From Deltaproteobacteria bacterium RBG_13_61_14 (GTDB taxonomy: Bacteria > RBG-13-61-14), in NCBI GenBank assembly GCA_001797815.1, contig MGQK01000082.1, positions 28,697-35,338 of the forward strand: 6,642 nucleotides of DNA, in the 5' to 3' direction. Of this stretch, positions 1 through 6,642 are shown piece after piece. The first letter of the stretch is position 1, and each line of letters opens with the position of its first letter. The notes below the pieces were generated by a model. It searched no databases and was not told the DNA's origin. It worked only from the letters and a program-made list of their open reading frames with translations. Both the position numbers and the translations under genes were made by a program.

Positions 1-177
1 CTGACCCGCATCCGCAAGGGAATTCTCCAGGCCATTGAGGACGAGGACCCGGCTCAACTCCCGGCGCCGGTCTATTTGAAAGGCCTGGTCCTCACCTACG
101 CCCGGGCCTTGAACTTCTCCGCCCCCGAAGTGGTGGCCCAGCAATACCTGGATCACCTGGCGAGTCATAAGTCATGA
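1..177 (+). CDS. HTH_25 (RodZ-type) helix-turn-helix protein, 3' end only
   Basis: The last 58 codons of a gene whose start lies before the window. The residues show the second half of an HTH_25 domain as found at the N-terminus of RodZ: an opening TRI+KG-LQAIEDED segment, then LPAPVYLKGLVLTYARAL, then a final helix (PEVVAQQYLDHL). This fits the family pattern in which a helix is followed by 'LP..vyv+G.l+.YA..L'. In RodZ the domain is followed by a membrane helix and a periplasmic domain. Here the protein stops about 18 residues after the domain core, so it lacks those parts and is probably a small soluble DNA- or protein-binding protein rather than a true RodZ. Its TGA (175-177) overlaps the ATG of the next gene (174-176), so the two are likely translationally coupled. 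The target is unknown. Confidence 0.75.
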   Translation: MTRIRKGILQAIEDEDPAQLPAPVYLKGLVLTYARALNFSAPEVVAQQYLDHLASHKS

Positions 178-932
178 TGGACCAAATTCGCGCTCTTGCC
201 CAGAACCTGGGCATAGATCACCTCGGCATCGTCCGGGCCGAAGATTATGACGCCCAGGCCCCGGCCGGCCACCGCATCCGCGACTGGTTGCCCTCTGCCC
301 AAAGCGCGGCGGTGATCGGCATCCGCCTGCTCGATGCCGTGCTCCAAAAACTGCCTGAGCAGCGCAAGGAATATACCGCCCTCTTTCACACCGTCAACTA
401 CCGGCTCAACGACTCGCTCTTGACCCTGGCCAAGTTCTTCGAAGCCCGCGGCCACAAGGCCTTCCCCATCTTCTACAAAGAAGTCTCCGGCTGGAACCTG
501 GAGCGACGCAACTCCCTCTTCCTCAAACTGGCCAAGCCGTTCGTGGCGCTTCCCGCGCTCAAGCGGGTGGTGGATCCGCAGCTCTGGGGCGAGGTGAGCT
601 ACAAGCACCTGGCCGTGGCCGCCGGCCTGGGCGAGCTGGGCGTGAACGACCTGCTGCTCGCACCGGGCGCCGGGCCCCGGGTCCGCTGGGCCGCGCTCCT
701 CACCGATGCCGAGCTTCCGGCTGCCGGCCCGACCCGGCCGCTCAACCTCTGCCGGCCGGAAGAGTGCGCTTTTGCCTGCGTGCGCGCCTGCCCGGTCAGC
801 GCCATTCCGGAGCAGAAGGGCGGCATCCACAAGGCCCGCTGCCTGCAATACTATTTGGAACTCGGCATTCCCGGGGTGGACGGGCTCCGCTGCGGATTGT
901 GCGTGGCCCGCTGCCCGGCCTGGAAATGGTAA
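174..932 (+). CDS. QueG-like (COG1600) double [4Fe-4S] cluster protein
   Basis: A 252-residue protein resembling the epoxyqueuosine reductase/COG1600 ferredoxin family. The middle segment SYKHLAVAAGLGELGVNDLLL, followed by GPRVRWAALLTDAEL (about residues 142-182), matches the family core 'KhaAvaAGLGwiGkn.LLitp.fGPRvR...vlTdapL'. Eight cysteines sit at residues 193, 198, 202, 206, 223, 240, 243 and 247, enough for two [4Fe-4S] clusters. The second set (CGLCVARCP) is canonical; the first is spaced C-x4-C-x3-C-x3-CP. True QueG is over 300 residues and often carries a C-terminal HEAT-repeat region, absent here: the chain ends five residues after the last cysteine. A role in queuosine synthesis is therefore doubtful, and an uncharacterised redox or cobalamin-linked activity is as likely. 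No signal peptide or membrane segment is seen. The start is the ATG at 174 (overlapping the upstream stop) or the adjacent ATG at 177. The Shine-Dalgarno sequence is weak, which suits coupled translation. Confidence 0.82.
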   Translation: MMDQIRALAQNLGIDHLGIVRAEDYDAQAPAGHRIRDWLPSAQSAAVIGIRLLDAVLQKLPEQRKEYTALFHTVNYRLNDSLLTLAKFFEARGHKAFPIFYKEVSGWNLERRNSLFLKLAKPFVALPALKRVVDPQLWGEVSYKHLAVAAGLGELGVNDLLLAPGAGPRVRWAALLTDAELPAAGPTRPLNLCRPEECAFACVRACPVSAIPEQKGGIHKARCLQYYLELGIPGVDGLRCGLCVARCPAWKW

Positions 933-967
933 CCACTTCTGCTTCGGGGCGCGGCTGACTGCCGTGG

Positions 968-996
968 CGCGGGTGCCCTCACCCGCGATCATTTTT
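968..996 (+). terminator. Rho-independent terminator after the QueG-like gene
   Basis: A perfect 8-bp GC-rich stem (CGCGGGTG at 968-975 pairing with CACCCGCG at 980-987) with a 4-base loop (CCCT), followed by ATCA and five T's (992-996). It lies 36 bases after the stop codon of the QueG-like gene, and should end the upstream unit and insulate the repressor promoter. A second T-run (1005-1012) follows. Confidence 0.75.
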
Positions 997-1021
997 CCAG
1001 CTCATTTTTTTTATTACCCCC

Positions 1022-1050
1022 TTGACAAATCCCGAAGCGTTGACTATATT
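1022..1050 (+). promoter_or_regulatory. Strong sigma70-type promoter of the TetR gene
   Basis: A perfect -35 box TTGACA (1022-1027) and a -10 box TATATT (1045-1050, 5 of 6 matches to consensus) are separated by exactly 17 bases. Transcription should start near 1057. A run of eight T's at 1005-1012 falls at about -52 to -45 and could act as an UP element. The last base of the -10 box is the first base of the operator core, so bound repressor would block RNA polymerase directly. Confidence 0.85.
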
Positions 1051-1069
1051 GTGAATAGATATTCACAAT
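1048..1069 (+). promoter_or_regulatory. Palindromic operator O1, probable TetR autoregulatory site
   Basis: A perfect inverted repeat: arm ATTGTGAATA (1048-1057), 2-base centre GA, arm TATTCACAAT (1060-1069). Its core is TGTGAA-N6-TTCACA (1050-1067). It overlaps the -10 box and the expected transcription start, which is where TetR-family repressors commonly bind upstream of their own gene. A second copy of the core lies before the adaptor gene (1756-1775). That the neighbouring TetR protein binds here is inferred from position and symmetry. Confidence 0.82.
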
Positions 1070-1073
1070 GGAG
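1070..1073 (+). promoter_or_regulatory. Shine-Dalgarno site that sets the TetR start at 1080
   Basis: GGAG lies 6 bases before the ATG at 1080. The earlier in-frame ATG at 1068 has no such site, lies at the edge of the operator and would be only about 11 bases from the predicted transcription start. The 1080 start is therefore preferred. Confidence 0.65.
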
Positions 1074-1079
1074 CGGAAG

Positions 1080-1715
1080 ATGCGAGCAGCCAAGGTCGAG
1101 ACCGGGATCCGGCGGGAGCAGATCGCCCAGGCCGCCCTGGGCCTGATCGCCGGCCAGGGTCTTAAGGGCTTGAGCGTGGCCGCGGTGGCGAACCAGGTGG
1201 GCCTGGTGCCGTCCGCCATTTACCGGCATTTTCAGGGCAAGGACCAAGTGCTGAATGCGGTGCTGGACTTGATCAGCATGAGGCTCCAGGAGAACGTGGC
1301 CGCGGTGCGGGCCGAGACCCAGGACCCGCTCGAGCGCATCCACCGTCTGCTCCTTCGTCACATCCAACTGGTGCAGGTTTATCAGGCCATTCCCCGGGTG
1401 CTCTTTTCCGACGAGGTTTACAGCGGCCATCCCGAGCGCAAGGCCAAGCTCTATGGGATCATCCGGGGCTACCTCCAAAAAATTGAGGAGATGGTGAAAG
1501 AGGGACAGCGCCAGGGCCGCATCCGGCCGGAGGTGGCGCCGGAAACCGTGGCGGTGATGTTCCTGGGCATGGTGGCGCCGAGCGCGTTCCTCTGGCACCT
1601 GAGCGACGGCGGCTTTAATATCACCCGCAATACCGAGCGGGCCTGGAAGGTTTTCCGCGCCGCGATCCAGGAGCCGCCGACAACTATGAAAAAGAAGAAA
1701 CGAGTTAAAAAATGA
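1080..1715 (+). CDS. TetR/AcrR-family transcriptional repressor (CecR-like position)
   Basis: A 211-residue protein from the preferred start. The N-terminal TetR_N DNA-binding domain is clear: helix 1 RREQIAQAALGLIAGQGLKG, then LSVAAVANQVGLVPSAIYRHFQGKDQVL. The segment GLVPSAIYRHF is the recognition helix-turn-helix and closely follows the family pattern 'Gvs.galYrHF.sK..l'. The remaining ~145 residues form the helical ligand-binding/dimerisation domain, so the inducer cannot be read from sequence. The chain ends in a basic tail (MKKKKRVKK), unusual next to the rest of the protein. The gene sits 70 bp before a YbhG-type adaptor, as cecR does before ybhGFSR in E. coli, so it most likely represses itself and the transporter and is released by an exported compound. 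An alternative start at 1068 would add four residues (MERK). Confidence 0.9.
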   Translation: MRAAKVETGIRREQIAQAALGLIAGQGLKGLSVAAVANQVGLVPSAIYRHFQGKDQVLNAVLDLISMRLQENVAAVRAETQDPLERIHRLLLRHIQLVQVYQAIPRVLFSDEVYSGHPERKAKLYGIIRGYLQKIEEMVKEGQRQGRIRPEVAPETVAVMFLGMVAPSAFLWHLSDGGFNITRNTERAWKVFRAAIQEPPTTMKKKKRVKK

Positions 1716-1727
1716 ACGCCAAGGTCA

Positions 1728-1757
1728 TTGGGAAGAAGGGTGCAGTAACAAGATTAT
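1728..1757 (+). promoter_or_regulatory. Predicted weak promoter for the efflux operon
   Basis: A -35-like TTGGGA (1728-1733) and a -10-like GATTAT (1752-1757), each 4 of 6 matches to consensus, are 18 bases apart. Alone this would be marginal. The support is that the last T of this -10 box is also the first base of operator O2, exactly as at the TetR promoter. Transcription would start near 1764, after the alternative ATG at 1765 becomes impractical. Read-through from the TetR promoter could also feed the operon, as no terminator is seen between the genes. Confidence 0.45.
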
Positions 1758-1775
1758 GTGAAGCATGGTTCACAT
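1756..1775 (+). promoter_or_regulatory. Operator O2, second copy of the TetR site
   Basis: Inverted repeat with 7-bp arms ATGTGAA (1756-1762) and TTCACAT (1769-1775) around a 6-base centre (GCATGG). The core TGTGAA-N6-TTCACA has the same half-sites and the same spacing as O1; the centre differs in sequence, so this is conservation of contacts rather than a simple duplication. It should let the TetR protein repress the adaptor and transporter genes. Confidence 0.75.
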
Positions 1776-1776
1776 C

Positions 1777-1780
1777 GGAG
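1777..1780 (+). promoter_or_regulatory. Shine-Dalgarno site that sets the adaptor start at 1786
   Basis: GGAG lies 5 bases before the ATG at 1786 (8 before the adjacent ATG at 1789). The earlier in-frame ATG at 1765 falls inside operator O2 and has no ribosome site, so it is rejected. Confidence 0.65.
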
Positions 1781-1785
1781 GCGGG

Positions 1786-2793
1786 ATGATGGAGAAGAAG
1801 CGAATCGCGGGGATGGCGGCGCTGGCGGTGCTCGCGGCCGCGGGCGGGGGCTACTACTACTGGGAGACCCGCGCGGCCGACAACGGGAGCCGGATCCGGG
1901 TTTCCGGCAACATCGAGGTCGTCGAGACCGAGCTGAGCTTCAAGCTGCCCGGCCGGGTGGCGGAGCGCCTGAAGGATGAGGGCGACCGGGTTCAGGCCGG
2001 CGAGCTGATCGCCCGGCTGGAGGACACGGACCTCAAGCAGCAAGTGGATCTGCAGAAGGCGCAGGCCGCAATGGCCGAGGCGGTTTTGGCGGAGCTCTTG
2101 GCCGGGGCGCGGCCGGAGGAGCGGGCGCAGGCCGAGGCCGCGGTGCGGGCGGCGCAGGCCGATTTCAAGCGGATCCAGGATGATTATACTCGCCTGAAAG
2201 ACCTCTTTCAAAAAGGCTCCACCAGCGAGCGGGAATACGATGCGGCCCGGACCGCCTTTGAGGTGGCCCAGACGCGGCTGGACCAGGCGAAGGAACAACT
2301 CGCCCTGGTCCGCAAGGGCCCGCGCCAGGAGAAGATCGAGCAGGGTCAAGCCAACCTGGAACAGGCCCGGGCCGGCCTGGCCCTGGCGCAGACGCGGCTG
2401 GATTATGCAGTTTTGACCTCGCCGCTGGCCGGGGTGGTGTTGGCCAAGGGAGTGGAGCCGGGCGAATACGTGGCCCCGGGCACGCCGGTGGTCACGGTCG
2501 GCGACGTGGAGAACGTGTATTTGCGGGCTTATATCGAGGAGACGGACCTGGGCCGGGTCAAGCTGGGCCAACGGGTGCAGGTGACCACCGATACCTATCC
2601 CGGCAAGGTCTATGAAGGGAAGATCACTTTCATTTCGCCGGAGGCGGAATTCACTCCCAAGAACGTGCAGACCCGGAAGGAACGGGTCAAGCTGGTCTAT
2701 CGGATGAAGGTGGATATCCCGAACCCTCACCAGGAGCTGAAGCCGGGCATGCCCGCGGATGCGGAGATCTTGCTCGGCTCAGAGAGCGAGTGA
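1786..2793 (+). CDS. ybhG: HlyD/YbhG-type periplasmic adaptor (membrane-fusion protein)
   Basis: A 335-residue membrane-fusion protein, close to the length of E. coli YbhG. A short basic start (MMEKKR) precedes a hydrophobic segment at about 7-25, an inner-membrane anchor or uncleaved signal; there is no lipobox cysteine. Residues ~37-80 form the first half of a barrel-sandwich (lipoyl) domain, with the hallmark KLPGRVAERLKDEGDRVQAG. Residues ~85-205 are Ala/Gln/Arg/Glu-rich and should form the long alpha-helical coiled-coil hairpin. The second lipoyl half follows (TSPLAGVV at 211-218, then GEYVAPGTPVVTVGD), then a beta-barrel region to the C-terminus. The protein would link the inner-membrane ABC transporter to an outer-membrane channel. 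Its TGA (2791-2793) shares one base with the ATG of the first ATPase gene. The next genes are ABC rather than RND components, so it belongs to an ABC exporter. Confidence 0.9.
   Translation: MMEKKRIAGMAALAVLAAAGGGYYYWETRAADNGSRIRVSGNIEVVETELSFKLPGRVAERLKDEGDRVQAGELIARLEDTDLKQQVDLQKAQAAMAEAVLAELLAGARPEERAQAEAAVRAAQADFKRIQDDYTRLKDLFQKGSTSEREYDAARTAFEVAQTRLDQAKEQLALVRKGPRQEKIEQGQANLEQARAGLALAQTRLDYAVLTSPLAGVVLAKGVEPGEYVAPGTPVVTVGDVENVYLRAYIEETDLGRVKLGQRVQVTTDTYPGKVYEGKITFISPEAEFTPKNVQTRKERVKLVYRMKVDIPNPHQELKPGMPADAEILLGSESE
2264..2402 (+). repeat. Two 19-bp near-identical segments 120 bp apart in the adaptor gene
   Basis: Positions 2264-2282 and 2384-2402 match at 18 of 19 bases (shared core CAGACGCGGCTGGA), a spacing of exactly 40 codons. 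Both encode AQTRLD in the predicted coiled-coil. This probably reflects repetitive coiled-coil sequence or an old internal duplication rather than a DNA element. Confidence 0.5.
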
Positions 2794-3740
2794 TGGCGGC
2801 GATCCGGTGCGAGGCGCTGACCAAGCGCTTCGAGGGCGTGACCGCGGTGGACGGTCTTTCCCTGGAGGTGGCCGAGGGCGAGATTTTCGGCCTGGTCGGC
2901 CCGGACGGCGCCGGCAAGACCACCACCATGCGGCTCTTGACCTCGATCCTGGACCCGAGTTCCGGCGAGGCCTGGGTGGCGGGTCATCACACGGTCCAAG
3001 AGGCGGAGGCGGTCAAGGAAGAGATCGGTTACATGAGCCAGCGCTTCGGGCTTTACCCGGACCTGACCGTGCAGGAGAACCTGGACTTTTACGCCGACAT
3101 CTACGGGGTGCCCAAGCAGGGCCGGGCGGAGAAGATGAATCGGCTCCTGGCCTTCAGCAACCTTACCCCCTTCAAGAAGCGGCTGGCCGGGAACCTCTCC
3201 GGCGGGATGAAGCAAAAGCTGGGCCTGGCCTGCGCGCTCATCCACACGCCCTCCGTCTTGTTCCTGGACGAGCCTACCAACGGGGTGGACCCGGTCTCGC
3301 GCCGGGATTTCTGGCGCATCCTCTACCAACTGCTCCGCGAGCGGGTCACCATCTTCATTTCCACCGCTTACCTGGACGAGGCCGAGCGCTGCAACCGCCT
3401 GGGGCTTCTGCACCAGGGCCGTCTGATCGCCCAGGGATCGCCCGACCAGGTCAAAGGCCTGATGCAAGGCGCCATCCTGGAAATCCGCACCGCGGAGTCG
3501 CGCCGGACCGCGACGCTGTTGCGCGGGCAGGTGCCGGGATCGGTGGGATTGTTCGGCGACCGCGTGCACGTCACCACCCGGCAGCCGGTAGAGGCCCGGG
3601 CGCAGGCGGAGAAAATCCTGGCCCAGGCCGGAATTAAACTCCTCGGCCTCCAGCCGATTGAGCCGGGTCTGGAAGATATCTTCGTCTCCGTGCTCGGCCG
3701 CGAGCCCAAAGGCTTAAGCGATGCAGACCGGCAACCCTGA
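2793..3740 (+). CDS. ABC transporter ATPase, equivalent to the N-terminal half of YbhF, lacking the H-loop His
   Basis: A 315-residue ABC-2-type ATPase that should power export with the downstream permeases. Motifs: Walker A GPDGAGKTT (36-44, Lys42), Q-loop Gln83 (YMSQ), signature LSGGMKQ (135-141), Walker B VLFLDEP (155-161, Asp159/catalytic Glu160), then NGVDPVSRR (D-loop region). The H-loop position, normally TTHYLDEAE, reads STAYLDEAE: Ala192 (codon 3366-3368) replaces the switch histidine. This NBD may therefore form a weak or non-hydrolysing site when paired with the second ATPase. An ~85-residue C-terminal extension ends in EPGLEDIFVSVLGRE. In E. coli YbhF two such NBDs are fused; here they are separate genes. 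The ATG at 2793 overlaps the adaptor stop (TGATG); a GTG at 2790 would add one residue. The end overlaps the next gene by 20 bp. Confidence 0.92.
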   Translation: MAAIRCEALTKRFEGVTAVDGLSLEVAEGEIFGLVGPDGAGKTTTMRLLTSILDPSSGEAWVAGHHTVQEAEAVKEEIGYMSQRFGLYPDLTVQENLDFYADIYGVPKQGRAEKMNRLLAFSNLTPFKKRLAGNLSGGMKQKLGLACALIHTPSVLFLDEPTNGVDPVSRRDFWRILYQLLRERVTIFISTAYLDEAERCNRLGLLHQGRLIAQGSPDQVKGLMQGAILEIRTAESRRTATLLRGQVPGSVGLFGDRVHVTTRQPVEARAQAEKILAQAGIKLLGLQPIEPGLEDIFVSVLGREPKGLSDADRQP

Positions 3741-4698
3741 TGGAATTGCGGTCCGGGTCCAGGACCTGGAGCGGCGCTTCGGCGCCTTTGTCGCGGTGAA
3801 CCGCATCAGTTTCGAGATCCGCTCGGGCGAGGTCTTCGGGTTCCTGGGCCCGAACGGGGCCGGCAAGTCCACCACCATCCGCATGCTCTGCGGCATTTTA
3901 GCGCCGAGCGGGGGCCAGGGGACGGTGGCGGGGTTCGACATCCGCACCCAGCCGGAGGAGATCAAGTCGCACATCGGCTACATGAGCCAGAAGTTCTCGC
4001 TCTACGAAGACCTGACCGTGGAGGAGAACATTGATTTTTACAGCGGCATTTACCGGATCCCGGCGGAGAAGAAGCCGGCGCGCAAGGAGTGGGTGCTGGA
4101 GATGGCCGGGCTTAAGGAGCACCGCCTTTCCCGGACCGCGACCCTGTCGGGCGGCTGGAAGCAGCGCCTGTCCTTGGGCTGCGCCATCCTGCACGAGCCG
4201 CCCATCCTTTTCCTGGACGAGCCGACTTCGGGGGTGGACCCGATCAGCCGGCGGGCCTTCTGGGACCTGATCCACGAGCTTTCCGGCCGGGGCGTTACCG
4301 TCTTTGTCACCACCCACTACATGGACGAGGCGGAGTATTGTGACCGGCTGGGCCTGATCTACCGGGGCGAGCTGATCGCGCTCGGCACGCCTTCGCGGCT
4401 CAAGACCGAGCTGATGCCGGAGGACGTGCTCGAGGTTTGGTGCGAGCGGCCCCCGGACGCCCTGGGCGAGATCGAGGGGCTGCCCGGGATCCAGGAGGCG
4501 GCCCTGTTCGGCAAGGGCCTGCACGTGGTGGCCCGGGACGGCGCCGCCGCGGTGAAGACGGTGCGGGCGAAGCTCTCGGAAGCCGGCTTTCGGGTGGACC
4601 GGGTCGAGCAGATCGTGCCCTCGCTGGAAGACGTGTTCGTGGCGCTGATCGAGGCGCGGGACCGGGAGCAAGAGCCCCAGGCCGAGGTGCGCGGATGA
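3721..4698 (+). CDS. ABC transporter ATPase, equivalent to the C-terminal half of YbhF, full motif set
   Basis: A 325-residue ABC-2-type ATPase, paralogous to the preceding gene product. All nucleotide-binding motifs are intact: Walker A GPNGAGKST (43-51, Lys49), Q-loop Gln90 (YMSQ), signature LSGGWKQ (142-148), Walker B ILFLDEP (162-168, Asp166/Glu167), SGVDPISRR, and H-loop TTHYMDEAE with His199. A C-terminal extension ends in VPSLEDVFVALIEARD, parallel to the extension of the first ATPase. It likely pairs with the first ATPase as a heterodimer and provides the main hydrolysis activity. The ATG at 3721 lies 20 bp inside the upstream gene, with a modest AAAGG ribosome site (3708-3712) 8 bases upstream; no later in-frame ATG occurs before the conserved domain. 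The stop overlaps the next start as ATGA (4695-4698). Confidence 0.93.
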   Translation: MQTGNPDGIAVRVQDLERRFGAFVAVNRISFEIRSGEVFGFLGPNGAGKSTTIRMLCGILAPSGGQGTVAGFDIRTQPEEIKSHIGYMSQKFSLYEDLTVEENIDFYSGIYRIPAEKKPARKEWVLEMAGLKEHRLSRTATLSGGWKQRLSLGCAILHEPPILFLDEPTSGVDPISRRAFWDLIHELSGRGVTVFVTTHYMDEAEYCDRLGLIYRGELIALGTPSRLKTELMPEDVLEVWCERPPDALGEIEGLPGIQEAALFGKGLHVVARDGAAAVKTVRAKLSEAGFRVDRVEQIVPSLEDVFVALIEARDREQEPQAEVRG

Positions 4699-5828
4699 AC
4701 CGGCGTCGGGTCTGGGCCATGACCCGCAAGGAGTTCCTGCATGTGCTCCGCGATTCCCGGAGCCTGGCCATGGCCATTGCCATCCCCATCCTCTTGCTGA
4801 TCCTCTTCGGTTATGCCCTGACCCTGGACGTGGATCAGGTGCCGCTCAAGGTCTGGGACCAGAGCCGGACGCCGGACAGCCGCCGGTTCCTCAGCCGGTT
4901 TTCCGGCTCCCGTTATTTCCAACTCCGGGATGATGCCAACAACTACCGCGAGCTGGAACGCGCCATTGATACGCGCGAGACCCTGATGGCCATGGTCATC
5001 CCCCGCGACTTTGCAGAGCGGCTTCGGGCAGGCCGGTCCGTCTCCGTGCAGCTGATCGTGGACGGGAGCGACTCGATGACCGCGACCATTGCCCTGGGCT
5101 ATGCCGAGGCCGCGGCGATGCTCTATTCCCAGTCGCTCGCGCTGGAAAAGATGCAGCGCGCCGGCGGCCGGACCCTGGGGCTGCCCCTGGAGCTGCGGCC
5201 CCGGGTGTGGTTCAACTCCGAGCTTCAGTCCCGGAACTTCATCATCCCGGGCCTGATCGCGGTGATCATGATGGTGATCGCGGCGCTCCTCACTTCCCTC
5301 ACCGTGGCCCGGGAATGGGAGCGGGGCACCATGGAACAGCTCATCTCCACCCCGGTCCAAGGCCGCGAGCTGATCCTGGGCAAGCTCGCGCCCTATTTCG
5401 TAATCGGAATGCTGGACGTGACCCTCGCGGTGGTGATGGGGAAATACCTGTTTGACGTGCCCTTGCGGGGCAGCGTGGCCCTGGTCTTCCTGATGTCCGG
5501 CGTGTTCCTGGCCGGCGCCCTGGGCATGGGCCTGCTGATCAGCATCCTCACCAAGAGCCAGCTCCTCGCCAACCAGCTGGCCATGGTCCTCACCTTTTTG
5601 CCCGCGTTCCTGCTCTCCGGTTTTGCCTTTCCGATCGCGAATATGCCCAAGCTGATCCAGGCGGTTACCTACCTGGTCCCGGCCCGATATTTCATCAGCC
5701 TCTTGAAAGGCATTTACCTGAAAGGCATCGGGCTGCACGTCCTCTGGCTGGAGGCGGTCTTGTTGACGGTCTTTGGGATGATCATTCTGGCAATGGCCGA
5801 GAGGAAGTTTAAAAAGAAGTTGGAATAG
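4695..5828 (+). CDS. ybhS: ABC-2 type permease, YbhS-like
   Basis: A 377-residue integral membrane permease. The first helix is at about 24-42 (IAIPILLLILFGYAL), preceded by the cytoplasmic MTRKEFLHVLRDSR segment common in this family. A large extracytoplasmic domain follows (~43-180), with a DGSDS motif at 123-127. About five further helices fill the C-terminal half, starting at NFIIPG (181-186). The loop after the second helix carries the family signature REWERGTMEQLISTPV (Arg206 onward), thought to contact the ATPase. Sequence from residue 181 on strongly recalls E. coli YbhS (REWERGTME, GMGLLIS, AVTYLVPARYF). The chosen ATG at 4695 has a GAGG ribosome site (4684-4687), an ATGA overlap with the ATPase gene and the family's usual N-terminus; the frame stays open back to 4437, but that extension is compositionally artificial. 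It probably pairs with the next permease. Confidence 0.92.
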   Translation: MNRRRVWAMTRKEFLHVLRDSRSLAMAIAIPILLLILFGYALTLDVDQVPLKVWDQSRTPDSRRFLSRFSGSRYFQLRDDANNYRELERAIDTRETLMAMVIPRDFAERLRAGRSVSVQLIVDGSDSMTATIALGYAEAAAMLYSQSLALEKMQRAGGRTLGLPLELRPRVWFNSELQSRNFIIPGLIAVIMMVIAALLTSLTVAREWERGTMEQLISTPVQGRELILGKLAPYFVIGMLDVTLAVVMGKYLFDVPLRGSVALVFLMSGVFLAGALGMGLLISILTKSQLLANQLAMVLTFLPAFLLSGFAFPIANMPKLIQAVTYLVPARYFISLLKGIYLKGIGLHVLWLEAVLLTVFGMIILAMAERKFKKKLE

Positions 5829-5830
5829 GC

Positions 5831-6642
5831 ATGTTCGAGCGACTGCGCCAGATGCTGGTCAAGGAGTTCATCCAGGTGTTTCGCGACCCCCGGATGAAGG
5901 GCATGATCTTCGGGATGCCGCTGATCCAGTTGTTGATCATGGGCTATGCGGTCAACATGGATGTCAGGCACATCGCCACCGCGGTCTATGACCTGGATCA
6001 AAGCGTGGCCAGCCGCGAGCTGACTGCCCGGTTCGCCAACTCCGGCTATTTTAATATTAAGCGCTACCTCCCCCGGGACGCGGAGGCCCGCGAGCTGATG
6101 GACCATGGCCAGGTCCAGGTCATCCTTCATCTCCGCCCGGGCTTCGAACGGGACCTCCTCGCCGGAAAGACCGTCCCGCTGCAGGTGATTCTGGACGGGA
6201 CCGATTCCAATACCGCTGCGGTCGTGCTCAGCTACAGCCTGAAGATCGCCGTCCAATTCTCGCAAGACCTGCTCACCCGCCGGCTAATGCGGATGGGGGC
6301 GTTGGCCAAAACCCCGGGCCGGGTGGAAGTGCAAAGCCGAGCCTGGTTCAACGAGAACCTGGAGAGCCGGAATTTCTTTGTCCCGGGGGTCATCGCGCTC
6401 CTGATCAGTCTGGTGACCTTGATGCTGACCAGCATGGCCATTGTCCGGGAAAAGGAACTCGGCACCATGGAGCAGATCATCGTCACCCCCATCCGGCCCC
6501 ACGAGTTCATCCTGGGCAAGACCGTTCCTTTCGCCCTGATCGGTTACGTGGACGTGGTCCTGGTGATCGTGGTGGGAGTGTGGTGGTTTGAGGTGCCGCT
6601 CCGGGGCAACCTCGGCTTGCTGTTCGGCGCCACCACCCTCTA
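5831..6642 (+). CDS. ybhR: ABC-2 type permease, YbhR-like, cut by the window end
   Basis: The reading frame is open from ATG 5831 to the window end (270 codons plus 2 bases), about three quarters of a typical ~370-residue permease. It is a paralogue of the preceding permease: KEFIQVFRDPR at the N-terminus, first helix at ~24-41 (MPLIQLLIMGYAV), a DGTDS motif (122-126) in the extracytoplasmic domain, WFNENLESRNFFVPG, then the loop REKELGTMEQIIVTP. The Asn of SRN is residue 181 and the Arg of the loop is residue 206 in both permeases, so the paralogues are nearly colinear. It starts 2 bases after the previous stop, which suggests coupled translation. It should form the other half of the transmembrane channel. 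The last helices and any downstream gene are outside the window. Confidence 0.92.
   Translation, partial: MFERLRQMLVKEFIQVFRDPRMKGMIFGMPLIQLLIMGYAVNMDVRHIATAVYDLDQSVASRELTARFANSGYFNIKRYLPRDAEARELMDHGQVQVILHLRPGFERDLLAGKTVPLQVILDGTDSNTAAVVLSYSLKIAVQFSQDLLTRRLMRMGALAKTPGRVEVQSRAWFNENLESRNFFVPGVIALLISLVTLMLTSMAIVREKELGTMEQIIVTPIRPHEFILGKTVPFALIGYVDVVLVIVVGVWWFEVPLRGNLGLLFGATTL

Follow-up and report, generated by a model that had tools for sequence, protein, structure and literature searches.

The YbhGFSR operon of E. coli is regulated by CecR (YbiH) (PMC6790063, PMC7190983). SlmA binds GTGAGTACTCAC, with GTGAGT as half-site (PMC3116907), and the operator reported for Rex is TTGTGAA-N4-TTCACAA (PMC5355995). 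The locus described here, from Deltaproteobacteria bacterium RBG_13_61_14 (assembly GCA_001797815.1, contig MGQK01000082.1, positions 28,697-35,338, forward strand), shares features with each of these systems. Within the analyzed stretch of 6,642 nt, hereafter the window, two palindromes, O1 and O2, are almost certainly, judging from sequence comparison, the binding sites of a TetR-type repressor whose gene lies between them; this protein probably holds both its own gene and the neighbouring multi-part ABC export pump in the off state. The features of the window are the following.

Beginning of the window: end only of a RodZ-like helix-turn-helix gene
174-932: QueG-like Fe-S protein
968-987: terminator-like hairpin, upstream of tetR
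1022-1027 (-35) and 1045-1050 (-10), forward strand: predicted tetR promoter TTGACA-N17-TATATT, transcript start expected at about 1056-1058
1050-1067, not stranded: putative operator O1, TGTGAATAGATATTCACA; the palindrome reaches 1048-1069 and overlaps the -10 end and the expected transcript start
1070-1073, forward strand: Shine-Dalgarno GGAG of tetR, 2 nt 3' of O1; orthologues are arranged alike
1080-1715, forward strand: tetR, predicted TetR/AcrR-family repressor of 211 amino acids
1752-1757, forward strand: candidate weak -10 GATTAT, with TTGGGA at 1728-1733 and an 18-nt spacer; p about 0.11, chance-like
1757-1774, not stranded: putative operator O2, TGTGAAGCATGGTTCACA, weaker than O1
1777-1781, forward strand: Shine-Dalgarno GGAGG of the adaptor gene, 2 nt 3' of O2
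1789-2793, forward strand: HlyD/YbhG-like periplasmic adaptor, ATG at 1789, or 1786 (PRK03598, 8e-88)
2793-3740, forward strand: ABC ATPase 1, from domain search
3721-4698, forward strand: ABC ATPase 2, from domain search
4695-5828, forward strand: ABC-2 permease 1 (YbhS/R-like), from domain and family search
5831-6642, forward strand: ABC-2 permease 2, running on beyond the window

The start of tetR was placed at 1080, and not at the ATG at 1068, because the starts of the orthologues align there, behind the Shine-Dalgarno sequence. For the adaptor, 1789 (or 1786) is the probable start, rather than the ATG at 1765, which falls within O2. The operon probably ends with permease 2; beyond it, the next probable gene is encoded on the opposite strand, and no TolC-like gene was found directly after the permease. 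The protein encoded at 174-932 has no Pfam match and features weak similarity to epoxyqueuosine reductase and reductive dehalogenase.

The tetR product contains the TetR_N helix-turn-helix (PF00440, 41 bits against a cut-off of 24) and the all-helical C-terminal domain which define the TetR/AcrR family, with further matches, TetR_C_24 among them, to PF17932 and PF08359; its recognition helix is GLVPSAIYRHF. The palindrome over the own or an adjacent promoter, expected in this family, is also present, as far as the sequence can tell. The AlphaFold2 model of the protein has a pLDDT of 90, and its top Foldseek matches are the SlmA-DNA complexes 4gct (the best) and 4gfk.

Both copies of TGTGAA-N6-TTCACA listed by the earlier note, at 1050-1067 and 1757-1774, are exact, and the genome scan which it proposed returned them as the sole exact copies in the 4.74-Mb genome (4,736,847 bases); with one mismatch permitted, the genome yields a single additional site, and the reversed control pattern is absent. 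Shuffles of the window never yielded two matches, even at up to 2 mismatches. O1 is a 22-bp palindrome, ATTGTGAATA-GA-TATTCACAAT, while that of O2 is shorter and less symmetric (ATGTGAA..TTCACAT). A scoring matrix derived from 29 sites, the window being left out, ranks O1 best (32.1 bits) and O2 second (21.9) in the window, the next position scoring 6.7.

Conservation was evaluated in orthologues of the TetR protein. A protein search of genome contigs selected 13 of them (L039-L051; at least 43% tblastn identity, at least 41% over aligned proteins) in Planctomycetota, Acidobacteriota, Thermodesulfobacteriota and others, along with more distant TetR relatives, and later searches added L109, L110 and L111. 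A matching site precedes tetR in all 17 orthologues, window included, for which upstream sequence was available (at least 41% identity, several phyla); the copies in L048 and L050 are imperfect. When perfect gapped palindromes were searched without bias in 14 tetR upstream regions, TGTGA-N8-TCACA was found in 12, and in 300 shuffled sets of upstream regions any palindrome recurred in at most 2 loci. One-mismatch matches number 2 to 11 in each of 14 orthologue genomes, with exact copies at the tetR locus in several of these. The TetR of locus L004, from another phylum, is 53% identical to that of the window; its gene is preceded by a site identical to O1, centre included, and by a predicted promoter, TTGACA-N17-TATAAT, ending on the same operator T as in the window, and AGTGAATATGTATTCACA precedes the adaptor. 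An extra gene (L004:2133-2747) separates tetR from the adaptor in that locus, where both operators are nonetheless present.

Some further occurrences are worth recording. Two overlapping copies, sharing sequence, lie before tetR at L044:2151-2175. In a more distant TetR clade (L053-L056, Desulfomicrobium and others), AGTGAACGATCGTTAACT is found before tetR; in two of these loci, L053 and L055, tetR is followed by an RND-type adaptor gene, which has a related site. Two related Planctomycetota genomes carry, on another contig, an exact TGTGAA-N6-TTCACA near a TATAAT (L099:3973-3990, L100:1508-1525), upstream of a nucleoside-diphosphate-kinase-like gene: it is possibly a further target, or a chance occurrence.

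Twelve loci (the window, L004, L039, L041, L042, L043, L045, L046, L047, L049, L109 and L110) carry a second site, ahead of the YbhG-like adaptor; in L043 and L049 it overlaps the tetR end. Three sites each are found in L041 (4703-4839) and L042 (4656-4779). In L050, whose adaptor overlaps tetR, a second site was sought and not found. Homologous adaptors accompanied by other regulators feature no site at the adaptor start (27 loci). Before tetR, on the other hand, the site is kept despite a different neighbour, a hybrid-cluster-like protein in L048, an RND-like exporter in L111 and RND-type adaptors in L040 and L044, all names read from the translated sequence and not from family searches. These comparisons indicate that the site goes with the TetR and not with the transporter. 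Among 70 other TetR loci, taken as controls, the best match never exceeds 10 of 12 positions, a level seen in few, and is mostly 7-8; lone weak sites, such as that of L050, are for this reason not proof alone.

The attribution of both operators to this TetR, made in the earlier note, is thus supported by their conservation with the orthologues, their absence at adaptors with other regulators and their uniqueness in the genome; of the outcomes named there as adverse, neither cores lacking conservation nor many genomic copies were observed.

The half-sites also recall other regulators. That of CRP is TGTGA, within the operator TGTGA-N6-TCACA, and the same TGTGA occurs in the present sites; TTGTGAA is likewise identical to half of the reported Rex operator (PMC5355995). 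The palindromes might in principle be Rex or CRP-type sites rather than those of TetR, which we regard as very unlikely: the spacing at the examined sites is 2 bases longer, the own genome holds no exact match with the Rex or CRP spacing, and the sites track the TetR gene, not redox genes. The Rex DNA-binding domain (PF06971) is missing from the own genome; 17 other genomes were checked for it, and 10 lack it as well. Membership in a Rex regulon was rejected, given the wrong spacing and no rex gene in the own genome.

The aligned sites define the operator as W-TGTGAAY-N4-RTTCACA-W, which the TetR-family protein (1080-1715) would bind as a dimer. In symmetrised counts G2, T3, G4 and A5 are nearly invariant, T1 and A6 are strong, T or C is found at position 7, and A or T just outside position 1. 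The inner four bases are free, except for a T preference at position 9 of the tetR sites, which probably reflects the overlapping -10. The earlier view that half-sites and spacing are kept but not the middle therefore needs amending: the centres of O1 and O2 do differ, and those of the adaptor sites vary freely, but each half-site covers about 8 bp and, at tetR, L004 carries the whole 18-mer TGTGAATAGATATTCACA of O1. No paper on such a TetR operator was found in the literature searched, where most subscription papers are absent; as far as searched, the operator is undescribed, the module itself being of the ordinary autoregulated TetR-ABC exporter kind. A precise operator would thereby be available for a TetR group of Planctomycetota, Acidobacteriota, Thermodesulfobacteriota and poorly sampled phyla, in which regulators with known sites are few, and TGTGA-N8-TCACA would provide a simple criterion for locating the targets of this group.

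The predicted tetR promoter matches the consensus at 11 of 12 positions, with a 17-nt spacer (p about 0.003), and the last base of its TATATT box (1045-1050) is the first T of O1. A repressor sitting there would mask the final part of the -10 together with the transcript start, so that RNA polymerase would be blocked, resulting in negative autoregulation. The strong autoregulated promoter anticipated for tetR is supported by the recurrence of this register in orthologues. At each of 18 TetR loci the top-scoring sigma-70 promoter around the site was selected (most with p about 0.003 against shuffles); the final base of its -10 coincided with operator position 1 (offset 0) in 10 cases and with position 14 (+13) in 6. 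Either register would place the repressor on the -10.

The same registers bear on a role of the palindromes in RNA, as hairpins near ribosome-binding sites, which could be suspected from the location of O1 and O2, each 2 nt 5' of a Shine-Dalgarno sequence. This is extremely improbable: a transcript starting near 1057, as predicted, would not include the left arm of O1, the freely varying centres of the adaptor sites do not suit an RNA hairpin, and offsets of 0 and +13 relative to the -10 fit DNA binding.

Repression at the DNA level being preferred, O2, located just before the adaptor ribosome-binding site, would serve to repress the adaptor-ATPase-ATPase-permease-permease operon; it could do so by closing a local promoter or by blocking polymerase reading through from tetR. 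A weak transporter promoter placed like that of tetR, as the earlier note proposed, could not be confirmed: the last base of GATTAT is indeed the first T of O2, but the candidate is not significant (p about 0.11), so that the common position against two promoters holds at tetR, where it recurs, and not at O2. No convincing sigma-70 promoter was predicted at the adaptor-side sites, perhaps with the exception of L041 (p 0.03) and L047 (p 0.05), where TTGACA lies just 5' of the site. The transporter may therefore rely on read-through from tetR, or on an unrecognised promoter.

It is quite possible, although we do not favour it, that only O1 blocks a promoter, the transporter being transcribed only from the tetR promoter and O2 having a secondary function, as a roadblock to read-through or in titration or looping. 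Only 41 nt separate the tetR stop from O2, nothing resembling a terminator was detected in the window between tetR and the adaptor, and this arrangement would agree with the lack of a significant promoter at O2, as well as with the second sites overlapping the tetR end. The TTGACA of L041 and L047 points the other way, as does a terminator-like hairpin with a T-run found 5' of the second site in L041, L042 and L053, where the adaptor would therefore need its own promoter. We rejected a terminator as a general feature of the tetR-adaptor gap, hairpin and T-run being present in these three loci only.

We thus retain repression at both sites. Release of the repressor would be expected to be triggered by a small molecule, which is probably exported by the pump itself. 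Taken as a whole, the model by which the TetR protein acts at O1 and O2, regulates itself, represses the exporter and is released by a ligand appears highly probable from the evidence described.

Comparison with more distant relatives suggests a tentative extension, noticed post hoc and among related sequences which are not independent: across many phyla, this TetR group may share one geometry, hexamers 4 bp apart, with a half-site that varies according to how the recognition helix begins. Helices of the type P-S/A-(A/G)-x-YRHF would pair with GTGAA, those of the actinobacterial type S/T-GPALYRHF with GTTAA, and SEANLYRHF with GTGAG, as in SlmA (SEAALYRHF and GTGAGT), whose site is, however, ungapped. 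SEANLYRHF is found in distant relatives with GTGAGTAAATACTCAC (L052) and GTAAGTTAGCGCTCAC (L112); in these and in the actinobacterial loci the geometry is constant, and single half-site bases change with the helix. The actinobacterial TetR genes with the S/T-GPALYRHF helix (L057-L087) often have TGTTAAY-N4-RTTAACA upstream, about 55-140 bases before the match. Should the co-variation be true, operators of uncharacterised TetR proteins would be predictable from sequence, and part of the family would have a readable DNA-recognition code.

Among the systems compared, Bacillus FadR (YsiA), AcrR, MtrR and TtgR resemble the present one in fold, C-terminal type (TetR_C_4 or TetR_C_24) and operator-over-promoter logic; for FadR and similar repressors, the scores against NCBIfam equivalogs fall far short of the cut-off and no operator match was found in the papers searched. 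Rex shares the half-site TTGTGAA, and differs in spacing, N4 against N6, and in protein family.

CecR-YbhGFSR is alike in layout: immediately after a TetR-type gene comes an operon that unites a YbhG-like adaptor with the two nucleotide-binding domains and two permeases of an ABC-2 exporter. The ATPases are, however, fused in E. coli as YbhF, while the window has two separate genes (2793-3740 and 3721-4698), and the adaptor is a YbhG relative rather than an equivalog, since it scores 294.7 bits against PRK03598, below the curated cut-off of 393. The CecR recognition helix, GQNIAAITYYFGSKED, is unlike that of the window TetR, and upstream of E. coli cecR (L106) we found no TGTGAA operator but a different palindrome, TTAATCAATCATTTGATTAA, a candidate CecR operator; orthology with CecR was rejected on both counts.

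SlmA provides the closest match of solved structure (4gct, 4gfk), a half-site, GTGAGT, close to GTGAAT, and a helix, SEAALYRHF, resembling the PSAIYRHF of the window TetR. O1 and O2 are not SlmA binding sites: the latter are 12 bp long and ungapped, occur about 50 times per genome and act on FtsZ, whereas the window has hexamers separated by N4, in two copies, serving a single operon.
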